From Cytophaga hutchinsonii ATCC 33406 (GTDB lineage Bacteria > Bacteroidota > Bacteroidia > Cytophagales > Cytophagaceae), in NCBI RefSeq assembly GCF_000014145.1, contig NC_008255.1, forward strand, positions 2,310,001 through 2,374,000: a stretch of 64,000 nucleotides of DNA, written 5' to 3'. This document shows positions 1-64,000 of the stretch, piece by piece (positions within the stretch are counted from its first letter, which is position 1; each line of letters opens with the position of its first letter). Under the pieces are notes generated by a model that did no database searches, was not told where the DNA came from, and was given only the letters and a program-made list of their open reading frames with translations. A program made the translations under genes and the position numbers.

Positions 1-462
1 GTGTACACTTTCAGTAAACGTTGGCACAACAAGGGTGAATACCACTATAGAGATGAGTGAAACAAGAGCAATCGTTACAGAATGTTTTGAGAATTCCTGT
101 TCGTGATGCTTCAACCCGCCAATAAACAGACTAAGGCCAACAATTCCATTAAGAATAAGCATGGTTGCAGAATATACCGTATCTCTGGCTAATGAAACAG
201 ATTCCTGACCGCCGGATACCATAAGTGATACAATTATTGAAACCTCAATTACAGTAATTGCAATCGCAAGAATAATTGTTCCATACGGTTCACCTACTCT
301 GTGTGCAATGATTTCAGAATGGTGTACTGCTGACATAACACTCAGAATAAGGAGTATGCTTGCTATGATCTGTACAATAGTATTGTTGTCAATAAATCCG
401 GAGAAAAAAAGTGCCCATGCCAGAATCGGAATTATGATTGTCCATTGAAGTAATAATTTCAT
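1..462 (-). CDS. chaA: Ca2+/H+ antiporter, ChaA-like (N-terminal part, runs off window)
   Basis: This is the first 154 codons of a cation/proton antiporter of the CaCA superfamily; the rest lies left of base 1. It should exchange Ca2+ (or Na+/K+) for protons across the inner membrane. The start ATG is at 462 on the minus strand. The translation opens with two hydrophobic helices (about residues 5-22 and 28-45), then a histidine-rich turn and the family signature GEPYGTIILAIAITVIE around residues 57-73, an acidic glutamate in a membrane helix that is the ion-binding hallmark of the ChaA/CAX group. Two further helices follow. No neighbour is clearly linked; the siderophore-interacting gene ends about 180 bases away on the same strand, upstream in transcription. 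Family assignment is firm, substrate is not. Confidence 0.8.
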   Translation of the reverse strand, partial: MKLLLQWTIIIPILAWALFFSGFIDNNTIVQIIASILLILSVMSAVHHSEIIAHRVGEPYGTIILAIAITVIEVSIIVSLMVSGGQESVSLARDTVYSATMLILNGIVGLSLFIGGLKHHEQEFSKHSVTIALVSLISIVVFTLVVPTFTESVH

Positions 463-644
463 CTTTCTACAATTTGGTAAATTGTAAGATAGCATTTTAT
501 TTCTAATCGGCCTTAATGAAATCAAAGAATTTGCGCATGCATGCATCTCTTCTATGCGCTATTCCGACACAGCATTGAAAAGGATGTGGTATAATATATC
601 AATTACTATTTGTATTACTGACAGCCAAGCATCACGATTTATTA

Positions 645-1367
645 TTACTCCAGTCCCTGCTTACCAGGCATCCAGAATGGTTTAATCCGGATATTTTTTG
701 TTTTCCAGCTTTTAAATTTTCTGAAGTAGGTATTCAGCGCTACACATATACGCCCATCGCCTCCGATATATACAATCGCATCAGCAGTATTTACAGGTGG
801 TTTGAGTTCTATGAGTTCTTTTATCTGCTCTATCGGATTGTGCGGCAATTCATAAAACTCAAACGGAAGTAAACCATCCAGGTCGGTAAACAGTTGTGAT
901 TTTTTTTCTGCATAGATAATACCACGCATGATTTTAGTATCAGGCAGATTTCTCCTGATGGCATAAAAGTGTGCAAGTGTTGTCGCATCACCAATGAATA
1001 GATATTCAGATGCATGAACATTCAGTAAAAAATTCCCTTGTGGAGCGGTAAGATATATTTCTTCTCCCGCTTTTACAGATTTTATCCAGTTACTGCCCGG
1101 CCCGCCTGAATGTGCACAGATTGTTAGATTCATAGTGCCGTTGCCACTGTGGTAATTCCAGATCGAATACGTACGGATCTTTTCCCTTAAGCCCAGTTTT
1201 TTGTCCATACCAATAAAGATACGCACCTGTTGTCCGGGAATATATGCCAGATTCTGCAGCGCTTTCCCTGCAATGATCAGGTGAAACACATTGTCTGCAA
1301 TCTGTTCTTTGGAAATAACCAATGCTTTATTTAAAAATCTGCGTGCGATCGAATCTGCTATGCCCAT
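645..1367 (-). CDS. siderophore-interacting protein (FAD-binding ferric reductase family)
   Basis: A 240-residue cytoplasmic flavoprotein of the ViuB/SIP family, which releases iron from imported ferric siderophores by NAD(P)H-dependent reduction. The N-terminal FAD-binding barrel (about 15-115) contains the flavin motif R-T-Y-S near residue 65 and the glycine-rich stretch HSGGPGSNW near residue 86 that is typical of SIPs. The C-terminal nucleotide-binding half begins at FIGDATTLAH, slightly different from the usual GDETALPA, and the protein closes with the family's basic/aromatic tail (IKPFWMPGK). The start at 1367 fits the family length. It stands alone, divergent from the sigma-54 activator gene at 1610, and no siderophore biosynthesis or receptor gene is in view, so the substrate is unknown. 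Confidence 0.8.
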   Translation of the reverse strand: MGIADSIARRFLNKALVISKEQIADNVFHLIIAGKALQNLAYIPGQQVRIFIGMDKKLGLREKIRTYSIWNYHSGNGTMNLTICAHSGGPGSNWIKSVKAGEEIYLTAPQGNFLLNVHASEYLFIGDATTLAHFYAIRRNLPDTKIMRGIIYAEKKSQLFTDLDGLLPFEFYELPHNPIEQIKELIELKPPVNTADAIVYIGGDGRICVALNTYFRKFKSWKTKNIRIKPFWMPGKQGLE

Positions 1368-1609
1368 ACGGATGTGTTTTTATGATAGAGAGACGGATAT
1401 TACAAAAAAATATTGTAATCTTAACCATTCAGCAGTGCTGAAAAGTAGATCCAGGCGCAAAATTCTCTTAACTTAATTTGTATATGCAGGAATAGTGTTC
1501 AATGTATGAATTTACTGGAGCAAAAAGCGATATACTTTCGTACTAGATGCATTTAAAATGCGAACACGAAAAAATCTTATAAACACTACATTTAATAATC
1601 AATAGATCC

Positions 1610-2956
1610 ATGTTGAAAAACATATTAATTATAGATGACGAAGAAAAACTGAGAACCTTACTCGCAAGGATTATCAGTCTGGAAGGTTTTGAAGTGCTTC
1701 AGGCAGGCGACATTAAAACAGCATTTAAGAAATTAGAACAAGCAGATATTGATGTTGTACTCTGCGACGTGAAACTGCCGGATGGTAATGGTATTGATAC
1801 ATGCACAAAAATAAAAGAGCGATATCCATTCACAGAAATTATTCTATTAACGGCATATGGAAATATTCCCGATGGTGTCCAGTCCATTAAAAATGGCGCC
1901 TTTGATTATATAACCAAAGGTGATGACAACAATAAAATTATTCCATTGCTCTATCGGGCAATGGATAAAGTATCGCTGGCTAAACGTGTTCAGCAATTAG
2001 AAAAACAACTTGGCGACAAACACTCTTTTGATAAAATTACAGGCAAATCAAAATCCCTTTTGCACGCCATTGACTTAGCAAAGAAGGTTGCACAAACAGA
2101 TACAACCGTTCTATTGACCGGCGAAACAGGAACAGGAAAAGAAGTTTTTGCTCAAGCCATTCATCAGGAAAGCAATCGCAGTAAACAAAACTTTGTAGCG
2201 ATCAATTGTTCCGCATTCAGCACAGATCTTCTGGAAAGTGAAATGTTTGGGCACAAAGCCGGTTCATTTACCGGAGCAACAAAAGATCAAAAAGGGGTAT
2301 TTGAAGAGGCGAACAACGGCACCATTTTTTTAGATGAAATTGGAGAAATGGCCATAAACTTACAGGCAAAATTACTCCGTGTGATTGAGACCGGAGAGTT
2401 TTTAAAAGTTGGTGAAAGCAAAGTCACGAAAGTGAATGTTCGCATTATTGCTGCTACAAACAGAGATTTACAAAAAGAGATTGTAGCCGGACATTTCAGA
2501 GAAGATCTTTTTTACCGCATTTCTGTTTTTCAAATTCAATTGCCGCCACTGCGCGAACGCATGGTCGATATTGAATTGCTGGCACATCATTTTTTATCCT
2601 TGTTTTCAAGCAAGACCAATAAAAAAATCAAACGTATATCAAACGAATGTATTGAAGCACTTAAACAACACACCTGGAATGGTAATATACGTGAACTCAA
2701 AAATGTTATTGAACGTGCTGTGATCTTATCAACCAGCGATGAGATTCAACTAAATCAATTACCGGTTGAATTTCAATATCATTCTATTGATAAGAATGGA
2801 AAACAACTTTCCGCTTTCGACCTGGCAAGCGCAGAAAAAATCCATATTCAAAAAGTGTTGAATTATACGAATGGAAATAAAACAAAAGCATCTGAATTAT
2901 TAAATATTGCGCTGACTACCCTTTACCGAAAATTAGAAGAATATAAAATAAGCTGA
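1610..2956 (+). CDS. sigma-54-dependent response regulator (NtrC family), likely regulator of kdp
   Basis: A 448-residue NtrC-type response regulator. The receiver (1-120) has the acidic pair D9-D10, the phospho-acceptor D53 (LCDVKLPDG) and the K near 105. The AAA+ domain (about 140-370) shows Walker A GETGTGKE around 171-178, the sigma-54 contact loop as GSFTGA (218-223) rather than the usual GAFTGA, Walker B FLDEIGE and an arginine-rich sensor. A Fis-type helix-turn-helix closes the protein (GNKTKASELLNIALTTLYR). It lies just before the kdp genes on the same strand, ends in its own terminator (2984-3011), and a sigma-54-like promoter follows at 3080. No OmpR-type KdpE is present in the window. 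I infer that it answers to the kinase at 9918 and activates kdp; pairing is not proven. Confidence 0.92.
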   Translation: MLKNILIIDDEEKLRTLLARIISLEGFEVLQAGDIKTAFKKLEQADIDVVLCDVKLPDGNGIDTCTKIKERYPFTEIILLTAYGNIPDGVQSIKNGAFDYITKGDDNNKIIPLLYRAMDKVSLAKRVQQLEKQLGDKHSFDKITGKSKSLLHAIDLAKKVAQTDTTVLLTGETGTGKEVFAQAIHQESNRSKQNFVAINCSAFSTDLLESEMFGHKAGSFTGATKDQKGVFEEANNGTIFLDEIGEMAINLQAKLLRVIETGEFLKVGESKVTKVNVRIIAATNRDLQKEIVAGHFREDLFYRISVFQIQLPPLRERMVDIELLAHHFLSLFSSKTNKKIKRISNECIEALKQHTWNGNIRELKNVIERAVILSTSDEIQLNQLPVEFQYHSIDKNGKQLSAFDLASAEKIHIQKVLNYTNGNKTKASELLNIALTTLYRKLEEYKIS

Positions 2957-2983
2957 CGCCTTTCCCTAGCGAAACGATCGTGT

Positions 2984-3011
2984 AAACCCTTTCAAAATGA
3001 AAGGGTTTTTT
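2984..3011 (+). terminator. intrinsic terminator after the response regulator
   Basis: A perfect 10-bp stem (AAACCCTTTC pairing with GAAAGGGTTT) with an AAAAT loop runs straight into six T residues. It sits 28 bases after the regulator stop codon, so the regulator and the kdp genes are probably separate transcription units. Confidence 0.9.
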
Positions 3012-3079
3012 ATTGCCCGGTTGTATAAAAAAGTATTAAATAACACATTTCCAAAGTTTTACCACACACTAATGTATGC

Positions 3080-3095
3080 TGGTACAAGAGTTGAA
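3080..3095 (+). promoter_or_regulatory. candidate sigma-54 promoter of the kdp operon
   Basis: The sequence TGGTAC, five bases, TTGAA matches the sigma-54 consensus TGGCAC-N5-TTGCW with the invariant GG at 3081-3082 and the second element G at 3093 separated by the required ten bases; the -12 C is replaced by A. Transcription would start near 3105, leaving a leader of about 55 bases before the first small membrane peptide. The match is meaningful because the adjacent upstream gene is a sigma-54 activator. Binding sites for that activator upstream of the promoter were not recognised. Confidence 0.6.
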
Positions 3096-3104
3096 AAAGA
3101 TCAT

Positions 3105-3129
3105 GTAGTTGACTAAACAAGTAAACTAC
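3105..3129 (+). promoter_or_regulatory. inverted repeat at the predicted kdp transcript start
   Basis: GTAGTTGACT and AGTAAACTAC form a 10-bp inverted repeat with one mismatch and a five-base spacer (AAACA). It begins almost exactly at the start predicted from the sigma-54 promoter, so it could be a 5' stabilising hairpin in the mRNA or a protein-binding site overlapping the start. There is no T-run, so it is not a terminator. Confidence 0.5.
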
Positions 3130-3160
3130 ATCATTGAAATTACTAAAAATACACAACACC

Positions 3161-3244
3161 ATGATCACAGGAATTCTTATTACAACAGGCATCATCATGT
3201 ATGCACTCTTTTATACATCCATTAACTGGTTTGAAAAAATCTAA
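3161..3244 (+). CDS. 27-residue membrane peptide, KdpF-like
   Basis: A very short gene encoding one hydrophobic helix followed by a short polar tail ending WFEKI. It is the first gene after the predicted kdp promoter and lies five bases before a second peptide of the same build that is closer to KdpF. The end of each peptide and the start of the next gene share the same 12 bases, TCTAATCCTATG (3240-3251 and 3322-3333). I infer an accessory subunit of the Kdp membrane complex or a diverged duplicate of kdpF; expression is unproven because the gene is so short. Confidence 0.6.
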   Translation: MITGILITTGIIMYALFYTSINWFEKI

Positions 3245-3248
3245 TCCT

Positions 3249-3326
3249 ATGGCAGCATTATTTATTATCGCACTTGCAGTATTTGGTTATATGTGCTACG
3301 TATTGCTTAAACCTGAAAAATTCTAA
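3249..3326 (+). CDS. kdpF: KdpF, small stabilising subunit of the K+-transporting ATPase
   Basis: A 25-residue single-helix peptide: MAALFIIALAVFGYMCY, then VLLKPEKF. The hydrophobic helix, the aromatic-Y-hydrophobic turn and the short tail ending E-x-F match the pattern of KdpF, the tiny lipid-like subunit that stabilises KdpFABC. It sits four bases before kdpA, which is where kdpF belongs. The family is short and poorly conserved, so the call rests as much on position as on sequence. Confidence 0.8.
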   Translation: MAALFIIALAVFGYMCYVLLKPEKF

Positions 3327-3330
3327 TCCT

Positions 3331-5019
3331 ATGAATACTGAAATCTCTGGTATACTCTTGATGTATGCGCTCGTTATTGCGCTCGCTATTCCTTTAGGCA
3401 GATACATTGGTAAGATCTTCAACTACGAACATACGTGGCTGGATATCATCTTCGATCCCCTTGACAAGCTCTTCTTTAAGCTTAGTGCTATTGATCCAAC
3501 AAAGGAAATGAATTGGAAGCAACATCTGATCGCCTTGCTTACCATCAATCTTGTATGGTTCATTATGGCCATGCTGGTACTTACAAACATGAGCTGGCTG
3601 CCTTTAAATCCGGATGGCAATCCTTCTATGAGCGGCGATCTGGCGTTTAACACCGCAGTAAGTTTTGTTACAAACACAAACCTTCAACACTATTCCGGTG
3701 AAAGCGGTCTTTCCTATCTGGGACAATTGATTTTAATGCTGTGGCAGTTTATCAGTGCCGGAACAGGAATCGCTATTTGTGCCGTTGTATTTGTAGCGAT
3801 GAAAGAACGCACAACCAACACCTTAGGTAATTTTTATTCCTTCTTCGTGAGAAGCTGTACACGCATCTTATTACCTATTGCATTTGTTGTCGCGATAGTT
3901 CTTGCCTTCAACGGCATGCCAATGACCTTTGAAGGTAAGGATACCATGGTAACACTTCAAGGTGATACCATTCAGGTAAGCCGCGGTCCGGTTGCAGGAT
4001 TTGTTGCCATTAAACATTTGGGGACAAATGGCGGCGGTTTCTTCGGTGTAAACTCCGCACATCCATTTGAGAACCCAAACTATTTCACCAATATCACTGA
4101 AATGGTAACGCAAATGCTGATTCCAATTGCCATGATCTTTGCATTGGGTTTTGTTCTGAAGCGCAAAAAACTATCCTGGATGATCTTTGGAGTAATGAGC
4201 ATTGGATTCATCTTATTAACGATTCCAACCATACTCTTCGAAATGCATGGCAATCAAAATATAACTACCATGGGCATTGCACAAGAGATGGGCAGCATGG
4301 AAGGAAAAGAAGTCCGCTTTGGTTCTGCAGCTTCAGCCTATTGGAGCATTGCAACCACTGTCATTTCAACAGGAAGTGTGAACAGCATGCACGACAGCTT
4401 CACTCCGCTTTCCGGTATGAATCAAATGCTTGCCATGATGATCAATTCCTTTTATGGCGGCTGTGGCGTAGGTATGCTGAACTTCTATATTTTCATTATA
4501 CTGGCCGTGTTCATTAGTGGTTTGATGGTGGGAAGAACACCTGAATTTCTGGGTAAAAAAATTGAAGCCAAAGAAATGAAAATCGCAATGATCATTGCTT
4601 TACTGCATCCCCTCTTAATTCTTGTCGGCACTGCAATTGCATGCTCTGCTCCTGCTGTAACTGCAGGTACATTAAGCAATCCCGGATTTCATGGCTTTAG
4701 CCAGATGCTGTATGAATTCACTTCTTCTTCTGCTAACAATGGCAGCGGCTTTGAAGGTTTAGGTGACAATACTCCTTTCTGGAACATAGCCTGCGGACTC
4801 GTTATGCTTCTGGGACGCTACCTTCCGATAATCGGGCCTGTTGCCATTGCCGGAATCTTAGCAAGTAAAAAATATATTCCGGAAAGCAACGGAACATTAA
4901 ATACAGATACAGCCACATTTGGTTTAATGGTGTTTGCTGTAATTGCATTGGTAGCCGCACTTGCGTTCTTCCCTGCGCTTACCTTAGGTCCGATCGCTGA
5001 ATATTTCTCCATCATTTAA
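3331..5019 (+). CDS. kdpA: KdpA, K+-translocating subunit of the high-affinity K+ ATPase
   Basis: Potassium channel-like subunit of KdpFABC (562 residues), with about ten membrane helices. The four degenerate selectivity-filter loops are visible: TNTNLQHYSGE, GTNGGGFFGVNSAHPFENP, GSVNSMHDSFTPLSG and SSANNGSGFEGLGDNTPF. I start the gene at the ATG at 3331 (MNTEISGILL), four bases after kdpF; an upstream TTG in the same frame would overlap kdpF and adds a non-family extension. kdpB follows after 11 bases. The gene would be expressed under potassium limitation from the promoter at 3080. Confidence 0.97.
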   Translation: MNTEISGILLMYALVIALAIPLGRYIGKIFNYEHTWLDIIFDPLDKLFFKLSAIDPTKEMNWKQHLIALLTINLVWFIMAMLVLTNMSWLPLNPDGNPSMSGDLAFNTAVSFVTNTNLQHYSGESGLSYLGQLILMLWQFISAGTGIAICAVVFVAMKERTTNTLGNFYSFFVRSCTRILLPIAFVVAIVLAFNGMPMTFEGKDTMVTLQGDTIQVSRGPVAGFVAIKHLGTNGGGFFGVNSAHPFENPNYFTNITEMVTQMLIPIAMIFALGFVLKRKKLSWMIFGVMSIGFILLTIPTILFEMHGNQNITTMGIAQEMGSMEGKEVRFGSAASAYWSIATTVISTGSVNSMHDSFTPLSGMNQMLAMMINSFYGGCGVGMLNFYIFIILAVFISGLMVGRTPEFLGKKIEAKEMKIAMIIALLHPLLILVGTAIACSAPAVTAGTLSNPGFHGFSQMLYEFTSSSANNGSGFEGLGDNTPFWNIACGLVMLLGRYLPIIGPVAIAGILASKKYIPESNGTLNTDTATFGLMVFAVIALVAALAFFPALTLGPIAEYFSII

Positions 5020-5030
5020 TTATATAGAAA

Positions 5031-7043
5031 ATGACAAAGCCACATACATCGTTGTTTCAAAAAGAGTTGATGCAGGAAGCATTGAAACAATCCTTTATAA
5101 AACTCAATCCTAAAATTATGTTCCGAAATCCTGTCATGTTTACAGTAGAGATCGGAACCGCAGTAATGTTTGCTGTATGCCTCTGGATCTTATCCGGAGA
5201 AGCATCACAAGGAAGCTTTACATATAACTTTATTGTATTCCTCGTTCTGTTGTTAACCTTGTTATTTGCGAATTTTGCTGAAGCAATCGCCGAAGCACGA
5301 GGAAAAGCGCAAGCAGACAGTCTGCGTAAAACAAGGGAAGAAACGCCCACCAAATTAGTAAGCGGACAAATCATCTCTTCCTCTCAATTAAAAAAAGGTG
5401 ATGTATTTATATGCGAAGCAGGCGATCTTATTGCAACGGATGGTGAAATCATTGAAGGTCTTGCAACCATTGATGAAAGCGCCATTACGGGAGAAAGTGC
5501 ACCTGTGATCCGTGAATCGGGCGGTGATAAAAGCTCTGTTACTGGTGGTACAAAAGTATTATCGGATAAAATAAAAGTACAGGTAACAACCGAACCCGGA
5601 GAAAGCTTCTTGGATAAAATGATTGCTTTGGTTGAAGGTGCGAGCCGACAAAAAACACCAAATGAAATTGCATTGACAATTCTGTTGGCTGGTTTTACGT
5701 TGGTATTTATTATTGTGACCATCACATTAAAACCCTTTGCTGATTATGCCAACACCCCAATCACTATTGCCGCATTCATTTCTTTATTTGTTTGTTTGAT
5801 CCCAACAACTATTGGTGGTTTGCTTTCAGCCATCGGAATTGCAGGCATGGATCGAGCATTGCGCGCCAATGTCATTACCAAGAGTGGTAAAGCAGTTGAA
5901 ACAGCCGGCGACATAGACGTTCTGTTGTTAGATAAAACAGGAACCATTACGATTGGCAATAGAAAAGCAACATATTTTTATCCGGGTACAGGTGTTGATG
6001 AAAAATATTTCATTACCTGCGCTACACTTAGTTCCATGAGCGACGAAACACCGGAAGGGAAATCCATTATTGAATTAGCAGGCGTAAATCCGGCAAGTTA
6101 TAATATTGAAAATCCTCGTTTCATAAAATTCACTGCAGAAACACGATGCTCCGGTATTGATTATGAAAATACGCGCATTCGGAAAGGTGCTGCAGACGCT
6201 ATCAAACGTTTGGCAGAAAAAGAAGGAAATGTTTATTCTACAGAAACTACTGAACGTGTAACAGCAATTTCAAGCAATGGCGGAACCCCTTTAGTAATTT
6301 CAGTAAACGAAAAAATAATCGGTGTCATTGAATTGCAGGATATCATCAAACCCGGCATACAGGAACGTTTTGAACGCCTTCGAAAAATGGGTATCAAAAC
6401 AGTTATGGTTACAGGAGATAATCCGTTAACGGCAAAATTCATTGCAGAAAAAGCCGGTGTAGATGATTTTATTGCGGAGGCAAAACCGGAAGATAAAATG
6501 AACTACATCAAAAAAGAACAATCGGAAGGCAGATTGGTAGCCATGATGGGGGACGGAACAAACGATGCTCCTGCCCTTGCACAAGCAGATGTAGGCGTGG
6601 CGATGAACAGCGGAACGCAGGCAGCGAAAGAAGCCGGCAACATGGTTGACTTAGATAATGATCCAACCAAACTGATTGAGATCGTTGAGATCGGAAAGCA
6701 ATTATTAATGACACGGGGAACCTTAACAACCTTCAGTATTGCGAATGATGTAGCCAAATATTTTGCCATCATTCCGGCACTGTTTATTGTAGGCATACCT
6801 TCGTTACAAAGTTTGAATATTATGAAGTTGCATAGTCCGGAAAGTGCGATACTTTCAGCGGTTATCTTTAATGCCATTATTATTCCATTTCTGATTCCAC
6901 TGGCATTAAAAGGTGTTGCATACAAACCCATTGGTGCTAGTGCACTGCTCCGCCGAAACCTATTGATCTATGGCTTAGGTGGTGTGATCATACCATTCAT
7001 AGGTATTAAAGCAATTGATCTTATTGTTTCTTTATTCATTTAA
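5031..7043 (+). CDS. kdpB: KdpB, P-type ATPase subunit of the K+ transporter
   Basis: The ATP-hydrolysing subunit (670 residues). Phosphorylation site DKTGT starts at D301; the actuator-domain loop is present as ITGESAP near residue 153, and the hinge motif as [21 protein letters not shown] near residue 505. Membrane helices flank these in the normal KdpB order (two before the actuator, two before the P domain, three at the end). Length is usual for the family. It lies 11 bases after kdpA and 13 bases before kdpC, clearly one transcript. Confidence 0.97.
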
Positions 7044-7056
7044 ATAAAAAAATATT

Positions 7057-7617
7057 ATGAAATCGAATATACTTCCTTCCATAAAATTAACACTTGTTTG
7101 TCTTGTTTTCTTTATGGGTATTTATACACTTGCGGTATACGGCATTGCACAATTCACACCAAATAATGGCAATGGTGACATGATTGTGCACAATGGAAAA
7201 ATCTATTACAGCAACATCGGACAGGCGTTTACAGACGACAGCTATTTCAACTCAAGACCATCTGCAGTAGGCTATAATGCAGCAGGTTCGGGTGGCAGTA
7301 ACAAAGGTCCGGGTAATCCGGACTATTTAAAAGAAGTACAGGCACGCATTGATACCTTTCTGGTTCATAATCCAGGTGTAAGCAAATCAGAGATCCCATC
7401 GGATCTGGTAACAGCAAGCGGAAGCGGGTTAGATCCGAATATTTCTGTGCAAGCGGCAAAGGTGCAAATAAAACGTATTGCTAACATTCGTAATATTGCA
7501 GAAGAAACATTATTTCAATTAATCGAACAACAAACTGAGAAACCATTGTTGGGATTATTCGGTACTGAAAAAATAAATGTACTGAAACTCAATATTGCTT
7601 TAGATGATTTAAAATAA
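7057..7617 (+). CDS. kdpC: KdpC, periplasmic-facing subunit of the K+ ATPase
   Basis: A 186-residue KdpC with one N-terminal membrane anchor (about 10-32) and the conserved soluble domain: YFNSRPSA near residue 63, the Gly/Ser-rich loop GSGGSNKGPGNP near 78, and SGSGLDPNIS near residue 122, the most conserved element of the family. It assists ATP binding by KdpB. It is followed after 26 bases by an outer-membrane porin gene rather than directly by kdpD. Confidence 0.96.
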   Translation: MKSNILPSIKLTLVCLVFFMGIYTLAVYGIAQFTPNNGNGDMIVHNGKIYYSNIGQAFTDDSYFNSRPSAVGYNAAGSGGSNKGPGNPDYLKEVQARIDTFLVHNPGVSKSEIPSDLVTASGSGLDPNISVQAAKVQIKRIANIRNIAEETLFQLIEQQTEKPLLGLFGTEKINVLKLNIALDDLK

Positions 7618-7643
7618 CCGTAAATATTAAAAAAATAATCTTA

Positions 7644-8792
7644 GTGAAAAACACCCTTAAAGTTATATATGTAAGTGTTGGCATGTTCATAGCTGCAACA
7701 CATACGATTCAAGCGCAGGTAACAGATCAAACACAAAAGACCGTATCCGATACCATACCTGAAACCAAATCACTAAAGCAAGTAACCAACAATATAACAA
7801 TATCGGGTTATATCGAAACCTATTATGGATATGATTTCAGCAATCCGGATAATCATACAAGACCAGGTTTTGTATATTCTTATAACAGGCACAACGAAGT
7901 AAATCTCAATCTGGGTTTTATAAAAATAGCGTATGGAACAGACAAGATACGAGCAAACATTGCACTCATGACAGGTACCTATGCCAATGCCAATCTTGCG
8001 GCTGAACCAGGGGTTTTGAAAAATATATACGAAGCAAATGTTGGTGCTAAAATATCCAGAAGAAAAAATCTCTGGGTTGATGCTGGTATTTTCGCTTCAC
8101 ACATAGGCTTTGAAAGTGCCGTTGGTAAAGATTGCTGGAATTTGACGCGAAGTATGGTAGCTGACAATTCTCCTTATTATGAAAGTGGTGCAAAAATTTC
8201 TTACACCAGTGATAACGAAAAATGGTTTGTAAGCGGATTGGTTTTAAACGGATGGCAGCGCATACAGCGTGTTGACGGCAATAACATGCCTGCGTTTGGA
8301 CATCAACTTACGTATAAACCAACATCAAAAATAACGTTAAATAGTAGTTCCTTTGTAGGTAGTGATTCACCTGACAGCACAAGACAAATGCGCTATTACC
8401 ATAACCTCTATGGCATCTTTCAGCTTCATGAAAAATTCGGTGTCATACTGGGCTTTGATATTGGATTTCAACAAAAATCTAAAGGAAGCAGTCATTATAA
8501 TACCTGGTTCACGCCAGTTGTCCAGGCAAGATATAATGTATCATCAAAATCAACGATTGCTGCGCGGCTTGAATATTACAGCGATGTAAATGGTGTGATT
8601 ATTTCAAGCACTACTCCACATGGCTTTCAAACCTACGGCTACTCCCTTAACATGGATTACAAAATTGCAGAAAATGTAATCTGGCGTATGGAAGGAAAAG
8701 CATTTAGTAGTATCGATAAAATATTTATATTAGATAATAAGCCAAACAACAACAATTACGTACTAACAACATCCTTAGCCATTTCTTTCTAA
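7644..8792 (+). CDS. outer-membrane beta-barrel porin of the OmpL/BBP2 type, inside the kdp operon
   Basis: A 382-residue secreted barrel protein. It begins with a signal peptide ending near HTIQAQ (residue 25), then alternates short amphipathic strands with aromatic-girdle residues and ends in phenylalanine (SLAISF), as outer-membrane barrels do. The opening strand (ITISGYIETYYGYDFSNP) is typical of the putative beta-barrel porin-2 family. The start codon is GTG at 7644. The gene directly abuts kdpD: its stop ends at 8792 and the next ATG is at 8793. I infer that it lets potassium across the outer membrane or supports the sensor, but nothing in the sequence shows selectivity. Confidence 0.8.
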   Translation: MKNTLKVIYVSVGMFIAATHTIQAQVTDQTQKTVSDTIPETKSLKQVTNNITISGYIETYYGYDFSNPDNHTRPGFVYSYNRHNEVNLNLGFIKIAYGTDKIRANIALMTGTYANANLAAEPGVLKNIYEANVGAKISRRKNLWVDAGIFASHIGFESAVGKDCWNLTRSMVADNSPYYESGAKISYTSDNEKWFVSGLVLNGWQRIQRVDGNNMPAFGHQLTYKPTSKITLNSSSFVGSDSPDSTRQMRYYHNLYGIFQLHEKFGVILGFDIGFQQKSKGSSHYNTWFTPVVQARYNVSSKSTIAARLEYYSDVNGVIISSTTPHGFQTYGYSLNMDYKIAENVIWRMEGKAFSSIDKIFILDNKPNNNNYVLTTSLAISF

Positions 8793-9917
8793 ATGAGTGA
8801 AAAAGATAAAACCGTTCAGCACTTTCTGGATCTGATCAAAAAATCCAGAAAAGGTAAATTTAAAATCTACATCGGCATGAGTGCCGGTGTAGGTAAATCA
8901 TACCGTATGCTGCAGGAAGCACATGCCTTACTGAAAAATGGTATTGATGTAAAGATCGGTTTTATCGAAACGCACAATCGCAAAGAAACACATGCGTTGT
9001 TGGAAGGTTTACCTGTTGTACCCAGACGCAAATTATTTTACAAGGGTAAAGAATTAGAAGAAATGGATGTGCAGGCCATTATTAATTTACGTCCTGAGGT
9101 TGTAATTGTAGATGAACTTGCGCATACCAATATTGAAGGAAGTAAAAATGAAAAACGCTGGCAGGATGTGATCGAAATTTTAGAAGCCGGTATCAACGTC
9201 ATTTCGGCCGTAAACATTCAGCACATTGAAAGCCTGAATGAAGAAGTAAAAACAATCACGGGTGTTGAAGTAAAAGAACGCATCCCCGATAGTATCTTAA
9301 CCCAAGCCGATGAAGTTGTAAATATTGATCTTACAGCCGACGAATTGATTATCCGTTTAAAAGAAGGGAAAATATATCAGGAAGAAAAAATACAGGCTGC
9401 CTTACAGAATTTCTTTAAAAGCGATCATATTTTGCAACTCCGTGAATTAGCACTCAAAGAAGTAGCTTCTCAAGTAGAACGGAAAGTTGAAACCGAAGTA
9501 ACGAAAACGCATGCCATTAAACACGAACGTTTTTTAGCGTGTATCAGCAGCAACGATCATGCAGCAAAAGAAGTGATTCGAAAAACAGCACGACTGGCAA
9601 ATTATTACCATAGCAAGTGGTATGTGTTATATATACAAACACCGAATGAACATGCAGATAAAATAGCACTAGATAAGCAACGCCATTTGATAAATAATTT
9701 TAAATTAGCAACCGAATTGGGTGCAGAAATTATTAAGGTAGAAAGTGCTTCTGTTACAAAAATGATCGTAAGTCAAGCCATTGAAAGGAACATCACTACT
9801 ATTTGTATTGGTAAGCCTCGTTTAAATGTGTTCAAAATTATCTGGAGAACCAACGTATTAAATACGCTTTTCAAAAAGTTATCTTCTAACAATATTGACC
9901 TTGTAATTCTATCTTAA
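8793..9917 (+). CDS. kdpD: KdpD N-terminal sensor half only (KdpD + Usp domains, no kinase)
   Basis: A 374-residue soluble protein matching only the cytoplasmic N-terminal half of KdpD. The KdpD ATP-binding domain (about 20-230) has Walker A GMSAGVGKS at 28-36 and Walker B VIVDELAHTN near residue 106. A universal-stress-protein-like domain fills 245-374. The four membrane helices, GAF region and histidine-kinase core of full KdpD are absent; the reading frame stops cleanly and the next ATG begins at the following base, where a separate kinase is encoded. In known KdpD proteins this half tunes the kinase/phosphatase balance. Here it presumably acts in trans on the kinase at 9918. Confidence 0.93.
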   Translation: MSEKDKTVQHFLDLIKKSRKGKFKIYIGMSAGVGKSYRMLQEAHALLKNGIDVKIGFIETHNRKETHALLEGLPVVPRRKLFYKGKELEEMDVQAIINLRPEVVIVDELAHTNIEGSKNEKRWQDVIEILEAGINVISAVNIQHIESLNEEVKTITGVEVKERIPDSILTQADEVVNIDLTADELIIRLKEGKIYQEEKIQAALQNFFKSDHILQLRELALKEVASQVERKVETEVTKTHAIKHERFLACISSNDHAAKEVIRKTARLANYYHSKWYVLYIQTPNEHADKIALDKQRHLINNFKLATELGAEIIKVESASVTKMIVSQAIERNITTICIGKPRLNVFKIIWRTNVLNTLFKKLSSNNIDLVILS

Positions 9918-11651
9918 ATGAAAATAAAAACAAAACTGACCTTAGGTGTTGGATTATTATTTCTCCTAATCATTTTATTAAGTGCTGTTGGAACCAGATA
10001 CATCAATGCATTAAAGTCAGATACGGAAAATATTTTAGTTGCAAACTACAACTCTTTGGAGTACGCACGCTTCATGTTAAGTTCGTTAGAAGAACAAAGT
10101 TCTCAAGCCATTTCTACATTCGAAAATAACTTAACAAAGCAGGAAGCAAATCTAACAGAAACAGGAGAAAAAAACATTACTACAGAAATACGAAATCAGT
10201 ATAACCGATATAAAATCAATAGATCAGACAGTACCTTATTGCCACAGATCCGACATGGCATTTATAAAATAATGGATCTGAATATGCAGGGAATTCAAAG
10301 GAAAAGTGAAATTGCAAAATCTACCGCCAACAAAGCGATCTTCTGGATTGCTGTTACGGGAACACTCTGCTTTGTGATTGCATTCACCTTATTGATCAAT
10401 TTACCTTCCAACATTGCAAATCCGATCAAAGAACTTACCGAAAGTATTCAACAGATCGCTGAAAAAAAATATTCCGAACGCGTACATTTTGAAGGTCATA
10501 ATGAATTTGGTGAACTTGCCAAATCTTTCAATACGATGGCTGAAAAATTAGAAGAATACAACAGCAGCAACCTTGCTAAGCTGATGATGGAGAAAAAACG
10601 TATTGAAAGCCTCATTAACAATATGTATGACCCCGTCATTGGCCTGGATGAAAATCTAAAAATACTTTTTGTTAATGAACAAGCGATCAAAATCATTGGC
10701 ATTTCTCAGGAGGAACTTATCGGACACTATACACAGGAACTGGCAATAAAAAACGATCTCGTACGCACTCTTGTACAAGATCTGATGGTGGCTGAAAACA
10801 CACCATCAAATAAAGCCATACCTATTAAAATTTATTCAAATAATAAAGAAGGCTATTTTGAAAAAGAGATTCTGCACATCTCCGTTACTCCTACCGGTGA
10901 GCAAGTAAAACAATTGATCGGTCATGTTATTATACTGCGGAACATTACAGAATATAAGGAATTGGATTTTGCCAAAACAAATTTCATTGCCACCGTTTCG
11001 CACGAATTCAAAACACCTATCTCTTCCATTAAAATGAGTTTGCAATTGCTGGAAAACAAACAGATCGGCATGCTCAATGAAGAACAGCAAAATCTATTGG
11101 AAAGTATTAAAGAAGATGCGAATCGTTTGCTTAAGATAACAGGTGAGCTTTTAAATATGACACAGGTTGAAAGCGGAAACATTCAATTATCTATTCTGCC
11201 GAATGATCCAAAGGAAATTTTATTTTATGCCATCAATGCCACAAAAACACAAGCCGAACAGAAAAACATCTCACTTAAAATTACTGCTCCGGACAACATA
11301 CCGCATGTACTGGCCGACAATGAAAAAACAGCGTGGGTGCTTATCAACCTATTATCCAATGCCATTCGCTATTCGTACGACAATTCTACCATTCAATTAG
11401 CAATTGCATCGCGTGATAATAAGGTAACGATATCTGTAAAAGATACCGGACAAGGCATTGCGTCTCAATACAAAGACAAAATATTCAACCGATACTTTCG
11501 TGTACCCGGAACAAAAAAAGAAGGTACCGGACTTGGCTTAGCCATCAGCAAAGAATTTATAGAAGCACAAGGCGGCTCCATCTCCGTTGATAGTGAATTC
11601 GGGAGCGGCAGTACGTTTACGATTGGGTTGTTAGTGGCCGGCGGACAGTAG
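9918..11651 (+). CDS. membrane histidine kinase (HAMP-PAS-HisKA-HATPase), partner of the split KdpD
   Basis: A 577-residue sensor kinase with a membrane helix at about 8-27, an extracytoplasmic helical region to about 140, a second helix at 142-165, HAMP (165-220), PAS (225-345), HisKA with phospho-acceptor H362 in VSHEFKTP, and the ATPase domain with N-box NLLSNAIRYS, G1 DTGQGIA and G2 GTGLGLAIS. It starts at the base after the kdpD stop codon, so the two are translationally coupled. It replaces the kinase half of KdpD with an unrelated membrane sensor. It is the last gene of the kdp unit and ends before a strong two-way hairpin. Confidence 0.93.
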   Translation: MKIKTKLTLGVGLLFLLIILLSAVGTRYINALKSDTENILVANYNSLEYARFMLSSLEEQSSQAISTFENNLTKQEANLTETGEKNITTEIRNQYNRYKINRSDSTLLPQIRHGIYKIMDLNMQGIQRKSEIAKSTANKAIFWIAVTGTLCFVIAFTLLINLPSNIANPIKELTESIQQIAEKKYSERVHFEGHNEFGELAKSFNTMAEKLEEYNSSNLAKLMMEKKRIESLINNMYDPVIGLDENLKILFVNEQAIKIIGISQEELIGHYTQELAIKNDLVRTLVQDLMVAENTPSNKAIPIKIYSNNKEGYFEKEILHISVTPTGEQVKQLIGHVIILRNITEYKELDFAKTNFIATVSHEFKTPISSIKMSLQLLENKQIGMLNEEQQNLLESIKEDANRLLKITGELLNMTQVESGNIQLSILPNDPKEILFYAINATKTQAEQKNISLKITAPDNIPHVLADNEKTAWVLINLLSNAIRYSYDNSTIQLAIASRDNKVTISVKDTGQGIASQYKDKIFNRYFRVPGTKKEGTGLGLAISKEFIEAQGGSISVDSEFGSGSTFTIGLLVAGGQ

Positions 11652-11680
11652 ACATCTTCCACGGCGGAGTCAGTAATCAG

Positions 11681-11731
11681 ATTCTTTATTGTGTTCTGTG
11701 TTGTGTGTGACACAGAACACAATAAAAGAAT
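11681..11731. terminator. long hairpin between convergent genes (two-way terminator)
   Basis: A 20-bp stem with a single bulged base and a ten-base loop (arms 11681-11700 and 11711-11731) fills most of the 82 bases between the end of the kdp unit and the end of the convergent kinase gene. T-rich bases follow on the plus strand, and the mirrored arm serves the minus strand. Confidence 0.85.
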
Positions 11732-11733
11732 GT

Positions 11734-13881
11734 CTATTTAGTATAATTTATAGGAAGCGTAACAATAAATTCACTTCCCTTACCATATTCGGTATGAAAT
11801 TTAATGCTTCCCATATGATCTTTAATAATCGATAAAGCAATAGACATTCCTAAGCCCGCACCTTTGCCCGCTTCTTTCGTTGAATAAAATGGTTCAAAAA
11901 CTTTTGCTTTTACATAGTCTGGCATACCCATACCATTGTCTTTAAAGCTTATATAAACAGTATAATTATCGGCATGCGCCGTAATAATAAGCTGTCCGTT
12001 TTCTTTACGTTCCTTATGTTCTTTAATAGAAAAAACAGCATTATTTAAAATGTTCATAAATACCTGGTTCAATTTACCGGGGAAACATTCTATCAGCGGA
12101 AGCGGTTCAATGTTTTTGATAAGCTCGATACCGCTTTCTGAAAATTGTGTATTAAGAAGTGTTACACTGGAGTTAATCCCTTCGGTTATGTCTGCACGCT
12201 TTAGAATATTTTCATCTGTTCTGGAGAATACGGTTAAGCCCTGTATTATATCGGCCGTCCGCTCTGCTCCATCTTCAATGCCTTTCAGCAAACTTCCGAT
12301 TTCCTTTTTCAGATAAGCATAATCAATTTCATCTTTAAAAGAATTGATCTCTGTTATTTTATTCTGGAAACTCGATACTGGATCTATATTGTCATATTTC
12401 TGTATCAATTCATAAATATCTTCGATGTCTTTTTTTAATGGCTTGACATTAGATACAACAAAATTAATCGGGTTATTTATTTGATGCGCTATACCAGCTG
12501 TTAATTGACCGAGAGAAGCCATTTTTTCAGAACTTACAAGTTGCGTTTGCGTTTGTTTCAAATCTGCAATTGTAGCAGACAATTCCTGATTGGTTTCTAT
12601 TAATTCTTTCGTACGCTCTTCTACTTTTTTTTCTAATAACGCATTCTGATTTTTGATTATTAATTCATTCTGCAATAGGGCATCGAGAACCTTTGCCTGA
12701 GATGCTTCTTTTTCTTTTTTTAATATATTTATTCTATCAGCTAAAGCAAATGATAAAAGAATAACTTCTAATGCAGAGCCGGCGGGCATTGTATAATTGG
12801 TAAAATTATTTGCAGGTAACAGGTTAATGTCTTTTAACACAGAAATGATTATTCCAATTAACATTGGAGACCATGCTATTAAAAAGAACAGTGCAGGTTT
12901 ATAGCGCTTTTTCAATATGACAATGCCAACAAGAAGCATATATATACATATCCATGCAGCATTTGTCAGAACTAAAAAATAGCTGATATTGAAATACCCG
13001 GTTAAAGATAAAATGGCCGTGAGTATATAAGCAAAAGTAAACAGAAAAGATATTTTATATAATAAAGGAGCATGTTTTTTTATCTGCAAAAAAGGTTTTA
13101 CAAATTCCAATGCACCGATACTTGCCAGACAGGAAAATAAATACACACTTTGATTTGCCATCAACGGAGATTCAGGCCATAAATACTGGAACGAATACCC
13201 CATCAAGGATGCCTGCGCCATGCCAATACCTGTAATATAGACTACATACTTCAGATAAATAGAATCTTTAAGTGTACTATATATAAACAAATTATAAAAA
13301 AGCATAACCAGTATGATTCCGCTATATATGCCAAAGATAATATCTTTGGTATGATTAGCCTGCAATATGGATTTTGTTGAACCAAGCATAATCGGCAGTA
13401 CGATTTGTTCTCCGCTTTTGATAAATAAATAGATATCCTTTATTTCATTTTTTTTTATAGCGATTGAAAAAATATAATTCTGATAATCATACTCTCTATT
13501 GCTAAAATTATACTTGTCTCCTGAAGTATGAACGCCCGTTACTTCATTCTTATCCTTATCAACTTCGTATACGCTTATTTCATCTATGAATGGCAGATCG
13601 TATTCTAACAGTAATTTATCTGCATCAGATTGATTCTGAATCGTAAACTTCACCCAAAAAGCATTTGGAGAAATTCCTAAATTAGGTGTAGAACTGTTTG
13701 CAGCAACAAATTGACCTGTTTTGATTACATCCTGAATGGTGTGTGTATTACCGGGATCTGTGAAAATTTCTGAATAACCTCCTATAGGAATATTACCTGA
13801 ATGCTGTTGATAGATAATCGTTTTTGAATAAGAGCAGAATGTTAAAAATAATACGAGCACAAAAAAAACATTTTTCTTCAT
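11734..13881 (-). CDS. 7TMR-DISM hybrid-type sensor histidine kinase
   Basis: A 715-residue membrane kinase: signal peptide (1-19), a periplasmic 7TMR-DISM extracellular domain type 2 (about 25-170), seven membrane helices (about 180-385), a long coiled coil (390-450), HisKA, and an HATPase domain with the G2 motif GKGAGLGMSI. The phosphorylation box reads GIAHQINNP with H466, having Q where this subgroup usually has E. Extracellular sugar-like ligands are proposed for this sensor class. No response regulator is adjacent: the neighbours are the kdp kinase (convergent) and an AraC gene, so it is an orphan. A run of low-complexity AT-rich DNA (13882-14030) lies before its start. Confidence 0.9.
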   Translation of the reverse strand: MKKNVFFVLVLFLTFCSYSKTIIYQQHSGNIPIGGYSEIFTDPGNTHTIQDVIKTGQFVAANSSTPNLGISPNAFWVKFTIQNQSDADKLLLEYDLPFIDEISVYEVDKDKNEVTGVHTSGDKYNFSNREYDYQNYIFSIAIKKNEIKDIYLFIKSGEQIVLPIMLGSTKSILQANHTKDIIFGIYSGIILVMLFYNLFIYSTLKDSIYLKYVVYITGIGMAQASLMGYSFQYLWPESPLMANQSVYLFSCLASIGALEFVKPFLQIKKHAPLLYKISFLFTFAYILTAILSLTGYFNISYFLVLTNAAWICIYMLLVGIVILKKRYKPALFFLIAWSPMLIGIIISVLKDINLLPANNFTNYTMPAGSALEVILLSFALADRINILKKEKEASQAKVLDALLQNELIIKNQNALLEKKVEERTKELIETNQELSATIADLKQTQTQLVSSEKMASLGQLTAGIAHQINNPINFVVSNVKPLKKDIEDIYELIQKYDNIDPVSSFQNKITEINSFKDEIDYAYLKKEIGSLLKGIEDGAERTADIIQGLTVFSRTDENILKRADITEGINSSVTLLNTQFSESGIELIKNIEPLPLIECFPGKLNQVFMNILNNAVFSIKEHKERKENGQLIITAHADNYTVYISFKDNGMGMPDYVKAKVFEPFYSTKEAGKGAGLGMSIALSIIKDHMGSIKFHTEYGKGSEFIVTLPINYTK

Positions 13882-14091
13882 GTATCTTTAATTAATTAAA
13901 TAATTCATCATGTTGAAACAACGCTTAGGGCCGTCGTTATTTTACATGAAAATAATTATTTAATTCATGCAACCAAACTAAAGCAATAAAAAAATTACGT
14001 GTTTGTTTTTTTTAATCAGGAACACCGTTTATATTATTATAATACGTCTGATTACAACATGAGTGTCTATCATTTATTTTCAAATTGAATG

Positions 14092-14124
14092 CAACATCCT
14101 GCCGGTATTATCAGCAGGATGTTG
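14092..14124 (-). terminator. hairpin after the AraC gene
   Basis: CAACATCCTGC and GCAGGATGTTG form a perfect 11-bp stem with an 11-base loop, three bases after the stop codon of the AraC-type gene. The following minus-strand bases are only moderately T-rich, so it may be a weak intrinsic terminator. Confidence 0.6.
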
Positions 14125-14126
14125 TT

Positions 14127-15032
14127 TCAGTTAAACGATTGCCTGAATTCCAAGGGAGATTGATTGGTTTTTGTTTTAAATAATTTGCTGAAGGATTGTG
14201 AATGTTCAAAACCAAGTTCAAAGGCAATTTCACTGACAGAGCGGTTTGTCGTTGACAATTTTTCTTTCGCTTTCTCTATCAGTTTTTCGTGAATAAGCTG
14301 CTGGGTATTTTTTCCGGTTAATGTTCTTAACAGACCGCTCAGATAATTTGGTGAAACATGGAGCTGCTCTGAAATATATTTTACCGTTGGCAAACCTTTG
14401 TCAGACAATAAGGTATCATTAAAGCAGTTATTGAGAATCGTTTCCAGCTGCTCTAATATACTGTGATTTGTTTTTTTACGGGTAATGAATTGCCGCTGGT
14501 AAAAGCGTTCGGCATAATTGAGCAGCGTTTCTATTTGCGAAATAATAATATTTTGACTGAATGTATCAATGTTTGAATGATATTCCTGTTTTATGTTTTG
14601 AATAACATTTGTTACAATGGTTTCTTCTTTATCAGATAAGTGTAATGCTTCATTCACCGAATAATCAAAGTACTCATACTGTTTGATTTTTTTTGCTAAC
14701 GGCGTGTTCCAAAAAAAGTCGGGGTGAATGAGCAGGATCCACCCCGTTCTTTTTGCTGCTTCATCTGGCGAAGCGGTCACTTTTAAAATTTGCCCGGGTG
14801 CTAAAAAAAACATAATACCTTCATCAAAATCATATTGCTGCTGCCCATACATGAGCTTACCAATACCTCTTTTGATCGCGATGGAATAAAATTCAGATAC
14901 GGTACTATCTGAAGAAAATTTCATTTGCGAATAATCCACCACACTGATTAACGGATGCTCCGGTTTGGGCAAACCTTTGGATTGATGATATTCACTGATA
15001 GTTTTGAAACGAACAAGTTTACCCGCTGCCAT
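14127..15032 (-). CDS. AraC-family transcriptional regulator
   Basis: A 301-residue regulator. The N-terminal 170 residues form a cupin-like ligand-binding region. The C-terminal 100 residues are the double helix-turn-helix of AraC proteins: VKYISEQLHVSPNYLSGLLR for the first unit, then SVSEIAFELGFEHSQSFSK for the second and the closing FKTKTNQSPLEFRQ signature. It is the last gene of a three-gene minus-strand unit behind an SDR and an NmrA-like gene (30 and 21 bases apart). I infer that it controls that unit in response to a small molecule, which the sequence does not reveal. Confidence 0.9.
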   Translation of the reverse strand: MAAGKLVRFKTISEYHQSKGLPKPEHPLISVVDYSQMKFSSDSTVSEFYSIAIKRGIGKLMYGQQQYDFDEGIMFFLAPGQILKVTASPDEAAKRTGWILLIHPDFFWNTPLAKKIKQYEYFDYSVNEALHLSDKEETIVTNVIQNIKQEYHSNIDTFSQNIIISQIETLLNYAERFYQRQFITRKKTNHSILEQLETILNNCFNDTLLSDKGLPTVKYISEQLHVSPNYLSGLLRTLTGKNTQQLIHEKLIEKAKEKLSTTNRSVSEIAFELGFEHSQSFSKLFKTKTNQSPLEFRQSFN

Positions 15033-15062
15033 GCTGTTTTCTTTTAGAGTCCTGCTATAAAT

Positions 15063-15827
15063 TTATATTGCCTGTCCGCCTGAAACCTCTATGCGTTGTG
15101 CATTCACCCAGCCTGCATCCTGGGTACATAAGAACGCTACAACCTTTCCTATATCGTCCGGCAAACCAACACGTCCCAAAGCAGTAATGCCTGCAATGTT
15201 TGCATTGATTTCCTTGTTGTCGCGTACACGTCCGCCGCCAAAATCTGTTTCAATCGCACCGGGTGCAATCACATTTACTCTGATTTTCCGATCACCTAAT
15301 TCCTTTGCAAGATAACGGGAGTAGGTTTCAATCGCACTCTTCATAGATGCATACACAGATGACCCCGGCATGGTTATTCTCGACAAGCCGGATGAAATAT
15401 TTACAATTCCACCGCCATCATGCATGATTGGCAATGCCTTTTGCGTTAAAAAAAATACACCTTTATAATGAATATTAAAGATGTCGATTACCTGCTCTTC
15501 AGATGTTTCTGCTGCTAACGAATACAACGCGGTGCCTGCATTGTTGATCAGAAAATCGAAATTGGATCTGCTGTAATTTTCTTTTAAATAGTCCTTAACC
15601 TGCATAATAAAAGAATCAAACGTTGCCGTATTACTGGTGTCCAGCTGAAACGCAACCGCCTTCTGCCCCATCAATTCAATGGCTGTTACCACTTCATTGG
15701 CGGCTGCCTGGTTTGAATGGTAGGTAAGAATAATATCTATACCTTTCTGAGCCAATGCCAATGCCATATTTTTTCCTAATCCACGGCTCCCGCCGGTAAT
15801 CAGTGCTATTTTATTATTTGTATCCAT
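15063..15827 (-). CDS. short-chain dehydrogenase/reductase (classical SDR)
   Basis: A 254-residue NAD(P)-dependent oxidoreductase. The cofactor motif is TGGSRGLGKN (12-21), followed by NNAG near residue 95, the catalytic serine in NISSG, the YxxxK pair in SVYASMKSA near residue 158, and the PG motif after NVIAPGAIETD. Length and motif order are those of classical SDRs such as 3-oxoacyl-reductase and glucose dehydrogenase; the substrate cannot be read. It is followed by the AraC gene and preceded by the NmrA-like gene, suggesting a small inducible redox operon. Confidence 0.9.
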   Translation of the reverse strand: MDTNNKIALITGGSRGLGKNMALALAQKGIDIILTYHSNQAAANEVVTAIELMGQKAVAFQLDTSNTATFDSFIMQVKDYLKENYSRSNFDFLINNAGTALYSLAAETSEEQVIDIFNIHYKGVFFLTQKALPIMHDGGGIVNISSGLSRITMPGSSVYASMKSAIETYSRYLAKELGDRKIRVNVIAPGAIETDFGGGRVRDNKEINANIAGITALGRVGLPDDIGKVVAFLCTQDAGWVNAQRIEVSGGQAI

Positions 15828-15848
15828 CTTATGTATCTGTTAAAATGA

Positions 15849-16733
15849 TTATGCGTTATAGGCTGCCGCAAATTCTTTTGCAAATTCTTCCAGCTTTATC
15901 TTACCAAAAGCTGGCTTATTTTTATAGAAATCACGTGCAAGGTTACCCTTATGCATGCTGTCATACATTTCAACAAAACCTTCTGCAAGAATGGTTGGCA
16001 CACCGAAACCTTTTAAGTTCTGCAGCACTTCTTCATTACTGATCATTTCCCATTTCAGGTCGGGTTTGCCAATGGCCTCGCCTAATACGTTCGCTATTTC
16101 ATGTCCATTGCGCTCATCACTCGATACATAGCGGACAGTACCTTTACTTGTATCATTGAATATCTCATCGGCAATGGCTGCCGCAATATCAATGGGCGCA
16201 ACCATCGGAAACGTTTTATCACCGCCATAATTCGCTTTTATCACGCCTTGATGTTTGATCATGCTGATGAAGTTATTCAGGTTGTAATAAAAATACGTTG
16301 GACGTACATGTGTAACCTGCACATCTGCTAATTGATTGAAGATGTTTTCAGCATCGTACGCACCCAATAAAATACCTGTTCCGCTATCCAGATCCGCACC
16401 AAATGTACTCAGGTGGATGGCGCGTTTTACCTGTGCCTGTTTTATGGCAGAAACATAATTTTTGGCAATGCTGCTATAGAAGAGTCTTCTATCCGGCTCT
16501 TTAAAAGCCGCAGGCGGCACCATGCAATATACCACATCGGCACCTGTAAAAGTCTCAGCGAGAAATGCGGCATCTTCCATCGCACCAATAGCAGCCGTTG
16601 CTCCCATCTGTTCAATTCCACTGCGTTTTTCAGGATTACTGCTGATTACCGTAACGATATGTCCTTTTTGTAGCAATTCCTCTGTGAGCGGTTTTCCGAT
16701 ATGTCCTAACGAACCTGTAACGACTATTTTCAT
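15849..16733 (-). CDS. NmrA-like NAD(P)-binding protein (atypical SDR)
   Basis: A 294-residue NmrA/HSCARG-type protein. The Rossmann motif TGSLGHIGKPLTEELLQKG occupies residues 6-24, and the remainder fits redox-sensing atypical SDRs or quinone/azo reductases of this group. I start at the ATG at 16733 (MKIVVTG) since an in-frame ATG nine codons earlier would add a polar tail before the dinucleotide-binding strand, which normally begins at residue 2-3. It is the first gene of the unit that continues into the SDR and AraC genes. Confidence 0.85.
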   Translation of the reverse strand: MKIVVTGSLGHIGKPLTEELLQKGHIVTVISSNPEKRSGIEQMGATAAIGAMEDAAFLAETFTGADVVYCMVPPAAFKEPDRRLFYSSIAKNYVSAIKQAQVKRAIHLSTFGADLDSGTGILLGAYDAENIFNQLADVQVTHVRPTYFYYNLNNFISMIKHQGVIKANYGGDKTFPMVAPIDIAAAIADEIFNDTSKGTVRYVSSDERNGHEIANVLGEAIGKPDLKWEMISNEEVLQNLKGFGVPTILAEGFVEMYDSMHKGNLARDFYKNKPAFGKIKLEEFAKEFAAAYNA

Positions 16734-16888
16734 ACTGTTTGTTGTTTTTTGATGATACAAAATTCAAGCAATCTGAACGAAAGATTGTAGCCGAATCTAT
16801 GTTTGTTGTAGCCAAAAATGGTGTTAGAAAAAAGTATAAACAGGGTGAACTGTTCGTTTTATCAGATTGATTGTATTATGAGCTGTTC

Positions 16889-17049
16889 GCGATTGAAATC
16901 GCAAACCCGGATATTTGAGTTCGCCGGGGCGAATATATTCTCTTGATGCTGGAACGGATTAAAATCCTTATTTATCTGGCTTCGGAACTTAATTCCGAAG
17001 CGCTTATATGATTTCTCATCGATGTGTTAAATTCATTTCACATCGATGA
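16889..17049. repeat. cluster of four short palindromes in a 331-base gene-free stretch
   Basis: Between 16734 and 17064 there is no gene. The stretch holds GCGATTGAAATCGC (16889-16902), TTCGCCGGGGCGAA (16920-16933), CTTCGGAA/TTCCGAAG (16980-17000) and an 11-bp inverted repeat TCATCGATGTG/CACATCGATGA with a 12-base spacer (17016-17049). The last could terminate the E1 gene, though no T-run follows. The first two resemble palindromes elsewhere in the window (31644, 25160, 54651) and look like REP-type intergenic elements. Confidence 0.6.
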
Positions 17050-17064
17050 ATCATAATTCCATAA

Positions 17065-19473
17065 TCACTTATACCACTTCGGAAACTTCGCCGGATTTAC
17101 TTCGTGCATCATTTCATATACTACATCAATGACATCATCTGAGCTTGGCTTAGAATAATAATCTCCATCGGTAGAGTATGCTGGCCTGTTATCCTGTGCG
17201 GCAAGCGTGCGTGGCTCTGAGTCCAGATACTGCCATGCCTTCTGCCCTTCCAGTACCTGCTGCATCATATAAGCCGTTGCACCTGCGGAATAGTCTTCAT
17301 CGGCAAACAACACACGGTTTGTTTTCTTAATCGATTCAACAATCTGCTGTGTTCTGTCAAACGGCAGCAGCGTTTGTATGTCAATGATCTCACACGAGAT
17401 CCCTAACTGCTGTAATTCGTTTGCGCCTTCCTGTACAATACGGCACATAGAACCGTATGTAACAATGGTAATATCCGTACCCGGTCTCAATACATCTACA
17501 ATACCCAACTGCACGGTAAATTCTCCCAGGTTCTCCGGAAGCTTTTCTTTCAAGCGATACGCATTTAATGATTCAATCATGATCGCCGGTTCGTCGCCTT
17601 TGATCAGTGTGTTGTACATACCTGCTGCCTGCGTCATGTTCCGCGGTACACATAAGAACATGCCACGGATAGAACCTAAGATCATCTGCATCGGTGAACC
17701 CGAGTGGAACATGCCTTCCAGCCGGTGGCCACGTGTACGGATAATCAGCGGTGCTTTCTGTCCGCCGGCTGAACGGTAATGCAGCGATGCCACATCATCC
17801 GATAATATTTCAATAGCGAATAATAAATAGTCTAGATACTGGATCTCGGCAATCGGACGCAGGCCACGCATAGCGGTGCCGATGGCTTGTCCAACGATGG
17901 TTGCTTCACGGATACCGGTATCGGTAATACGGATCTCTCCGAATTTATCCTGTAACCCGGAGAAGCCCTGGTTTACATCACCGATCTGCCCTACGTCTTC
18001 CCCGAAGGCAAGCAGACGTGCATCACGCTTGAACAGTGCTTCGAAGTTGTGCTGCAATAATTCTCTTCCATCGATTAAGGGTGCATCGGCTGAGATAACC
18101 GGCGCCACTTCAGGCACCAGTAAGGCAGATTCAACAGACTGGCTGTATAAATGACTATTGAAACGTTGTCTGTTTTCTGTTTCAGTACGTGCCGCCCAAT
18201 CCTGCAAGTGTTCTTTGGCAGCAGTTGTTTCATTGCGCAGCAAACGCAACGCTTTCTTCACCGCTCTTACCGCATCCGAGCGGTATGGGTTCAAGGTTTT
18301 GTGTAAATCAACAGAAAGCTGTTCAAGTTCATCTTTAACAGAACTTGAAGCTGCTGCTTCTTTGATATATTGTACAGCCAGTTCGTGATCGTCCTTCAGG
18401 TATTTTACAAAATTATCCCAGGCACGCTGACGCGCAAGTTTTACTTTTTCTACCGATTCTGCTTCGATCTTCAACAGATCATCTTCTGTACACACACCAT
18501 TCTCCAGAATCCATTCTCTGAACTTCTTGTTGCAATCGTATTCTTCTTCCCAGTCCAGGCGTTCTTTGGTTTTATAACGCTCGTGTGAACCCGATGTAGA
18601 ATGTCCCATGGGCTGTGTCATTTCACATACGTGCATAAGCACCGGTACATGTTCTTCTCTGCACAAACGGGTAGCTTCTTTATATGCATAGCAAAGCGCT
18701 TCATAATCCCAGCCCTTCACTTTCATGATCTCAATACCACGTTCGTTGTGGTCTCTTCTGAAACCTTCAAACATAGAAGAGATGTCTTCTTTGGTTGTCT
18801 GATAACGCTGCGGTACAGAGATCGCATAGGCATCATCCCAGATTGAGATCAGCATGGGTATCTGCAATACACCTGCGGCATTGATCGCTTCAAAAAATAC
18901 CCCTTCTGCCATGGCGCCGTTTCCGATCGTACCAAATGCAACTTCATTCCCATTATGGCTGAAGTTGGTCATTGACTGCAATTCAGGATTGTTGCGAAAC
19001 AGCTTGGAAGCCCAGGCTAAACCTACCAGACGGGGCATTTGCGCTCCTGTTGGAGAAATATCGGGTGTCGATACTTTTATTTTTGTGAGGTCTTTAAAAC
19101 GACCCTGTTCATCTAAATTTCGTGTTGAATAATGACCGATCATCATACGTCCGCCGGAATGCGGATCGTGATTGACATCTGCATGACCGTATAACTGAGC
19201 AAAATACTGTTCAATACTCAGCTCACCCGTAGCCATGACAAACGTCTGATCCCGGTAATAACCTGAACGGAAATCGCCTTCTTTGAAGAACTTTGCCATG
19301 CAGATCTGCGCCAGTTCTTTCCCTGTTCCAAAAATACCAAACTTGGCTTTACCCATAAAAACCTCCTTACGGGCAAGAATGCTCGTTTGTCTGCTTTCAC
19401 AGGCCAGTCTGTAATCTTGCAGAATCTCTTCCTTGGTCAAAGAAAACTCTCCGGTCATTTCACTTGTATTCAA
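17065..19473 (-). CDS. 2-oxoacid dehydrogenase E1, alpha and beta fused
   Basis: An 802-residue fused E1 component, the thiamine-diphosphate decarboxylase of a branched-chain or pyruvate dehydrogenase complex. Residues 1-430 are E1-alpha, 455-802 E1-beta (LAFGEDVGQIGDVNQGF, then the C-terminal transketolase-like domain with TYGSM and FADEDYSAG). In the alpha half the ThDP/Mg2+ motif, normally GDG-x26-NN, reads GNG at 184-186 and DD at 213-214 with exactly 26 residues between, so the Mg2+-ligating acid and amide positions seem exchanged. The linker (430-450) is charged. It stands alone with a well-formed Bacteroidota promoter at 19505-19535; no E2 or E3 gene is nearby. Which 2-oxoacid it uses is open. 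Confidence 0.9.
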   Translation of the reverse strand: MNTSEMTGEFSLTKEEILQDYRLACESRQTSILARKEVFMGKAKFGIFGTGKELAQICMAKFFKEGDFRSGYYRDQTFVMATGELSIEQYFAQLYGHADVNHDPHSGGRMMIGHYSTRNLDEQGRFKDLTKIKVSTPDISPTGAQMPRLVGLAWASKLFRNNPELQSMTNFSHNGNEVAFGTIGNGAMAEGVFFEAINAAGVLQIPMLISIWDDAYAISVPQRYQTTKEDISSMFEGFRRDHNERGIEIMKVKGWDYEALCYAYKEATRLCREEHVPVLMHVCEMTQPMGHSTSGSHERYKTKERLDWEEEYDCNKKFREWILENGVCTEDDLLKIEAESVEKVKLARQRAWDNFVKYLKDDHELAVQYIKEAAASSSVKDELEQLSVDLHKTLNPYRSDAVRAVKKALRLLRNETTAAKEHLQDWAARTETENRQRFNSHLYSQSVESALLVPEVAPVISADAPLIDGRELLQHNFEALFKRDARLLAFGEDVGQIGDVNQGFSGLQDKFGEIRITDTGIREATIVGQAIGTAMRGLRPIAEIQYLDYLLFAIEILSDDVASLHYRSAGGQKAPLIIRTRGHRLEGMFHSGSPMQMILGSIRGMFLCVPRNMTQAAGMYNTLIKGDEPAIMIESLNAYRLKEKLPENLGEFTVQLGIVDVLRPGTDITIVTYGSMCRIVQEGANELQQLGISCEIIDIQTLLPFDRTQQIVESIKKTNRVLFADEDYSAGATAYMMQQVLEGQKAWQYLDSEPRTLAAQDNRPAYSTDGDYYSKPSSDDVIDVVYEMMHEVNPAKFPKWYK

Positions 19474-19504
19474 AATATTCTCTGTTAGGATTAGTCAAAC
19501 CTTG

Positions 19505-19535
19505 CAAAACTATGCAATTAAATGCGCTATTCAAA
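19505..19535 (-). promoter_or_regulatory. Bacteroidota-type promoter of the E1 gene
   Basis: On the minus strand TTTG (19532-19535), 19 bases, then TAGTTTTG (19505-19512) match the Bacteroidota -33 TTTG / -7 TAnnTTTG consensus with ideal spacing. The start would fall near 19499, about 25 bases before the ATG. Confidence 0.6.
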
Positions 19536-19582
19536 TGTTTACATACTTGTACGTAAATTCTATTTTTTTGGTATAATTTATG

Positions 19583-19590
19583 TAACTTTG
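19583..19590 (+). promoter_or_regulatory. possible -7 box of the DUF1573 gene
   Basis: TAACTTTG matches the Bacteroidota -7 element TAnnTTTG, 47 bases before the ATG. The nearest upstream TTTG is only 12 bases away, so the -33 part is unconvincing. Confidence 0.35.
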
Positions 19591-19637
19591 ATAACCGTAC
19601 CCCTGATTAGTATAATTCTAATAAAAAATAATAAGCT

Positions 19638-20450
19638 ATGTTTAAGAAAATAAGCGTTTTAATGGTTCTTGCTGCAAGCACATTAAGTGTTTCAATGGCT
19701 CAGGTTTCCAATGATTTCAACTTTCCGGTTGATAAATTTGATTTTGGTGTAATAACTGAAGGTGAAAAAGCCAGACACACATTTGAATTTTTCAACACAG
19801 GAAAAGATACCATCTTATTGAAATCTGAAAATGTACGTGCTTCCTGCGGTTGCACAACTCCTTCATTTTCAACGGAAGCAATTTTACCGGGTCAGAAAGG
19901 TGTCATCACAGCCGAATTTAATTCTCAAGGCAGACCAGGTACGTTCCAGAAAACAGTTACCGTATACTACAAAGAACAGGTAGCTAAAATGCTTAATATC
20001 AAAGGTATTGTAGAACCTGCTACACCGGAAGTTGCACATTCAGAAGCAGAATTGAAAAAAGCAGCTAAAATTTCTGTTGACAAACATCAGGTTAATCTTG
20101 GTAAAGTTGAAAGAGGTCAGCAAAGCAGCTATTCGCTGAAAGTAACAAATCCGGGTAAAGATACCTTGTTTGTTACTAAAGCACAGGCAGCTTGCAGCTG
20201 TATTACATACAAACTGATCAAAGAAAAATCTACCGAAGAAGTAAATTATATTTTACCGGGTAAATCTGCTACCATGAAACTTGTATACAGCCCCTCTGCA
20301 GACGGTTACAACAGAGATATCCTTACGTTGTATACCAACGATATTACAACACCACGTACAGCTATTGTAGTAGAAGCTGAAGTTGTTGAATCGTTACAGC
20401 AAAAAAGTATTCTTCAGGAAGGCAGCGGCGGCGCTCCATTCTCCAAATAA
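19638..20450 (+). CDS. secreted DUF1573 protein (two domains)
   Basis: A 270-residue exported protein with a signal peptide ending at SMAQ (residue 21). Two consecutive Ig-like DUF1573 domains follow (about 25-120 and 140-240), each with the pattern DFG or NLG-x-V, TFEFFNTG / SLKVTNPG and a cysteine pair: ASCGCTT near residue 70 and AACSCIT near residue 190. The family is abundant in Bacteroidota and resembles ASH/MSP-type periplasmic adhesion domains; no function is established. It is a single-gene unit with a strong terminator behind it. Confidence 0.9.
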   Translation: MFKKISVLMVLAASTLSVSMAQVSNDFNFPVDKFDFGVITEGEKARHTFEFFNTGKDTILLKSENVRASCGCTTPSFSTEAILPGQKGVITAEFNSQGRPGTFQKTVTVYYKEQVAKMLNIKGIVEPATPEVAHSEAELKKAAKISVDKHQVNLGKVERGQQSSYSLKVTNPGKDTLFVTKAQAACSCITYKLIKEKSTEEVNYILPGKSATMKLVYSPSADGYNRDILTLYTNDITTPRTAIVVEAEVVESLQQKSILQEGSGGAPFSK

Positions 20451-20471
20451 TTTTCATTCAAAAGCAATACT

Positions 20472-20501
20472 AAAGCCAGCGGGAAATCGCTGGCTTTTTT
20501 T
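20472..20501 (+). terminator. intrinsic terminator after DUF1573 gene
   Basis: A perfect 10-bp stem (AAAGCCAGCG / CGCTGGCTTT) with a six-base loop runs into seven T residues. In the rest of the 307-base gap to 20758 I see only AT-rich DNA with no convincing promoter boxes. Confidence 0.9.
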
Positions 20502-20757
20502 ATGCACTGTTTTTTAGTACTGCTATTTTTATTTTCTGGTAAAACAAAAAATGAACGGATACAGTATATAGTACTGAAAGGATACGTGTGGTATCCTTTC
20601 AAATAATACTTGTGTGTGGTACATTAAAATTAAAATCTGATCGGCTGCGGCAATGAAATTATTGTTTCTTTGATCAAAGGTTTGCAGGTATCATTCATGC
20701 TATATACCATAAAAAAACAGGAGCTCTTTAACCGGGTTCTTTTAAAATAAGAAAATT

Positions 20758-21873
20758 ATGATCATAGGCGTACCAAAGGAAATTAAGAACAGAGAGTTCA
20801 GGGTTTCTCTGACACCATCGGGTGTGGCAGAATTAGTTTCCCGAAAACATCAGGTGCTTGTACAAAAAGATGCCGGCCTTGGTTCAGGTTTCAGTAACGA
20901 ACAGTATACACATGCCGGGGCAACAGTCTTTGAGCACGCTGCCGATGTGTATGCAAAAGCTGATCTCATCATAAAAGTCAAAGAGCCGCTCGCTTCTGAA
21001 TATGCGCTTATAAAAGAAGGACAGATCGTATTTACGTATTTCCACTTTGCATCTTCAGAAGAACTTACCCATGCAATGATCGAGCGCAAAGCCATCTGCA
21101 TTGCCTATGAAACCATTCAGAAAGCAGATCAGTCTTTACCAATATTGACACCCATGTCAGAAGTAGCCGGGCGGATGTCGATTCAGATAGCGGCACATTA
21201 TCTTGAAAAAGGCAATGGGGGAAGCGGAAAATTAATGGGCGGTGTACCCGGTGTAAAACCCGCGCGCGTGCTCATTTTAGGTGGCGGTGTAGTTGGCACA
21301 CAGGCTGCAAAGATGGCCGCTGGCTTAGGCGCCGAAGTGATTTTAATGGATATCAATTTAACACGTCTCCGTTACCTGACAGACGTACTGCCAGCAAACG
21401 TTACCTGTCTCTACCCGACCAAAACATTAATCGAAGAATACTTACCGCACACGGATGTACTGGTTGGTGCCGTTTTAATTCCCGGAGGCAAAGCTCCTGT
21501 TCTGGCCTCCAGAGAAATGGTTGAGACCATGCCTGGAGGTTCAGTGGTGATAGATGTTGCTGTTGACCAGGGCGGCTGTATTGAAACCTGCAAGCCAACC
21601 TCACACGAACATCCCATCTTTCTGGTGAACGATATCATTCATTATTGTGTACCCAATATTCCCGGAGCTGTACCGGTTACCTCAACCAATGCGCTTACCA
21701 ATGCCAGTCTGCCCTACCTGCTTCAGCTCGCTGATAAAGGCTGGAAAGATGCGTGCAGACAATCTGCTGAAATAGAGAAAGGACTGTCAATCGCAGCAGG
21801 TAAAGTAACGGATGCTATGCTGGCTAAAACATTTCAGCTATCTTTGCATAACATAAAAGATCTGCTGAATTAA
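20758..21873 (+). CDS. ald: alanine dehydrogenase
   Basis: A 371-residue NAD-dependent L-alanine dehydrogenase (alanine to pyruvate and ammonia). The N-terminal substrate domain has the family's R15, K75 and H96 at the canonical positions (GVPKEIKNREFRVSLTP, IKVKEP, YFHFA). The nucleotide-binding domain starts at VLILGGGVVGTQAAKMAAGLGA near residue 170, and the catalytic aspartate lies in VIDVAVDQGG near residue 262. Its TAA overlaps the ATG of the next gene by one base, so the two are co-translated. Confidence 0.95.
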   Translation: MIIGVPKEIKNREFRVSLTPSGVAELVSRKHQVLVQKDAGLGSGFSNEQYTHAGATVFEHAADVYAKADLIIKVKEPLASEYALIKEGQIVFTYFHFASSEELTHAMIERKAICIAYETIQKADQSLPILTPMSEVAGRMSIQIAAHYLEKGNGGSGKLMGGVPGVKPARVLILGGGVVGTQAAKMAAGLGAEVILMDINLTRLRYLTDVLPANVTCLYPTKTLIEEYLPHTDVLVGAVLIPGGKAPVLASREMVETMPGGSVVIDVAVDQGGCIETCKPTSHEHPIFLVNDIIHYCVPNIPGAVPVTSTNALTNASLPYLLQLADKGWKDACRQSAEIEKGLSIAAGKVTDAMLAKTFQLSLHNIKDLLN

Positions 21874-23759
21874 TGGTTGTAGCGCTATATCGTTTTCTTT
21901 TTACCCGCTTTCTTTTCTTGATGTTTCTCTTCAGTCTTTGCAGACTGTTGTTTTTTCTGTTTTATGCAGATCAATATGAAGCGTGTACAACAGGCGAAAT
22001 ACTGCATGCCTTTGTATTGGGGTTACGTTTTGATATTTCCATCCTGCTTGCATTTAATGTTGTATTGGTGCTGCCTCTGGCATTGGGCCGTTTCTTTGAC
22101 ATTCCAAAAATTTTATTCTTCCTCGGAAAAATTCTTTTTGTTCTTGTTAACGGCATACTGATCTGTATCAACCTGATAGATCTGGAATATTTTTCATTTA
22201 CAGGAAAACGTACCGGTATTGAGATACTGGGAATAAAAGATGACATCGAAAACCAATTCAGCCAACTGCTTACCAATTACTGGCACATAAGCTTACTGGG
22301 CTTTATGCTTTTCTTGTGGCTGCTGCTGCGTACACTCAGATTAGCATACAAGCCGGTACTGTCGGCACGGCCCAAAATATATTTTACGATTGGTTATGCG
22401 TTATTTATCTGCATCGCTGTGTTGGGCATACGTGGCGGACTACAGTTAAAGCCCTTACGTCCGAACATTGCCTTTTCAATCGAACCAAGCAAACTTGGAA
22501 ATGTTGTATTGAATACGCCCTTCAACATATTTATGACCATAGGCATTGCACCTATTGAACCTGTAAAGTACTTTAATGACCCAACGGAAGTCTCTTCGAT
22601 TTTATCTGAATGGAACGCGCAGCAAAAAAACACACTGCCCAATCATACAACGCCGCAGAATGTTGTGATTATTATTTTGGAAAGTTTTTCTTCCGAGTAT
22701 ATGGGAATCAACAATCCTTATGCCGGTTACACGCCTTTTTTAGATTCACTCGCTAAAACCAATTTATATTTCCCGCATAATTTTGCAAATGGAAAAGTCA
22801 GCATGGTGGCTGCACCTTCTATCCTTGCTTCTATTCCGGGCTTAATGGAAGAGCCTTATATTACTTCGTTGTATCAGACGAATACGCTTATTGGTTTAGG
22901 TGCTCCGCTGCAGGATAAGGGATACCACACTTCTTTCTTTCACGCGGCACAAAACGGTTCCATGGGCTTTGATGCCTTTACAAAAAATGCAGACTTCGCG
23001 CATTATTATGGTTTAAACGAATACAAAGGAAACAAAGAAGATTATGACGGTAACTGGGGCATTTATGACGAACCATACCTTCAGTACTTTAAGAACATGT
23101 TAAATACCTTCCCCGAACCTTTTATTTCAACGGTATTTACAATCAGTTCCCACCAGCCGTATTCCCTGCCTGAAGCATTTAAAAATACCTTTCCCAAAGG
23201 TTCACTGGAAATATATCCATCAATCGGCTATACAGATTATGCGCTACGTACGTTCTTTGAACAGGCTAAAAAAGAAAAGTGGTATGCAAATACCTTGTTT
23301 GTGATCACCGCGGACCACACACAGATGCATGATAAAAAATCCTATATGAATACACGCGGCGATTATGCTATTCCATTAATATTTTTTCATCCGAATGAAA
23401 AACTTCATGCAGATACTTCACTGGTAGCCAGTCAGATTGATATCATGCCAAGCATCCTCGATTATTTACATGTCCCGAATCCGAACGCGGCATTGCTGGG
23501 CCAATCTGTATTTGGAAAACAGATCGGCCATGATTACGCCGTGAATTTTTCAAATAACACGTACCGGGTATTTCTAAAAGAAAATTATATTGAAGGAAGT
23601 GCGGATAAATCTTTTGTGATCAAAGATTACAACGACAGATCGCTGCGTGCTGCAAATGAAAAGGAGAAAAAATTTATTGAAGCGATCATTCAATATTATA
23701 CAAACGGCATGATCAACAATACCTATTATAACTGGCCGGTTACAAAAGCACCTATTTAA
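21873..23759 (+). CDS. LTA-synthase-like membrane sulfatase-fold transferase
   Basis: A 628-residue inner-membrane protein: five membrane helices in the first 190 residues, then an extracytoplasmic alkaline-phosphatase-superfamily domain (about 255-600). Metal-site elements are visible: VIIILESFSSEYMG near residue 265, YTPFLDSLAK near 288, the nucleophile region NGKVSMVAAPSIL near 310 and VITADHTQMH near 475. At the spot where LtaS proteins have G-K-T-S, this one has G-K-V-S, so the serine rather than a threonine may be the nucleophile. Relatives transfer phosphoglycerol or phosphoethanolamine to envelope glycans. It overlaps ald by one base and converges with the next gene, overlapping it by eight bases. 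Confidence 0.85.
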   Translation: MVVALYRFLFTRFLFLMFLFSLCRLLFFLFYADQYEACTTGEILHAFVLGLRFDISILLAFNVVLVLPLALGRFFDIPKILFFLGKILFVLVNGILICINLIDLEYFSFTGKRTGIEILGIKDDIENQFSQLLTNYWHISLLGFMLFLWLLLRTLRLAYKPVLSARPKIYFTIGYALFICIAVLGIRGGLQLKPLRPNIAFSIEPSKLGNVVLNTPFNIFMTIGIAPIEPVKYFNDPTEVSSILSEWNAQQKNTLPNHTTPQNVVIIILESFSSEYMGINNPYAGYTPFLDSLAKTNLYFPHNFANGKVSMVAAPSILASIPGLMEEPYITSLYQTNTLIGLGAPLQDKGYHTSFFHAAQNGSMGFDAFTKNADFAHYYGLNEYKGNKEDYDGNWGIYDEPYLQYFKNMLNTFPEPFISTVFTISSHQPYSLPEAFKNTFPKGSLEIYPSIGYTDYALRTFFEQAKKEKWYANTLFVITADHTQMHDKKSYMNTRGDYAIPLIFFHPNEKLHADTSLVASQIDIMPSILDYLHVPNPNAALLGQSVFGKQIGHDYAVNFSNNTYRVFLKENYIEGSADKSFVIKDYNDRSLRAANEKEKKFIEAIIQYYTNGMINNTYYNWPVTKAPI

Positions 23760-24213
23760 ATATCGGGTACGCCGGTAATTCTTTTCTTTTCACAAATTCA
23801 ATCTCATCTCCTTCCATAACACGCTGAAAAGCATAATGCTGCAAGCCGTTGGTAATAACCAGCCATTCTGCTTCAATGGTTTTATTGTATGCTGCAATCT
23901 GCTTCAGCGTATACTCACTCAGCGCAATTGAAAACGATTTACATTCGACCAGCATAAATACGGTGCTGTGGCGGCTGTATACTTTTATGTCACTGCGCTT
24001 CTGCAAGGTATTGTATTGTAAACCTGTTTCTACTTTAAAAAGTGTTTTCGGGTATTTGCAGGTGTGAATCAGGTAATGAATAAAATGCTGCCGTACCCAT
24101 TCTTCCGGCGTAAGTACGATATTTTTTTTACGGATAATATCATATACACATATCTCCCCTTTTTCCCGGGTAAGCTTTAAATCAGCTGCTGGTAAATTTA
24201 AATCCGGATACAT
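23752..24213 (-). CDS. small HsdR-N-like nuclease-fold protein
   Basis: A 153-residue protein like the N-terminal domain of type I restriction enzyme R subunits, a stand-alone form common in Bacteroidota. The endonuclease-fold residues can be seen: a glutamate in VETGLQYN, the aspartate in KRSDIKVYS and the ExK pair in VECKSF. There is no helicase domain, methylase or specificity gene nearby, so a restriction system is not indicated and the biological role is unknown. Its end overlaps the convergent LTA-synthase-like gene by eight bases. Confidence 0.8.
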   Translation of the reverse strand: MYPDLNLPAADLKLTREKGEICVYDIIRKKNIVLTPEEWVRQHFIHYLIHTCKYPKTLFKVETGLQYNTLQKRSDIKVYSRHSTVFMLVECKSFSIALSEYTLKQIAAYNKTIEAEWLVITNGLQHYAFQRVMEGDEIEFVKRKELPAYPIFK

Positions 24214-24283
24214 GATATACTATTGTGGTGTAATTTACGTACATAAAAATAGAAAATTCAGTTATTACTTTTAATATTGTTGT

Positions 24284-25054
24284 ATGAAAACGAAAGAGGA
24301 AATTGTAAAGAACTGGCTGCCACGTTATACAGGAACAGAAATAAAAGAATTTGGAGAATATATCTTAATCGTAAATTTTCATAATTACTTAGAAATGTTC
24401 GCCAAGCAGTTTGGCGCAGAAATAAAAGGGATTGGCAAACCGATGCAGACCTGTACAGCCAACAACATTACCATAGTGAATTTTGGTATGGGAAGTGCGA
24501 TGGCTGCCACGTGTATGGATATCCTTTCTGCCATTGAACCGAAGGCAGTTTTATTTTTAGGGAAGTGCGGCGGTTTAAAGAAAACAAAAGTGGGCGATTT
24601 AATTCTGCCCATTGCAGCGATACGTGGCGAAGGTACCAGCGATGATTACCTGCCAAAGGAAATACCGGCATTGCCATCTTTCCGCTTGCAGCAGGCGGTA
24701 TCTTCCATCATTCGCAGACACGAACGCGACTACTGGACAGGAACGGTTTATACAACCAACCGCAGAGTATGGGAACATGATGATGCCTTCAAAACGTACC
24801 TGAAAAAAATACGCACGATGGCAATTGATATGGAAACAGCAACGATTTTTGTTGTTGGTTTTGCCAATAGTATTCCGCATGGGGCATTGTTACTGGTTTC
24901 AGACAACCCGATGGTACCGGATGGTGTTAAAACAGCAGAAAGCGATTCAGCCGTAACAAAACATTTTGTTGAAGAACATCTGCAGATCGGTATTGAATCG
25001 TTGCAGGAATTAGCTTCCAGCGGTGATTCGGTAAAGCACTTGATATTCGAGTAG
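24284..25054 (+). CDS. amn: AMP nucleosidase (short Bacteroidota form)
   Basis: A 256-residue nucleoside phosphorylase-fold hydrolase that should cleave AMP to adenine and ribose 5-phosphate. It shows the PNP/UDP family features: IVNFGMGSAMAAT near residue 67, FLGKCGGL near 93, and the active-site segment AIDMETATIF near residue 185, followed by VSDNPM with the catalytic aspartate. It is the short form without the N-terminal AMN domain of the E. coli enzyme. Adenine produced would feed Apt (30982). Alternative: another purine nucleosidase of this fold. Confidence 0.85.
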   Translation: MKTKEEIVKNWLPRYTGTEIKEFGEYILIVNFHNYLEMFAKQFGAEIKGIGKPMQTCTANNITIVNFGMGSAMAATCMDILSAIEPKAVLFLGKCGGLKKTKVGDLILPIAAIRGEGTSDDYLPKEIPALPSFRLQQAVSSIIRRHERDYWTGTVYTTNRRVWEHDDAFKTYLKKIRTMAIDMETATIFVVGFANSIPHGALLLVSDNPMVPDGVKTAESDSAVTKHFVEEHLQIGIESLQELASSGDSVKHLIFE

Positions 25055-25062
25055 TGCCCGTG

Positions 25063-25173
25063 CGGCAAGAATAAAAGGATTGCAGGAATACAGGATTTTA
25101 AACGACTCAAATAACATACAATGAAAGATTTCGAAAACAAATAATCCTGCAATCCTTTATTCGCCGCGGCGAA
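25063..25173. repeat. intergenic inverted repeat with AGGATTGCAGGA arms
   Basis: GCAAGAATAAAAGGATTGCAGGA (25063-25086, written here without its first base) recurs inverted at 25145-25166, with a 58-base spacer; a perfect palindrome TTCGCCGCGGCGAA sits at the right edge (25160-25173). A third, degenerate copy lies at 25226-25277 and includes the end of the next gene. This looks like a mobile or amplified intergenic element rather than a terminator. Confidence 0.6.
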
Positions 25174-25258
25174 GTGTTTGTTTTTTTGTATGGGATCGAT
25201 CAACCATCCTCTTATTATACACACGCCTGAAACGCATAATCCTGTAGTTCCTGAAATC

Positions 25259-25858
25259 CTACAATCTTTTCTCGCCGGCAAAGAATCGTTTGATCACCTT
25301 TGTATACCGTTTGTCGGTAGGATAACTTCTGTGGGAGGTCATGTTGTTAAAGATCAATGCTACAACAAGCATAATGAAACAACCTGTTAATACCGGACTT
25401 AACACATACCAATAGCCAAGATGTTTTATTTTTTCAGAACCGATTACAGCAATTAATGCCGTAGCGCCGCCTGGAGGATGCAGCGTTTTTGTGATCTGCA
25501 TGAGCACAATGGAAAATGAAACAGCAAAGGGAGCGGAAATCCAAAGCATATCCGGAAATAATTTATACGCCGTTACACCAACAACAGCTGAAATAACATG
25601 CCCCCCGATTAAATTACGCGGCTGCGATAACGGGCTTTGAATGGCTCCGAATACAAGTACACTGGTTGCACCAAAAGAACCAATCAAAAATACATTTTCA
25701 ATATCTGTAACAATTTTACTCTGCAAAAAACCAATCAATCCGATCCCGACAAATGCTCCAATAAATGACCAGAAATTTTCTTTGTAATCGACTAAGGTTT
25801 CTTTATAAAGAACATACCTTGAAAGGCGCATACCTCTATGTAGTTTTTTTCTGATCAT
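25259..25858 (-). CDS. HPP family integral membrane protein
   Basis: A 199-residue inner-membrane protein with four to five helices and the family-defining motif HPPGGATALIA near residue 128. HPP proteins are poorly understood; some plastid and cyanobacterial members are linked to nitrite transport, which I would not assume here. The last nine codons (FFAGEKRL and stop) lie within a copy of the AGGATT-type repeat, so the present C-terminus may have been set by repeat insertion. Confidence 0.85.
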   Translation of the reverse strand: MIRKKLHRGMRLSRYVLYKETLVDYKENFWSFIGAFVGIGLIGFLQSKIVTDIENVFLIGSFGATSVLVFGAIQSPLSQPRNLIGGHVISAVVGVTAYKLFPDMLWISAPFAVSFSIVLMQITKTLHPPGGATALIAVIGSEKIKHLGYWYVLSPVLTGCFIMLVVALIFNNMTSHRSYPTDKRYTKVIKRFFAGEKRL

Positions 25859-26018
25859 TCTTTTATTCGGTTAGCATACAACAGGCATTCTACGTCTCTG
25901 TCCTGTCACTAAACAGAAGCCCGTTCAGACATATAGGTACGACAATAAATGATTGTATGAATCCGTATTATTACTTAAAAATCCCCCTCAATAATGCGTT
26001 GTATATGAGTTATCTTTT

Positions 26019-27254
26019 TTATCCGCATAAGGATGCAATTACCATATTATTAATGAAGTACATCAGAAAAACGATTGAAATTAATCCGGTAACTCCAATC
26101 AGAACATACTTATTCAGATTCAGTTTAGACGCTCCGAAAGCAACCAGGATCAAAACCAATGAACTTACCTGTGTTAGGTATTTAATTGAAACATGGAATA
26201 AAATAAGCGGAACAAGGTGCAATAGCAGCAGCAAAAGTACCACACGTATTGCAACGGTTTCTTCTTTTGTTAATGTAAGAAAAAGCGCACCGATAAACAT
26301 ATACAGAAAGACCGGTATAAACAGTGGATGTCCTGAAAAATCAAGCATTTCTTTCATATTGAAAAAAATATTTGACACAAACTGTTTCGGATTTTTAATA
26401 ACGGCTTTAAAAACAGAATAGTTATTCTCTTCCGGTGTACCTATAAATGGTGTTGATGCTTTAATGGCTTTATCATCATCTACGACATCAAAATACCTGA
26501 TTGAATACGTATGTATGAATGTAAGATAGCTGTATTTGCTATCGCTGAACACGTTTGCTGTTGCTTTATTTTTACTGTTGTGATACACAAATTGTTTGTG
26601 TGCGAAGCAAAACAAACAGATAAAAGCAACATACAGTATTGCATTACGGATCAATATTTTTTTGTTTTCTGTATAGTTCGAAATCTGATACATCCCGAAT
26701 AACATAAAAAAAGGAACCAGTATAATCAGTGTTTCAGGTCGGATATAAATACTTAAAACGGACCCTGCACATACCCATAAAAGCCTTTTGTAAGAAGGGT
26801 TTTCATAGTATTTTAATAGGAAGTAAATAGCAGACAGATCAAGTGCCGTACCTAAAATAACACTGTGAGCAAAACCAGAAATAGCTACCGTAAGGTTGGG
26901 TAAAAATATGGCAAACAGTAAGGCGTATGCACCCGTTTTTTCTCCGAAAAAATGTTTGGCGATCAGATATATCATCACGCTGGTTAGCGTTGAACCCAGT
27001 ATAAATATAAGAGCTGAAGCTGTAAATAAACTTCCTGTCAATAGTGTTAATACATAAACAACGATTGCATATAAAGAAGACAGATAAAGAATTTCAGCAG
27101 TTCCTTTAAAAATCTGTTCACCCTGAAAAAGATACGAAGGTTCCATACAGGGTGTTTTTCCGATCAAAAAAATGGTTATGATCCGGACCAGCAAAGACAA
27201 TAGAATCAATTGTGCAACTTTATTATTGACAATTGAATGCATGTTAATTTTCAT
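26019..27254 (-). CDS. polytopic membrane protein, GT-C glycosyltransferase-like
   Basis: A 411-residue inner-membrane protein with roughly ten helices. The first periplasmic loop carries an acidic residue (GKTPCMEPSYLFQGE, about 32-46), the helices FGEKTGAYALLFAIFLPN and the loop YIRPETLIIL near residue 170 resemble the dolichyl-phosphate-mannose/ArnT (GT39/83) group, which transfer lipid-linked sugars to envelope molecules. No strict catalytic pair can be identified, and no polysaccharide genes flank it. Unrecognised beyond this fold; an O-antigen polymerase-like role is an alternative. Confidence 0.55.
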   Translation of the reverse strand: MKINMHSIVNNKVAQLILLSLLVRIITIFLIGKTPCMEPSYLFQGEQIFKGTAEILYLSSLYAIVVYVLTLLTGSLFTASALIFILGSTLTSVMIYLIAKHFFGEKTGAYALLFAIFLPNLTVAISGFAHSVILGTALDLSAIYFLLKYYENPSYKRLLWVCAGSVLSIYIRPETLIILVPFFMLFGMYQISNYTENKKILIRNAILYVAFICLFCFAHKQFVYHNSKNKATANVFSDSKYSYLTFIHTYSIRYFDVVDDDKAIKASTPFIGTPEENNYSVFKAVIKNPKQFVSNIFFNMKEMLDFSGHPLFIPVFLYMFIGALFLTLTKEETVAIRVVLLLLLLHLVPLILFHVSIKYLTQVSSLVLILVAFGASKLNLNKYVLIGVTGLISIVFLMYFINNMVIASLCG

Positions 27255-27309
27255 ACTATATATAAATCTGCAAACTGTTGATTGATTTTTATCTGATGTA
27301 TTCGATAAA

Positions 27310-27774
27310 TTATCCTATGATCGTACGCAGATCTGCCGCAGAATACTTGATTGATTTCAATGTTTTATTATCTTCTGTTCTGTAGACAAGGTAATGGTTT
27401 CCGCTTTTAACATGATAGCATGGCTGCCCTTTCGCTTCGTAATGCGCAATGGTATCATTGGCTTCCTGCTCCGTAGCACAGGTCTTACTCATATTGGAAC
27501 GCTGCACTTCATCAAACAGGTCTTTAAACTTTTCGCCAAGTCCAAACTCAAGCACTGCTCCGGCTAACACATATTGCAGATCACACAATGCATCTGCTGC
27601 CTCTACAATATCATTCTGTGCGATAGCTTCCTCCAGCTCTTTCAATTCTTCAGCCAGCAAGGCAACCCGCAGTTTTGCACGCTCTATGGCAGGAATGGCT
27701 GGTGTATCGAGTATCGGATGTTTGAACGTGCGGTGAAATTCCGCAACCTGATTGAGTGGGTCGATGGGAAGCAT
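27310..27774 (-). CDS. MazG-like nucleotide pyrophosphohydrolase
   Basis: A 154-residue all-alpha NTP pyrophosphatase-type protein. The Mg2+-binding pattern of the MazG/PRA-PH superfamily is present: EELKELEEA near residue 43 and EAADALCDLQYV near residue 59. The C-terminal third (NHYLVYRTEDNK) is an extension seen in phage and Bacteroidota members. It lies upstream of the dCTP deaminase gene on the same strand, separated only by a repeat, so both may serve nucleotide-pool cleaning. Confidence 0.85.
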   Translation of the reverse strand: MLPIDPLNQVAEFHRTFKHPILDTPAIPAIERAKLRVALLAEELKELEEAIAQNDIVEAADALCDLQYVLAGAVLEFGLGEKFKDLFDEVQRSNMSKTCATEQEANDTIAHYEAKGQPCYHVKSGNHYLVYRTEDNKTLKSIKYSAADLRTIIG

Positions 27775-27913
27775 AGGAAGTATAGAGTACGGAGTACAAA
27801 GTACTTAGTACATAGTTTTATTTAGTTTATTTTTTACCTTTTAGTAAGTTTTAATTAATTTGATTCAAAAAAATACTTCGTACTTAATACTCTGTACTCA
27901 GTACTTTCTTCCT
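27775..27913. repeat. GTAC-rich imperfect inverted repeat filling the gap between two genes
   Basis: The left arm (27775-27815) is built from AGTAC-type units such as GAGTACGGAGTACAAAGTAC; the right arm (27873-27913) is its imperfect reverse complement, with about 57 AT-rich bases between. The arms begin at the MazG start codon and end in the dcd stop codon, so the element occupies the complete gap. Confidence 0.7.
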
Positions 27914-28433
27914 ACTTCTCAAAATCCTTATACAGCAGACTTGGCTGTATACCTTTGTTGTGTTGGTATTTGCCGCTTTTATAATTTTCGTATTTACCTT
28001 CAATGGTGTGGTAAAAAATCTGACAGATCTCTACGCCCGGGTATACGCGTATGGGATGCACACAGAAGATCTCCAGTGTCCAGAAGCCGCAGAAACCGAC
28101 ATCACCGAAACCGGCAGTAACGTGTACAAACAAGCCCAGGCGACCGATAGAGGAACGACCTTCGAGCATGGGCACATAATTATGTGATTCCGTATATTCA
28201 ATCGTTCTTCCCAGGTACAGTTTTCCAGTCTCTAATAACAATCCTTCCTCAGGTATAATCAAAGGCGAAGCCGTATTTGGCTTCTTCATATCCAGCTCAT
28301 TGTTGTCGTATACAAGCAGTTCATTATGCAGGCGTAAATTATAGCTGTTGGGATTTAAGCGGGAATCATCATATGGTTCAATAACAATATCTGAACCTAG
28401 TTTATCTTTAATTTCTAAACCTGAAAGAATCAT
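27912..28433 (-). CDS. dcd: dCTP deaminase
   Basis: A 173-residue trimeric dCTP deaminase/dUTPase-fold enzyme making dUTP for thymidylate synthesis. It has the N-terminal MILSGLEIKDKLG, the loop LNPNSYNLRL near residue 30, the nucleotide loop EGRSSIGRLGLFVH near residue 94 and GFWTLE near residue 120, whose glutamate is the catalytic residue. I choose the ATG at 28433 because it gives the normal family start; an in-frame upstream ATG adds 23 unrelated residues. A possible -7 box TATCTTTG lies on the minus strand at 28500-28507. Confidence 0.92.
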   Translation of the reverse strand: MILSGLEIKDKLGSDIVIEPYDDSRLNPNSYNLRLHNELLVYDNNELDMKKPNTASPLIIPEEGLLLETGKLYLGRTIEYTESHNYVPMLEGRSSIGRLGLFVHVTAGFGDVGFCGFWTLEIFCVHPIRVYPGVEICQIFYHTIEGKYENYKSGKYQHNKGIQPSLLYKDFEK

Positions 28434-28455
28434 GTGCGTGAATGTTAATGTACAA

Positions 28456-28469
28456 TCTGCCGCGGCAGA
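28456..28469. repeat. 14-bp GC-rich palindrome before dcd
   Basis: TCTGCCGCGGCAGA is perfectly palindromic and lies in the untranslated region upstream of dcd. It is similar in design to the TTCGCC-type palindromes found at 16920, 25160 and 54651. Confidence 0.5.
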
Positions 28470-28639
28470 ACAGTGTACTGAGTAAAAAGGAATTATATAC
28501 AAAGATACATTTTTTTCAAAACCTAAAATGAATTGTGGATTACTCTGTGGAAAGGAAGAGTCAACTATTCAAACAATTTAAAATCAATATTTTAAACGTG
28601 AATAAGGTTATCAACAGGTGTGTAAATACAGACAAAATT

Positions 28640-29947
28640 CTACTCCGGCATCTGTGTATCATATACCTGCCTGGAAGGAATGAGGCGAAGGAAGAATATA
28701 CTGATCACAAAATAAATTCCGAGTGCAATTAAACTGTTTCGCATGTCGCCGGTGATTTGCCGGATCAGGCCATAACTGAAGGTACCAAGTACGATCGACA
28801 TTTTATCTACTACATCAAAAAAGCTGAAATACGAAGCATGATCTTTTGTATTCACCGGCATAAGTTTAGAATAGGTTGCACGTGACAAGGATTGCACCCC
28901 GCCCATTACAAAACCGATGGAACCCGCAAGGATAAAGAAGCTTAAGCCTGGCTGTACCACATAGCCCATACAGCAGATAATGATCCATATAACCACACCA
29001 ATAATCAACGCATGTGTGTTACCTACTTTGTTTGACAACTTATTTAACGCATATGCACCGGCAATAGCTACGAGCTGAATCAGCAGGATTGTTGCAATCA
29101 ATGATTCTGTTTCAATATGAATAACTTCTTTGGCAAACAACGGAGCCAGATACATAACTGTTTGTACACCCATATTATAAAAGAAAAAACCAACCAGGAA
29201 ACGTTGCAGTAAAGGTAATTTTTTAATGTTGTTCCATACCTTATTCAACTCTCTTAAACCATTTGTCAGCATATGACCGGTATTATTTTTCTGCTGTGCC
29301 CGCGGTAAGCCCGCAAAGGAAAGCTGTCCGAATCCCAGCCACCAGACACCAACCGTTAAGAAAGATAAACGTGCCGCAAAACTTTCTGTAATCCCTATTT
29401 TTTCATGAAAGATCAAACACACCAGGTTTATAATCAACAGCAATACACTTCCGATATAGCCCCAGGTATAGCCTTTGGCACTGATACGGTCATACTGATC
29501 TTCGGTAGCAATTTCAGGTAAATAAGAATTATAGAATACTATACTGGAACTGTAACCGATACCTGCCAGTACAAAGGCCAGTACACCGAATTCAATGGTC
29601 TGTGCATTCAGAAAATATAAGGCCGCACAAGCCAATGCCCCGGTATAACACGATATTTTCATGAATGTTTTTTTCAAGCCGGAATAATCAGCAATGGATG
29701 TCAGAAACGGACTGAGTATAGCCGCTACTAAAAACACAATGGAAACCGACCAGGAATACAATACCGTATTCGGAATAAGAAAACCAAAAAAATCTACCAG
29801 GTTGCCGTTGGTTTCATTTGTCGTAATTCCTAAAAAATATTCCGGAAAAATAGCCGTTGTTATTGTCAATGAATAAACCGAATTGGCCCAATCATAGGTG
29901 CACCAGGCATTGATGATTTTAGGATCGTTTTTTATTGTTGGTTGCAT
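28640..29947 (-). CDS. MFS transporter of the UMF1/Atg22 type
   Basis: A 435-residue transporter with twelve predicted helices. The N-terminus NAWCTYDWANSVYSLTITTAIFPEYF is cut here to its recognisable core YDWANSVYSL, the signature of the vacuole-effluxer Atg22-like MFS branch, and a further motif GIGYSSSIVFYNSYLPEIA follows near residue 135. Yeast Atg22 exports amino acids; bacterial members are uncharacterised. It is a single gene with no evident partner. Confidence 0.9.
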   Translation of the reverse strand: MQPTIKNDPKIINAWCTYDWANSVYSLTITTAIFPEYFLGITTNETNGNLVDFFGFLIPNTVLYSWSVSIVFLVAAILSPFLTSIADYSGLKKTFMKISCYTGALACAALYFLNAQTIEFGVLAFVLAGIGYSSSIVFYNSYLPEIATEDQYDRISAKGYTWGYIGSVLLLIINLVCLIFHEKIGITESFAARLSFLTVGVWWLGFGQLSFAGLPRAQQKNNTGHMLTNGLRELNKVWNNIKKLPLLQRFLVGFFFYNMGVQTVMYLAPLFAKEVIHIETESLIATILLIQLVAIAGAYALNKLSNKVGNTHALIIGVVIWIIICCMGYVVQPGLSFFILAGSIGFVMGGVQSLSRATYSKLMPVNTKDHASYFSFFDVVDKMSIVLGTFSYGLIRQITGDMRNSLIALGIYFVISIFFLRLIPSRQVYDTQMPE

Positions 29948-30043
29948 ATGAAACTGACGAATGATTTTTTATTTTTATTTTTTAATTCTCTACTTGACAA
30001 GTGTAACGTTTAGAGTGTAAAGTGTAATCGTTTCATCTATTTA

Positions 30044-30068
30044 AAGGTGTTTACAATATAAACACCTT
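30044..30068. terminator. hairpin between MFS and nucleosidase genes
   Basis: AAGGTGTTTA and TAAACACCTT form a perfect 10-bp stem around CAATA. It lies downstream of the minus-strand nucleosidase gene. The T-run is short, so terminator activity is only likely. Confidence 0.5.
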
Positions 30069-30149
30069 CTTAAAATTATTAAATTGCTTAACTTAAAGGT
30101 ACACGTTATACGCTACACTTAGATACTGAACACTCTTCACTGACCACTT

Positions 30150-30908
30150 TCATTTCATCATTCCCTCTATCAATCCCCAGGTATAATACTTTGCAACATT
30201 TTCGATATACCGGTTAAAATCGATGTGCGCAATGGCATTTGCTTTGTCAGAGATCGAGCGTACAACAACCAGCGGTACCTTATATTCATAACAAACCTGT
30301 GCTACGGCAGCTCCTTCCATTTCAACGAAAATGGCGTCAGGAAGTTCGGCACGGATCTTTTCATATTGCGGCATGGTACCGATAAACTGATCACCACTTA
30401 CCAGTAGCCCTTTGTGGACAGCAGGCTGATGGATATGCAATGCCTGCAGTTCATTTTTACTTACAAAATCATGCAGTTCTTCGCGTATAAATGTGGAACA
30501 GCTTTTATATGCATCTTCAACCAATGTTGTATCACAGGTAAATGTCACAACATCCAGCAACGGAATCTCAAACTGCGGAAAAATCGGCCGGCAATCCATA
30601 TCGTGCTGCACCGATGAAGTAGCAACCACAATGTCGCCTATTTTCACTTCGTCTGTTAATCCGCCTGCAACTCCCGTAACAATTAACCGATCCACAGCAA
30701 ACCGTTCAATCATAACCGCTGCTGTTACCGAAGATGCAACCTTTCCTATCCGGGATAAGCTCACCACACATTTTTTCTTTTGTATGGTGCCGACATAAAA
30801 TTTACGGGTGCCTGTTTCAACAATGTTTTCTACATGCATATGGTGCAGAATCAATTCAATCTCCTGCTGCATGGGTACCAGTATGCCTGTAATTATTTCC
30901 TTTTCCAT
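30150..30908 (-). CDS. mtnN: 5'-methylthioadenosine/S-adenosylhomocysteine nucleosidase
   Basis: A 252-residue PNP-fold hydrolase that releases adenine from MTA and SAH. The N-terminal GILVPMQQEIELI carries the catalytic glutamate of the family, RIGKVASSVTAAVMIERF and VTGVAGGLTDEVKIGDIVVA are the glycine-rich ribose-site elements, and the C-terminal half has EMEGAAVAQVC with VRSISDKAN, which holds the catalytic aspartate. It is divergent from apt, 73 bases away, which recycles the adenine it makes. Futalosine hydrolase is a related alternative, less likely with this SDKA segment. Confidence 0.88.
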   Translation of the reverse strand: MEKEIITGILVPMQQEIELILHHMHVENIVETGTRKFYVGTIQKKKCVVSLSRIGKVASSVTAAVMIERFAVDRLIVTGVAGGLTDEVKIGDIVVATSSVQHDMDCRPIFPQFEIPLLDVVTFTCDTTLVEDAYKSCSTFIREELHDFVSKNELQALHIHQPAVHKGLLVSGDQFIGTMPQYEKIRAELPDAIFVEMEGAAVAQVCYEYKVPLVVVRSISDKANAIAHIDFNRYIENVAKYYTWGLIEGMMK

Positions 30909-30981
30909 GAAACCTACTCTTGTAAAGCACCTGCAAGATGTCGTATATTGTTGATGGAATCAACCTAAGGGGATAAATTTT

Positions 30982-31527
30982 ATGGCTACATCCGAAGAAA
31001 TTTTAGAACAGACAATAAAATCAACCATTCGCGACATTGTTGATTTTCCTGAACCGGGTATTATTTTTAAGGACATTACTCCATTATTAAAAGACCCGCA
31101 ATTATGTAAAGCAATCGTTCAATCTATTACTGATCAATTACGGCCGTTACAGCCGGATGCACTGGCTTGTCTGGACAGCAGAGGCTTCTGGTTCGGGTTA
31201 TCCATTGCCATGGAATTGGGTATACCGATGATACCAATCCGTAAAAAAGGAAAACTGCCTTATGAAACCGTATACGAAGAATATGCCTTGGAATATGGGA
31301 CCAATACAATTGAAATGCATACAGACGCTGTTCAGCCCGGATGCCGGGTAGCTATTCACGATGATATTTTAGCTACCGGCGGCACAGCAGAGGCTACATC
31401 TAAGCTGATCAAAAAAGCGAAGGGTGAAATTATTGCTTACTCATTTTTAATTGAACTGGACTTTCTCAAAGGCAAAGATAAACTGGCCCCTTACTGTACA
31501 ACCATTCAATCGCTGATCAACTATTGA
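30982..31527 (+). CDS. apt: adenine phosphoribosyltransferase
   Basis: A 181-residue type I phosphoribosyltransferase making AMP from adenine and PRPP. The N-terminal substrate hood VDFPEPGIIFKDITPLL (about 20-36) is diagnostic of Apt, and the PRPP-binding motif is VAIHDDILATGGTAEA near residue 124. The family's R/K-rich loop (IRKKGKLPYE) is present. Divergent from the MTA/SAH nucleosidase, implying shared control of adenine salvage. No terminator follows; instead a short repeat array begins about 50 bases after the stop. Confidence 0.95.
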   Translation: MATSEEILEQTIKSTIRDIVDFPEPGIIFKDITPLLKDPQLCKAIVQSITDQLRPLQPDALACLDSRGFWFGLSIAMELGIPMIPIRKKGKLPYETVYEEYALEYGTNTIEMHTDAVQPGCRVAIHDDILATGGTAEATSKLIKKAKGEIIAYSFLIELDFLKGKDKLAPYCTTIQSLINY

Positions 31528-31576
31528 TTTATTATAATGAAATGATTATTGAATTGTACTCCATCATTGATTTAAT

Positions 31577-31663
31577 TTATAATCCCACGATTCCTTTATA
31601 ATCCCACGGATTCCTTTATAATTCCCACGGATTCCTTTATAATCCCACGATTGAAATCGTGGG
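31577..31663. repeat. tandem TTTATAATCCCACGATTCC array ending in a REP-like palindrome
   Basis: Four head-to-tail copies of a 20-22-base unit (core ATAATCCCACG-ATTCCTTT) run directly into CCCACGATTGAAATCGTGGG (31644-31663), a palindrome with 9-bp arms around GA. The units are the left half of this palindrome repeated. There are no spacers, so it is not a CRISPR. The ATTGAAAT core matches the palindrome at 16889. Confidence 0.75.
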
Positions 31664-31709
31664 CTACAATAAAATTCAAACACATACGACTACTACATAA
31701 ACTTCTTTT

Positions 31710-32222
31710 ATGATCATTAAAAACGAATTGCTTGCCGGTGTTGCTATTGCTATAGCTTCTTTTATATGGATCTGCCTGGAATATATTATTGGCTTCCACG
31801 ACAGCCTGATTGATTACCATATGTATGTTACCAATCTTGCTTATGTGCTTCCGGTTATCGGATTGTATTGGGCAATTAAAAAACGGTATGCAACGTTCCA
31901 GCCCGGACAGTTTCAATTAAAGGATGGTTTAATGAGTGGTGTGCTGGTTTCAGTAACAGCTGCCGTATTAAATTTACCGCTGCAATTATTTTTTGTCCGT
32001 TACATCAATCCGGATTTCTTTGGAAATATGATTGCCGCGGAAGCCAAAAAAGCAATTATGGATGGAGGCAACAGTATTGTAGCTATCACGGACGCACAGG
32101 AATATTATACGGAATCTTCTTACCTGATCCAGGGGTTTACAGGCTTTCTGATTCTTGGGTTATTTATTTCCCTGATGTTAAGTTTCAGATTGCTGAAAAA
32201 GGATTCTCAAAAAATTAAATAA
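31710..32222 (+). CDS. DUF4199-type membrane protein
   Basis: A 170-residue inner-membrane protein with four helices arranged as two close N-terminal helices, one central and one C-terminal. The pattern, including IKNELLAGVAIA at the start and the acidic periplasmic loop with MDGGNSIVAITDAQ, fits the DUF4199 family found mainly in Bacteroidota. Function is unknown. It converges on the oxidoreductase gene with six bases between the stop codons. Confidence 0.65.
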   Translation: MIIKNELLAGVAIAIASFIWICLEYIIGFHDSLIDYHMYVTNLAYVLPVIGLYWAIKKRYATFQPGQFQLKDGLMSGVLVSVTAAVLNLPLQLFFVRYINPDFFGNMIAAEAKKAIMDGGNSIVAITDAQEYYTESSYLIQGFTGFLILGLFISLMLSFRLLKKDSQKIK

Positions 32223-32228
32223 GTGTTA

Positions 32229-33239
32229 TCAATCTGTTGCCAGTTTCTCTAGCCAGGCAACCAGTTCAACTGCATCACTCATTGAGATAAGAAGTGGCGC
32301 ATCATTTCGTATGGTTTCGAACACACCTGCATAAAATTTGCGGTAATCTCCCGGAAGCGTTGGATACACGACAGAACGCCCATCTAAGAAATTGATCTTT
32401 CCGAAGTCAAGTATATCTTCTTTGCCCCAGTCTGTACCTTCCGGCTGCTGTCCGCTATTCAGCTTTGCTTCCTGCGGATCAACCCCATATTTTGTATACG
32501 TTCCTTTATTGCCGATAATCCTCCACCGCGGTGTGCGCTCTTTCTCCAGCATGCCTGCATGGATACGGTAGGCAATTTTATTGTATGCAAATTCAACATC
32601 AAAGTAATCAATGCCAATGCTGCCCTCCCGTTGTTTTTTAATGGTAGCTTCGCATTTTTTAGGTTTCCCCAATAGCTGAAATGCCTGATCCATCAGATGG
32701 GGGCCCAGATCGTACCACAAACCATTACCCGGTGCATCTGACTCTTTCCAGTAATTAATGCGGGGTTGCGGACGGTAGCGGTCAAACCGCGATTCAATTG
32801 TTAATACATCTCCCAGTACACCTTCTGTCAGTATCTTTTTGACCGTTAAAAAGTCGCCGTCCCATCTCCTGTTCTGATATACAAAAATATGTTTCTTCAC
32901 TTTTAAGGAAAGTTCCTGCAGCCGGATAGCATCTTCCAGATGAACGGTGAACGGTTTATCGACTACTACATGTTTACCTGCGAGTAATGCCTGTTCTGCA
33001 AAACCTGCGTGGGTATCATTCGGTGTTGCACATACAATTAATTCTATGGATTGATCTGCGCAGATTTCTTCAAACGTACGAACAATCTTTGCCTGCGGAT
33101 ATGCCTGTGCTGCTTTAAGCGGTGTACGTTCTAAAATAACAGCTAATTCAAATGATTTATCGGTATGAATAAAGGGAGCATGTAAAAATTCTCCTGCTTT
33201 CCCAAAACCTGCTAAGGCTGTTTTAATTCTTTTGGACAT
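32229..33239 (-). CDS. Gfo/Idh/MocA family oxidoreductase
   Basis: A 336-residue NAD(P)-dependent sugar-type dehydrogenase. The Rossmann start is ALAGFGKAGEFLHAPFI near residue 9, the central loop VDKPFTVHLEDA near residue 97 contains the EKP-like motif (here D-K-P), and the C-terminal sheet domain has DLGPHLMDQAFQLLG with the active-site histidine. The end resembles the YdgJ/scyllo-inositol dehydrogenase branch. It starts five bases after the stop of the OmpA-like gene, so they are probably cotranscribed, although the link is unexplained. Confidence 0.88.
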   Translation of the reverse strand: MSKRIKTALAGFGKAGEFLHAPFIHTDKSFELAVILERTPLKAAQAYPQAKIVRTFEEICADQSIELIVCATPNDTHAGFAEQALLAGKHVVVDKPFTVHLEDAIRLQELSLKVKKHIFVYQNRRWDGDFLTVKKILTEGVLGDVLTIESRFDRYRPQPRINYWKESDAPGNGLWYDLGPHLMDQAFQLLGKPKKCEATIKKQREGSIGIDYFDVEFAYNKIAYRIHAGMLEKERTPRWRIIGNKGTYTKYGVDPQEAKLNSGQQPEGTDWGKEDILDFGKINFLDGRSVVYPTLPGDYRKFYAGVFETIRNDAPLLISMSDAVELVAWLEKLATD

Positions 33240-33244
33240 GCCGG

Positions 33245-34774
33245 TTATAATTTAATAATTTTAAATTCTACCCTGCGGTTTTTCGCTCTGTTCTCTTCTG
33301 TATCGTTGGGAACAGATGGTACAGATTCTCCATACCCTTTCGCTACCAACCGGGTAGTAATAATACCATGTAATGTTAGATATTTCACGACCGATTCGGC
33401 CCTTAATTGTGAAAGTTTTTGATTGTACGCATCGCTTCCCATATCATCTGTATGCGCAGAAATTTCTACCTGCATGGTCGCGTTTGTTTTCATCATTTCA
33501 ATAACACGGTCCAGCTCCAGTTCCGATTCTTTTGTTAACGATGCGGAATCAAAATCAAAAAATAAATTATTCAACCTGAACGACGCATTCAACTTAAGCG
33601 GTTCTAACACCATGTCTTTCTTTATTGTTTCATACGCTACAGCCTTCTCCAGATCATACACTTCAGACTGAAAGCTGTATCCTTTAGAGGTTACAGACAC
33701 ATCGTATTTTTTACCTTTCTGCAGATACAGATTGTATTTGCCGGATAAGGAATCGTTTTCCGTTTCAGAAATTTTTTCCTTGGTTTTTATATTACTTACG
33801 CGAATAATAGCCGGCATGGGTTTATTCGTTTCTTCATTTTTTACAACACCTTCAACAAGTACTACTTCTTCCGGCCTGAACTCTTTAGGCAATGGCAGCC
33901 TGTAGATATCATCCTTATTATTTTTATTTGTATTGGATAAATAGATCACATCTCCGGAAGCCGGTACAGATATAAGTTCATCATCTTTTGGTGTATTAAT
34001 AAATTCCATGGCAACAGGTGTACTCCATTTAGAACCTGTTTTTTTAGACTGATATAAATCATAGCCACCTTTTCCGCTTGTACGGTAAGATGAAAAAATC
34101 AATGTCTTCCCATCTGCCATAATCCTCGGATACCCTTCACAACCCGTATTTACAGGGGCCGGCAGTGCCTTCGGGTTAATAAAATAGTTCCCTCTTTTTT
34201 CGGCATACATCAAGATACAGCAACGCTGGCCTGTTGGCGAGTTACTGTTTCCGGCACGCATAAAATACAGTGTTTTATTATCCGGAGATACGCACGGAAA
34301 ACCATCATAGCCGGCAGTGTTTACGGTGCGGCCCATGTTTTTAGGAGCCTGCCACACATCATTTATTTTTTCGCTGTACCAGAGATCCATCCCGCCCACA
34401 GTACCTTTCATGTTGGATGTAAAATATAAGCGGTTGCCGTCATAGCTAAAACAGGGGCCGCCGATAAAATCTCCCGGCTGTACACGGTTATTGATCACAT
34501 CCATATCTTTAGGTTCAGACCAGGCCCCATTCTGTTGATAGGATATATACAAACGCCATCTCCCGCTTTTATCTGATTCATAGATAAGCGTTTTACCATC
34601 TGCGCTTATGGTGGGTGCAAACTCCGAAAACTGAAGTGTATTAATGGGACTTCCCAGTGAACGTAAACCCGGATTGATTAACGTAGGTGTGTCATCCTGT
34701 GCGTTAGCAATTGAACTGCACACAGCTGCCTGAATACAAAAAATAAGAAGACAGTAAATCAAATAATTTTTCAT
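33245..34774 (-). CDS. OmpA-family outer-membrane protein with PD40 beta-propeller repeats
   Basis: A 509-residue exported protein: signal peptide to about residue 25 (SIANAQ), a beta-propeller of PD40/WD40-like repeats (about 50-300, with repeated GKTLIYES/GNRLYFTS-type strands), a carboxypeptidase-regulatory-like domain (about 305-380), and a C-terminal OmpA peptidoglycan-binding domain (LFFDFDSASLT near residue 405, SAHTDDMGSDAYNQKLS, NRRVEFKII). The layout is typical of Bacteroidota envelope proteins that tie the outer membrane to the wall. Upstream lies a small membrane protein gene, downstream the Gfo-type gene. Confidence 0.92.
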   Translation of the reverse strand: MKNYLIYCLLIFCIQAAVCSSIANAQDDTPTLINPGLRSLGSPINTLQFSEFAPTISADGKTLIYESDKSGRWRLYISYQQNGAWSEPKDMDVINNRVQPGDFIGGPCFSYDGNRLYFTSNMKGTVGGMDLWYSEKINDVWQAPKNMGRTVNTAGYDGFPCVSPDNKTLYFMRAGNSNSPTGQRCCILMYAEKRGNYFINPKALPAPVNTGCEGYPRIMADGKTLIFSSYRTSGKGGYDLYQSKKTGSKWSTPVAMEFINTPKDDELISVPASGDVIYLSNTNKNNKDDIYRLPLPKEFRPEEVVLVEGVVKNEETNKPMPAIIRVSNIKTKEKISETENDSLSGKYNLYLQKGKKYDVSVTSKGYSFQSEVYDLEKAVAYETIKKDMVLEPLKLNASFRLNNLFFDFDSASLTKESELELDRVIEMMKTNATMQVEISAHTDDMGSDAYNQKLSQLRAESVVKYLTLHGIITTRLVAKGYGESVPSVPNDTEENRAKNRRVEFKIIKL

Positions 34775-34809
34775 GTCTTTTGTTGTTTAAGTAATGAATA
34801 ATTTTTCAA

Positions 34810-35112
34810 TCAATCATACGGTTGATCGGGTATGCTTTCTAACTTTTTACGAACCAATAAATAACCTAAAAATCCCCCGCAGCAGCCGGCAAACAGCATT
34901 CCAAACAAACTGCCCATAATATCCGGATCGTTTATATTTTCAGCTGTAATCTGAATACCAGATATCGATACAAATAAACCAATAGCAAACGTTTCGCCCA
35001 AAAACCAAAACAAAACCGTCATAAACACCCATCTGTTTTTAGGTTGTTCTTTTTGCACAGCAAGTTTTGAGATCTGAATACATAAATAGATAACTAATAT
35101 AATTTCAATCAT
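34810..35112 (-). CDS. small membrane protein, unknown
   Basis: A 100-residue protein I do not recognise. It has three hydrophobic stretches (about 2-18, 27-52 and 66-88), the last glycine-rich (GMLFAGCCGGFLGYLL), and a charged tail. It lies 15 bases after the patatin gene and 35 before the OmpA-like gene, so it is part of the same unit. Nothing indicates a biochemical activity. Confidence 0.65.
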   Translation of the reverse strand: MIEIILVIYLCIQISKLAVQKEQPKNRWVFMTVLFWFLGETFAIGLFVSISGIQITAENINDPDIMGSLFGMLFAGCCGGFLGYLLVRKKLESIPDQPYD

Positions 35113-35127
35113 GGGTATAGTATTCTT

Positions 35128-36156
35128 TTAGTAGGACTGATACTGAATCAAACGGTTCACAATCACTTCCAGCTGGTCTTTATGTTTTTCAATACACGCC
35201 GCTGCCACATGCATCAAACGTTCAATATTTTCAGGAGAAGCGTCATCCATTTCCTGATTGGCATCCAGCAGCTCCGGCTGTACACGGTGATACTGGCTGG
35301 TAGCCTGCAACGCCTGAAACTGGACGCTGAGTTCACGCTCAATGGCATCTGAAGCACCATTGATCATAACATCCAGAAGCGGATTTAACCAGCCCAGACC
35401 ACCCCAGTCTTTTACCTGTTCATATGTATACACTTTTTGATTGCGGCCCGTGCCCAGAGAAACAACCTCAAACTGATCAGCGGTTAAGGGTATGCCTTTC
35501 TCGGCAAACAGCACCGATGCTTCAGTTAACGCACACAAGGTAGGGTTATTCGCATACACCGACCCATCGATCAATGTATAGGAAATACCGGTAAGGGAAT
35601 CAATACGTGAAGGTTCAAAATACAACGGCGCACTTGCTGCGGCTCTGCAGACATCTTTCACATAAAAATCCAATGCTTCATTTTGCTGCGCTACATGCGA
35701 TTGAAAAAATACAGGTGTTTTGCGTTCTACATCATACGATGTAATCAAACAGGGTTTCAGCAATTCACTTACTTTACTTTGTTTGAATGCAACGTTTAAT
35801 ACTTTTTCCAAGGGCTGATGCGGATAGCGGGCTTTTAAAAAGCCCCCCATAGATGTTACCTTGTTCCAGATATCAGCAGAGAAAATATAATTTCCTTTTT
35901 CTAAATAAAAACGCAGGGCATCGGCTGCTGTAAATTTATGTACAGCTTCACCAGCGGCTGCCGGACATAAATAGGTACAGGCGAGTATCGCACCCGTACT
36001 TGTACCTGCAACAAAATCAAAATAATCACTGATTCGTACATCCGGATTTTTTGTAAGTTGCTGCAGTCTGTTTTCCATATAGACAACAACTGTTGCCGGT
36101 ATTATCCCCCGAATACCACCACCATCAATAGATAATATCCTGTATTTTTTTGTCAT
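35128..36156 (-). CDS. patatin-like phospholipase
   Basis: A 342-residue cytosolic lipid acyl hydrolase. The oxyanion loop DGGGIRG is at 11-17, the nucleophile motif GTSTG at 51-55 (S53), and the catalytic aspartate in IDGSVYANNP at D197. All parts of the Ser-Asp dyad are intact. The start overlaps the stop of the TerB-like gene by one base, so the two are coupled. CapV-type patatins of CBASS defence share this core, but no nucleotide cyclase is nearby, so a housekeeping lipase role is equally likely. Confidence 0.9.
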   Translation of the reverse strand: MTKKYRILSIDGGGIRGIIPATVVVYMENRLQQLTKNPDVRISDYFDFVAGTSTGAILACTYLCPAAAGEAVHKFTAADALRFYLEKGNYIFSADIWNKVTSMGGFLKARYPHQPLEKVLNVAFKQSKVSELLKPCLITSYDVERKTPVFFQSHVAQQNEALDFYVKDVCRAAASAPLYFEPSRIDSLTGISYTLIDGSVYANNPTLCALTEASVLFAEKGIPLTADQFEVVSLGTGRNQKVYTYEQVKDWGGLGWLNPLLDVMINGASDAIERELSVQFQALQATSQYHRVQPELLDANQEMDDASPENIERLMHVAAACIEKHKDQLEVIVNRLIQYQSY

Positions 36157-36530
36157 TAAAACTTAGCAATATCTACTTCAAAACGTTCAATAACATTCAT
36201 TTCTTTATAATCCGTTTCGCCAAAAGCATCTGCAATTTTTTTCATAAATGACAAGCAGCGTTTTTTAGTAGCATCATCAAAATCATAATCATGTCGGTTC
36301 GCTTCTAAAATATCCATGGCATATTCATAGGCTTCATTCAATCCAATATGCTGAGCTTCCAGCTGATTAAACATGGCATTGATCCATTCACTATCTGTAT
36401 CAGATAATTGAAATTCCTTTGTTGCTAACTGTAAAATAACTTCTTTTTCTTTTGGCTGTATTGTTCCGTCAGCTACAGCAATGGCATATGCCAGACTTCC
36501 CATTGCTCTGTGTATATTTTCTTTTGCCAT
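36156..36530 (-). CDS. TerB-like protein, coupled to the patatin
   Basis: A 124-residue all-alpha acidic protein. The first half (AYAIAVADGTIQPKEKEVI) carries the aspartate/glutamate helix pattern of the TerB/DUF533 fold, which binds metal ions in relatives. It is translationally coupled to the patatin gene (TAATG overlap), suggesting that it regulates or partners the lipase. The assignment is by pattern only. Confidence 0.65.
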   Translation of the reverse strand: MAKENIHRAMGSLAYAIAVADGTIQPKEKEVILQLATKEFQLSDTDSEWINAMFNQLEAQHIGLNEAYEYAMDILEANRHDYDFDDATKKRCLSFMKKIADAFGETDYKEMNVIERFEVDIAKF

Positions 36531-36657
36531 TTTATTAGTATTCTATTAGTACTTCTTCTATTTAAAAAACGTTAACAACATAAATATGTTACATCTTAAA
36601 TATACACATTCCTCTCTAAAAGACGAATAACACATTTAATAAATTCTTCCTGTAAAC

Positions 36658-36691
36658 AAAAGAAGGAACATCTTTCGACGTTCCTTCTTTT
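36658..36691 (-). terminator. terminator of the TonB operon
   Basis: A perfect 12-bp stem (AAAAGAAGGAAC / GTTCCTTCTTTT) with a ten-base loop lies 27 bases after the TPR gene stop. Read on the minus strand it ends in a T-run. Confidence 0.85.
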
Positions 36692-36717
36692 GTTAACAAC
36701 TGCTTTGGCTGCATGTA

Positions 36718-38280
36718 TTATTTCATTTTCAATCCATCAATTGCTTTTTTATTTGTTGGGTCAAGTGCCAGAATATTTTTCCATGCAGCATCGGCCTTCA
36801 CTTTATCACGGTTAATGGTATAATAATAAGCAATGTATTCGTTCGCTTCAATCAACTCATCCTTGTATTTCGCTCCGCCCGGTGCGCATACTTCTATTAA
36901 TTTTTCATAATACGGTTTAGCTAAACCCTGCTTTGTATCAGGATCCTGTGCGGCATTGGCACGTGCACGCCATAAATATCCAATATAAATGTTTGGCTTT
37001 AATTCCAGTACTTTTACAAAACTGGAATCTGCTTTTACATATTCTTTGTTGTAATAATATGCCTGGCCCAATTCATAAAATACTTTGGGGTCTGTTGTCG
37101 TTGGTCGTATCTGCTTACTCATGTATTGAATCGCCAGCGGGAAATTTCCTTTGTTGTAGAAATAAGAGCCTATCTGACCATACATATCCAGACGTGTTGT
37201 ATCACGGTCAACGGCTGCCTGGTATTGCTGTATAGCAAGTGAGTCCTGCCCTTTCTTCATCAATATTTTACCATAGTATTCAAAGTCGGCCGACTTCGCT
37301 TTTGTTGCATTCACTTTAGAAAAATAGGTTTCAATATCTTTCTGTGCAAGATCATATTTCGCTAATTCATAGTAACAAACGGCACGTCTGTTATATATGT
37401 ATGGGCTGTTGTATTTTTTAGCTTCCAGTTTATTGAATACCTCAATTGCTTCTGCGTAGTTGTTATTCTTAAATAAGAAATCAGCATATCTGAATTCAAC
37501 GTCATCGTTTGAATCAATATAGGTCAGGTACTTTTTATAATTCTGAATAGCCAGGTCATATTGTCTGAAACGGTTGTACAGATCACCTAATTCTCTGTAG
37601 ATGGGGCCATAGGTAGGATCTGCAGCCAGTCCTTCGTTGTAATACTTAATAGAAAGATCTTTGTTGCGGGCAGCTGCATACATTTTTCCGTACTTCATTT
37701 TTAACAACGGTACTGAGTGAAATAAATTTGCTGCTTTGCCATAACTCTCCGCTTGTTTAGAACCCTCAGCCTGCTTGCCGTATGCATCACCTAACAAGAT
37801 CCAGGACATGGCGTTTTTAGCATCAATCTCTGTTGATTTTTTCAACAGTGCTATTCCTTTAGGCAATTCCGCTTTATCTGCTTCCAGGATATAGTATTCA
37901 CCAATTGCATTTAATACCTGAGAATTCTTTTGAGAGGTCATCTGCAATGCTTTATCAAAACTGCGCTGTCCTTCTGTAGCATTTGATTTCATCGTAATGA
38001 TACCGATACCTACATAGTTCATTGCATAGGTTTCATCCGTTTTAATACCTTCCATGAAATAATACTTTGCAGAATCGGTTTTCTCTTTTCTCCAGCATAT
38101 ATCTCCCAGGTAATAGTAATATTCGCTTGCTTTTTTAGGAGTAGATTTTAATAGATTCTGATAAATGACAGTTGCACTGTTATACATTTCCTTCTCTACA
38201 TATTTCTGAGCCTGTTCATTCTGCGCAGCAAGCGTGAACGAAAGCAGTACGGCAGAGATAAAGACAATGGCGTGTTTCAT
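36718..38280 (-). CDS. exported TPR-repeat protein
   Basis: A 520-residue protein with a signal peptide cleaved near residue 19 (TLAAQ) and about ten tetratricopeptide repeats over the rest, e.g. YYYLGDICWRKEKTDSAKYY near residue 55 and QIGSYFYNKGNFPLAIQYM near residue 380. TPRs bind proteins, so it may be a periplasmic scaffold for the TonB/ExbBD machinery. It is the last gene of the operon, 32 bases after the PstS-like gene. Confidence 0.85.
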   Translation of the reverse strand: MKHAIVFISAVLLSFTLAAQNEQAQKYVEKEMYNSATVIYQNLLKSTPKKASEYYYYLGDICWRKEKTDSAKYYFMEGIKTDETYAMNYVGIGIITMKSNATEGQRSFDKALQMTSQKNSQVLNAIGEYYILEADKAELPKGIALLKKSTEIDAKNAMSWILLGDAYGKQAEGSKQAESYGKAANLFHSVPLLKMKYGKMYAAARNKDLSIKYYNEGLAADPTYGPIYRELGDLYNRFRQYDLAIQNYKKYLTYIDSNDDVEFRYADFLFKNNNYAEAIEVFNKLEAKKYNSPYIYNRRAVCYYELAKYDLAQKDIETYFSKVNATKAKSADFEYYGKILMKKGQDSLAIQQYQAAVDRDTTRLDMYGQIGSYFYNKGNFPLAIQYMSKQIRPTTTDPKVFYELGQAYYYNKEYVKADSSFVKVLELKPNIYIGYLWRARANAAQDPDTKQGLAKPYYEKLIEVCAPGGAKYKDELIEANEYIAYYYTINRDKVKADAAWKNILALDPTNKKAIDGLKMK

Positions 38281-38312
38281 AGAAAGTGACGTTTAAGATA
38301 TGTTGGTAATCG

Positions 38313-39221
38313 TTAGTGTTCTATTTTTAATTCAACTTCGCGGGCAGGCATTTTATAAGGCAATAAGCCTGCTTTTAGAAAGATACGCTGTCCGCGGTTG
38401 CTGATAAAGTACGAGGCAAAAGCCGTGCCCATTCCAGCATTTGCATCGTGGTTTAATACACGCAGCACACGCATAAATGGATAAGTACCTAATGCTAAGT
38501 CATTTTGAAAAGGCGAATACGCTTCAGAAGAAGGCGTTTTTGCAATCTTCAGTACCTTTACTGAAGCTAAATAATCCCGGTGTCTTTTATCTTCCAGGTT
38601 AACCAGCCAGCTGGAAGAAATACACGCCAGTGCATTTTTATGTACCTGCACAGAGCGGATAATATCTTCATCATTTCCGCCGGTATAAATATGTTTTGTT
38701 GAAGGCGGCACGCCAAGACGTTCCGTTAAATAATTAGCAACAGATGAGCCGCTGCTGTTTAATTGAATGGTATAAGCCTGGTTGTTTAAGGTACCGGATT
38801 GAAAGAGTTCTTTTATTTCATCCAGCGTAAGCGAATCTTTGGGAAAACTCTTAGGCGCAATCCAGGTTAAACCATCATAACATAAACTATCGTTATGTAT
38901 ACCCCATTCTTTTTTTTCAATAAATGCCTGTTCTGATGCTGTAAAATTACGGGAAACAAATACGGTGCGATAGGTATCCTTTAATAACGCATGGATACAT
39001 TCGGATTCAGGCTTTACAAGCAGTGTAACTTTGCGGTGCGGATTCAATCCTTCATAGGTTGTAATAAATGTACGCACGATGCTTTCCCAGGAAGGGTCGC
39101 ACAATACCGTCACCGAATCAACCGGAGTCGATGAAGCATTCGTTGATTCTGTCTTTTCAGAGCAGGAAGCAAGGAATAAAAAAGAGCAATAAAACAGAAT
39201 GTATTTGAAAACAGTATTCAC
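38313..39221 (-). CDS. PstS-like substrate-binding lipoprotein
   Basis: A 302-residue lipoprotein: hydrophobic N-terminus ending in the lipobox LASC (Cys about residue 20), then a type II periplasmic-binding fold. The segments SGSSVANYLTERLG and the C-terminal GTAFASYFISNRGQRIFLKAG are typical of PstS-type phosphate binders. No pstCAB genes are near; instead it sits in a TonB operon, a recurring arrangement in Bacteroidota. I infer a link to TonB-dependent uptake or to sensing, not classical ABC transport. Confidence 0.78.
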   Translation of the reverse strand: MNTVFKYILFYCSFLFLASCSEKTESTNASSTPVDSVTVLCDPSWESIVRTFITTYEGLNPHRKVTLLVKPESECIHALLKDTYRTVFVSRNFTASEQAFIEKKEWGIHNDSLCYDGLTWIAPKSFPKDSLTLDEIKELFQSGTLNNQAYTIQLNSSGSSVANYLTERLGVPPSTKHIYTGGNDEDIIRSVQVHKNALACISSSWLVNLEDKRHRDYLASVKVLKIAKTPSSEAYSPFQNDLALGTYPFMRVLRVLNHDANAGMGTAFASYFISNRGQRIFLKAGLLPYKMPAREVELKIEH

Positions 39222-39224
39222 CTC

Positions 39225-39419
39225 TCACATATTACGTTCAATGAACCAGGCACGATAGCCGCGAAACGAGCCGAATAAAATTAAGAGTATGCCTATGATT
39301 AAGGTCATATTACCATCAACCAAACCTGCCAATGCATTGGGATGCGTAATTAAATAAATGCCTATGGCCGTGTATATAACGGCCATAGTCATTTTAAATC
39401 CAAGAAGAATATTTCTCAC
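39225..39419 (-). CDS. 64-residue membrane protein of the TonB operon
   Basis: A small protein with two hydrophobic helices (about 8-27 and 36-55) joined by a short loop and ending in a basic tail (RGYRAWFIERNM). It lies between tonB (16 bases) and the PstS-like gene (3 bases), so it is surely part of the operon. I do not recognise a named family. Confidence 0.75.
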   Translation of the reverse strand: MRNILLGFKMTMAVIYTAIGIYLITHPNALAGLVDGNMTLIIGILLILFGSFRGYRAWFIERNM

Positions 39420-39435
39420 AATTACTTTTTTCTTT

Positions 39436-40266
39436 CTAGTTCAAAGAGAATTTAATACGTGCAACTTTTTTAACAGCTACAGGAGTTCCGTTATTTTTTC
39501 CCGGTTCCCATTTCGGCATTCCCTTTATAACACGCACAGCTTCTGCATCAATAGAGGCATCAAGCCCTCTTCCGGGTACAATATGTACATTGGTCACTTC
39601 ACCTGTTGCAGTGATTGTATATTGAACAAAAACAGTACCTTCAATTTTTTTGTTTTTGGCATCAGCCGGGTAAATAAGTCTGCCTTGAACATACTTAATT
39701 ACTTCTTCATCGCCGCCGCCTTTAAATTTAGGCATTTCACCCGCAAATAAGAATACTTCCGCTTCTTTTTCACCTGTACCGCCTAATTTACCATTCTCAT
39801 CACCATCATTGGCAAACGGATCAATTTTACCTTTTTCACCTTCTACATTTTTATTCGAAATGTTTGTGTTTAAAAGAGAATCAAGTTCTTTCATCTGCTC
39901 CTCTTTTACCACTTTATTATCTGGTTTGATAACCGGAGGTAAAAACTTAACCTGTTCAATTTTAGGCTGCTCAACTTTTGGAGGCGGAGGCGGTAATTTT
40001 TTAATTTCTTCATCTTTTAACGGCTCATCTGTAATATCCATCTTAATTTCAACCGGCACATATGCCTCTACAGGCTTTGCTGTAATGGTTAAATAGAAGT
40101 TGATGCCAGCCATAAGAAGTATGAAACTTGCGCAGGTGATAATCGTAGCCTTCGTTACATTGATGTCATATAATACACGAAGAAAATAGCCGCCGTACGA
40201 TTTATTTCTGTCTTCAAAAACAATCTCGTCTAAAGTAGCTTTATATAAGTCCAGTTCCTTTTCCAT
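39436..40266 (-). CDS. tonB: TonB energy transducer
   Basis: A 276-residue TonB: cytoplasmic N-terminus of 35-40 residues, one membrane helix (about 41-63), a proline-rich periplasmic linker (KKLPPPPPKVEQPKIEQ near residue 90), and the C-terminal TonB fold (about 190-276, YPADAKNKKIEGTVFVQYTI, then GMPKWEPGKNNGTPV and VARIKFSLN). It carries energy from ExbB/ExbD to outer-membrane receptors. It follows the second exbD gene by three bases. Confidence 0.93.
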   Translation of the reverse strand: MEKELDLYKATLDEIVFEDRNKSYGGYFLRVLYDINVTKATIITCASFILLMAGINFYLTITAKPVEAYVPVEIKMDITDEPLKDEEIKKLPPPPPKVEQPKIEQVKFLPPVIKPDNKVVKEEQMKELDSLLNTNISNKNVEGEKGKIDPFANDGDENGKLGGTGEKEAEVFLFAGEMPKFKGGGDEEVIKYVQGRLIYPADAKNKKIEGTVFVQYTITATGEVTNVHIVPGRGLDASIDAEAVRVIKGMPKWEPGKNNGTPVAVKKVARIKFSLN

Positions 40267-40269
40267 AGA

Positions 40270-40797
40270 TTAATTTACTGAAGCGTTTTCTGCCTGAACC
40301 AATTTAATATCATCGGGAGTTGCTTCAACCAAAGCTTTTTTACCAATACCCAGTATGGCTAACTCATCAATAATATCAATTAAATTTTTGTATTTCGAAT
40401 CTTTCATCGGTTTGATCACAACGTTTAAGTCTGCACCAACGGCTTTCTTACGTTCGATCAGTGTTGCACGGATTCCGTCATCAGAGAAATCTGTTTCGTG
40501 AAAATCAGTGCTGCCATCCTGATTCATTGTATACCAGTATATAGCATCATCTTTTCCTAAGATCAGTGTGATTGCATTACTGGCTTTCAATTCCGGTTGA
40601 TCTTCCGGATTTGTTACATCCGGAGGAACCCCGAAATCAAATTTCTGTTGCTTTGTTAAAGTGGTAGCCAACATGAAGAAAGTAATTAAAAGGAAAGCCA
40701 AATCCACCATCGGTGTCATATCTACTTTCGTAGACATTTTTTTGGATCTTTTTTTACCATCCTTACCGCCGCCGCCGCCTGTGTTAATTTCAGCCAT
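40270..40797 (-). CDS. exbD: ExbD/TolR-type proton-channel subunit (second copy)
   Basis: A 175-residue biopolymer-transport protein. After a basic and glycine-rich N-terminus (GGGGKDGKKRSKK), one helix carries the essential aspartate in TKVDMTPMVDLAFLLITFFML (written to its core VDMTPMVDLAFLL), followed by a periplasmic domain. The two exbD genes in this operon differ considerably, so a heteromeric channel is likely. It lies six bases behind the first copy. Confidence 0.92.
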   Translation of the reverse strand: MAEINTGGGGGKDGKKRSKKMSTKVDMTPMVDLAFLLITFFMLATTLTKQQKFDFGVPPDVTNPEDQPELKASNAITLILGKDDAIYWYTMNQDGSTDFHETDFSDDGIRATLIERKKAVGADLNVVIKPMKDSKYKNLIDIIDELAILGIGKKALVEATPDDIKLVQAENASVN

Positions 40798-40803
40798 GGT
40801 ATC

Positions 40804-41409
40804 TTATAAGTTTGCCGGTTTAGCTTCCAGTGTTGTAACCAGACTAAACGCATAAATTCTTCTTTTCTTAAGGGTAGCGATTACTTCTCCAAACTTGTTA
40901 TAGTTTGCATCTTTATCGCCTTTGATCGCGATTGTAAGCTCAGGCCTTACTCCTGTTGCTGTTGCGATCCACTGTTCCAGTTCATTGTTGGTTGAATCTG
41001 CAGGAATTCCTGTTTGAGGAAAATTCTTTCTTATTTCTGTAGATTGTGCCAGATACGAAACTAAATCTGCTTTTTGCATACCAAAGGTTTCCGTTAACTC
41101 AAAAGCTTCTTTTTGCTTAGGTGTTAAGTTTACTTTAAAGGTATTTGCATAGGCATCAATCATTTCTCTGCGTAATGTCTGATCCGGTATCGTAAGGAAA
41201 ATACGGTCATCATTACTGATGGAGATACGGATCAGATCCTTCTCTTCGTATTTCTGAGTAGATACAGACGATGGCACATCAAACTGAGCGGGCTCAGGTA
41301 CCTTCATCTTCGCGGTAAGGATGAAGAAGGTCAGTAACAGGAATGCCATATCACACATGGCAGTCATGTCAAGAGAAATGCTGTGTCTTTTTGTTTTTAC
41401 TTTGGACAT
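40804..41409 (-). CDS. exbD: ExbD/TolR-type proton-channel subunit (first copy)
   Basis: A 201-residue ExbD with the helix motif SLDMTAMCDMAFLLLTFFIL (aspartate near residue 19), longer in the periplasmic part than its sister at 40270: an insert around residues 75-130 is absent from that one. ExbB precedes it by 19 bases and the second ExbD follows by six. Confidence 0.92.
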   Translation of the reverse strand: MSKVKTKRHSISLDMTAMCDMAFLLLTFFILTAKMKVPEPAQFDVPSSVSTQKYEEKDLIRISISNDDRIFLTIPDQTLRREMIDAYANTFKVNLTPKQKEAFELTETFGMQKADLVSYLAQSTEIRKNFPQTGIPADSTNNELEQWIATATGVRPELTIAIKGDKDANYNKFGEVIATLKKRRIYAFSLVTTLEAKPANL

Positions 41410-41428
41410 GGCCTAAGGGAATTGTTAA

Positions 41429-42256
41429 TTAAGCCAATACAGCTGATTCTTTATCTTTATTGTTTGCAGCAAAATTCTGATTGATACTGAAACCTACTTC
41501 GTCAATGCTGTATGTTAACGTATCGATCTGGCTTGTAAATAAGTTATAGAAAATGATTGCGAATGCAGAAGATGCAATACCAAGAGCCGTGTTGATCAAG
41601 GCTTCAGAAATACCTGTTGCTAATGCTTCAGCATTTGGCGTACCCGAACTTGCAAGGGCAGCGAAGGCTTTAATCATACCCATTACTGTACCTAACAAAC
41701 CTACAAGTGTTGCAACGGATGCAAGCGTAGCTAAAATTGTTAAGTTCTTTTCTAAAATCGGTAATTCCAACGAAGTAGCTTCTTCTAATTCTTTTTGTAA
41801 CGCTACCTGCTTCTGATCTTTGCTCATTGTTTTATCAGCAGCAACAGACTTATATTTTTTTAATACTGCAAGTGTTACGTTTCCTAAAGAACCTTTTTGC
41901 TCTTCACATACACTGATTGCAGAATTAACATCATTTGAAGATAAATAAGATTTTATTTTACGCACAAAGTTATCTAATGAGCCGCTTCCGTAAGCCTGGC
42001 GGATTGTAATGAAACGTTCAACAGAAAACGTAATCACCATTAAGAAAAATGACATCAAAACCGGAACAATCGCTCCACCTTCATGAACAATCGCTAAATA
42101 ATTGCCTGGTTTGGCTGATCCATTCTCCTGAAAATTACTCGGAGCACCAAATATAAACACATAGATAAGGATGGCTACTGCTAAGCAGATAGGAATTACT
42201 AATAATGCAAACGTTGAACTGAATTTTGATTTTTGTGGGATTGCTAAATTTTCCAT
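41429..42256 (-). CDS. exbB: ExbB/TolQ/MotA-type proton channel
   Basis: A 275-residue inner-membrane protein with an extra N-terminal helix (about 15-36), a second helix near 60-80 and the two channel helices in ILATLASVATLVGLLGTVMGMI and ALINTALGIASSAFAIIFYNL (each cut to 20 or fewer here: LASVATLVGLLGTVMGMI, LINTALGIASSAFAII), which form the proton path. It heads the operon exbB-exbD-exbD-tonB-small protein-PstS-like-TPR, transcribed from a promoter candidate at 42477-42508. Confidence 0.93.
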   Translation of the reverse strand: MENLAIPQKSKFSSTFALLVIPICLAVAILIYVFIFGAPSNFQENGSAKPGNYLAIVHEGGAIVPVLMSFFLMVITFSVERFITIRQAYGSGSLDNFVRKIKSYLSSNDVNSAISVCEEQKGSLGNVTLAVLKKYKSVAADKTMSKDQKQVALQKELEEATSLELPILEKNLTILATLASVATLVGLLGTVMGMIKAFAALASSGTPNAEALATGISEALINTALGIASSAFAIIFYNLFTSQIDTLTYSIDEVGFSINQNFAANNKDKESAVLA

Positions 42257-42476
42257 GTTATTTTTAACTTAAGATACTATTCAGATTAAATTCGATACAA
42301 ATTTCGGGATTACTGTATTAAGAGAATGTTAATTTTAGATATTTCCTTAATCAATTTACTAACAATAATTGTAAAATGCTGACTGGTAATAATTTATTTT
42401 TCATTTTAATTTCTGTCAATTCTAATAAAATATTTATTTTGCAGGCGATTTTTCTATTCTCTACTAAGTTAGTATA

Positions 42477-42508
42477 CAAAACTACAATTGTTTATTAAAA
42501 ACTACAAA
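42477..42508 (-). promoter_or_regulatory. promoter candidate of the exbB-tonB operon
   Basis: Minus strand: TTTG (42505-42508), 20 bases, TAGTTTTG (42477-42484), the same boxes as before the E1 gene. The start near 42471 gives a long leader of about 215 bases to exbB. The 310-base gap (42257-42566) is otherwise AT-rich with no gene seen, and also has to hold the promoter of the divergent dehydrogenase gene. Confidence 0.45.
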
Positions 42509-42566
42509 TATTTTCAAAATATTATTTCGAAATACTAAAATTAAAGTATACAAACAGAATTTTATT

Positions 42567-43463
42567 ATGCAAAACACACATAAATACATCCTAATAATTG
42601 GTTCAGGCACAATGGGCAGCGGAATTGCGCACTCATTTGCACAGTTTGGATTTCAGGTATTTTTATGTGATTCAAATGCTGCAGCTTTAAACAAAGCCAT
42701 GCTGCAAATTTCAACGAACCTAGAACGACAGATTTCCAAAGGTATTATCCCCGATTCCGAAAAAGAGACAATTATTTCGCGCATTACCCCCATTACCGAT
42801 TTTAAAGAAGCCGCAAAAACAGTATCCCTCGTGGTTGAAGCAGTACCCGAACTGCTGGAAATTAAAGCAGATCTATTTAAAGAACTGGATATGCATTGCC
42901 CGCCGGAAACGATTCTTGCCAGCAATACCTCCTCCATATCGATCACCACATTAGCAAGTTATACAAGCCGGCCTGAAAAAGTTATCGGGATGCATTTTAT
43001 GAATCCGGTGCCTGTAATGCAGCTGGTTGAAATTATAAACGGATTATTAACAAGCAGCGAAACAACGCGTCGTATTGAAGAAATCAGTACACAATTGAAC
43101 AAAATTCCTGTACAAACCGCTGATTATCCAGGATTTATTTCAAACCGGATTCTTATGCCGATGATCAATGAAGCCATTTACTGTGTGCAGGAAAGAGTAG
43201 CAGGAATTGCCGAGATTGATCAGATTATGAAACTGGGTATGGCACACCCAATGGGTCCTTTACAGCTTGCCGATTATATTGGGCTCGATGTTTGTGTTAA
43301 TATTTTAAATGTGCTGTACAAAGGCTTCGGGAACCCCAAATATTCCCCTTGTCCGTTGTTAGTCAACATGGTTCATGCAGGACTTCTGGGAAGTAAAACA
43401 AAAAAAGGATTTTATGATTGGACCAATCCCAAAAATTTGGTCTCTAACGACATAATCCTATAA
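42567..43463 (+). CDS. 3-hydroxybutyryl-CoA dehydrogenase family protein
   Basis: A 298-residue NAD-dependent 3-hydroxyacyl-CoA dehydrogenase. The dinucleotide motif is IGSGTMGSGIAHSFAQFG (about 11-28), the loop ASNTSSISIT near residue 117 and the active-site histidine in GMHFMNPVPVMQLVE near residue 138. The C-terminal dimerisation domain ends in GSKTKKGFYDW, usual for the short bacterial form. Its usual role is in butyrate/PHB or fatty-acid metabolism; no thiolase or crotonase genes are adjacent. Confidence 0.92.
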   Translation: MQNTHKYILIIGSGTMGSGIAHSFAQFGFQVFLCDSNAAALNKAMLQISTNLERQISKGIIPDSEKETIISRITPITDFKEAAKTVSLVVEAVPELLEIKADLFKELDMHCPPETILASNTSSISITTLASYTSRPEKVIGMHFMNPVPVMQLVEIINGLLTSSETTRRIEEISTQLNKIPVQTADYPGFISNRILMPMINEAIYCVQERVAGIAEIDQIMKLGMAHPMGPLQLADYIGLDVCVNILNVLYKGFGNPKYSPCPLLVNMVHAGLLGSKTKKGFYDWTNPKNLVSNDIIL

Positions 43464-43521
43464 ATGTTTCTATTTCTTAGATTTTTTGTATAAATTCACC
43501 TTAATATTCAATCCTTATATT

Positions 43522-44520
43522 ATGCTCCGAATATATCTATTGTGTTTTTTTATCAGTATTCTTCAAATAAATAGTTTTGCTCAGACCATTGGGGGAAAAG
43601 TGCTTTCCCAGCAATGGAAAAAGATTGAATATGGCTATAATCCGGATAGTATACAGATAGATAACATTTATTATATCCATGGCGATGGGATGTTTATGTG
43701 TACCAACAAAGGCCTTTATTATTATATTGATTCCATATACCGGTTTAAAAAGATAAATGTCTCCCCAAATCTTGCCAATGCCCGTGTAAGCATCATTATG
43801 AAACATGTTGATTACTATTACACAGGTTTCAGAGATGGTTACGGTCTGTATAGAAGCCACGATTTAAAAAAATGGGAACCATTGGGTAGCGGAAAGCTGG
43901 GCACAAGTAAGATCTTCTATTTATACAGCATGGATTCAATGTTATTCGTATGCAACTGGCAAAAAACCATTTACCTGTCTCATAATCTTGGAAAAACATT
44001 CAGAGGTATCAGCGTAGGGTTTAATTCGCTGGGCAAAAGCTATATTAATAACATCGAAAACTCGGAAGAGTATATGTTCTGCAGCATGAATGGCGATGGT
44101 GTATATTCGTTGAATATTAAAAAAGGAACTGCCTGGGAACACAGCGATAAAGGATTACCTGAAAGCAAAAACATCGGTGAAATAGCAGATATAGGTAAAA
44201 CATTGTTTCTGGCGACAGATAATGGTGTATACCGGTCAGATAACAAGGCATCTTCCTGGAAACCCTATAACACAGGCATTTCTGGCAAACTCATTACCCG
44301 TTTGGTAGCCGAAGGTGGTATTCTGTATGCTGCTACAAACAAGGGAGAATTATTTTATTCGGAAGATTTAGCTGTAACCTGGAAAAAAATCCCGATTGAT
44401 TTTATGCAATCGCCTATCAGTGGTGTGTGTGTAACCGATAAGGCCGTATTTGTAGCGGTAAACGGTTTAGATGCAAAACCTTCTTATGTTTACTACTTAC
44501 CATTCCTTCTTAAAAAGTAA
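43522..44520 (+). CDS. secreted beta-propeller protein (BNR/YCF48-like)
   Basis: A 332-residue exported protein starting with a signal peptide (LLCFFISILQINSFAQ). It contains at least five propeller-blade repeats with the pattern G-x-Y-x-S-x-D-x-G-x-x-W, e.g. GLYRSHDLKKWEPL, IYLSHNLGKTFRG, GVYRSDNKASSWKPYNTG and LFYSEDLAVTWKKI, typical of sialidase/Vps10/photosystem stability factor-like propellers. No catalytic residues are seen. I use the ATG at 43522 because it opens the signal peptide. It ends before a strong terminator shared with dps. Confidence 0.72.
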   Translation: MLRIYLLCFFISILQINSFAQTIGGKVLSQQWKKIEYGYNPDSIQIDNIYYIHGDGMFMCTNKGLYYYIDSIYRFKKINVSPNLANARVSIIMKHVDYYYTGFRDGYGLYRSHDLKKWEPLGSGKLGTSKIFYLYSMDSMLFVCNWQKTIYLSHNLGKTFRGISVGFNSLGKSYINNIENSEEYMFCSMNGDGVYSLNIKKGTAWEHSDKGLPESKNIGEIADIGKTLFLATDNGVYRSDNKASSWKPYNTGISGKLITRLVAEGGILYAATNKGELFYSEDLAVTWKKIPIDFMQSPISGVCVTDKAVFVAVNGLDAKPSYVYYLPFLLKK

Positions 44521-44550
44521 TTACCTGAAAATAAATACCAATGCATAAAA

Positions 44551-44589
44551 TAAGAGCCGCTGCAATACATGCAGCGGCTCTTATTTTTT
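44551..44589. terminator. strong two-way terminator before dps
   Basis: A perfect 13-bp stem (TAAGAGCCGCTGC / GCAGCGGCTCTTA) with a seven-base loop is followed by a run of T on the plus strand and by A-rich DNA at the left side, serving the convergent propeller and dps genes. Confidence 0.9.
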
Positions 44590-44610
44590 AATGCGCATTT
44601 GTTAACAGGC

Positions 44611-45087
44611 TTATTTTCCTAAGTATGCACGATACATCCAGACCAGCTTCTCCTGCTCCCGGATATAGTCGCTCATTAATGCATTTGTTCCCTCATCATT
44701 GGCTTTAGCAGACAATTCCAACAGATCACGCTGCTTGGTAATGATTACCGTAAATGCATCCAGAATATGCTGAATAGCTACTTTCCCTTCCGTCACGTTT
44801 TTTACCGATGCAATGTTAGATGTGGCCAGATAATCGGCATACGAATGCATCGGTGTATGTGCAAGCGTTAATACACGTTCTGCAACTTCATCTATTTTCA
44901 GTACAAGATTATTGTACAATTCTTCAAATTTAAGATGCAATTCAAAAAACTTGTCTCCGGAAATATTCCAGTGATACCCACGCGTATTCATATAAAAGAT
45001 CGAATAATTCGCGAGTAGATCATTCAATTTTTCTGCTAATTCTTTAGCCAACTGCTCATCCAGCCCGATTGAATTTAACTTGCTCAT
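44611..45087 (-). CDS. dps: Dps, DNA-protecting ferritin-like protein
   Basis: A 158-residue Dps dodecamer subunit which oxidises Fe2+ with peroxide. The inter-subunit ferroxidase residues H39, H51, D66 and E70 are visible in TRGYHWNISG, FFELHLKFEE and KIDEVAERV. The length is usual and there is no long DNA-binding tail. A Bacteroidota-type promoter lies upstream (45130-45159). Confidence 0.95.
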   Translation of the reverse strand: MSKLNSIGLDEQLAKELAEKLNDLLANYSIFYMNTRGYHWNISGDKFFELHLKFEELYNNLVLKIDEVAERVLTLAHTPMHSYADYLATSNIASVKNVTEGKVAIQHILDAFTVIITKQRDLLELSAKANDEGTNALMSDYIREQEKLVWMYRAYLGK

Positions 45088-45129
45088 AGTTAGGTAATGG
45101 TTTAATGTGAATGATTATTTCTTATCCCT

Positions 45130-45159
45130 CAAATATAGAGTTGTTGATCAAAAATACAA
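45130..45159 (-). promoter_or_regulatory. promoter of dps
   Basis: Minus strand TTG (45157-45159), 19 bases, TATATTTG (45130-45137) matches the Bacteroidota consensus. Predicted start near 45124, a 37-base leader. No OxyR-like site was recognised. Confidence 0.5.
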
Positions 45160-45302
45160 CTCCGCTTAAAAAACAATTATAGAATTACGTTACGATTTGC
45201 TTTTTCTTAGGCTGCATACATACGGCCATCTGAAATTTACAACGGTTAAAGCATTCTTTTCTAAATTCGATTAACTATAAAAAGTACAATTCAGCAAACG
45301 TA

Positions 45303-45330
45303 AAAAAGGAGGACATCTGCCCTCCTTTTT
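45303..45330 (-). terminator. terminator after dapD
   Basis: AAAAAGGAGG pairs with CCTCCTTTTT around eight bases, ending in a T-run on the minus strand, 24 bases after the dapD stop. Confidence 0.85.
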
Positions 45331-45353
45331 ACGGTTTATATATAGATATAGAA

Positions 45354-46163
45354 TTATATGCTTACGTTGTTTTCTCTTAACGCATCATTCAACGATGTCT
45401 TCAAATCTGTACTTGGTTTTCTTTTGCCAATGATTAAGGCACATGGGACCTGGTATGTACCTGAAGCAAATTCTTTCGGAATAGTACCCGGAATAACAAC
45501 GGAACGTTCCGGAACAAAACCTTTATATTCTACAGGTTCAGGACCAGTGACATCTATAATTTTAGAGCTTGCTGTTAAAACAACATTAGCACCTAATACC
45601 GCTTCTTTCCCAACTCTAACTCCCTCAACGACAATACATCTGGACCCTAAAAAAGCACCATCACCAATAATTACAGGAGCTGCCTGTACAGGCTCTAATA
45701 CACCGCCAATACCAACACCACCACTCAAATGTACATCTTTACCGATCTGCGCGCAGCTGCCAACCGTTGCCCAGGTATCAACCATGGTACCTGAATCTAC
45801 ATAAGCACCGATATTTACATAAGAAGGCATAAGGATTGTCCCCTTTGCCAGGTATGCGCCATAACGTGCAACAGCATGCGGAACCACTCGGACCCCCAAT
45901 GCTTCGTACCCTGTTTTTAACGCCATTTTGTCATAAAACTCCATCGGACCACATTCAATGGTTTCCATTTTCCGGATCGGGAAATACATAATCACGGCCT
46001 TTTTTACCCAGTCATTTACTGTCCAGCTGCCATCTTCATTTGGTTGAGCAACACGCAAACGGCCCTTATCCAACTCTTCAATAACTGCATTAATTGTATT
46101 CTGTACTTCTGAAGTGGAAAGCAATGAACGATCTTCCCACGCTTTTTCAATAATTTCTTTCAT
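45354..46163 (-). CDS. dapD: tetrahydrodipicolinate N-succinyltransferase
   Basis: A 269-residue left-handed beta-helix acyltransferase of lysine/diaminopimelate synthesis. Family blocks: KAVIMYFPIRKME near residue 55, the hexapeptide-repeat region from about residue 100 (MPSYVNIGAYVDSGTMVDTW, AQIGKDVHLSGGVGIGG) and the end RSVVIPGTIPKEF. Length and N-terminus agree with the family. It is divergent from a glycosyltransferase gene with a short shared region (46164-46204). Confidence 0.95.
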   Translation of the reverse strand: MKEIIEKAWEDRSLLSTSEVQNTINAVIEELDKGRLRVAQPNEDGSWTVNDWVKKAVIMYFPIRKMETIECGPMEFYDKMALKTGYEALGVRVVPHAVARYGAYLAKGTILMPSYVNIGAYVDSGTMVDTWATVGSCAQIGKDVHLSGGVGIGGVLEPVQAAPVIIGDGAFLGSRCIVVEGVRVGKEAVLGANVVLTASSKIIDVTGPEPVEYKGFVPERSVVIPGTIPKEFASGTYQVPCALIIGKRKPSTDLKTSLNDALRENNVSI

Positions 46164-46204
46164 TGTAATGTTGTATGTATAATTTTTTAGTTATTTTTAA
46201 GAAT

Positions 46205-47326
46205 ATGATGAAACACAGAATTTTACTGGGTTCGGTCTTAAAGCCAACAAATGATTCCCGAATGTACGAAAAAATCGGGGAAAGTCTGAGCGTTTTACCA
46301 AATTCAGAAATTCATGTTGCCGGATATAAAAGTGAACAGAACGACCTGAAAAATATCCGGTTTTATCCAATTTTTTCCTCCGCGCGCCTATCCGTTTTAC
46401 GGTTTATTGCACCTTGGAAATTTCTCTTTTTAGCAGTTAAAGTAAAACCTCATACCATCATATGTTCAACACATGAATTACTGCTAGTTACCTGTTTATA
46501 CAAAATATTATTTGGTTGTAAATTTATTTACGATGTACAAGAAAATTACTTTTATAATATCCTCTATACCGACACATTCCCGTCTTTTTTAAAGCCTGTT
46601 CTTGCTCATTGGGTGAAGCTAAAAGAAACCGTGTGTAAAAAGCAATTAGACGGCTATTTATTAGCAGAAAAAACATATCAACAGGAACTCAACGGACGTA
46701 TTCATGAACCTGCTCTTGTACTTGAAAACAAGTATCAGGGTGCTTGTCCGAACAAATTGGAAATAGTAAAAATCACAGAAGGAAATAAAATCCGGCTGTT
46801 GTATTCCGGAACAATTGACACTTCTTACGGAGTTTTTGAAGCAATTGATTTAATTATACGGCTTTACTTACTTGACTTCCGGTTTGAATTAACCATCATT
46901 GGTTTTGCCCCCAATAACCGTGAACTTACTAAAGTCAAAAACCGCATCGCTCCCTACCCGTTCATCAAGCTTATCGGGGGCGATAAACCTGTACCACACC
47001 CTGACATTTTATCAGCTATCAAGACCCACGACTTCGGATTACTCCCGTACCGTTTTAATGAAAGTACAACCCTTCGGGTACCTACCAAACTGTTTGAGTA
47101 TTTACTGAATCATCTTCCGGTTATCAGTTCACACAATAAAACATGGGAGGAATACATCAAAAAATTCAATGCCGGTATCATTATTCCTTTTTCAGATCTT
47201 CCTAAAGCAACGATCATAAAAGAACAGATTTTAAATACAGAGTTTTATACCCAGGGCAACCCGGCCGAATTGATCTGGGAAGAATCAAAATTATTGAACT
47301 GGTACAGCGAACACTTTTTAAACTAA
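46205..47326 (+). CDS. GT4-like glycosyltransferase
   Basis: A 373-residue GT-B fold glycosyltransferase. The N-terminal half contains ICSTHELLLVTCLYK and FIYDVQENY (residues about 85-115); the C-terminal donor-binding half has LLYSGTIDTSYGVFEAI, HDFGLLPYRFNESTTLRVPTK and the acidic helix KLFEYLLNHLPVI (E near residue 300). This pattern is that of cell-surface polysaccharide transferases. I use the ATG at 46205 (MMKHR); an in-frame ATG at 46175 would add ten hydrophobic residues. No sugar pathway gene adjoins it. Confidence 0.8.
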   Translation: MMKHRILLGSVLKPTNDSRMYEKIGESLSVLPNSEIHVAGYKSEQNDLKNIRFYPIFSSARLSVLRFIAPWKFLFLAVKVKPHTIICSTHELLLVTCLYKILFGCKFIYDVQENYFYNILYTDTFPSFLKPVLAHWVKLKETVCKKQLDGYLLAEKTYQQELNGRIHEPALVLENKYQGACPNKLEIVKITEGNKIRLLYSGTIDTSYGVFEAIDLIIRLYLLDFRFELTIIGFAPNNRELTKVKNRIAPYPFIKLIGGDKPVPHPDILSAIKTHDFGLLPYRFNESTTLRVPTKLFEYLLNHLPVISSHNKTWEEYIKKFNAGIIIPFSDLPKATIIKEQILNTEFYTQGNPAELIWEESKLLNWYSEHFLN

Positions 47327-47450
47327 CCAACAGGTACTTTTCATATTTACACGACCTGTTCCAGACATCCTGCTCTTCTTTCAACATATTTGAATAATAC
47401 AATTAAGCAACACAATATTTTCATTAGAAAATAAATATGTCAAAATATTT

Positions 47451-47468
47451 TTTTAGAGCATCCTAAAA
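47451..47468 (+). promoter_or_regulatory. candidate DtxR/MntR-type operator
   Basis: TTTTAG-AGCATC-CTAAAA is an 18-bp inverted repeat with perfect 6-bp arms, 31 bases before the repressor start codon. A second inverted repeat, TTATTTTT and AAAAATAA around eight bases, follows at 47471-47494. The first has the length and symmetry of DtxR-family sites, suggesting autoregulation by metal. Confidence 0.5.
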
Positions 47469-47498
47469 TATTATTTTTATATAGCGAAAAATAAAAGC

Positions 47499-48155
47499 AT
47501 GCTAACCCACACCGAAGAAAACTACATCAAAACAATTTACCATTTGTCCGGTGAGGATAACCGGGATGTATCTACGAACGGAATTGCTGAAGTATTAAAG
47601 ACCAAACCTGCTTCCGTTACGGATATGCTTCGTAAACTTTCGGAAAAATCTTTTATCAATTACATCAAATACCAGGGGGTAACACTTACTAAAAAAGGCA
47701 AAAAAGAAGCCTTGCAGATTATCCGTAAGCACCGTTTGTGGGAAGTATTTTTGGTAGATAAGCTAAAGTTTCATTGGGATGAAGTACACGATATAGCTGA
47801 GCAGCTGGAACACATTCAATCGAGCGTATTAATAAGCCGGCTGGATGAATTTCTGGGCAATCCGGCTTTTGACCCGCATGGTGACCCTATTCCCGATCAG
47901 CAGGGAGAGATTACCGTGCGGAGGAAGTACCTCTTATGCGACATGTCTGTCGGGTTTAAAGGAATTGTTGTGGGCATGCTTGAAACTTCCCCGGCATTTC
48001 TTCAATACTTAGATCGCTTAAATATTTGTCCGGGTGCAAAAATTACCATTAAAGACCGCATTGTGTTTGATGGTTCACTTGAAATTGTACTCCAGGAAAG
48101 CAAACATCTGGTTATTTCTTATGAAGTAGCCAAAAACCTATACGTTACCGATTAA
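47499..48155 (+). CDS. DtxR/MntR-family metal-dependent repressor
   Basis: A 218-residue repressor: winged helix-turn-helix (1-65, TNGIAEVLKTKPASVTDMLRKL), dimerisation/metal domain (66-140, HRLWEVFLVDKL, WDEVHDIAEQLEHI, DPHGDPIP) and a C-terminal SH3/FeoA-like domain (150-218). Metal-ligating H and E residues of the family are present. It opens the metal-uptake operon of 48193-52551 and is followed after 37 bases by the binding-protein gene. Whether it senses Mn, Fe or Zn cannot be told. Confidence 0.93.
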   Translation: MLTHTEENYIKTIYHLSGEDNRDVSTNGIAEVLKTKPASVTDMLRKLSEKSFINYIKYQGVTLTKKGKKEALQIIRKHRLWEVFLVDKLKFHWDEVHDIAEQLEHIQSSVLISRLDEFLGNPAFDPHGDPIPDQQGEITVRRKYLLCDMSVGFKGIVVGMLETSPAFLQYLDRLNICPGAKITIKDRIVFDGSLEIVLQESKHLVISYEVAKNLYVTD

Positions 48156-48192
48156 CATCAATATTATAACCCGAGCGTTCACTATTACACAT

Positions 48193-49110
48193 ATGAAACA
48201 CATTCTTTATTACTGCCTGTTTGCCTTTCTTCTATCCTGCTCCGGCGGATCAGATAAAACAGCTTCCGACACACAAAAACCGGTGATCGTTACAACAACC
48301 GGTATGATCGGCGATGCGGTCAAAAACCTGGTTGGCGATCGTGCAGAAGTAATCCCGCTGATGGGCCCGGGTGTAGATCCGCATTTATATAAAGCCACAC
48401 AAGGCGATCTGGAACGCTTGCAAAATGCAGATGTAATTGTATATAATGGTATTCACCTGGAAGGTAAAATGTCTGAAATCCTTGAGAAATTAGCGTCTAA
48501 AAAAGTGGTGATTGCCATGAGCGACGGAATTTCAACAAATAAACTGCGTCTGCTGGACGCCGGTTCAAAAGTATATGATCCGCATATCTGGTTTGATGTA
48601 GCACTCTGGAAAGATGCGGTTGCTGCATTAGCAAAAACACTGGCTGAAAAGCAGCCAGCCTTAGAGGAAACAATATCGAAAAACAGTATCGTTTATCTGA
48701 TGCAATTAGATAGCTTGCATCAGGATGTTAAAAAACAAATGGCAGAAATACCGAAAGCACAGCGTGTATTAATAACTGCACACGATGCCTTTGGGTACTT
48801 TGGCCTTGCTTATGATACAGAAGTAAAAGGATTACAAGGTATTTCAACCGTATCTGATTTTGGTTTGAATGATGTTACACAGTTGGTTAATCTGATTGTG
48901 GAGCGCAAAATAAAATCGGTATTTGTTGAAACTTCTGTTTCGGACCAATCCATTAAAGCAGTACTGGATGGATGCCGCCAGAAAGGCCACAACATTGCCA
49001 TCGGGGGAACACTTTTCTCTGACGCAATGGGCGCTGCAGGTACGCCGGAAGTCACCTATGAAGGTATGGTACGTAAAAACGTAGCAACGATTGTTGCGGC
49101 GTTAAAATAA
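48193..49110 (+). CDS. metal ABC transporter, substrate-binding lipoprotein (ZnuA/TroA family)
   Basis: A 305-residue cluster A-I binding protein with the lipobox LLSC (Cys16) and a Ser/Gly-rich start. Metal-ligand segments are GVDPHLYKATQGD near residue 60, YNGIHLEGKM near 93, YDPHIWFDV near 130 and AHDAFGYF near 197. It lacks the long His-rich loop of ZnuA, favouring Mn or Fe, though this is not conclusive. It is anchored outside the inner membrane and serves the ATPase and permeases that follow. Confidence 0.93.
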   Translation: MKHILYYCLFAFLLSCSGGSDKTASDTQKPVIVTTTGMIGDAVKNLVGDRAEVIPLMGPGVDPHLYKATQGDLERLQNADVIVYNGIHLEGKMSEILEKLASKKVVIAMSDGISTNKLRLLDAGSKVYDPHIWFDVALWKDAVAALAKTLAEKQPALEETISKNSIVYLMQLDSLHQDVKKQMAEIPKAQRVLITAHDAFGYFGLAYDTEVKGLQGISTVSDFGLNDVTQLVNLIVERKIKSVFVETSVSDQSIKAVLDGCRQKGHNIAIGGTLFSDAMGAAGTPEVTYEGMVRKNVATIVAALK

Positions 49111-49122
49111 AGAGACAAACAT

Positions 49123-49137
49123 TTGCCGGACCGGCAA
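49123..49137. repeat. palindrome in the gap after the binding-protein gene
   Basis: TTGCCGG-A-CCGGCAA has 7-bp arms, followed by GTTTGTCCGGCCAAAC with similar arms. It could attenuate transcription between the binding-protein gene and the ATPase gene, but no T-run follows. Confidence 0.45.
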
Positions 49138-49269
49138 GAAGCGGTTTGTCCGGCCAAACAATAAAAAACATACGCTTCTGTTCAGTATTGACGGACCGCC
49201 TGAAAAGCAGCCTCACGATACTCACTTATAACAATCAGTAGTTTCATTTCAGTTATACTATTCTTCACA

Positions 49270-50055
49270 ATGATTGAACACGTTGAAAACCCGGTAGTGG
49301 AAATACATGACCTGACGGTAAGTTATTCAAAACGTCCGGTTTTATGGAACATTGACCTTACCATACCCAAAGGTGTACTGGCAGGGATCATCGGACCGAA
49401 TGGTGCCGGTAAATCTACCCTGATCAAAACTGCAATGGGTCTGATTCCAAAAGCCAGCGGCTATGTAAAATTATTTGATCAGGATCTGGAATTGATCCGG
49501 AAAAAAGTAAGCTATGTACCGCAGCGCGAATCCGTTGACTGGGACTTTCCGGCTTCGGCACTTGACGTTGTGTTAATGGGCAGGTATGGACATGCAGGCA
49601 TTTTCAAATCACTGCGCCAGGCCGATAAAGAAGTAGCGACCGAGTGCCTGCGTAAAGTAGGTATGGAAGCTTTTGCAGACAGACAGATTTCTCAGCTTTC
49701 AGGCGGGCAGCAGCAGCGTGTTTTCCTTGCGCGCGCACTGGCACAGGATGCGGACTTGTATTTTATGGACGAGCCATTTGCCGGTGTGGATGCTTCTACC
49801 GAAAAAACGATCATTGCCTTATTAAAAGAAATGACAGCAAAAGGAAAAACGATCATTGTGGTACATCATGACCTGAACTCTGCCGACGAATATTTTGATT
49901 GGATCTTATTATTGAATACACGGCTTATTGCCAGCGGACCAACACAAAAAGTATTTACAAAAGAACTGCTTCAGAAAACATACGGCGGCAAGCTCAACAT
50001 CCTATCCAGTGTAGGTGACCTGCTGCACAAAGAACAGTTTCCAAACAGAGAATAA
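49270..50055 (+). CDS. metal ABC transporter ATPase (TroB/MntB type)
   Basis: A 261-residue ATP-binding subunit: Walker A GPNGAGKST near residue 40, Q-loop YVPQRESVDWDFP near 82, signature LSGGQQQRVFLARALA near 142, Walker B LYFMDEPFAG near 163 and the H-loop VVHHDL. The QRESVDWDFP segment is typical of the manganese/zinc/iron-chelate branch. It lies 159 bases after the binding-protein gene and is followed by a repeat-filled gap before the first permease. Confidence 0.95.
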   Translation: MIEHVENPVVEIHDLTVSYSKRPVLWNIDLTIPKGVLAGIIGPNGAGKSTLIKTAMGLIPKASGYVKLFDQDLELIRKKVSYVPQRESVDWDFPASALDVVLMGRYGHAGIFKSLRQADKEVATECLRKVGMEAFADRQISQLSGGQQQRVFLARALAQDADLYFMDEPFAGVDASTEKTIIALLKEMTAKGKTIIVVHHDLNSADEYFDWILLLNTRLIASGPTQKVFTKELLQKTYGGKLNILSSVGDLLHKEQFPNRE

Positions 50056-50198
50056 GGCCTAATGCCAAAGGCTAAAAGCGGAATTACTCTGTCAATGCCT
50101 TGTCTGAAAACTATTCTAAGTTAAAATACATTAATAGCGTTTTTAGTCTACTTAAGGCAAAAGCCTTAAGCATTAGGCTTTCTGCTTTAAGCTTAAAC
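50054..50198. repeat. AAGGC/GCTTTA-type repeat between ATPase and permease genes
   Basis: Units such as AAGGCCTAATGCCAAAGGC and, inverted, GCCTTAAGCATTAGGC occupy both ends of the 144-base gap, forming an imperfect inverted repeat with AT-rich DNA between. Closely related sequence fills the gap after the permease gene. Confidence 0.6.
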
Positions 50199-50199
50199 C

Positions 50200-51486
50200 A
50201 TGAAAGAATTAATCCGCTTCCTCCTGCTTGAAGACCCCAACGTACGCACCGTTGTGTTCGGCACTATCCTGCTCAACCTGTCGGCTTCGGTAGTGGGGAC
50301 CTTTGCTTTTTTACAGAAGAAAAGTCTTTCCGGTGATGCGGTAGCACATTCTATCTTACCGGGAATCTGCATCGCATTTATTGCCTTTCAAACAAAATCC
50401 CTGTGGGTATTGCTGCCCGGCGCTTTTGTAACCGGCTGGCTTTCCTTGTATCTGGTAGACCTGATTTCCCATCATTCAAAATTAAAACAGGACACCGCTA
50501 TTGCCGTTGTGCTTTCTGTATTCTTTGCTGTGGGCATCATCTTATTAACCTACATACAACATTCCGGAAGCGGCGCGCAAAGCGGACTGGATAGTTTTCT
50601 GTTTGGAAAAGCAGCAGCGCTGTTAGAAAAAGACCTGCTTTCATATGCCATTATCAGTATGCTTGTTATAAGCATTACTGCATTTTTCTTTAAAGAATTT
50701 ATGCTGATCAGTTTCGATGCTGTTTATGCAGGCAGTATTGGTGTACCTGTACGCACATTACAGCTGGTTTTAACAACCTTAACCGTTATTTCCATTGTAA
50801 CCGGAATACAATCCGTTGGTGTTGTATTAATGTCGGCCATGCTCATCACCCCTGCTGTAGCAGCACGTTACTGGACGGATAATTTAAAACGCCTCCTGCT
50901 GCTTGCCGTGTTGTTTAATACGTTTGCCGCTATCATAGGCTCGTATATCTCCTACCGCTACCCATCTATGCCAACGGGCCCGTGGATCGTGCTGGTGATA
51001 TCCATGTTTGCGTTTGCATCTATTCTGTTTGCTCCGAAGAAAGGCATCGTGTACAGCATGTATCGTGTATTCAAACACAAATCGTTAATCTTAAAGGAAA
51101 ACATTCTGAAAGCCTTATATCAGTTAGGCGAACAGGAGAATCGGTTTCAGGATACACATGCATTAAGTAATCTGCTGGCAAAACGGAATCTTCCGCTGTG
51201 GCAGGTATACCCTGCTTTATACCGTTTGCGCTTTGAAGGTTATCTGCAGCATACAGGCGAAGGCTGGGCACTTACAAATGAAGGCATCGAACGTGGAAAA
51301 CGTATCGTGCGTCTGCATCGCTTGTGGGAAATGTATCTATCAAAGAATTTGTTACTTCCATCCGATCACGTACACGATGATGCTGAAACCATTGAACACA
51401 TTCTTACACCCGAACTGGAATCGCGGCTGGAGAAAAGTTTAAACTTCCCGGAAGTAGATCCGCATGAAAAGAAAATACCACGGTAA
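50200..51486 (+). CDS. metal ABC permease fused to a DtxR-like domain
   Basis: A 428-residue fusion. Residues 1-285 are a TroC/ZnuB-type permease with eight or nine helices (FLQKKSLSGDAVAHSILPGI near residue 36). Residues about 295-428 form a winged-helix plus DtxR dimerisation-type domain: ALSNLLAKRNLPLWQVYPAL, GIERGKRIVRLHRLWEMYLS and VHDDAETIEHILTPELE, ending at DPHEKKIPR. The HRLWE and VHD-AE-EHI signature is the same as in the repressor at 47499. It ends where the next repeat begins. I infer feedback on transport or metal sensing at the membrane. Confidence 0.9.
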   Translation: MKELIRFLLLEDPNVRTVVFGTILLNLSASVVGTFAFLQKKSLSGDAVAHSILPGICIAFIAFQTKSLWVLLPGAFVTGWLSLYLVDLISHHSKLKQDTAIAVVLSVFFAVGIILLTYIQHSGSGAQSGLDSFLFGKAAALLEKDLLSYAIISMLVISITAFFFKEFMLISFDAVYAGSIGVPVRTLQLVLTTLTVISIVTGIQSVGVVLMSAMLITPAVAARYWTDNLKRLLLLAVLFNTFAAIIGSYISYRYPSMPTGPWIVLVISMFAFASILFAPKKGIVYSMYRVFKHKSLILKENILKALYQLGEQENRFQDTHALSNLLAKRNLPLWQVYPALYRLRFEGYLQHTGEGWALTNEGIERGKRIVRLHRLWEMYLSKNLLLPSDHVHDDAETIEHILTPELESRLEKSLNFPEVDPHEKKIPR

Positions 51487-51660
51487 GCTTAAGGCGGAAC
51501 GCTTAAAGCCTAAAGCTAAAATCGTTTCCCGATATCAGTACAGATATAAATTGAAGAGCAAAGTATAATAGAAACAATAGCTTTAGGCATTTCGCTTTGA
51601 GCTCTTATTATAAAAAATAAACAAACGAAAAAGCTTTAGGCGTTAAGCCTTTTGCTTTCA
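51487..51660. repeat. AAGGC/GCTTTA-type repeat between the two permease genes
   Basis: Copies of GCTTAAGGC, GCTTTAGGC and GCTTAAAGCC lie at both ends (51487-51512 and 51573-51660) of the gap. The repeat starts directly at the permease stop codon and runs to within about ten bases of the next start. Confidence 0.6.
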
Positions 51661-51669
51661 GCAAAAAAT

Positions 51670-52551
51670 ATGAACGATTTATACATCATCCTCACCGGCA
51701 TACTGGTTGCCGTTTCGTGCAGCATCTTAGGCACCTTTCTGGTATTGCGTAAGATGGCCATGGTTGGCGATGCCATCTCGCATGCGGTATTGCCGGGTAT
51801 TGTACTTTCTTTCTTCATCACCGGCAGCCGCGATTCCATCTGGATGCTGGTCGGTGCCGGACTGATGGGTATATTTACCACACTTATTATTGAGTGGCTG
51901 CACAAGAAAACCAAACTGCAGGAAGATGCTTCCATCGGCGTAACATTCACCTTTCTGTTTGCACTGGGCGTACTGCTCATCTCCTACTTTGCCGAAAATA
52001 TTGATCTGGATCAGGAGTGCGTATTGTATGGAGAGATTGCGTATGTACCGCTCAACACACTTCTGATCGGCGGAGTGGAAATACCCAAGGCAATTGTAAT
52101 GCTTGCGGTTGTGCTGATTCTTATAACAGCAATTATCTTTTTCTTTTTTAAGGAATGGGTACTTACAACATTTGATGCGCCTTATGCAGCATCTATTGGT
52201 ATGAGTACGGTGTTCTGGAACTACCTGCTTATGTCTATGGTATCCTTTACAACCGTTGCATCTTTTGAATCGGTTGGGGCTATTCTGGTTGTTGCCTTTT
52301 TAGTGGTACCGGCGGCGGCGGCTTATTTAGTTACAGAGTCTTTACGTAATACCTTATTCCTGGCCATTATCTTCGGTATCCTGTCGTCTGTGATCGGCTA
52401 CTACAGTGCCTCTGCGCTGGATGTTTCTATATCTGGCGCCATGGCAGCAGCGGCAGGCTGTATCTTCATCATTTGTTTTATTATTCAGCTGATTACAAAA
52501 CGCATCACATCTTCGCCTTCTATTATTGATCCGAAAGAATCTGTGGGCTGA
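51670..52551 (+). CDS. second metal ABC permease (TroD/ZnuB type)
   Basis: A 293-residue permease with eight to nine helices; VLRKMAMVGDAISHAVLPGI near residue 24 and FTTVASFESVGAILVVAFLV near residue 190 are family blocks. It pairs with the first permease to form the membrane channel. I start at the ATG at 51670 because upstream in-frame codons belong to the intergenic repeat. Operon order: repressor, binding protein, ATPase, permease-DtxR, permease. Confidence 0.93.
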   Translation: MNDLYIILTGILVAVSCSILGTFLVLRKMAMVGDAISHAVLPGIVLSFFITGSRDSIWMLVGAGLMGIFTTLIIEWLHKKTKLQEDASIGVTFTFLFALGVLLISYFAENIDLDQECVLYGEIAYVPLNTLLIGGVEIPKAIVMLAVVLILITAIIFFFFKEWVLTTFDAPYAASIGMSTVFWNYLLMSMVSFTTVASFESVGAILVVAFLVVPAAAAYLVTESLRNTLFLAIIFGILSSVIGYYSASALDVSISGAMAAAAGCIFIICFIIQLITKRITSSPSIIDPKESVG

Positions 52552-52628
52552 TAGCCCCTATTTGAAGCCTTTTAATCAGTTGCGGGAACATTAGGAACTT
52601 TTTACAAAAAGAAATACTTTTACTTTAT

Positions 52629-53165
52629 ATGAAATCAAAAATCAGCGTATTCGCTGCACTGTTCCTATGTGTGATATGTGCAGGTTTTATCTTTCTTCCA
52701 AAAGAAAATGAAACAGCCTCAACAACGGTAGAAGAAGTTAAATGGTTAACGTATGACCAGGCAGTTGCATTGAGTAAAAAAAATCCGAAACCTATTTTCA
52801 TCGATGTGTATACAGATTGGTGCGGCTGGTGCAAAACAATGGATAAAAACACATTCAGCAATCACAAAGTCGCAGCTTATCTGAACAAACGTTTTTATTC
52901 CGTAAAATTAAATCCAGAGAAAAAAGATACGGTGCATTACAAAGGTGTTGCCATGACAAACGGCGCACTGGCAGGTAAAATATTTCACGCAACTTCCTAC
53001 CCTACTACCGTGTACCTGGAAGGCGACGAAACATTATTGCAGCCGATACCGGGCTATCAGGCACCAAATGATTTATACCGCATCATTCATTATATTGGCG
53101 AAAACCATTATAAAACCACAACGTGGGATGATTTTTCTAAAAGTTTTAACGAATCAGCTGAATAA
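52629..53165 (+). CDS. exported thioredoxin-like protein (thioredoxin_7)
   Basis: A 178-residue protein with an N-terminal signal anchor (about 5-22) and a thioredoxin fold with the active site DWCGWCKTMDK near residue 62 (CGWC). The following NTFSNHKVAAYLNKRFYSVKLN and the cis-proline segment TSYPTTVYLEG fit the DUF255/thioredoxin_7 group. It probably reduces or oxidises periplasmic protein thiols. It ends three bases before the mnmE start. Confidence 0.88.
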   Translation: MKSKISVFAALFLCVICAGFIFLPKENETASTTVEEVKWLTYDQAVALSKKNPKPIFIDVYTDWCGWCKTMDKNTFSNHKVAAYLNKRFYSVKLNPEKKDTVHYKGVAMTNGALAGKIFHATSYPTTVYLEGDETLLQPIPGYQAPNDLYRIIHYIGENHYKTTTWDDFSKSFNESAE

Positions 53166-53168
53166 ATT

Positions 53169-54551
53169 TTGAGTACAACAACTGTAACTAACCACACCGA
53201 TACGATTGTAGCCTTAGCGAGTCCGCAAGGTATAGGCGCTATCGGCGTGATTCGTTTATCAGGGCCTCAGGCTTTTGATATTACTTCTTCTGTCTTTCCA
53301 TCCAAAAACATTGCGGCTGTTCCGACACATACGGTACACGTAGGTAATATTGAAGACGAAGGCCGTATCCTGGATGAAGTTGTTGTTACGGTATTTAAAG
53401 GGCCAAAATCATTCACCAAAGAAGACGTGGTTGAAATCTCATGCCACGGTTCAACCTTTATTGTAAAAGAACTCCTGCAGCTGTTGTTGCGCAAAGGGGC
53501 GCGTCATGCCAAACCGGGCGAATTCACTATGCGTGCGTTCTTAAACGGACGGTTTGACCTGGCACAGGCCGAAGCAGTGGCCGATTTAATTTCCTCCGAT
53601 TCGCATGCATCGCATCAGGTTGCTTTACAGCAGATGCGGGGAGGCTTCTCCGATGAGATCAGAAAACTGCGCGAACAGCTGATCCATTTTGCTTCCATGG
53701 TAGAACTGGAACTGGATTTCAGCGAAGAAGATGTAGAGTTTGCCGACCGTACGCAGTTACGCAAGCTCATTCACGAAATCAAACGGGTAATCGACCGCCT
53801 GATTCATTCTTTCTCGTTGGGTAATGTAATCAAGAATGGTGTACCAACGGTGATCATTGGCAAACCCAACGCCGGTAAGTCTACTTTACTCAATACGCTG
53901 TTAAACGAAGAGAAGGCGATCGTATCGGAGATAGCCGGTACCACGCGCGATTTCATTGAAGACGAACTGAACGTGGAAGGTATTACCTTCCGCTTTATCG
54001 ATACCGCGGGCTTACGCGAAGCAACCGATGCCATTGAGGCTATGGGTGTGAAGCGTACGCGCGAAAAAATGACACAGGCAAGTTTAGTGATCTATCTGTT
54101 TGATGTGAAGTCTACCTCCGAGCGCGAACTGATCCGCGACCTGGAAGAATTGAAAGCATTGAAAGCACCATTTTTAGTCGTCGGCAATAAGATTGACAAA
54201 CGCGAAGACGCGATCATTACAACCTTCCGCAACATCGACGGTATTATTTATATCTCTGCCAAACAGAACATCGGTATTGAAGAACTGAAACAGAATCTGT
54301 TGGAAATTATTCAATACGAATCCTTCAAACAGAACGATACGCTGGTTACCAACATGCGCCATTATGAGAGTCTGCGCGAAACACGCAAGGCCTTAGACGA
54401 AGTGCTTACCGGCATGGACAGTCAGGTACCCGGCGATCTGCTTGCACAGGACATTCGTCAGTCCTTGTTTCATTTAGGTGAAATCACGGGTGATATTTCT
54501 ACGGATGATCTGCTGGATAATATTTTCAGCAAGTTCTGTATCGGAAAGTGA
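53169..54551 (+). CDS. mnmE: MnmE, tRNA uridine-34 modification GTPase
   Basis: A 460-residue enzyme. N-terminal folate-binding domain (TIVALASPQGIGAIGVIRLSG near residue 11, cut at 20 as IVALASPQGIGAIGVIRLSG), central helical domain with inserted G domain: GKPNAGKST near residue 229, TTRDF, DTAG, NKID near residue 343; C-terminus FCIGK with the catalytic cysteine. It acts with MnmG on tRNA wobble uridine. The start is TTG at 53169, the only start that gives the normal N-terminus. It closes before a GC-rich repeat. Confidence 0.96.
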   Translation: MSTTTVTNHTDTIVALASPQGIGAIGVIRLSGPQAFDITSSVFPSKNIAAVPTHTVHVGNIEDEGRILDEVVVTVFKGPKSFTKEDVVEISCHGSTFIVKELLQLLLRKGARHAKPGEFTMRAFLNGRFDLAQAEAVADLISSDSHASHQVALQQMRGGFSDEIRKLREQLIHFASMVELELDFSEEDVEFADRTQLRKLIHEIKRVIDRLIHSFSLGNVIKNGVPTVIIGKPNAGKSTLLNTLLNEEKAIVSEIAGTTRDFIEDELNVEGITFRFIDTAGLREATDAIEAMGVKRTREKMTQASLVIYLFDVKSTSERELIRDLEELKALKAPFLVVGNKIDKREDAIITTFRNIDGIIYISAKQNIGIEELKQNLLEIIQYESFKQNDTLVTNMRHYESLRETRKALDEVLTGMDSQVPGDLLAQDIRQSLFHLGEITGDISTDDLLDNIFSKFCIGK

Positions 54552-54558
54552 TCTATAT

Positions 54559-54602
54559 GCAAAAGGCGGAAGGCGGAAAGCGGAAAGCTGAAGGTGGAAA
54601 GC
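54559..54602. repeat. GGCGGAAAGC-type repeats after mnmE
   Basis: Tandem AAGGCGGA, AGGCGGAAAGC, GGAAAGCTGAAGG units follow the mnmE stop by seven bases. They belong to the same AAGGC-type family as the repeats around the permease gene at 50200. Confidence 0.6.
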
Positions 54603-54650
54603 ACAACGCGCACAACGCCGTGGTCCGGCACGTGCGAATTCATAATTCAT

Positions 54651-54664
54651 TTCGCCACGGCGAA
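54651..54664. repeat. TTCGCC-AC-GGCGAA palindrome
   Basis: A 14-base palindrome with 6-bp arms, 60 bases before the GldN-like gene. The same arms occur at 16920-16933 and 25160-25173. Confidence 0.55.
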
Positions 54665-54723
54665 TGATAATTACTCCATACTATCCCACCACATTCATAC
54701 GTTATCCATCAAACCCGGATCGT

Positions 54724-55431
54724 ATGAAAAAGATCACACTGCTCTTATCTCTGGTCATCCTACTGCACACACATAGCTTCGCGCAACACATCCGCGAACA
54801 GGATATTGTATACAGCCGCTGCATCGTGCGTGAAATTAACCTGCGCTATGCGGCCAATACAGCCGTGTTCGGGAAAGGCTGTACGATTCCGGTTATTCTC
54901 CTGGATGCGCTTAAAACAGGTGCACAGGCATATAGCCATGAGCATCCCGGGAAACAGATTTCTTATGAAGAAGTGCAGGAGAAATTATGGTTCCGGTCAG
55001 ATGACAGCTGTACCGCATTTTATGCAGCAGAAGAATTGTATGTGCTGGAACTTACTGAAAAGTTTATTTTCGATAAGAACACATCTGAGTTCAGATTTAT
55101 TCCCCTGTCACTTACGGTTTTTATTCCTGCGGAGATAAGCAGCAAAGGAGTTCTGGAACCACTGGCAGTCTTTCCCTTTGCAGAATGTACACGTATTTTC
55201 CGTAATGACCCGCGGGCATATGCTGCGGTGACAAAAATCGGCCAGCCGCGAATGAATTTTAATGAACAGTTTGTACTGCGCTCCTACGTGTCAAAAATTG
55301 TAAAAATAGGCAATGAAGATGATCTGTATTTTGACCAGCGGTATACCGATCCATACAAAGCTTTTATGGCCATGAAGGAAGAAGAAAACGCGTTGCAGGA
55401 AATGGTGTACGAAGCATATCATCCGAAGTGA
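54724..55431 (+). CDS. GldN-like secretion/gliding protein
   Basis: A 235-residue exported protein with a signal peptide (LLLSLVILLHTHSFAQ). The mature part follows GldN/PorN, a periplasmic component of the type IX secretion motor: start DIVYSRCIVREINLR, the middle WYFDK-like block KFIFDKNTSEFRFIPLSL, the FPFAECTRIFRN block that mirrors the WVFFPAARDVL motif, then FNEQFVLRSYVSKIVK and a terminal charged DDLYFDQRYTDP. No gldK, gldL or gldM genes are adjacent, so it is a stand-alone paralogue. It is preceded by a GC-rich palindrome and followed by a 487-base gene-free stretch. Confidence 0.72.
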   Translation: MKKITLLLSLVILLHTHSFAQHIREQDIVYSRCIVREINLRYAANTAVFGKGCTIPVILLDALKTGAQAYSHEHPGKQISYEEVQEKLWFRSDDSCTAFYAAEELYVLELTEKFIFDKNTSEFRFIPLSLTVFIPAEISSKGVLEPLAVFPFAECTRIFRNDPRAYAAVTKIGQPRMNFNEQFVLRSYVSKIVKIGNEDDLYFDQRYTDPYKAFMAMKEEENALQEMVYEAYHPK

Positions 55432-55664
55432 AACGTATATGTATGCGTATGGTATCCTGAAAGTTAGTATTGAACGGTTCTGACATACTACTTAAAATCT
55501 TCTGCGAAAACCCTGCTTACCCCACCCTTATCCCACCCTTGAGCCATGTCAGCAGCTCGTAACAACAGATCAGGCACACAGCATTACATTAACTGCTGCT
55601 TTGATTGGCTTACCTGAACTGCATGCAGATAGCGCCCTGGTATCGGTACTGGGTATCCGCTTCA

Positions 55665-55697
55665 CCAGCAGATAGGTTTTAAAAACCTATCCGCTGG
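55665..55697. repeat. near-perfect 16-bp inverted repeat in a gene-free stretch
   Basis: CCAGCAGATAGGTTTT meets AAAACCTATCCGCTGG with one mismatch and one centre base. The gene-free stretch is 55432-55918 (487 bases); apart from this hairpin and the operator candidate at its right end I see no supported gene. It could terminate transcription from either side, but there is no separate loop, and T runs lie inside the arm. Confidence 0.5.
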
Positions 55698-55880
55698 AGG
55701 GTGGTAAAACAATGGGTTTTGTGAGCTTGAATTGATAATATGAGCCATTATGCCAGTCTTGATCTCTAAGACTAGCATTTCCTTTTATATGCGAAATAAC
55801 GATCCCTTAACACTTTTTACAGCACATTTGTGTATATCAATGCTAAAAAAAGCTAATTTCTGATATAATTTGCTTTACCA

Positions 55881-55918
55881 ATTTTGTTTAACTATTTTTA
55901 ATAAAAGTTAAACAAAAT
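55881..55918 (+). promoter_or_regulatory. operator candidate of the carotenoid regulator
   Basis: ATTTTGTTTAAC and GTTAAACAAAAT form a perfect 12-bp inverted repeat with a 14-base spacer; the right arm touches the regulator start codon at 55919. Spacing and position suit a dimeric or tetrameric MerR/CarH-type repressor blocking its own promoter. A second copy was not found in front of the later crt genes. Confidence 0.6.
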
Positions 55919-56806
55919 ATGTCCCAGTATTCCATTTCAGATCTGGAAAAATTAAGCGGAATCAAAGCCCATACCATCCGGATTTGGGAACAGCGCTATA
56001 ACCTGCTCACTCCCGTACGATCAGACGGTAACATACGCAGCTACGACGACGATCAGGTGCGCAGGCTGCTGAATGTTTCTACACTCATTAAACTGGGCAT
56101 TAAAATATCCCGCATCAGTCAGCTGACAGATGGGGAAATCAATGAACTGCTCGAACAGTCTATTCAGCAGGCGGCCGATGAAGATGCAAAAGTATCGGTA
56201 TACATCCATACCTTGATTGCTGCCGGGATCGACTATAATGAATATGAATTTGATAAAGCATTCAAGCAGGCTGTAAAAAAATACGGGCTGGTTATCTGCT
56301 ATCAGAAAGTCATTTATCCGATGCTTGTTAAGATCGGACTTCTATGGGGCAAGAGCGAAATGCTGCCGGCACAGGAACACTTTATTTCAAACCTGCTGAA
56401 GCAAAAACTGCATCATGCCATTGAACAGCTTCCTGTACCACCCGCAACGGCTGAAACCTGGCTGCTCTTTTTACCCGAAGAGGAAGATCACGAATTGGGT
56501 TTGCTGCTGTCTGCCTTTTTAATACGCGCGTCAAACAAACGCGTTGTATACCTGGGCCAGCGTGTACCTTATTATAACCTGCAGGCTGTGATTGATGGTG
56601 TTGAACCGGAATGCCTCCAGTATTTCATCGTTCGCTACCACACAGCTGAATGGTTGCAGACCTTGATGAACAACATGCAAAAGGATTTCCCGGGAATTAA
56701 AAAATACATCTGTGGCGCCGCATATTTATTTGAGGATGTAAAACTTCCCAAAGATCATGTATGGATCTCCGGCATTGATGCATTCATACAATTACTGAAC
56801 AAATAA
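55919..56806 (+). CDS. CarH-like MerR regulator with B12-binding domain (light-sensing candidate)
   Basis: A 295-residue MerR-type regulator. N-terminal winged helix 1-70 (SISDLEKLSGIKAHTIRIWEQRYN), a four-helix bundle (90-170) holding the CarH photoreceptor motif W143-x9-E153-H154, and a B12-binding Rossmann domain (about 175-295) with E-D-H191-E-L-G, the E/D-x-H-x-x-G base-off cobalamin motif. All three signatures of CarH/LitR/CarA regulators are intact. In CarH, light breaks the adenosyl bond and lifts repression of carotenoid genes. The carotenoid genes follow directly, so I infer the same logic here; light response is not shown. Confidence 0.88.
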   Translation: MSQYSISDLEKLSGIKAHTIRIWEQRYNLLTPVRSDGNIRSYDDDQVRRLLNVSTLIKLGIKISRISQLTDGEINELLEQSIQQAADEDAKVSVYIHTLIAAGIDYNEYEFDKAFKQAVKKYGLVICYQKVIYPMLVKIGLLWGKSEMLPAQEHFISNLLKQKLHHAIEQLPVPPATAETWLLFLPEEEDHELGLLLSAFLIRASNKRVVYLGQRVPYYNLQAVIDGVEPECLQYFIVRYHTAEWLQTLMNNMQKDFPGIKKYICGAAYLFEDVKLPKDHVWISGIDAFIQLLNK

Positions 56807-56823
56807 ATTTAATTCATTCGCTA

Positions 56824-58302
56824 TTGAAAACAATTGGAATTATAGGATCCGGAATCAGTGGATTAAGTGCTGCTGCAGTACTGGCACTGAACGGACAAAA
56901 AGTTGTAGTGTTTGAAAAAAACGATCAGCTTGGCGGGCGCATGCGGCAGTTTGAAGCCAATGGTTTCACCTTTGACATGGGCCCGAGCTGGTACTGGATG
57001 CCGGATGTGTTCGAACGCTTTTATAAACAGTTCGGCTATTCCGGCAGCGACTTTTATGAATTAAAAAAACTCGATCCGGGTTTTCAGATGATCACCGCTG
57101 ATGGAGAAACAGTAAAGATTCCGGCCGGATGGGACGAACTGCTGGCACTTTTCGAACAGATAGAAACCGGCGCCGCAGACAAGCTGAAAGCATTTATGCG
57201 GGAAGCGGAATATAAATACGAGGTAGGTGTAAAAAAACTGATCTATCAACCCGGACTGTCTGTACTGGAACTCATCAATGCAGATACAATAAGCGGCGTG
57301 TTCCGGCTGCAGATTTTTTCTTCTTTCAGCAAACATGTGCGCAGGTATTTTAAAAATGACACACTTATTGCTTTAATGGAATTCCCGGTGTTGTTTTTAG
57401 GTGCCATGCCCAAAAACACACCTGCTCTGTATAGTCTCATGAACTATGCAGGTTTGAAGCAGGGCACCTTTTATCCGATGGGAGGTTTCAAAAAAGTAAT
57501 TGATGCTATGGTACAGATTTCGCGAGAGCACGGCGTAGAATTTAATACCGCTGAAGGAGTTGATGCAATAAAAAAAGAAAGCAATTCGAAAATTTCATTA
57601 ACCACACATGCCCGCAGCATACAGCTGGATGGATTGATCGCATCGGCAGATTACCAGCATGTAGAAAGCAAGTTGCTGCAGCAAAAAGATCGTAACTACA
57701 CAGAGTAATACTGGGATAAAAAAACATTCGCGCCTTCTTCCCTCATCTTTTATATGGGAGTGAATACCAAACTCGACAAACTCGAACACCACAATCTTTT
57801 CTTCGATGGGGATTTTCCGAAGCATGCAAGAGAAATTTATGAAGACCCGCAATGGCCCGAAAATCCGCTGTTCTATGTGTGCTGTCCTTCCCGCACAGAT
57901 CCTTCTGTAGCACCAGCCGGCAAAGAAAACATCTTTGTATTGATGCCGATAGCCCCTGGCATTGCGGATGAAGAAGCCATCCGTGAAACCTATTACAACC
58001 TTTTGATGAAACGACTCGAAGCATATACCGGCGTTCCGGTTCGGGAAAACATTGAGTACGTAAAAAGTTATTGTGTGAAGGATTTTGTAGCAGATTATAA
58101 TTCGTATAAAGGGAATGCATACGGACTTGCAAATACCTTGATGCAAACGGCTAATCTTAAGCCAAAGATTAAAAATAACAGCATACCAAACTTTTACTAC
58201 TGCGGACAATTAACCGTTCCCGGTCCGGGCGTGCCCCCGTCAATTGTATCCGGACAAGTAGCGGCCAATGAATTATTAAAAACCTTATCTGTTAATGTAT
58301 GA
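56824..58302 (+). pseudogene. crtI: phytoene desaturase interrupted by one in-frame stop
   Basis: The frame encodes a complete CrtI (about 492 codons) except for a TAA at 57706-57708. The first 294 codons (TTG start at 56824) begin with the FAD motif GIIGSGISGLSAAAVLALNG and DMGPSWYWMP; downstream the same frame continues YWDKKTFAPSSLIFYMGVN and ends with the FAD/carotenoid block GPGVPPSIVSGQVAANELL. There is no frameshift. The stop replaces one codon between RNYTE and YWDKK; a single-base change (AAA or CAA to TAA) explains it. Without readthrough, the pathway would stall at phytoene. crtB overlaps its end by four bases (ATGA). Confidence 0.88.
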
Positions 58303-59135
58303 AGCAATTGTTTGATAACGTTTCTGCCATGTGCAGCAAATTAACGACAAAAAAATACAGCACCAGCTTTTCATTAGGGATACATTTCCTGCATAAAAAA
58401 CTGCATGACCCCGTTTATGCCATTTATGGATTCGTACGGTTTGCCGATGAAATTGTTGATTCATTTCACGGATACGATAAGAAACGTTTAATGGCACAGT
58501 TCCGCCGCGACACGGCTTTTGCACTGCAAGATAAAATCAGCCTCAACCCTATTCTGAATTCTTTCCAACATGTCGTGCATACCTATAACATAGAATGGGA
58601 ACTGATTGATACATTTTTAAAAAGTATGGAAATGGATCTGGATCAGTCCGCACACAACGAGCAGTCGTATAAAGAATACATCATTGGCTCTGCGGAAGTA
58701 GTCGGACTTATGTGCCTGCGTGTGTTTGTTAAAGGCGATGTTGATATGTATGAAAAACAGAAGCCGCATGCCATGAGTTTAGGTGCAGCTTTCCAGAAAG
58801 TAAATTTTCTGCGGGATGCCAAAGAAGATTTTGATTCGTTGGGAAGAACCTATTTTCCGGATGTAAGCATGGAAAAGTTTGACCGGCACATCAAACAAAA
58901 TATTGAATCGGATATTGAAAAAGATTTTCAGCACGCACTGATCGGAATCAAGCAACTACCGGCAGAGTCAAGGCTGGGTGTATACCTGGCTTACATTTAT
59001 TATAAAAATCTGTTTCATAAAATAAAATCCATTCCGCCCGAACGTATGTTAAAAGAACGTATCCGCATACCCAATCTGAATAAATTCGCGTTGTTGTTTC
59101 AATGTTATTTCAGGAATCAATTCAATATATTATAA
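58299..59135 (+). CDS. crtB: phytoene synthase
   Basis: A 278-residue squalene/phytoene synthase joining two GGPP molecules. The two aspartate-rich motifs are ADEIVDS (near residue 50) and NFLRDAKEDFDSLGRTYFP (near residue 167), and RTYFP completes the trans-prenyltransferase signature. The start ATG overlaps the crtI end by four bases, showing coupling to the broken gene. No GGPP synthase gene occurs in the window. Confidence 0.94.
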   Translation: MKQLFDNVSAMCSKLTTKKYSTSFSLGIHFLHKKLHDPVYAIYGFVRFADEIVDSFHGYDKKRLMAQFRRDTAFALQDKISLNPILNSFQHVVHTYNIEWELIDTFLKSMEMDLDQSAHNEQSYKEYIIGSAEVVGLMCLRVFVKGDVDMYEKQKPHAMSLGAAFQKVNFLRDAKEDFDSLGRTYFPDVSMEKFDRHIKQNIESDIEKDFQHALIGIKQLPAESRLGVYLAYIYYKNLFHKIKSIPPERMLKERIRIPNLNKFALLFQCYFRNQFNIL

Positions 59136-59139
59136 TAGT

Positions 59140-59640
59140 ATGATACGATTGATAAATTATATACTATTTCTGCTATTACCTGTATGTTCGCAGGCTGAAG
59201 AATGGAATATGGTTACGATCCGTGATTTATATCACAAGGCATCCGTATCAAAAGAAGATGCCGACAAATTGAAAGCAGCGCTGAAATCGATACAATCTCC
59301 CAATGAATGCATTAAAGGCTATATTGCGGCCGCGTACATGATTGAAGCAAAGCACGTATATAACCCATCTACCAAGCTAAGCCACTTCAATAATGGAAAA
59401 ACACTGCTTGATGCTGCTATCAAAAATGATCCGCACAATATTGAGCTTAAGTTCATAAGAGTCTGTATTCAAACAAATGCGCCTTCTTTTCTGGGCTACA
59501 ACAGGCAAATTGAAACAGATAAAGCATTTATTGTATCAACATATGCCGCACAAACAGATCTTGATTTAAAAAAACGGATTAAAGAATTTATGCTTCAATC
59601 CGGTATATGTACGGAACAGGAAAAAAAAACGTTTAAGTAA
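59140..59640 (+). CDS. exported protein of the carotenoid cluster, unknown
   Basis: A 166-residue protein with a signal peptide (LFLLLPVCSQAEEW). The rest is helical and contains AYMIEAKHVYNPSTKL and FNNGKTLLDAAIKNDPHNIELKFIRV, resembling a single TPR-like pair. It lies between crtB (four bases) and crtZ (89 bases), so it belongs to the cluster, but its role in carotenoid metabolism is not evident. I do not recognise a named family. Confidence 0.75.
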   Translation: MIRLINYILFLLLPVCSQAEEWNMVTIRDLYHKASVSKEDADKLKAALKSIQSPNECIKGYIAAAYMIEAKHVYNPSTKLSHFNNGKTLLDAAIKNDPHNIELKFIRVCIQTNAPSFLGYNRQIETDKAFIVSTYAAQTDLDLKKRIKEFMLQSGICTEQEKKTFK

Positions 59641-59729
59641 TATCTGTAGGAACAAACTATGATTTCAACGGGTTATATATAGTCTACAAGTATAACCAGA
59701 CATTAAAGACAGATACAAATAAAAATAAT

Positions 59730-60197
59730 ATGGATAATTGGATCGCTATTGCCGCAGTCATCCTCGTAACATTTCTCAGTATGGAATTTGTTGCCTGGTT
59801 CGCTCATAAATATATTATGCATGGATTTCTCTGGAAGCTGCACAAAGACCATCACCAGCCGGATCCTGAAACACCGGTTGAACACAATGACTTCTTCTTT
59901 GTCATTTTTGCCACCCCTGCAATTATTTTATTTATCATTGGCATAAAAGACTTTACAGTATCATTCTGGATCGCCGTGGGTATTACCACGTACGGTCTGT
60001 CCTATTTCTTTATCCACGATCTGTTTATACATCAGCGCATCAAAGTATTGCGGAATGCCGATTCTGTTTATTTCAGAGCAATCCGGAAAGCACACAAAAT
60101 ACACCACAAACATCTGGAAAAAGAAGACGGCGAATGCTTTGGTATGTTGTTGGTTCCTTTCAAATATTTTAAAGAAGCAAGAAAAAATGTACGCTAA
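59730..60197 (+). CDS. crtZ: beta-carotene hydroxylase (fatty-acid hydroxylase family)
   Basis: A 155-residue di-iron membrane hydroxylase. All four histidine clusters of CrtZ are visible: HKYIMHG (residue 27), HKDHH (40), HDLFIHQR (93) and HKIHHKH (117). Three or four helices embed it in the membrane. It should convert beta-carotene to zeaxanthin. It overlaps the lycopene cyclase gene by 11 bases, so translation is coupled. Confidence 0.93.
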   Translation: MDNWIAIAAVILVTFLSMEFVAWFAHKYIMHGFLWKLHKDHHQPDPETPVEHNDFFFVIFATPAIILFIIGIKDFTVSFWIAVGITTYGLSYFFIHDLFIHQRIKVLRNADSVYFRAIRKAHKIHHKHLEKEDGECFGMLLVPFKYFKEARKNVR

Positions 60198-60924
60198 TTA
60201 CACCTATCTGGCAATCGACCTGGGATCGCTGGTTGTGCCGCTTATCTTTAGCTTTCACCCAAAATTACTGTTTTATAAAAAATGGGTTGCCTTTGGGTTC
60301 GCTAATTTTATAGTAAGTGTATTATTCATTGCCTGGGATATGTATTATACACATCTTGGTGTATGGGGGTTTAATCCGCAGTACCTTACAGGTATCCACG
60401 TAGGCAATCTTCCGGCAGAAGAAATTTTATTTTTCATGTGTATTCCATTTTCAAGCGTCTTTACCTATCACTGCCTGAAATTATTTTACCCCGATAGAAC
60501 GGTCATTCCATATAAAGAAATTACGCTTTTTATGGTCATGTTACTTTTATGTATAGGGATACAGCACCCGACACATATATATACAAGCGTTACGTTTATT
60601 CTACTGGCTCTGACACTGCTGTTGCTTACATTTGTATTTGAATTGCCCTGGATACCAAATTTTTATTTCACCTATCTGATTATATTAATTCCCTTTTTTA
60701 TTGTTAATGGACTGCTTACCGGCACCTGGCTTGAGGATCCGGTAGTCTGGTATGATAACACAAAAAACCTCGGCATACGTTTGGGAACTATACCGGTGGA
60801 GGATATTTTCTATGGCATGCTGATGCTTATTTTAAACACCGCGCTGTTTGAATATTTTGACCGTAAAATTACTGCAAAAACGGTTAGCGAATTAATTCCT
60901 GAAAATAATCAGCTAACCGTTTAA
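60187..60924 (+). CDS. lycopene cyclase, two-domain CrtYcd type
   Basis: A 245-residue membrane cyclase built of two lycopene-cyclase domains in tandem. Each carries the acidic signature: NLPAEEILFFMCIPF near residue 76 and IPVEDIFYGMLMLI near residue 200. Seven helices are predicted. It makes beta-carotene from lycopene. The ATG at 60187 is chosen because an upstream in-frame start would overlap most of crtZ. The end of the gene contains AAACGGTTAGC and GCTAACCGTTT (60878-60922), an 11-bp inverted repeat that may form a terminating hairpin. Confidence 0.9.
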   Translation: MYANYTYLAIDLGSLVVPLIFSFHPKLLFYKKWVAFGFANFIVSVLFIAWDMYYTHLGVWGFNPQYLTGIHVGNLPAEEILFFMCIPFSSVFTYHCLKLFYPDRTVIPYKEITLFMVMLLLCIGIQHPTHIYTSVTFILLALTLLLLTFVFELPWIPNFYFTYLIILIPFFIVNGLLTGTWLEDPVVWYDNTKNLGIRLGTIPVEDIFYGMLMLILNTALFEYFDRKITAKTVSELIPENNQLTV

Positions 60925-60955
60925 ATACGTTATATAATTTACGCCGTATAGAATC

Positions 60956-63900
60956 TTATTTTACAACGTTAAATTTCTTTCTAAGAGTTGCATTGCCATT
61001 ATGTATGATAAGCATATAAGTGCCACCCGCCAGACTGCTTACATCTATCATCGCTCCGTTGCCGGTTGCTGTTGAAGAAACAGTTCCTTCTTTACCCAAC
61101 ACATCTATCAGTGTAAAACTTGCATCTGATAAGTCTGCATCTGTATCAATAAATACGATGCCGTTTGATGGATTCGGATATACAGCTGCATTCAATGTAT
61201 TCAATGCCTGCACGCCTGTTGTGATGGATTCCGATGTAACTGTTACCGGTCCAGAAGTTGTGACGCCTCCGTTACTGTCTGTTACTCGAACCGTAATCGT
61301 ATGAGATCCTGCCGTTGGAGTGTCCCATGTGTACGTATACGGCGCTGCTGCTGCTGTGCCGATTACATCATCGCCTGCTAAAAACTCTACAAGGGTTATA
61401 CTACCATCCGCATCTGTGATATTCACCGAAATATCGATCGCTCCTGTTACTGCAGCATTCGGTGCCGGTGAAGTAATTGTAATAACAGATGGCTGATTTG
61501 CAACCACGCTTACTGTTGCTGCTGCTGAAGTTGCTTTGCAGTTACCCGCATTTGTTACTTCAACGGTATAGCTTCCCGCGTTCGTTGCGGTATAGGTCTG
61601 TGCGGTTGCTCCTGTGATTGTGACCGTGCCGTTGAACCATTTGTAGGTCAAAGCTGAACCTGCATTCGCCTGTAATACTACACTTCCGCCCTGAGGAATC
61701 GTTGTTGAACCAGTTGCTGTGATTGTAGCAGTTGGCAGTGCAGTTACTGTTAACGTAAATGCAGAAGTTGATTTACACATATTTCCATCTGTATAACTTG
61801 CCGTATAAATACCGCCCTGTGTTGGTGTAACTCCAGTTAACGTAATCTCTCTGGTCGATGCACTGTAACCGTTCGGACCTGTCCAGCTCCAGCCTGTATT
61901 TACTGTCGGCTGAGGACCCAGTACAACCGAAGAGCCAGCACACACCGTTGCGCCTGATACCTGGTTCCAGGTTCCGCCATCTACCTGTGCATACTGCGTT
62001 AAAACCGGTAAGGCATTTACCGTCACCGTAGTCCCTGCTGAGGTTGCTGAACAGCCGCCCGGGTTTGTTACTGTTACCGTATAACTGCCCGATGCGGTGG
62101 CTGTATAACCTGAATTTGTCGCTCCTGCTATTGTTGCTGTACCGTTCTTCCATACATAGCTGTATCCGGTGCCTGTACCTGCATTCAATACTACACTGCC
62201 TCCGGAGCAGAATGTGGTTGCCGTGCTTGCTGTTATCGCTGCTGCCGGTACCGTACAATTCAATCCTTTTAATACAACTGTTCCCATTAAAGCCGGATTG
62301 CTCCACGTATCATCTGTAGACGCAACCCAGGCAAGCTTACCTTCTCTTGCTCCTCCGTCATCGTCATCATTGATCATGACTTCAAAGCCCTGGAATGAAT
62401 TTAATGAAGCAGTGCCGCCAATGGTGCTCCACGGGATGCTCACCTCCACAATATAACCGGTTGCTGTATTGCTGATGCCTTTGGTTATTCCTGTTACCGG
62501 ATGTCCGTTGATCTCATAGGCCGCTGTAACATCGTTCCAGCGGAACGTGTACTGCTGGTCGTTGGTGCCGTATGTCGTTGCTTTGGTGTTGCCCAGATCA
62601 ATGTATACTTCAACGCCATCGTCGTTGTATACATCCGTTCCCCCATCGTTGCGCTTCACATCATCGGTTACCTGAACCAATACATACAGATTAGACGCAT
62701 CCCACATCGCTTTCCAGTTACCCGACAGATCTGTACCTGAGCTGATCGTACCGGTATTATTTTTTGTGATACCTGTGGATGGAAAACTGCTCCACAAGCC
62801 GTCAACGGTTCCATCGATTGTGGGTGCAGAACCGGTCTGGTAAATAGGTTTTGCTACCTGAATGTTTATTGCCGTGCTCGTTGTTACTGCATTGGCTGCA
62901 CTCGTTGCTTTGGCAGTGATCGGATATGTTCCTGCTGCTGCAGCTGTGATTGTATAGCTGTATGGTGAACTTGCATCTGTACCTAACAACGTTGTTCCGT
63001 TATAAAATTCTACTTTGGAAATGCTCCCGCTTGTGATCGTTGCCGTGGCATTGATCGTTATATTATCACCTTCCGTATAAACTGTATTATTTACAGGTGC
63101 TGTAAGCGATACTACCGGTCCTACATTACCACACGTATTTTTATATTTTCTTACGAAATTCCATATCTCGACCGTTGAATTAAAAGTAGCATCTAAAGAA
63201 TGCCAGTGGCCTTTTCCAGCCAGGGTCATCAGAACAAATTCAGTACCGCAACCACAATTCGTCCAGGAGCTCTTAGTAGCAACTGAATTAGAAATATTTG
63301 ATGGATATGGTTTAGTAACTACCGCTGTTGAAGAACATCCATTTTTAGTTCTCCAACCTTGTAAATAAGTCAAAAGCTTATTATCATAAATAACAACATT
63401 GTCAGCATCACCATGAATATGAATAAACGGAACAACACGTGAACTATTAAAATTACTTGAAGATAATGGATATCCTGAAACAGGTGCGAATGCGGCAATT
63501 TTGTCAGCAATTTTAGTTGCTGCTACATAAGTCATCATACCTCCCATTGAAAAGCCGGATAGATATACCCGGGAACGATCAATCCCATAACTGGTATACA
63601 TAGCATCAATGATTTTCAAAATAAAATCAGTATCCGTATTACCTGACAAATCCCATGAATTATTAATACCTGCAGGATATACAACAATAAACTTCGCAGT
63701 ATCAGCTACGAGTTCCCATTTTGTTTGTGACTTTTGATAATTCGGATCTTGATTTAAACCATGCATAGAAATCAGTAAAGGTCTGTTCTGCTGAATTCCT
63801 GCAGGTGCATATACCAACATACTTCGAGTAGCATTCCCTACAGTAATTGTTGTTAATTGTGCCATAGAATGAAACGAAAGCATCCATAAACATATCATTA

Positions 63901-63964
63901 AAAATGTAACATGATAATGGATTCCTGCAAACGCATACTTGAATAGAACAACGTACTTGTTCAT
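60956..63964 (-). CDS. secreted CE1-like esterase with CBM9, Ig-like domains and T9SS sorting domain
   Basis: A 1002-residue extracellular enzyme, starting at the ATG at 63964 with a signal peptide (ends near residue 36, SMAQ). Residues about 40-270 are a feruloyl/PHB-depolymerase-like alpha/beta hydrolase with GFSMGG (S139) and HIHGDADNVV. A Big-type Ig domain (about 280-370), a CBM9-like module (about 375-560), two or three Ig-like repeats with VTNPGGCSATSAG-type ends (565-820), another Ig domain (825-915) and the C-terminal sorting domain (YPNPSNGIVFID, SLAGGTYMLII, KFNVVK) follow. It likely removes ester-linked groups from plant polysaccharide. Codons before 63964 stay open to the window edge, so an earlier start cannot be excluded. 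Confidence 0.92.
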   Translation of the reverse strand: MNKYVVLFKYAFAGIHYHVTFLMICLWMLSFHSMAQLTTITVGNATRSMLVYAPAGIQQNRPLLISMHGLNQDPNYQKSQTKWELVADTAKFIVVYPAGINNSWDLSGNTDTDFILKIIDAMYTSYGIDRSRVYLSGFSMGGMMTYVAATKIADKIAAFAPVSGYPLSSSNFNSSRVVPFIHIHGDADNVVIYDNKLLTYLQGWRTKNGCSSTAVVTKPYPSNISNSVATKSSWTNCGCGTEFVLMTLAGKGHWHSLDATFNSTVEIWNFVRKYKNTCGNVGPVVSLTAPVNNTVYTEGDNITINATATITSGSISKVEFYNGTTLLGTDASSPYSYTITAAAAGTYPITAKATSAANAVTTSTAINIQVAKPIYQTGSAPTIDGTVDGLWSSFPSTGITKNNTGTISSGTDLSGNWKAMWDASNLYVLVQVTDDVKRNDGGTDVYNDDGVEVYIDLGNTKATTYGTNDQQYTFRWNDVTAAYEINGHPVTGITKGISNTATGYIVEVSIPWSTIGGTASLNSFQGFEVMINDDDDGGAREGKLAWVASTDDTWSNPALMGTVVLKGLNCTVPAAAITASTATTFCSGGSVVLNAGTGTGYSYVWKNGTATIAGATNSGYTATASGSYTVTVTNPGGCSATSAGTTVTVNALPVLTQYAQVDGGTWNQVSGATVCAGSSVVLGPQPTVNTGWSWTGPNGYSASTREITLTGVTPTQGGIYTASYTDGNMCKSTSAFTLTVTALPTATITATGSTTIPQGGSVVLQANAGSALTYKWFNGTVTITGATAQTYTATNAGSYTVEVTNAGNCKATSAAATVSVVANQPSVITITSPAPNAAVTGAIDISVNITDADGSITLVEFLAGDDVIGTAAAAPYTYTWDTPTAGSHTITVRVTDSNGGVTTSGPVTVTSESITTGVQALNTLNAAVYPNPSNGIVFIDTDADLSDASFTLIDVLGKEGTVSSTATGNGAMIDVSSLAGGTYMLIIHNGNATLRKKFNVVK

Positions 63965-64000
63965 GATTCTAACAATAGACTCTACTGCTCTTTTGCGCAA

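Follow-up and report, generated by a model that had tools for sequence, protein, structure and literature searches.

The stretch of DNA analysed here, referred to as the window, comprises 64,000 bases (positions 2310001–2374000) of the single-contig, 4,433,218-base genome of Cytophaga hutchinsonii ATCC 33406, a cellulose-degrading soil bacterium, and harbors a carotenoid (crt) operon. Its features, with reference to the nearest relative, G001, are the following.

55919–56806, plus strand: MerR-type regulator with a B12-binding domain, CarH-like, directly 5' of crtI.
56824–57705, plus strand: crtI, part 5' of the stop; 294 codons, with a TTG start common to G001.
57706–57708, plus strand: in-frame TAA, codon 295; a residue stands here in 88 of 88 aligned homologues (the best 80 of at least 597 relatives plus eight family loci).
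57709–58302, plus strand: crtI, part 3' of the stop; 197 codons plus TGA, 85.8% identical to G001, dN/dS 0.048.
58299–59135, plus strand: crtB, phytoene synthase (Pfam SQS_PSY, 145 bits).
59140–59640, plus strand: open reading frame (ORF), function unassigned, with matches in several relatives' operons.
59730–60197, plus strand: crtZ-like hydroxylase, 91% identical in G001 and 51% identical to positions 11538–11996 of L077, a locus of G001.
60136–60924, plus strand: lycopene cyclase of the CarR domain type (PF18916, 153.6 bits); start uncertain.

The crtI frame runs from the TTG at 56824 to a TGA at 58300–58302, and the TAA lies in frame at codon 295 of this 492-codon CrtI-type phytoene desaturase gene, between the flanking residues DRNYTE and YWDKK. 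The sequence therefore confirms the earlier note, which had described a single TAA between RNYTE and YWDKK as breaking the gene. All 492 codons can be aligned gap-free with the genes of G001, G015 and G016, and the read-through protein covers positions 2–478 of the 478 positions of NF058655, the profile for CrtID, a bifunctional phytoene desaturase/3,4-desaturase; because of this alignment and the near-whole profile match, chance is ruled out as the source of the frame. The read-through product scores 697 bits against the CrtID cut-off of 640 and 401 bits against the TIGR02734 (crtI_fam) cut-off of 238. By homology, fold and operon context, including synteny with G001, G015 and G016, the gene is a CrtI/CrtID by descent, while as encoded its two fragments score 380 and 264 bits, both below the curated CrtID cut-off, which is exceeded only if the stop is read through. 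With TIGR02734 the downstream fragment reaches 126 bits and the upstream fragment 247, so that the latter alone just passes the cut-off of 238, a point against regarding the gene as a pseudogene. The start codon is no further lesion, a possibility we rejected because G001 also opens crtI with TTG. The claim that the lesion stands alone in an otherwise whole CrtI holds as well, with no gap or second stop relative to G001.

The neighbours of crtI (the regulator, crtB, the ORF at 59140–59640, the crtZ-like gene and the lycopene cyclase gene) are all open, and tblastn matches each of them over its full or nearly full length in G001, in identical order, which bears out the statement that the other crt genes are intact. 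The ATG of crtB overlaps the TGA of crtI. G015 and G016 share the operon order except for the ORF at 59140–59640, for which tblastn found no match in either genome; it is 63% identical in G001, matches more weakly in G002, G011, G012 and G018, and has no match in Pfam or NCBIfam. This ORF evolves faster than its operon neighbours (dN/dS 0.247). The crtZ-like gene itself has no Pfam match at E 0.001; its L077 counterpart matches PF04116. TIGR03462 matches the genome twice, both times inside the lycopene cyclase gene, at 60199–60468 and 60577–60849.

The regulator, which occupies the same position in G001, G015, G016 and G018, scores 62 bits with MerR_1 and 43.6 bits with B12-binding_2, and among PDB structures it matches 3whp and the CarH structure 5c8d best. 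It also has the residues of the Wx9EH and E-x-H-x-x-G motifs. By domains and motif residues it thus resembles CarH, though its 87 bits lie below the CarH equivalog cut-off of 400, and the term "CarH-like" in the earlier note is a fair one. A literature search on CarH in Bacteroidetes found none.

Other regions yielded observations of separate interest. At window positions 50200–51486 one protein joins an ABC-3 metal permease (PF00950) to the C-terminal domain of an iron-dependent repressor (PF02742), and a separate gene at 47499–48155 appears DtxR/MntR-like by eye. At 8793–11651 a KdpD sensor-domain protein (374 aa) adjoins a separate HAMP/PAS/histidine kinase gene, as if KdpD had been split; the genes before this pair look kdp-like by eye. 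Outside the window, L186 (G000:C1 2895001–2915000) contains repeated 77-codon frames in 234-base steps at about 15390–17730; the minus strand of this region is open over 1099 codons, and a large repeat protein is therefore likely there.

The truncating stop is absent from the orthologues, as in a nonsense pseudogene. The nearest orthologue, that of G001 (within the genus, three genomes), is open and 86% identical. Among the 19 genomes of the family, crtI is open at 70 and 69% identity in G015 and G016 and at 48–52% identity in G002, G010, G011, G012 and G018; G008 has an incomplete match where a contig ends, and nine other genomes lack a full-length crtI match above 30% identity. One of these nine is G017, whose genome is reported to be 99% complete; since its congeners G015, G016 and G018 have crtI, absence of the gene within a genus has precedent. 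For a wider view we aligned 88 homologues, no two identical, made up of eight family loci and the best 80 of at least 597 relatives from a scan of genome contigs. Over the stretch aligned, 87 of these are free of stops, and the sole exception, L090, has one at codon 490 of 492, which we take to be the natural gene end. Of the 155 columns with at least 90% conservation in the same 88 sequences, C. hutchinsonii keeps the majority residue at 152, and the three departures are all common to G001. At the TAA column all 88 have a sense codon, for ten kinds of residue, and this column ranks 30 of 492 in variability. A read-through residue would thus be tolerated there, which speaks against a pseudogene only mildly, because equal or greater variability is seen at 7 of the 101 other codons that a single step separates from TAA.

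Constraint on crtI resembles that on crtB and the regulator. Relative to G001, NG86 dN/dS is 0.051 for crtI (0.053 before the stop, 0.048 after), 0.039 for the regulator, 0.059 for crtB and 0.035 for crtZ, with a rough 0.108 for crtY, for which the relatives' stretches overran the gene ends; all absolute values are rough because dS, at 1.4–2.2 (0.9 for the ORF at 59140–59640), is near saturation. Counted at the sites on which G015 and G016 agree, private amino-acid changes in crtI number 16 for C. hutchinsonii and 12 for G001, against 32 and 32 in the control genes (regulator, crtB, crtZ and crtY; Fisher p 0.65). We also considered relaxation confined to the part after the stop and rejected it: private changes (C. 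hutchinsonii versus G001) number 5 versus 8 before the stop and 11 versus 4 after it (Fisher p 0.12), and when columns are graded by conservation in the alignment of the 88 (best 80 of at least 597 relatives plus eight family loci) the excess after the stop vanishes, with 4 versus 4 changes at the 50% grade and 2 versus 2 at the 70% grade.

The crtI excess is 4 private changes, with an upper limit of 12.7 (normal approximation), whereas a neutrally evolving gene would be expected to gather 635–1058 along the branch. By this crude estimate the lesion would fall in the last 0.4–0.6% of the branch, or at most about the last 1.2–2%. Since crtI shows no other decay, the lesion is either very recent, dating roughly from the last 2% of the time since the split from G001, or a sequencing error; the gene is newly dead, not dead, or misread. 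The recent origin proposed by the earlier note is thereby supported with numbers. Neither relaxed constraint nor further lesions mark crtI as a pseudogene, which is what would be expected if the lesion is very recent, and purifying selection appears to have acted on the gene until recently.

An error of base calling or assembly, with an intact crtI in the living strain, would look just like this, namely a pristine gene with exactly one lesion, and the stop rests on one assembly of the species, so that a single-base error is possible. Finished genomes, however, contain few substitution errors, of which few make stops, and recent nonsense pseudogenes are commoner. We therefore regard an error as unlikely, though it deserves to be kept in mind. 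A composition-based scan for other genes broken by one stop, applied to the window and to 20 stretches of 20 kb each (464 kb in all, roughly one tenth of the genome), returned 7 and 25 pairs at two settings, which we judge to be mostly ordinary neighbours or repeats, and it missed crtI itself at both. Excerpts from the literature on this species with carotenoid, flexirubin, pigment or phytoene, and on white flexirubin mutants and fabZ, make no mention of a crtI stop. Among the matches listed, the literature on resequenced strains did not name the species and that on premature stops in crtI concerned mostly plants; four candidate locus tags had no match in a literature search with the species name.

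Some full-length CrtI could still be made if the stop were read through or suppressed, and the equal constraint on either side of it (dN/dS 0.048 after, 0.053 before), together with the ten kinds of residue tolerated at its column among the 88 homologues (best 80 of at least 597 plus eight), would fit such an arrangement. Yet none of these 88 (best 80 of at least 597 relatives plus eight family loci) has a stop there, and the 80 nucleotides after it fold no better than shuffled sequences (z −0.21; 81 of 200 fold at least as well), so that neither a stop conserved in this set nor a downstream structure points to programmed readthrough. TAA is also the stop of 155 of the 224 ORFs that reach 250 codons or more in the 464 kb (ORFs taken mechanically), and a general TAA suppressor would for this reason presumably be costly. 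No UUA anticodon occurs among the 37 tRNA genes found, a list that is incomplete, since the expected Ile-GAU and Ala-UGC genes are missing from it and 150 of 263 first-look candidates were scored. Readthrough or suppression is hence very improbable. The variant in which conditional readthrough at a permissive site holds carotenoid low or switchable in a yellow flexirubin-maker, the gene still being under selection, is one to which we attach hardly any weight. Of the three causes offered in the earlier note, then, recent loss and sequencing error both stand, while readthrough or suppression is disfavoured.

Translation might alternatively restart at the ATG at 57754, 45 bases after the stop, and residues 1–294 and the second polypeptide could form a split enzyme. 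Such a restart would nevertheless drop codons 296–310, including Y296, W297, A303 and P304, which are invariant in the eight sequences aligned, and no split form occurs among the 88 homologues (best 80 of at least 597 relatives plus eight family loci); a split enzyme is scarcely credible.

In our view crtI has probably been inactivated by a nonsense mutation that is real and very recent, the odds against a sequence error resting on general knowledge. The read-through protein gives a confident AlphaFold2 model (mean pLDDT 86.8, pTM 0.88; low at 430–444 and 464–468), which has its best PDB match in the gamma-carotenoid desaturase 4rep (TM 0.89), followed by Pantoea CrtI, 4dgk (TM 0.63), and places codon 295 in a short helix (294–298). 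In this model the 294-residue product lacks strands 305–313, 323–327, 350–353 and 368–376, helix 384–402 and the last helix, 471–487. The upstream fragment retains the N-terminal FAD-binding Rossmann segment and lacks the last helix and the conserved C-terminal stretch NFYYCGQLTVPGPGVPPSIVSG, both of which presumably help to complete the FAD-binding domain in the CrtI family. On the model, a fragment ending at residue 294 is predicted to be inactive.

If the nonsense mutation is real, translation of crtI would halt after 294 residues and phytoene desaturation should fail, because the fragment loses the later part of CrtI. The intact cyclase and hydroxylase would then be left without substrate, and phytoene build-up or a lower flux through crtB would be expected, with an idle operon under its regulator. 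The stop lies 591 bases upstream of crtB and may lower CrtB through lost coupling or transcription polarity, given the overlap of the crtB ATG with the crtI TGA. The earlier expectation that the strain would make only phytoene is accordingly plausible but perhaps overstated, as the outcome could be little of anything.

A replacement desaturase was sought in the same genome. With the protein P0001 as query, no second CrtI-class gene was found, the next match having an E value of 1.4e-6. PF01593 occurs at six places in the genome, one of which is crtI, and none of the other five proteins meets a phytoene desaturase cut-off. NCBIfam assigns two of them as protoporphyrinogen oxidase and glutamate synthase small subunit; a third is PRK07208-like, below cut-off, and L005 is CrtO-like at 125 of 1000 bits, also below cut-off. 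The fifth, L006, is CrtD-like at 243 of 549.7 bits and reaches 82.5 of 238.1 bits with crtI_fam. The presence of this CrtD/CrtISO-like paralogue counts against the loss of the pathway, and it might have a role in phytoene desaturation. L006 (1471–2937; G000:C1 about 3960228–3961694) encodes an orphan flavoprotein; of the 18 other family genomes, G010 alone has a close match (63% identical), and that copy contains an internal TAG. G001 has a second carotenoid cluster between guaA and surE (L077, G001:C13, 9417–12685), with crtD (NF042421, 627 bits versus 500), Caroten_synth (PF04240), crtZ-like and lycopene cyclase genes. The 967-base surE–guaA interval of C. hutchinsonii has no crt gene among the ORFs listed, which are one of 160 aa and, nested within this, a shorter reverse frame. 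The genome has two polyprenyl synthase genes, so the precursor of phytoene may be available.

According to one study (PMC12016534), a yellow colour appears as the wild type grows on filter paper. Flexirubin can explain this colour, and yellow cells are therefore no proof of carotenoid synthesis. Should the stop be real, carotenoids would have disappeared recently from a model cellulose degrader that still keeps the whole operon and a putative B12 light switch, which would provide a clean natural knock-out for the role of carotenoids beside flexirubin and a test case for operon decay once the product is gone. The locus would also warn that gene content alone should not make this genome count as carotenoid-positive.

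Three known systems invite comparison. With CarH, the B12-dependent light-responsive repressor (PDB 5c8d), the regulator shares the MerR and B12-binding domains and key motif residues, and it sits directly before crt genes; unlike an equivalog it falls short in score (87 of 400 bits), and its role as a light switch here is putative. With members of NF058655 CrtID and TIGR02734 crtI_fam, crtI shares its read-through score and an operon with crtB and lycopene cyclase, but its encoded product ends at residue 294. Nonsense pseudogenes, as a kind, are a common event and show one truncating stop in a gene that is open in relatives, as crtI does in a clean form; in contrast to them crtI shows no further decay, so that it is either an error or a very fresh example.
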